Origin: Desulfobia sp.
GTDB taxonomy: Bacteria > Desulfobacterota > Desulfobulbia > Desulfobulbales > SURF-16
Direction: 5' to 3'
Assembly (NCBI GenBank): GCA_030608985.1
Contig: JAUWDC010000006.1
Span: 1-12,872, forward strand
DNA: 12,872 bases
The position numbers and the translations under genes were made by a program. Below the pieces are notes generated by a model. It ran no database searches, was not told the DNA's origin, and saw nothing but the letters and a program-made list of their open reading frames with translations. Positions 1-12,872 of this stretch are shown here, one piece after another (positions within the stretch are counted from its first letter, which is position 1; each line of letters starts with the position of its first letter).

Positions 1-59
1 AGATTGCACAAGCAGAAAGGTCTTTTACGGGTATGTTTTTAAAACAGATCCTCGAATAG
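1..59 (+). CDS. uvrA: UvrA excinuclease ABC subunit A, 3' end only (partial)
   Basis: Frame 3 from base 3 reads 18 codons and a TAG stop (57-59): IAQAERSFTGMFLKQILE. This resembles the extreme C-terminus of UvrA, where a GTPEE-(I/V)A segment is followed by S-(Y/H)-T-G-x-(F/Y)-L-K and a short hydrophobic end; E. coli ends in a comparable SHTARFLKPML. UvrA is the ABC-type ATPase that detects bulky DNA lesions with UvrB in nucleotide excision repair. Only the tail is visible, so no ATPase or zinc motif can be checked. The call rests on this short match. The other two forward frames stop without resembling anything. Confidence 0.72.
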   Translation, partial: IAQAERSFTGMFLKQILE

Positions 60-65
60 TCTGTT

Positions 66-97
66 GGTTAAATAGTTGACGGGTTAATTCGTTAAAT
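66..97. repeat. Degenerate 8-bp tandem repeat (4 units) after uvrA
   Basis: Four consecutive 8-bp units can be laid out: 66-73 ggttaaat, 74-81 agttgacg, 82-89 ggttaatt, 90-97 cgttaaat, with consensus NGTTRANN. The array begins 7 bp after the uvrA stop codon. It also contains the TTGACG proposed here as the secB -35 box. Function unknown. Confidence 0.6.
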
Positions 98-105
98 GGT
101 ATGAC
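76..105 (+). promoter_or_regulatory. Possible sigma-70-type promoter for secB
   Basis: TTGACG (76-81, 5 of 6 to the -35 consensus) and TATGAC (100-105, 4 of 6 to the -10) are 18 bp apart, about 120 bp upstream of secB and after the uvrA stop. The -35 lies within the 8-bp repeat, so the match could be coincidence. Confidence 0.35.
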
Positions 106-117
106 GTCACTACTACA

Positions 118-201
118 ATGATCTCACAGATTCAGACTCGACTCAATCAACTCGATAAGCAAATGGAATCAGACTTCGAGAACTTAATACTTTCAACTTA
201 A
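118..201 (+). CDS. Small ORF (27 aa) upstream of secB, doubtful
   Basis: An ATG at 118 opens 27 codons ending in TAA at 199-201, 24 bp before secB. The peptide begins MISQIQTRLNQLDKQ. Its hydrophobic residues (I2, I5, L9, L12, M16, F20, L23) fall in a near 3-4 heptad spacing, as in an amphipathic helix. No convincing ribosome binding site precedes the ATG, and the frame is closed upstream by TAA at 85-87. It could be a leader peptide of secB, a decayed gene end, or chance. I do not recognise it. Confidence 0.2.
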   Translation: MISQIQTRLNQLDKQMESDFENLILST

Positions 202-225
202 AACTTTTATACAAAGGAACCAACA

Positions 226-717
226 ATGGCTGAAGAAAACGAAAATCAAGCTGCCGAGAATACAGAAGCTCCTGTTTTCAGAATGCAGAAAATGTACATC
301 AAGGATCTCTCTTTTGAAAACCCCAACTCTCCTGACATTTACTTGGGGAAACAAGAACCTAAAGTTGAAGTCAATCTTGGCCTCAAGAATAAAAAAATGG
401 AAAATGACCACTGGGAAATCGTGCTTTCGGTAACAGCAACTGTCAAAAACAGTGGAGAGGATGGTAAAACGCTTTTCATCATTGAACTGGAGCACGCCTC
501 GGTGTTTGTCATCAAAAACATTCCGGAAGAACATCTTCCAGCTGTTCTGGCCGTGGACTGCCCCTCTCTCCTCTTTCCATTCACCCGCCAAATTATCAGC
601 CAGGTTTCTGTTGACGGCGGCTTTATTCCCTTCCTGATGGAGCCGGTCAACTTTATGGCCCTCTTCCAAAATGCCCAGAAAAAGAAAGGGGATGAGGCGC
701 AACAGCAACAACAATAG
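226..717 (+). CDS. secB: Protein-export chaperone SecB
   Basis: This 163-residue protein matches SecB in length (about 150-165 aa) and sequence. SecB is a cytosolic tetramer that holds preproteins unfolded and passes them to SecA. Visible family features are the opening beta strand with YIKDLSFENP (residues 25-34), the central strand with HWEIVLSVTAT (65-75), and the helix/loop LLFPFTRQIISQVSVDGGF (about 115-133) followed by PVNFMALF (139-146). The ATG at 226 is preceded by AAAGGA at good spacing. The C-terminus is lysine-rich and ends in five glutamines, where E. coli SecB has its SecA-contacting tail. The gene follows uvrA on the same strand, probably with its own promoter, and ends 21 bp before a hairpin terminator. 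Confidence 0.95.
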   Translation: MAEENENQAAENTEAPVFRMQKMYIKDLSFENPNSPDIYLGKQEPKVEVNLGLKNKKMENDHWEIVLSVTATVKNSGEDGKTLFIIELEHASVFVIKNIPEEHLPAVLAVDCPSLLFPFTRQIISQVSVDGGFIPFLMEPVNFMALFQNAQKKKGDEAQQQQQ

Positions 718-738
718 CACTTTTCTAAAGCGGGAAAT

Positions 739-782
739 TAAAAAAGGCATAAAGTGTTATCATACACTTTATGCCTTTTTTA
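739..782. terminator. Bidirectional Rho-independent terminator between secB and the pil operon
   Basis: A 19-bp perfect stem (739-757 with 764-782) has a 6-nt loop TATCAT. The stem has an A-run on its left side (741-745) and a T-run on its right (776-781), so it gives a U-tract when read in either direction. It lies between the convergent ends of secB (stop at 717) and the secretin gene (stop at 846-848). A short outer pairing CGGG (731-734) with CCCG (786-789) may extend it. Confidence 0.9.
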
Positions 783-845
783 TTACCCGCAGCAGGCTGA
801 TTCTCTACAAAAGAGGCCTGTTAACGTACTTTGAGTATCTCTTTA

Positions 846-2645
846 TTACTCACCTTCAAAGTTTTGGATAACAGGTCGAAGCATAATAACCAGCTCTCTT
901 TTACGACTGTCAACGCCATCCTGCTTAAAAAATTTGCTCCCGTAAGCAAGATCTTTCAGCCCTTTAATACCTGACTCGTCGTAACTATTTCTGGCGGAAA
1001 TTAAGCCGCCTATAACCAGTATATCCTTATCTTTCACCCTGACCAGAGTATTCATCTCCCGGACAGCTACAGTAGGAAGGGTAAGTGTCGTCCCTGCAAA
1101 TGTAAAATCATTAAAAGCCGTTATTTCCGACTCAATTGGAGTCAGATTCAGAATGACCTCATCATCCACAATATTAGCTATCACCCCAAGACCCAAACCT
1201 GAAAATACCTGGGATGTCGTCGGGGTCTGAGTAACTGTTCCATTATCACTGACTGTTGACTCAACTTCTGAAACATACTGGACACTCTCACCAACATTAA
1301 TTACCGCAGGCTGCCCATTCATAACCGTAATTTTAGGGTTGGCCAGGAGTTCTGTATGGCCCTGCTCCTCAATAAGGTCAAGTAGCAACGTGAAATCCTT
1401 GTCCCCCAATGTCAGGAAACGATTTTGGATCCCAGCGCTATGGTAAAGAGGATTGAGCTTCTGGAAATCAAGGGTAAAATCAAAATTAGCATTGCTCAGC
1501 AATGAATCCCAATTAATACCGGTTCTATTGTCCTCAGTCAGTTCAACCTCAACTATTTTCGCTTCAATAGTAACCTGGCGGTACAGCTCTTTTTTCAGAG
1601 TTTTAAAGTAACTGTCTGTTCGTTCCAGCACACCTCGAGGAGCAGTTACCGTAATGATACCCAGCGGTTTATCATAGGTAACCTGACCAAGAGCGCCTTT
1701 GCTCTTGGTCCTTTGCATTGCGACGACCTCTTCCGCACTCTTCTTTTTAGAAGCGTTATCTTTCTCCAGCCAAGGCCCGTCATCTGCTGGTGTATTACTC
1801 TCTGTATCTGTTAATACAATAGTATCCCTTCTTGATGTTTCTTCGTAGAGGCTCAGAATTTCAGCCAGGTTGTTTTCAACATTTTTCCAGACATCAAAAA
1901 CCTGATCATCCCGGCCTTTACTTTTCAGCAGGATAGTCCCTTCCAGGTCTCCGGCAGCTTCAGTTCCTTCACCTCCAAGCACATTGCCTCCAACAGCTAT
2001 TTCATATGTCGGTGTCATGTAAGGGAGGGCTAAATGGTATACTTTTGTCTGACGATATTTCACAATAATGCTGTTGCCGTCAACTTCATGGAAATAATCA
2101 AGCTGGCGCAACAGGTTATCGATAGACTCGAAAAAATCATCTTCTGCACGGATATCTACATCAACAAGAGCTCCCTGGTCGACATCATTTGCCCAGCTGA
2201 CATTCATACCTTTTAGCACAGCCAGCTTCTTCATTATCATGCGAAGAGCTACAGGTCCTGTATTTGAAGAAATATCAGCCCCGATGGGAATGATGATATC
2301 ATCCTCAAAACCAGAACCAGCACCAGTATCCATTTCACTGAGCAGATATGTTGGATTCTGGAAACGCGTCGGAAGCTCGACAGGCTTGCTGAGCAATGCC
2401 TGCCCATCAAATGCCTCGGCATTCAAGGCTCCAGCAGTATGCTTGTCAATAAACTGCTGGGCCTGCTCCTGGGATTGCTGGTAACCGGTATTTGTGGCCA
2501 TACAGCCGCTTATAAAGAGCGACAATAGCAGAATTGCACTGAGCCCAAGAGAGAATGGCCGACCGCCACTCTTTCGGTGCATCTGATTTTCTGCCGTGTA
2601 GGCCGACTTCATGCCACTGTCTGAACAAAATGTTTTTCTTTTCAT
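846..2645 (-). CDS. Type IV pilus / MSHA-type secretin, lipoprotein (MshL/PilQ C-terminal-like)
   Basis: This outer-membrane secretin, about 599 aa, forms the pilus exit channel. I chose the ATG at 2645 because GGAA lies 6 nt before it; a GTG at 2657 in the same frame has no good binding site. A long basic leader is followed by a hydrophobic segment and the lipobox I-S-G-C (Cys at about residue 48), so the mature protein should be lipidated. Residues about 130-196 look like a secretin N0/STN domain. About 315-365 (VTYDKPLGIITVTAP and on) is an N1-type repeat. About 370-590 is the beta-barrel secretin domain, with LLANPKITVMNGQPAVINVG, the VFSGLGLGVIANI strand and the signature VKDKDILVIGGLI followed by RELVIMLRPVI. 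It is the last gene of the pil operon, 39 nt after the PilQ-N/TPR gene. The pattern of STN domain, lipobox and secretin resembles MshL of MSHA pili. Confidence 0.9.
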   Translation of the reverse strand: MKRKTFCSDSGMKSAYTAENQMHRKSGGRPFSLGLSAILLLSLFISGCMATNTGYQQSQEQAQQFIDKHTAGALNAEAFDGQALLSKPVELPTRFQNPTYLLSEMDTGAGSGFEDDIIIPIGADISSNTGPVALRMIMKKLAVLKGMNVSWANDVDQGALVDVDIRAEDDFFESIDNLLRQLDYFHEVDGNSIIVKYRQTKVYHLALPYMTPTYEIAVGGNVLGGEGTEAAGDLEGTILLKSKGRDDQVFDVWKNVENNLAEILSLYEETSRRDTIVLTDTESNTPADDGPWLEKDNASKKKSAEEVVAMQRTKSKGALGQVTYDKPLGIITVTAPRGVLERTDSYFKTLKKELYRQVTIEAKIVEVELTEDNRTGINWDSLLSNANFDFTLDFQKLNPLYHSAGIQNRFLTLGDKDFTLLLDLIEEQGHTELLANPKITVMNGQPAVINVGESVQYVSEVESTVSDNGTVTQTPTTSQVFSGLGLGVIANIVDDEVILNLTPIESEITAFNDFTFAGTTLTLPTVAVREMNTLVRVKDKDILVIGGLISARNSYDESGIKGLKDLAYGSKFFKQDGVDSRKRELVIMLRPVIQNFEGE

Positions 2646-2684
2646 CTTTATTTCCACGTTTAAGAAAGAGACAGTAAAGGGTTA

Positions 2685-4538
2685 CTATTTCTGTATCCTA
2701 TTCTTGATAAATTTTTCGAGGTCACCCGGAATCGTATAACCGGAAAGCAAAATTGCTTGGTATTCCTGATCTGCCTGGGCTGTATTGCCAAACTTGTCAT
2801 AGATCCGCGCCTTGCTGATCATAGTTTCAACAGAGCCTGAATACAATGCTTCGTAACGCATTAACAGAGACAGTGCCATCTCAAGGCTGTTGTTCTGTTC
2901 ACTAAAGGCAGCGTAACTGGCCAATGCCTGGCGAGACGGACTGCTGCCTGATACAGCACGTTCAAAATAATCCCTTGCCTCTACCACCTGCTCCATATTG
3001 GCAAGACTCAAAGCCGTCTGCAATGCTGCACCAGCATCTTCAGGGTTCAATTTTACCGCAATACGGCCATAATGTGCAGCCTTGGCATTCAGACCCATTT
3101 TAATAAGGGCAAGTGATGCGATTTTTTTGGCTAGATTGCCATTATCCGGAGAAGCTCGAAAAGCCTTTTCATACCGGGCAAGAGCTCCCTGGTAATCCCC
3201 TGCTTTTTCCATATCAGAAGCCTGCCTGACAAGTTTCTTTGCCGCAATTCTTTCTTTCGGCACATCAAGCCGTTTGGTAACAGAGATTGCTTCCTTTTTG
3301 ATTTCCAGCTCATCCCGAAGCCTGACCGGCCAGTTGAATTTTTTGTCTTTCTTGGAGATGACAATAGTATTATATCTCTCTTCCTTGGCCAGGCCCTTCA
3401 GGTTCATAATGACATCCAGGACAAAATCCCATGGCACATCATTTAACGCCAGAGTAAGTGAACCGCCGACCCCCTGGTCAACTACAATATTTCGGCCACT
3501 AATTTCACCGATGAGGCGGAACACATTGTGAAGATCTATTTTATAAAAGTCTACGGAAATTCTTTCCTCTGTATAGCCGGTAAATACAGAATCATCGTCT
3601 GCGGCTTTCGACTTTGCCACCGAGGCGGAGGATTTTTTCTTCTTTGAAGCCGGCAGGGATACAGCTCGTTTTATAGCTTTTTCTTCTTTAACCGGATTCT
3701 GCAATGCAGCGACTTCACCAAAAGGAATCCCGGTGATACCGGCAACAATTGCGGCGGTATTCTGCTTAGGAGGCTCCACCCTGATGAGAAGCCCCTCGTC
3801 ATAACTCTTTATGTCGTAGGTAAACAGTGCGTCATGCAATGAGTCGATAGAGACTCGGGCTTTTCCTTTGTACGGCCGGACTCTTACAAGAGAAACAACC
3901 GATGAAGTTTCTCCAGGGACAGCAATTTCCCTTGTCTTAACACTATCAATATCAACGATCAGCCTGGCAGGACGACCTTCTGCTTTCGCAAGCTCTATTG
4001 TCTTACAGCCCTTAATTGGCTCGCCCGCTTTAAGATAAATATTTGTATAGCCGACACCAGGCTCTACAGACACTTCTTGTATTTGCGGCTTTTCGGCAGC
4101 CTTCTCTTTCACAGACTCTGGAGAAGATTTTGCAAACTGCACAAGAATATTGTTGCCGTTAATATTTACAGCGTATTGACTCTTTTCTTTCAAGGTCAAT
4201 TCAAAACGAAGAACAGCTGGGTCTTGATTGGTGACCATTGTCCCAGCCACAGAAGAAAGCGGCCCTTGTTCAGGGTGCCTGGGCAGTACAACATCTTTTC
4301 CTAATACACCACCGGCAATATCAATGACAACTCGATGTGGATTAAAAAGTTCATACTGTGTGTATGTGGGCACCCCACTGCCCTTAATATGCAAGCCCCA
4401 ACCATTTTCAGTCACCTGATCTTCAAGCCCTGTAACCTGATAGGAGTCTTGAGCTGCCTGAACCACGGTGCTTGATGCGTAGCTCACTGCTAAAAAAGCA
4501 ATCAGAATACATGTTTTTATACGAGACATCAGGGTCAT
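2685..4538 (-). CDS. PilQ N-terminal-like protein (AMIN-AMIN-N0) with C-terminal TPR region
   Basis: This is a 617-aa exported protein. The ATG at 4538 is preferred: it follows the pilP stop by 1 nt, has a GGGGGA site upstream, and begins a signal peptide (cleavage near VQA-AQ, residues 28-29). The open frame extends to 4712 but would overlap pilP. In order: AMIN domain about 34-136, second AMIN domain about 155-256, a basic low-complexity linker about 285-315 with KKKKS, an N0/STN domain about 327-398 (VDFYKIDLHNVFRLIGEISG and NDVPWDFVLDVIM, as in PilQ), then tetratricopeptide-like helices about 433-600. AMIN domains bind peptidoglycan and N0 contacts PilP in known PilQ. The secretin domain is absent and follows as the next gene. 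The TPR part recalls pilotins such as PilF/PilW/Tgl, so the protein may anchor and help assemble the secretin. That role is inference. Confidence 0.88.
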   Translation of the reverse strand: MTLMSRIKTCILIAFLAVSYASSTVVQAAQDSYQVTGLEDQVTENGWGLHIKGSGVPTYTQYELFNPHRVVIDIAGGVLGKDVVLPRHPEQGPLSSVAGTMVTNQDPAVLRFELTLKEKSQYAVNINGNNILVQFAKSSPESVKEKAAEKPQIQEVSVEPGVGYTNIYLKAGEPIKGCKTIELAKAEGRPARLIVDIDSVKTREIAVPGETSSVVSLVRVRPYKGKARVSIDSLHDALFTYDIKSYDEGLLIRVEPPKQNTAAIVAGITGIPFGEVAALQNPVKEEKAIKRAVSLPASKKKKSSASVAKSKAADDDSVFTGYTEERISVDFYKIDLHNVFRLIGEISGRNIVVDQGVGGSLTLALNDVPWDFVLDVIMNLKGLAKEERYNTIVISKKDKKFNWPVRLRDELEIKKEAISVTKRLDVPKERIAAKKLVRQASDMEKAGDYQGALARYEKAFRASPDNGNLAKKIASLALIKMGLNAKAAHYGRIAVKLNPEDAGAALQTALSLANMEQVVEARDYFERAVSGSSPSRQALASYAAFSEQNNSLEMALSLLMRYEALYSGSVETMISKARIYDKFGNTAQADQEYQAILLSGYTIPGDLEKFIKNRIQK

Positions 4539-4539
4539 T

Positions 4540-5109
4540 TTACTGTTCCCCCTCTTTCTTAAGAAGCATTTCCACAAGCCTGTACCGTTCTTCCCCCGCA
4601 GTATCTTTATACTGCTGCTTAATAACGACAAGATTTTTAGAAATTTTATTAACGATACCGGTTCTGCCCAGTGCATTGCCTTCACGAAGAACATATCCGA
4701 TGCCAACGGCATCCTGAACCATTGCCATGGGACCTCCTTCAGTCATTAGTATAGCTGCAAGAGTCAGCTGTCCGGGCTCAAACCTGCGCATTCCGGTCAA
4801 CTCCTCTTCCTCTCCAGCCTCTTCCTCCTGAACAACTCTCTCGGAGACAAAGGGCATAAACGGGTCAGATCGCCCTTCACGTTTATACACAAAAGGATCT
4901 GTCTCTCCGCTCAAAAACTGAATCAGCTCTTTCACTTTTGCAGAGTGCTCTTCAGCAGATACTTCCGGTGTGATAGATGCTTGGTCTCCATTTCCATTCG
5001 TTTTCACAGCCAATGCATTTTGGCCAAGCAAAATGGAACACACCACCAGAACAGAGCATAATGCCCTAGGCATAGTGAAAGAAATTTTTTTTCTATAGTT
5101 CTTATTCAT
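4540..5109 (-). CDS. pilP: Type IV pilus alignment-complex protein PilP
   Basis: About 189 aa from the ATG at 5109. The frame stays open upstream to 5208, but that stretch overlaps pilO and encodes a very basic sequence, while 5109 begins a signal sequence (MNKNYRKKIS, then a hydrophobic core up to GQNALA). PilP is a periplasmic protein that binds the PilN/PilO dimer and the N0 domain of PilQ. The family motif S-D-P-F-x-P-F is present as RSDPFMPFVS. A beta-rich C-terminal half follows, with LTLAAILM, VGIGYVLREGNALG and a final KISKNLVVI strand, typical of the HR domain. There is no proper lipobox: the only cysteines lie inside the hydrophobic core and are not preceded by G/A/S in the required pattern. 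Most PilPs are lipoproteins, so this one may be a plain secreted protein. It sits 31 nt after pilO and 1 nt before the next gene. Confidence 0.87.
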   Translation of the reverse strand: MNKNYRKKISFTMPRALCSVLVVCSILLGQNALAVKTNGNGDQASITPEVSAEEHSAKVKELIQFLSGETDPFVYKREGRSDPFMPFVSERVVQEEEAGEEEELTGMRRFEPGQLTLAAILMTEGGPMAMVQDAVGIGYVLREGNALGRTGIVNKISKNLVVIKQQYKDTAGEERYRLVEMLLKKEGEQ

Positions 5110-5140
5110 AATAAGTAATACTACTTCTTCTTGTGGATTA

Positions 5141-5800
5141 TTATTTTCTCTTTCTACCCTTTTTCTTTTTTGACTTTTTCTTCTTATCGACATTTTCCGA
5201 CGGTTCAATGAACCGGTAGGTAATCAGCCTAAAACCGGTATTGAGCATCATCTCTCCAGCCTCTTTTTTCGGTCCGCCGATAGAAATGTTATCAACATTG
5301 ACTATACGGGACAGCTTACTGATTTTATCAAGGAAAACGCCAACATTATGGTAAGGCCCCCGAACCTTGATATCTACTGGAATTTCAGCATAAAATTCTC
5401 TCGGAATTTCCTTTTTCGGCGTAAATGACAAAAAATCCAGGCCGGAATTCGTTCCATGATCGGATATCGATGTGAGAAGAGCCGGAATTTCCTGCTTCTG
5501 GGGTAACAGGCTGGATGCTTGAACAAAAAGTGCTTTTGTTTCGGCCATATCCGCCCGATGGTTGTCGATCTCTGAAGCAATCTTCTCAACCCTTTTAATC
5601 TCTTTCTGCAGTTTCTTTTCCTGTTTAGTAAGCTGTCCAATTTCTTCACTTTTCGCTGTGTAAACCAAGAAATAGAAAGCTACTGCAGGGATAATAACAG
5701 CGGCAACACAAATTAAAATTTTATGTTTAACGTTAAGCGCCGATGTCTTATCGATAAATTTATCTATAGATTCTTGAACCTGGGCTTGCTTTGCACTCAT
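5141..5800 (-). CDS. pilO: Type IV pilus inner-membrane protein PilO
   Basis: This 219-aa bitopic membrane protein dimerises with PilN to link cytoplasmic PilM to periplasmic PilP. One membrane segment is seen at about 28-48 (ILICVAAVIIPAVAFYFLVY), then a charged coiled coil at about 50-80 (SEEIGQLTKQEKKLQKEIKR) and a ferredoxin-like periplasmic domain with FYAEIPVDIKVRGPYHNVGVF at about 135-155, a segment diagnostic for PilO. The start ATG overlaps the pilN stop by 4 bp (ATGA), and GGGGA precedes it, so translation is probably coupled. The C-terminal 15 residues are almost all lysine and arginine with a few serines, an extension most PilO proteins do not have. Confidence 0.9.
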   Translation of the reverse strand: MSAKQAQVQESIDKFIDKTSALNVKHKILICVAAVIIPAVAFYFLVYTAKSEEIGQLTKQEKKLQKEIKRVEKIASEIDNHRADMAETKALFVQASSLLPQKQEIPALLTSISDHGTNSGLDFLSFTPKKEIPREFYAEIPVDIKVRGPYHNVGVFLDKISKLSRIVNVDNISIGGPKKEAGEMMLNTGFRLITYRFIEPSENVDKKKKSKKKKGRKRK

Positions 5801-6381
5801 TTCTTTTCCCCTGGATCTGATTCTTTTTTAACAACTGCACTCTGATCAACAGCCAGGGTAAGTGTAAAGGACTTCAACTTTCTGCCGGCAACTTTGGTTA
5901 ATGCAGATTTCCCCAATGTCGCTTTTGAGAAATAAGGGGAGGCCGTTAACGTGTTCATATATTCTGCAATCCGTATATTATCTAACGCTATCCCCGTGAG
6001 TGATACCTTTGATCCTTGCTGCTTCACAGTCTTCAGCCAGATGCTTGTCTGGGGAGTTGCCGATGCTATTGCATCAAGAAGACGGACAGAAATTTGAGAT
6101 TTGGTTTTTAATTTTTTAATGACTTCTATTTTTGCATCAAGAATCGCTTTATCTTTATCCAGCTTCTTGATTTCATTTAGTATTCTGTTGTAACTCGCTT
6201 TTTTAGTCTGCAACTGTTTAATGCTATCCTGCAGGGAAGATACTTTCTGGTTCAGACCAATAAATATAATTCCCAGGATAGCCAACAGAGCACAAAATGA
6301 GGCTATAAAGGCTATAATTTCGTTGCGGGATCTGGCCCGCTTTTTCATTTGCCGAACAGGCAGCAGGTTAATTTGTATCAT
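5797..6381 (-). CDS. pilN: Type IV pilus inner-membrane protein PilN
   Basis: This 194-aa protein starts MIQINLLPVRQMKKR. The N-terminal I-N-L-L-P motif is the peptide that docks into PilM. A membrane segment follows at about 22-43 (IIAFIASFCALLAILGIIFI), then a coiled coil at about 46-90 and a periplasmic domain with ATPQTSIWLKTVKQQGSKVS and GIALDNIRIAEYMNTL, typical of PilN. It overlaps pilO by 4 bp. Unlike the other junctions in the operon, it is separated from pilM by 173 bp holding a long inverted repeat (6449-6555). The nearest ribosome-binding-like bases before the ATG are a weak GGAA. Confidence 0.92.
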   Translation of the reverse strand: MIQINLLPVRQMKKRARSRNEIIAFIASFCALLAILGIIFIGLNQKVSSLQDSIKQLQTKKASYNRILNEIKKLDKDKAILDAKIEVIKKLKTKSQISVRLLDAIASATPQTSIWLKTVKQQGSKVSLTGIALDNIRIAEYMNTLTASPYFSKATLGKSALTKVAGRKLKSFTLTLAVDQSAVVKKESDPGEKK

Positions 6382-6448
6382 TGTTCCATTTCACTAGAAG
6401 GAGTAACTATTTGGCTTATGTTCCCAAATTGCCCTAACCACAAAAATT

Positions 6449-6555
6449 GTAAATGTTTGGTAACGGTCTACAGGGAGGTAAGCAGGACGCTGCGCTATAC
6501 ATCGGTATGTAAAGAGTCCTGATCGCCTTCCTGTAGACCGTTGCCGAATATTTAC
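6449..6555. repeat. Long imperfect inverted repeat between pilM and pilN
   Basis: Arms 6449-6488 and 6516-6555 pair at 33 of 40 positions, with a perfect core (AACGGTCTACAGG at 6462-6474). The 27-nt loop contains a small hairpin, TACAT (6498-6502) with ATGTA (6507-6511). The right arm ends on the first base of the pilM stop codon triplet (6555-6557 on this strand). Six of the seven mismatches are transitions, and five of those would be G-U pairs in an RNA read from the plus strand. It has no U-tract on the operon strand and is not a classical terminator. It may be a miniature mobile repeat or an mRNA processing/stability element within the operon. Confidence 0.85.
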
Positions 6556-7598
6556 TAGAAGGGGACTGGCCTTGTTGCCAGACCCATGGATATTGCCATT
6601 TCTGGAGCAATATATTGTAAGTAGTCCGGGTCAATCTTTTTATCATCTGCGGTAACAGAAATAAATGGATTGAAAACTTCCACCGGAATTCCTGTATCTT
6701 CAGCAAAAAAAGTATCCAGACCTTTGACCCGGGCCCCTCCGCCGCTTAAGACAAGTTTTTCAAGAGGACTATCCGGGAAATTGGAATTATAGAAATCGAT
6801 GGCTTTTTTTATCTCTAGAGCCCACTGGGTTGTTGTTGAGACAAAAATTTCCTCTAAATCCTCCGAATTGTCTCCAGGTTCTGCTGCCCCTGTCTTTAAC
6901 GCTTCGGCATCTTCAAAAGAAAGATCAAATTTATCTTGTATCAACTCTGTAAGCTGTCGACTGCCAAAAGCGATATCCCGGGCAAAAAGAGATGCTCCAC
7001 CGGAAATAATATTTATATTCATCTTTGATGAACCAATATCCACAAGCAGAATATTTCCTTCCTGGCCAGAGGTCACTTCAAACGAATTTTCAAGAGCAAA
7101 AGCATCAACATCTACCAAAACGGTTTTCAATCCAATTGACTTCAACATATCGAGGTAGATGTCAACGACATCTTTTTTGGCGGCAACGAGCATTACATCT
7201 GTTCTATCTTCGCCTTCTGACCCGGTTTTTAAATCCTGAAAATCAAGATACACCTCTGAAATATCAAACGGAATATACTGCTCAGCTTCAGACTGGATAT
7301 GCTCTTCCAATTCGGTGTCACCCATAACCGCCAAGTTGATTTTTTTTAAAATAACAGAGTAGCCGGAGATAGAAATACCGACTTTCTTGCTTTTTATTTT
7401 TAAATTTTTCATCAAGGCCTTTATTGTAAGAGCGACAGCATCAGGATCCCGTAACTCGCCATCATCAACTGCCCCCTCAGGCAGTCTAGCACTTCCCAGG
7501 CTAATCAACTGCAGCCCGGATTTAGTATCCTTGAGCTCGCAAATTTTTACAGCGTGAGAACCAATATCAAGTCCAATTGTCAGGTTCTGTCCCTTCAT
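6555..7598 (-). CDS. pilM: Type IV pilus assembly ATPase-fold protein PilM
   Basis: This 347-aa actin-like (FtsA/MreB fold) cytoplasmic protein binds ATP and the N-terminal peptide of PilN. The nucleotide-fold motifs are in place: phosphate 1 at residues 8-19 (IGLDIGSHAVKI), phosphate 2 at about 184-196 (LLVDIGSSKMNIN), and the adenosine motif at about 283-290 (VLSGGGAR). The SEAEQYIPFDISEVYLDFQ segment at about 103-121 and the LVDVDAFALEN segment at about 161-171 are characteristic of PilM. The ATG at 7598 has AGGA 7 nt upstream. It is the first gene of the operon, 79 nt after a strong -10-like box. Confidence 0.95.
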   Translation of the reverse strand: MKGQNLTIGLDIGSHAVKICELKDTKSGLQLISLGSARLPEGAVDDGELRDPDAVALTIKALMKNLKIKSKKVGISISGYSVILKKINLAVMGDTELEEHIQSEAEQYIPFDISEVYLDFQDLKTGSEGEDRTDVMLVAAKKDVVDIYLDMLKSIGLKTVLVDVDAFALENSFEVTSGQEGNILLVDIGSSKMNINIISGGASLFARDIAFGSRQLTELIQDKFDLSFEDAEALKTGAAEPGDNSEDLEEIFVSTTTQWALEIKKAIDFYNSNFPDSPLEKLVLSGGGARVKGLDTFFAEDTGIPVEVFNPFISVTADDKKIDPDYLQYIAPEMAISMGLATRPVPF

Positions 7599-7676
7599 TT
7601 TTATTTCCTGTTTGCAGACCTTATGTTCAGCATTTTCTAAATGATTTTAAGCAGTCAAATTATCGCTTCTAATTTA

Positions 7677-7706
7677 ATTAAAGACACAAAGGAAAATGGA
7701 TGTCAA
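7677..7706 (-). promoter_or_regulatory. Likely sigma-70 promoter of the pilM-secretin operon
   Basis: On the minus strand, a perfect -35 box TTGACA (7706-7701) is followed after 18 bp by TTTAAT (7682-7677), 5 of 6 to the -10 consensus. Transcription would start near 7670 and give a leader of about 70 nt before the pilM ATG. It is the only good promoter-like pair I see upstream of the operon. Confidence 0.55.
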
Positions 7707-8113
7707 CCGGAAACCCCTAAAAATATTTAAGAAAATGGCTAATTCTTCATCGAAATATTTTTTCCTACCCGCCAAACAAACTCTTCCTATCCACTATTTT
7801 GCATCATCACAACGCCGGAGACACAACATATGGTGTAGGTAAAAATAAATGGCCTCCAAAGAATCATCTCCATTTTTATTTTGTAAGACTCCAAAATAAA
7901 CTCTCATCTACTGCCACCTGTAGCCATTAACACATTGATTTTAATTATAAAATGTCTCATTTTACATTTTCCGAACATAACCTGCTGTGATTTTCTTTTG
8001 TCTTCTCATAAAAGAGAAGAAAGACAACAAATACAACATGACATACTTTTTTCCCGCGGAAGAGAGACTACTTGTTTTTTGGCGCGGTTTCGTTTACTTT
8101 TGCATAGTTTTTA

Positions 8114-8221
8114 GTAACTGTTCAGTAGCACTTCATCTATGTCCGATCAGGCTTGCTCACATAGATTTACTATAGTTCGCAAGCCTGCTTGAACATATCT
8201 AAAGCACTCCTGAACAGTTAC
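8114..8221. repeat. 108-bp imperfect palindrome upstream of lepB
   Basis: Arms 8114-8156 and 8179-8221 match at 34 of 43 positions without gaps. The outer 12 bp (GTAACTGTTCAG / CTGAACAGTTAC) and the inner 9 bp (CAGGCTTGC / GCAAGCCTG) are perfect. The 22-nt loop can form a small extra hairpin (ATAG 8161-8164 with CTAT 8170-8173). It lies 140 bp before lepB, not beside a stop codon. As RNA it would form one long hairpin on either strand. It could be a miniature inverted-repeat element, a small structured RNA or a regulatory cruciform; the sequence does not decide. Confidence 0.82.
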
Positions 8222-8361
8222 AGTTGTGAGTTTAGCTAAATTATTAACCTCTACCTGAATAATTGCATTTTTCATATGTCTGATGATAAACAGCAAAAAT
8301 CATTCCCATCTTCAAAAAATACCTAAAAATAATTTTAAAAACATGAATCAGGGGGCCCTTT

Positions 8362-8979
8362 TTGGCAGAAGAAAAGAAAAAATCTGTCGTTCGTGAGTAC
8401 GCAGAAGCTATTGTTATTGCTCTTATTTTAGCACTTTTTATCCGAACATTTGTTGTCCAGGCCTTCAAAATTCCTTCCGGCTCCATGATTCCTACTTTGC
8501 TTATTGGGGACCACCTGCTGGTAAATAAATTTGTTTATGGTATAAAAAATCCTTTTACAGGTTTAGACCTTGTTTCCCTTGGGAGTCCTGAACAAAAAGA
8601 TATTATCGTCTTCAAATATCCAGAAAATCCTGATCAGGATTTTATTAAAAGGGTTATAGGCGTCAGCGGTGACCGAGTGGAAATCAAAAACAAGAAAGTG
8701 TATGTCAATGGCAAACTTTTAGCGGTAGAAGCGGCGATTAACCTTGATCCCCGGATTATTCAGGGCAGAAACCCGCCCAGGGATAATTATGGCCCGGTTA
8801 CCGTCCCGGAAAACCAACTGTTTGTGATGGGTGATAATCGCGACAACAGTCACGACAGTCGCTTCTGGGGTTTTGTTGATCTGCAGGCTGTAAAAGGAAA
8901 GGCTTTTATCATCTACTGGTCCTGGAATAAGGAAAAATTTGCTGTTCGCTGGCGCCGATTGGGAGACTTGATCCATTAG
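8362..8979 (+). CDS. lepB: Signal peptidase I (LepB)
   Basis: This 205-aa membrane serine protease removes signal peptides from Sec and Tat substrates on the outer face of the inner membrane. The N-terminus carries one membrane segment (about 16-33, AIVIALILALFIRTFVVQ). The catalytic serine is Ser41 in PSGSM-IPTL, and the general base is Lys96 in DFIKRVIG-SGD. The late conserved box GDNRDNSHDSRFWGFV (about 155-170) is present. Start: no ATG or GTG is available, because the frame is closed by TGA at 8344-8346; TTG at 8362 with GGGGG 6 nt upstream is the only sensible start. Single-membrane-span forms of this length are common outside enterobacteria. The stop TAG lies within the direct repeat that borders the downstream element. 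Confidence 0.96.
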   Translation: MAEEKKKSVVREYAEAIVIALILALFIRTFVVQAFKIPSGSMIPTLLIGDHLLVNKFVYGIKNPFTGLDLVSLGSPEQKDIIVFKYPENPDQDFIKRVIGVSGDRVEIKNKKVYVNGKLLAVEAAINLDPRIIQGRNPPRDNYGPVTVPENQLFVMGDNRDNSHDSRFWGFVDLQAVKGKAFIIYWSWNKEKFAVRWRRLGDLIH

Positions 8980-9123
8980 TATTGATGAACTCATAAACTA
9001 TAAATTAACCACAGAGCACACAGAGGCCACAGAGGTAACTGCCTGTAACAAAAAAGATTTCTCTGTGACCTCTGCGCTCTCTGTGGTGAGAAAAAGAATT
9101 TTTACGGGTTCATCAGTATTGAT
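8974..9123. repeat. CACAGAG-type inverted-repeat element with flanking 13-bp direct repeats
   Basis: Arms 9008-9034 and 9061-9087 pair at 23 of 27 positions. Each arm is three 9-bp units ending in CACAGAG or its variant. Outer arms also pair (8978-8992 with 9106-9120, 12 of 15). Near-identical 13-mers CATTAGTATTGAT (8974-8986) and CATCAGTATTGAT (9111-9123) flank the core, and a third, weaker copy CATCAATATTGAC is at 9189-9201. The flanks could be a target-site duplication. From memory, CACAGAG-rich palindromes recur between genes in many bacterial genomes. The element starts at the lepB stop and may also end lepB transcripts, although it has no proper U-tract. Confidence 0.8.
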
Positions 9124-9214
9124 ACCCCTCAAGCAAACTTCATCATACACATTGATAAAGGGAAAGTTGGATATTTGACTCACTACGCCATCAATATTGA
9201 CACCGGGGAATATC

Positions 9215-10159
9215 ATGGAAATGGAAACTGAATATTGTTTTCGACACAAACACATTCTAGGGTTAGAAAATCTTTCCACCGATGATATTTCCTTTATTCT
9301 TCAAACGGCAGAATCATTCCGGGAAATATCAACCCGTCCCATCAAGAAAGTCCCAATTCTCCGTGGTAAAACTATTATTAATCTTTTTTTCGAACCCAGC
9401 ACCCGGACCCGTCTCTCTTTTGAAATTGCCGCAAAACGGATGAGCGCTGACACATTTAACATTTCCGCCTCCACGAGCAGTGCCACAAAAGGGGAAACCC
9501 TGGTTGATACCGCCCTGAACCTTCAGGCCATGAACCCTGATGCTATTATTATACGACACTCTCACTCAGGCTCTCCCCATCTGCTGACCAAACACATTAA
9601 TGCCTCAATTATTAATGCCGGCGACGGCTTTCACGAACACCCGAGCCAGGGCCTGCTTGACTTGATGACAGTGAAACAGAAAAAGGGAAAGATTGAGGGC
9701 CTCAAAATTGCCATTATCGGTGATATTTCCCACAGCCGGGTTGCCCATTCAAATATCATAGGTTTCAGCAAAATGGGAGCCCAGGTCTATGTAAGTGGGC
9801 CGGCAACTCTACTACCGCCGGGAATTGAACAGCTGGGTGCCAAGGCGTGTCGCTCAATTGAAGAGGCTGTAACTGATGCAGACGTTGTTATGGCTCTCCG
9901 AATACAAAAAGAAAGGCAGCTTGATCCTCTCATCCCCTCATTGCGGGAATATGCTAACTTTTTTGGTGTAACCAACAAGCTGCTGGAAAAATCGAAGCCT
10001 GATGCTATTGTTATGCATCCGGGTCCTATGAACAGAGGGATCGAGATTGATCCTGCGATTGCCGACGGTCCCCGTTCTGTTATTTTAGAACAGGTCACAA
10101 ACGGTGTTGCCGTCCGCATGGCTCTACTCTATCTTATTTTAGGAGGTAGTGAGCAATGA
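9215..10159 (+). CDS. pyrB: Aspartate carbamoyltransferase catalytic subunit
   Basis: This 314-aa enzyme joins carbamoyl phosphate and L-aspartate to give carbamoyl aspartate, the first committed step of pyrimidine synthesis. Carbamoyl-phosphate motif [12 protein letters not shown] is at about 59-70, the STSSATKGE loop with its active-site lysine at about 86-94, HPSQGLLDL at about 142-150, and [11 protein letters not shown] at about 268-278. The last two separate it from ornithine carbamoyltransferase, and the GPMNRG form is typical of ATCases that work with a PyrC-like dihydroorotase rather than a PyrI regulatory chain. No pyrI follows. I chose ATG at 9215, with GGGG 6 nt upstream; a TTG at 9197 in the same frame is less likely and lies in the third direct-repeat copy. 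It overlaps pyrC by 4 bp. Confidence 0.96.
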
Positions 10160-11454
10160 GGATGTCCATGATACTTTTACAGAATGGTCGCATAATTGAT
10201 CCTGTAAATAAAGTCGACAGGCAAGGAGATCTGATCATTTCAGAAGGCAGGATACATGAAATCGGTGCACCTGGAACCCTTCATCTTCCAGATCCTGACG
10301 GGACAACATTTGATCTTTCCGGTAAATGGGTCGTGCCCGGCTTAATAGATATGCACGTCCACCTCAGAGAGCCAGGTGAAGAATACAAGGAAACTATTGC
10401 CAGCGGGACAAAAGCTGCTATTGCAGGAGGATTTACAGCTGTCGCCTGCATGCCTAACACCTCTCCCGTCAATGATTCCGAGGCTGTTACATCACTTATC
10501 CTGGAGAAGGCGGAACAGGCAAAAATGGCCCGCGTCTATCCAGTTGGAGCCGTCAGCAAAAACAGCCAGGGAACAGAGTTAGCTGAATACGGAGAAATGA
10601 AACAAGCGGGTGTCGTGGCTCTTTCTGATGATGGCAGGCCCGTTGCAAACAGTCAACTCATGCGGCGCGCTTTGGAATACAGCAGCAGCCACAACCTGCT
10701 TCTCATATCCCACTCAGAGGAAATGAGCCTCAGTGAAAACGGAGCAATGAACGAAGGAGCCCTCTCTACCCGCCTAGGGCTCAGGGGTATTCCCCATGTC
10801 GCAGAAGAAATCATGGTCTATCGCGACATTGCAATGGCAGATTACCTGGAACTTCCAATCCATATTGCCCACATAAGCACAAAGGAAACAGTAGACCTCA
10901 TACGACGAGCTAAAAGAAATGGTTCCCTGGTGACATCCGAAACAACCCCACATTACTTCTCTCTCACTGAGGAGGCAATCGATCAATACGATACACGGGC
11001 CAAGATGAATCCTCCATTGAGAACTGCCGAAGACATGAAGGCTATACGCGAGGGATTGAGGGATGGTACTATTGATGCCATTGCCACAGACCACGCCCCA
11101 CACAGCAACATGGAAAAAGATCTTGAATTTGAACTGGCGGCCAACGGCATCATTGGTCTTGAAACCTCTGTTCCTCTTACCATGAACCTTGTTAGAGAGA
11201 ACATACTCACGCCATCACAAATGATTACGCTGATGTCTGTTCATCCAGCCCGAATTCTAGGGGTTGAAGGGGGTTCTCTGGCTGCAGGAGCAACAGCTGA
11301 CGTTACTGTAATTGATCCGGATAAGAAATTTGTCTACACGAAAGATTCTATTGTTTCTAAAAGTGGGAACTCTCCCTTTATTGACAGGGAAATGCAGGGG
11401 AAGGCCGTCTTGACGGTTGTGGGGGGAGAAATCGTATTTGAGGAGCTGGGTTAA
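10156..11454 (+). CDS. pyrC: Dihydroorotase (type I, metal-dependent)
   Basis: This 432-aa amidohydrolase closes carbamoyl aspartate to dihydroorotate, the step after PyrB. Metal ligands and catalytic residues line up with type I dihydroorotases: HVH at 67 and 69, the aspartate pair in LSDDGRP at about 157-162, His186 in SHSE, His239 in AHIS, and Asp312 in ATDHAPH. CMPNT at about 98-102 is also family-typical. The ATG at 10156 overlaps the pyrB TGA (ATGA), and AGGAGG lies 9 nt upstream within pyrB, so the pair is a translationally coupled operon. In-frame ATGs at 10162 and 10168 are possible alternatives. In Aquifex, enzymes of these types form a joint complex; the same is likely here but is inference. 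The stop TAA lies in the TTAATTA that begins the next repeat. Confidence 0.96.
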
Positions 11455-11551
11455 TTAGAAATTACGAATTACGAATTATGAATTATGAATTGTCGGTACA
11501 TATTCTATTCAGAACAGTACATTTCATTCGTAATTTCTAATTCGTAATTAA
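11451..11551. repeat. Heptanucleotide (GAATTAC-type) inverted-repeat element between convergent genes
   Basis: A perfect 17-bp inverted repeat (11453-11469 with 11526-11542) is built from GAATTAC-like units. The left side continues as four 7-bp units (11466-11472 gaattac, 11473-11479 and 11480-11486 gaattat, 11487-11493 gaattgt). The whole is bounded by TTAATTA (11451-11457) and TAATTAA (11545-11551). The stops of both convergent genes, pyrC TAA at 11452-11454 and the flagellar-like TAA at 11548-11550, fall in these two borders. It fills the entire gap and contains no GC-rich hairpin, so it is not a standard terminator. Confidence 0.85.
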
Positions 11552-11904
11552 GTTATCATATCAATAAGATAACCTGTCATCTCATCTCCGATCTGCAACA
11601 TCTTTATATTTGCCTGAAAGTTTCTCTTGTTTATCATCGCCTGGGGAATTTCCTCAACAAGATCTACATTGGATTTTTCCACTACCGTGCTTCCCTCGGC
11701 TGTTTGCTCATAGACCTGGGATCCTGGAGTCTCTATTTTTTCAACATGGGGAGTAACGGTGCCGTTTTCTCCCTCGTAAAACGTAACCCGTGTTTTCTTA
11801 AACTCATCTGTATTGACATTGGCAACGTTATTGGCAATAGACTCCTGTTTCTTTTGAAAACCCTGCAAGGCAGAGAGAGTGGAATTAATTCCCGAAGAAA
11901 TCAT
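11548..11904 (-). CDS. Short flagellar basal-body rod / FlgC-like protein, orphan
   Basis: This 118-aa protein has both ends of the flagellar rod/hook family. An N-terminal FLG_bb_rod segment (residues about 4-40) contains the hallmark ANNVANVNTDEFK. A C-terminal segment (about 78-116) contains NVDLVEEIPQAMINKRNFQA and an MLQIGDEM-type helix. It is slightly shorter than FlgB or FlgC (about 130-150 aa), and the middle is only a short strand region. No other flagellar gene is in the window. The ATG overlaps the topA TGA (ATGA) and has a strong GGAGG (11912-11916) 7 nt upstream, so it is co-transcribed and probably translationally coupled with topA. It could be a true rod protein encoded away from the main locus, or a relative with another job. 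Its stop is contributed by the border of the heptamer repeat. Confidence 0.82.
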   Translation of the reverse strand: MISSGINSTLSALQGFQKKQESIANNVANVNTDEFKKTRVTFYEGENGTVTPHVEKIETPGSQVYEQTAEGSTVVEKSNVDLVEEIPQAMINKRNFQANIKMLQIGDEMTGYLIDMIT

Positions 11905-12872
11905 TTATCTTCCTCCAAATCTTTTTTATAGCCGCACTTTTTATTGGGGCATTTCAAGTGAACCCCGTCCCTTTTCGTGCTCTTTTCAAGCAGAAAGGAA
12001 GATTCGCAGTCCGGGCAGGGCTGATTTACAGGCTTGTCCCATAAGGCATATGTGCACTTAGGATACTTATTGCAGCTGTAAAAAACTTTACCTCTTTTAG
12101 AAACTTTTTTTATTATTTCACCGCCGCATCCTTCCTCAGGACACTTGACGCCGGTGGTTTCAGCCCGAATATTTTTACACTCAGGATACCCGGAACAGGC
12201 GAGAAATCTACCAAAACGGCCGTTTTTATAAACCATTGACCGCCCGCATTTATCGCAGACCTCCCCCGATTCCTGTTCTTTCTCTTTTTCTACTGCAATT
12301 ATGTTGCCATCACTGTCCCGGGAAAAATCCTGTGTATGTTTGCACTCCGGGTATTTTTCACAGGCAAGAAACTCTCCCATGCGGCCCCACTTGATTACCA
12401 TACCCCCGTCACATTCAGAACATTTTATATCGGTTGGAATCGCACTCCTCTTCACCGACTTCATTTCCTTCTTGGCAGTTTCGAGAGTTTTCTTGAAAGG
12501 AGTATAAAACCCCTTCAACACCTCCTGCCAGTTACTTTTCCCACCTTCCACCTGATCCAGTTTTTCTTCCATAGAAGCAGTAAAATCAACATTCATAATC
12601 GTGGGAAAATGATTCACCAGCAGTTCCGTAACCAGCTTTCCAAGGTCTGTGGGGAAAAATTTCCTTTGAAGAAGCTGAACATACTCCTTGTCCTGGATAG
12701 TAGACAAAATTGCGGCATAGGTACTTGGCCTGCCAACTCCATTTTCTTCGAGGGCTTTCACCAATGTTGCTTCAGAATAACGTGGAGGAGGCTGAGTAAA
12801 ATGCTGTTTCGGGTCGATCTTGACAAGGTCGAGCTGATCCCTCTCATTGAGGTCAGGCAAGAGCCTGTCATT
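11901..12872 (-). CDS. topA: DNA topoisomerase I, C-terminal part (5' truncated by the window edge)
   Basis: The frame is open to the last base, so only the final 323 residues are visible. TopA relaxes negative supercoils by cutting one strand. The conserved segment FTQPPPRYSEATLVKALEE followed by GVGRPSTYA (visible residues about 25-53) belongs to the type IA catalytic core. The catalytic tyrosine region normally lies before it and is outside the window. Four C4 zinc ribbons follow at about 151-177, 206-232, 244-273 and 286-313, each with C-x2-C or a C-x4-C variant and a second CxxYPxC or similar pair. The apparent start at 12860 is a TTG codon (Leu) inside the gene, not the real start. It heads the small operon with the flagellar-like gene. 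Confidence 0.96.
   Translation of the reverse strand, partial: NDRLLPDLNERDQLDLVKIDPKQHFTQPPPRYSEATLVKALEENGVGRPSTYAAILSTIQDKEYVQLLQRKFFPTDLGKLVTELLVNHFPTIMNVDFTASMEEKLDQVEGGKSNWQEVLKGFYTPFKKTLETAKKEMKSVKRSAIPTDIKCSECDGGMVIKWGRMGEFLACEKYPECKHTQDFSRDSDGNIIAVEKEKEQESGEVCDKCGRSMVYKNGRFGRFLACSGYPECKNIRAETTGVKCPEEGCGGEIIKKVSKRGKVFYSCNKYPKCTYALWDKPVNQPCPDCESSFLLEKSTKRDGVHLKCPNKKCGYKKDLEEDK

What the first reader, a model, noticed from the sequence alone, without database searches (positions are those of the whole stretch)
846..4538. PilQ functions divided between an AMIN-AMIN-N0-TPR protein and a separate MshL-like lipoprotein secretin
In standard pilMNOPQ operons PilQ is one polypeptide: AMIN domains, N0, N1, secretin. 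Here the PilQ-type N-terminus with its N0 domain ends in a TPR region, and the secretin is a second gene with its own N0-like domain and a lipobox. The machine would then have two N0-like domains on different proteins, a peptidoglycan-binding subunit carrying pilotin-like TPRs, and a self-lipidated secretin that might not need a separate pilotin. The domain layout is read from the sequence; the assembly model is inference.
Basis: partly seen in the sequence, partly recalled or inferred. Interest (0 to 1): 0.72.

Follow-up and report, generated by a model that had tools for sequence, protein, structure and literature searches.

The report
Pilus channel swapped, docking part kept
In these sulfur-cycling bacteria the usual one-piece outer-membrane gate of the type IV pilus appears to have been replaced by a gate from a different pilus type plus a separate linker protein that keeps the old gate's docking part, which would show how a core piece of a molecular machine can be exchanged.

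Summary
In a pilMNOP operon of a Desulfobulbales bacterium the PilQ position holds two genes: an AMIN-AMIN-N0-TPR protein (2685-4538) and a lipobox secretin with its own N0 (846-2657). It is no error: 66 of 80 named loci show the full order and the other 14 are cut by contig ends; the pair occurs in 29 of 296 genomes sampled from the phylum.

"PilQ functions divided" needs correction. The secretin is not PilQ's C-terminus: it groups with MshL-type secretins of MSHA-like loci (100/100), and a clade with PilQ is rejected (AU p 1.2e-5). The linker's N0 is PilQ-type (56-72 bits on 9 of 9 PilQ, no match to its partner secretins). Its TPR is closest to the MshN-like TPR gene of MSHA-like loci, the best hit of the genome in 6 of 7 genomes. 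So a T4aP machine swapped secretins and kept PilQ's presumed PilP-docking domain on an adaptor. Relative G032 (99% complete) has no other secretin, yet has PilT and PilB. Docking and TPR-secretin binding are inferred; no complex was modelled.

The parts
2685..4538 (-). Adaptor gene: AMIN-AMIN-N0-TPR protein, 617 aa, at the PilQ position of the operon
4131..4442 (-). AMIN domain 1 (residues 33-136)
   Evidence: Pfam PF11741 32.3 bits; beta-sandwich in the model
3774..4076 (-). Second AMIN-like beta-sandwich (residues 155-255)
   Evidence: model only, no Pfam hit
3351..3563 (-). PilQ-type N0 domain (residues 326-396), the most conserved domain of the adaptor
   Evidence: TIGR02515 62 bits; PilQ chains; mean column entropy 0.57 bits
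2691..3257 (-). TPR domain (residues 428-616), nearest to the MshN-like TPR protein of MSHA-like loci
   Evidence: Pfam TPR_2; model; rank in whole genomes
846..2657 (-). Secretin of the MshL side, 603 aa, predicted lipoprotein
2502..2513 (-). Lipobox ISGC of the secretin
   Evidence: read from sequence; strict motif in 71 of 78 named relatives
2034..2294 (-). The secretin's own N0 domain (residues 122-208)
   Evidence: structure model and VIA matches
867..1373 (-). Secretin pore domain PF00263
   Evidence: (108.9 bits)
4540..5109 (-). pilP (start inferred; the ORF runs to 5208), expected partner of the adaptor's N0
   Evidence: PF04351 28.9 bits, cut-off 25.6
5141..5800 (-). pilO
   Evidence: PF04350 144.6 bits
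5797..6381 (-). pilN
   Evidence: PF05137 69.5 bits
6555..7598 (-). pilM
   Evidence: PF11104 260.9 bits

Best explanation
A type IVa pilus machine whose PilQ secretin was displaced by an MshL-type secretin. SHOWN by sequence: the operon is pilM-N-O-P, then an adaptor, then the secretin; the adaptor carries PilQ's AMIN and N0 domains but no pore; its C-terminus is a TPR domain nearest to the MshN-like TPR protein encoded near the MshL-type gene in MSHA-like loci of the same phylum; the secretin is of the MshL clade, has a lipobox and its own N0, and ends 3-4 residues after the last strand in most relatives. INFERRED: the adaptor's N0 docks on PilP, as PilQ's N0 does in Neisseria; the AMIN domains, where present, hold peptidoglycan; the TPR grips the MshL-type ring, so that the inner-membrane PilMNOP complex is aligned with a foreign outer-membrane pore; the secretin's own lipid helps it reach the outer membrane. 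N0+TPR looks like the minimal adaptor. The exchange probably happened once within the phylum.
For: Order PilM-N-O-P-adaptor-secretin complete in 66 of 80 named loci, the other 14 cut by contig ends but consistent. In 296 phylum genomes the adaptor (N0-TPR match reaching position 600 or beyond) is in 29, and the same 29 hold the matching secretin: 28 with one match of 409 bits or more, G152 in two pieces of 341 and 226; the next best, 368 bits, lie in MSHA-like loci (by its larger piece alone G152 would rank below four of those). Nine loci chosen because they hold a fused PilQ carry it right after pilP, the same place. Tree: 24 secretins one clade (100/99), joined with 8 MshL-type secretins 100/100; one clade with PilQ rejected, AU p 1.2e-5. 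Of those 8, six pass NCBI's MshL cut-off and two miss it by 1-3 bits; 10 of 10 outgroup rows pass GspD. Adaptor N0 profile: 9 of 9 fused PilQ 56-72 bits, MshL-type 0-16, partner secretins no match. N0 entropy 0.57 bits (first strand and helix, the side that PilP binds in PMC3441751, 0.39) against 2.04-2.09 (AMIN) and 1.53 (TPR). TPR profile: in 6 of 7 genomes with an MSHA-like locus and no adaptor the best hit of the genome is that locus's TPR gene. G032, 99% complete, has one PF00263 match, this secretin, plus PilT and a PilB over NCBI's cut-off. Own genome: PilT and a PilB fragment (531 bits).
Against: No interaction was tested; two chains could not be modelled together. The secretin keeps its own conserved N0 (entropy 0.95), which might bind PilP directly and leave the adaptor with another job. 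V. cholerae mshN deletion does not lower MshA pilus production (passages of PMC4624765), so MshN need not be essential for MshL. TPR resemblance to the MSHA-like proteins is 42-62 bits; TPRs are easily alike, and in the seventh genome (G049, contig cut) the best hit was elsewhere. The window's secretin is below the MshL equivalog cut-off (217 of 250 bits). The own genome is 70.5% complete. One MshL-type row (L169) stands on a long branch and its locus shows no confirmed ATPase.
Confidence: 0.62

Rival explanations
1. The secretin docks PilP through its own N0, and the adaptor is an accessory: a peptidoglycan anchor or MshN-like stabiliser whose N0 plays a lesser part.
For: The secretin has its own conserved N0; in V. 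cholerae mshN is dispensable for MshA pili (passages).
Against: The adaptor's N0 is its most conserved domain and is found in 10 of 10 distant members, of which 2 have a Pfam AMIN hit; adaptor and matching secretin occur in the same 29 of 296 genomes.
Confidence: 0.25
2. PilQ gene fission: the secretin is PilQ's own C-terminal half and the TPR was added later.
For: Same operon place as fused PilQ.
Against: Secretin tree: MshL side 100/100; one clade with PilQ rejected, AU p 1.2e-5. Core profile of the secretin: 201-271 bits on 8 MshL-type, 72-95 on 9 fused PilQ.
Confidence: 0.02
3. The two genes serve an MSHA pilus or another system, and the T4aP uses another secretin.
For: 35 of 38 genomes (own group and relatives) have more than one PF00263 match; many have a PilQ-like one in frames of about 460-590 aa.
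Against: The two operons of that PilQ-like secretin that were scanned hold their own AAA, T2SSE-MshEN and T2SSF genes. G032 has no other secretin but has PilB and PilT. The pair is contiguous with pilMNOP.
Confidence: 0.08
4. Assembly or annotation artefact.
For: The source is a fragmented genome, 327 contigs.
Against: 80 of 80 named loci consistent; 81% identical adaptor in Ca. Desulfobia pelagia.
Confidence: 0.005

Closest known systems
PilQ of type IVa pili (M. xanthus, N. meningitidis)
   Same: AMIN and N0 domains; operon position after pilP
   Different: no pore in the adaptor; it ends in TPR; the pore is a separate MshL-type protein
MshL, secretin of MSHA pili
   Same: pore clade, best NCBIfam model, lipobox
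   Different: encoded with pilMNOP, in genomes with PilB and PilT; below the MshL cut-off in the window
MshN (TPR protein of MSHA pili; homologue of TadD according to passages of PMC6668835)
   Same: nearest TPR domain in whole genomes
   Different: the MshN-like proteins here have a membrane helix before the TPR; the adaptor has AMIN-N0 instead
TadD-RcpA (passages of PMC10499894) and PilF-PilQ (recalled)
   Different: TadD is a predicted lipoprotein (PilF too, recalled); here the lipobox is on the secretin
BfpB, type IVb lipoprotein secretin
   Different: a type IVb system; pore not sampled in the tree

Membership tests
PilQ | AMIN domain | tested here: met
   adaptor, PF11741 32.3 bits
PilQ | PilQ-type N0 | tested here: met
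   adaptor
PilQ | pore in the same chain, TIGR02515 over its cut-off | tested here: not met
   adaptor 62 bits, secretin 78 bits, cut-off 284
MshL | clade with MshL-type secretins of MSHA-like loci | tested here: met
   100/100; 6 of those 8 pass NCBI's MshL cut-off; no experimentally studied MshL was in the tree
MshL | TIGR02519 equivalog cut-off 250.2 bits | tested here: not met
   window 217.2 bits; 53 of 53 aligned secretins match it at E 1e-5 or better, but how many pass the cut-off was not counted
MshL | in an operon with an MSHA ATPase and platform gene | tested here: not met
   contiguous with pilMNOP instead
MshN | nearest TPR in whole genomes | tested here: met
   6 of 7 genomes
MshN | membrane helix directly before the TPR part | tested here: not met
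   AMIN-N0 instead
Type IVa pilus | PilMNOP operon | tested here: met
Type IVa pilus | PilB and PilT motors | tested here: met
   PilT over cut-off at G000:C228; PilB fragment at G000:C75, 531 bits over half the model, best family PilB; sister genome G001 754 bits, cut-off 676
TPR pilotin (PilF/PilW/TadD) | TPR fold like PilF | tested here: inconclusive
TPR pilotin (PilF/PilW/TadD) | lipoprotein | tested here: not met
   no lipobox seen by eye at the adaptor's N-terminus in the window; the lipobox is on the secretin
TPR pilotin (PilF/PilW/TadD) | needed for secretin assembly | not testable with these tools
   needs a deletion or co-expression

The most novel reading that the evidence does not exclude
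A modular secretin exchange: a T4aP lineage replaced PilQ's pore by an MSHA-type pore and bridged the mismatch by fusing PilQ's PilP-docking N0 to the MSHA secretin's own TPR partner, making a dedicated trans-periplasmic adaptor with two N0 tiers in one machine. The N0-TPR adaptor would be a new class of T4P component.
Probability: 0.55. Interest if true: 0.78.

Novelty: new variant of a known kind. Interest (0 to 1): 0.64.

Why it matters
[quoted passage not shown] Here a clade appears to run a T4aP on another system's secretin, which makes the question 'what must a secretin keep in order to serve a pilus?' testable: perhaps the PilP-docking N0 rather than the pore or the peptidoglycan domains. 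It may also explain a reported gap: the Dissulfurimicrobium hydrothermale genome paper says that PilQ is not encoded although pilM, pilB, pilC and pilT are (passages of PMC8780430), while a protein of this adaptor family is recorded for Dissulfurimicrobium sp. as 'tetratricopeptide repeat protein'. That strain's own genome was not examined by name.

Tried and rejected
Gene fission of PilQ: rejected by the secretin tree. Reciprocal swap (the PilQ-like second secretin having moved into an MSHA operon): not supported; the ATPases of three of its four operons form a clade apart from the MSHA-like ATPases, the fourth (L142) groups loosely near PilB (quick tree; its L169 row was a wrong ORF on a very long branch and was ignored). 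A conserved C-terminal peptide of the secretin as TPR ligand, as RcpA-TadD would suggest: tails are 3-4 residues in most, no motif seen beyond the last strand. TPR as a specific PilF/PilW relative: tied with generic TPRs. Misses of the adaptor among 38 genomes (34 strong, G005 and G021 weak, G007 and G037 none): in G005, G007 and G021 the contig ends within 1.1 kb downstream of pilM; G037 has no pilM. In the search beyond the phylum the 120 proteins listed of 132 had few names, those named being Deltaproteobacteria or Thermodesulfobacteriota; this is no systematic test of other phyla. Papers: listings showed no title or abstract start that describes this arrangement (one search listed 20 of 95, 15 of 459, one search found none); only open-licence papers are searched.
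Full report
What is there. The window (G000:C226, a 70.5% complete genome) holds pilM, pilN, pilO, pilP, then the adaptor (2685-4538) and the secretin (846-2657), all on the minus strand. The nearest named record is Candidatus Desulfobia pelagia (81% identical adaptor); records with the same operon are titled Desulfobulbaceae, Desulfocapsa, Desulfobulbales and the like, so I take the order to be Desulfobulbales. Adaptor domains: AMIN by Pfam, PilQ-type N0 by TIGR02515 (62 bits) and by PilQ chains in the PDB (E down to 3e-26), TPR by Pfam. The AlphaFold model shows two beta-sandwiches, N0 and 11 TPR-type helices; its first Foldseek row is M. xanthus PilQ (an architectural model) over 428 columns, E 5e-13 but TM only 0.15-0.22 because the domains are loose, and the other rows shown are TPR proteins. 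The secretin has a lipobox, its own N0 and an MshL-like pore; best structural match BfpB.

Conservation. Of 195 relatives found in named genomes the best 80 were kept. Of these 80, 66 show PilM-N-O-P-adaptor-secretin in full and 14 are cut by contig ends but consistent. A strict lipobox is met in 71 of 78 secretins; of the 7 misses one called start lay too far upstream, one is masked by X, five have near-boxes. Of 38 genomes (own and relatives) 34 have a strong adaptor hit; three of the four misses are contig breaks just after pilM and the fourth lacks pilM. In 296 genomes drawn from the phylum the adaptor with TPR is in 29 (12 of the order, 17 outside), and the same 29 have the matching secretin: 28 with a single match of 409 bits or more, G152 with two pieces of 341 and 226; the next best is 368 bits, from MSHA-like loci. 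Both tables list the best matches only. Eleven distant split loci were read and all show pilP, adaptor and secretin where the contig allows (L156 ends before the secretin); nine loci chosen for a fused PilQ (616-1030 aa) have it in the same place.

Origin of the secretin. A tree of 55 pore domains puts 24 of these secretins in one clade (100/99), joined with 8 MshL-type secretins (100/100) and away from 9 fused PilQ; forcing them with PilQ costs 122 log units (AU p 1.2e-5). Cautions: the outgroup rows are not one side of a branch, and one MshL-type row (L169) and one second-system row (L142) are long. Six of the 8 MshL-type rows pass NCBI's MshL cut-off, the other two miss it by 1-3 bits; all 10 GspD rows pass the GspD cut-off. 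Their loci: an ATPase of the T2SSE family is confirmed by Pfam in L162, L163 and L168 and by clade in L164-L167; a platform gene by NCBIfam in L162; L169 has the secretin directly followed by a TPR gene, no ATPase confirmed. Of the pil-operon secretins 53 of 53 aligned match TIGR02519 at E 1e-5 or better, and 11 of the 120 homologues listed bear an NCBI name with MshL, most having no name.

Origin of the adaptor. Its N0 profile scores 56-72 bits on 9 of 9 fused PilQ, 20-30 on 4 second-system secretins, 0-16 on 8 MshL-type, 0-19 on 30 GspD-like, and gives no match on the partner secretins scored. N0 is its most conserved domain (0.57 bits entropy; 0.39 on the first strand and helix); in N. meningitidis that side of N0 binds PilP (passages of PMC3441751). 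The TPR profile was run over 11 whole genomes: in seven with an MSHA-like locus and no adaptor, the best hit is the TPR gene within 9 kb of the MshL-type gene in five (42-62 bits), and in a sixth (G247) it lies on another contig beside two genes that match neighbours of that locus in G209; in the seventh (G049) the contig ends and the best hit is elsewhere. The five TPR proteins checked have a membrane helix before the TPR part, as I recall for MshN; that MshN is a TPR protein and TadD's homologue is in PMC6668835 and PMC10499894 (passages). AMIN is not universal: among 10 distant adaptors Pfam finds AMIN in 2, N0 in 10 (E up to 1e-3; 5 over the PF21305 cut-off), TPR in 9; L148 aligns with the AMIN-bearing ones at its N-terminus and may hold an undetected one.

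Which machine. PilT is in 37 of 38 genomes, own included. PilB: four relatives (G001, G024, G031, G032) pass NCBI's PilB cut-off, the own genome holds a fragment whose best family is PilB; these five form a clade next to PilB of three fused-PilQ genomes (quick tree, SH-aLRT only). G032 has a single PF00263 match, this secretin. 35 of 38 genomes have further secretins: GspD, and often a PilQ-like one in a frame of about 460-590 aa, which in the two operons scanned sits with AAA, T2SSE-MshEN and T2SSF genes and in the tree groups with PilQ.

Mechanism. Shown: composition, conservation, shared occurrence, descent of the parts. Inferred: N0-PilP docking, TPR-secretin contact, self-lipidation in place of a pilotin. 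Against: the secretin's own N0, and the dispensability of mshN for pili in V. cholerae (passages of PMC4624765).

Novelty. A new variant of a known kind: a T4aP machine with a displaced secretin and an adaptor. The listings of nine paper searches showed no description. A paper on Dissulfurimicrobium hydrothermale reports pilM, pilB, pilC and pilT but no PilQ (passages and section 14 of PMC8780430); the adaptor family is recorded for that genus, which may explain the gap.

Noticed in passing
window 11548-11904 (-): A 118-aa protein with just the two ends of a flagellar rod protein (Flg_bb_rod and Flg_bbr_C), beside a gene that looks like topA by eye.
   Followed up: partly
L142 (G001), L143 (G024), L144 (G023), L145 (G030): A second, PilQ-like secretin without room for AMIN domains lies in T2SS- or MSHA-like operons of the same order; system type unclear.
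   Followed up: partly
window 226-717 (+): secB lies convergent to the secretin gene, 128 bases from its end.
   Followed up: no
G037: A member of the order (1.7 Mb, rated 100% complete) lacks pilM and the adaptor but keeps PilT and one secretin in a frame of 566 aa.
   Followed up: no
L109: A contig labelled uncultured Chlorobiaceae carries this operon; probably a mislabelled bin.
   Followed up: no
L147-L161: Most distant adaptors have no Pfam-detectable AMIN domain; the N0-TPR core is about 300 residues.
   Followed up: yes
L118, L122, L114: Adaptor, pilM and secretin genes respectively broken into two frames, probably assembly errors.
   Followed up: no
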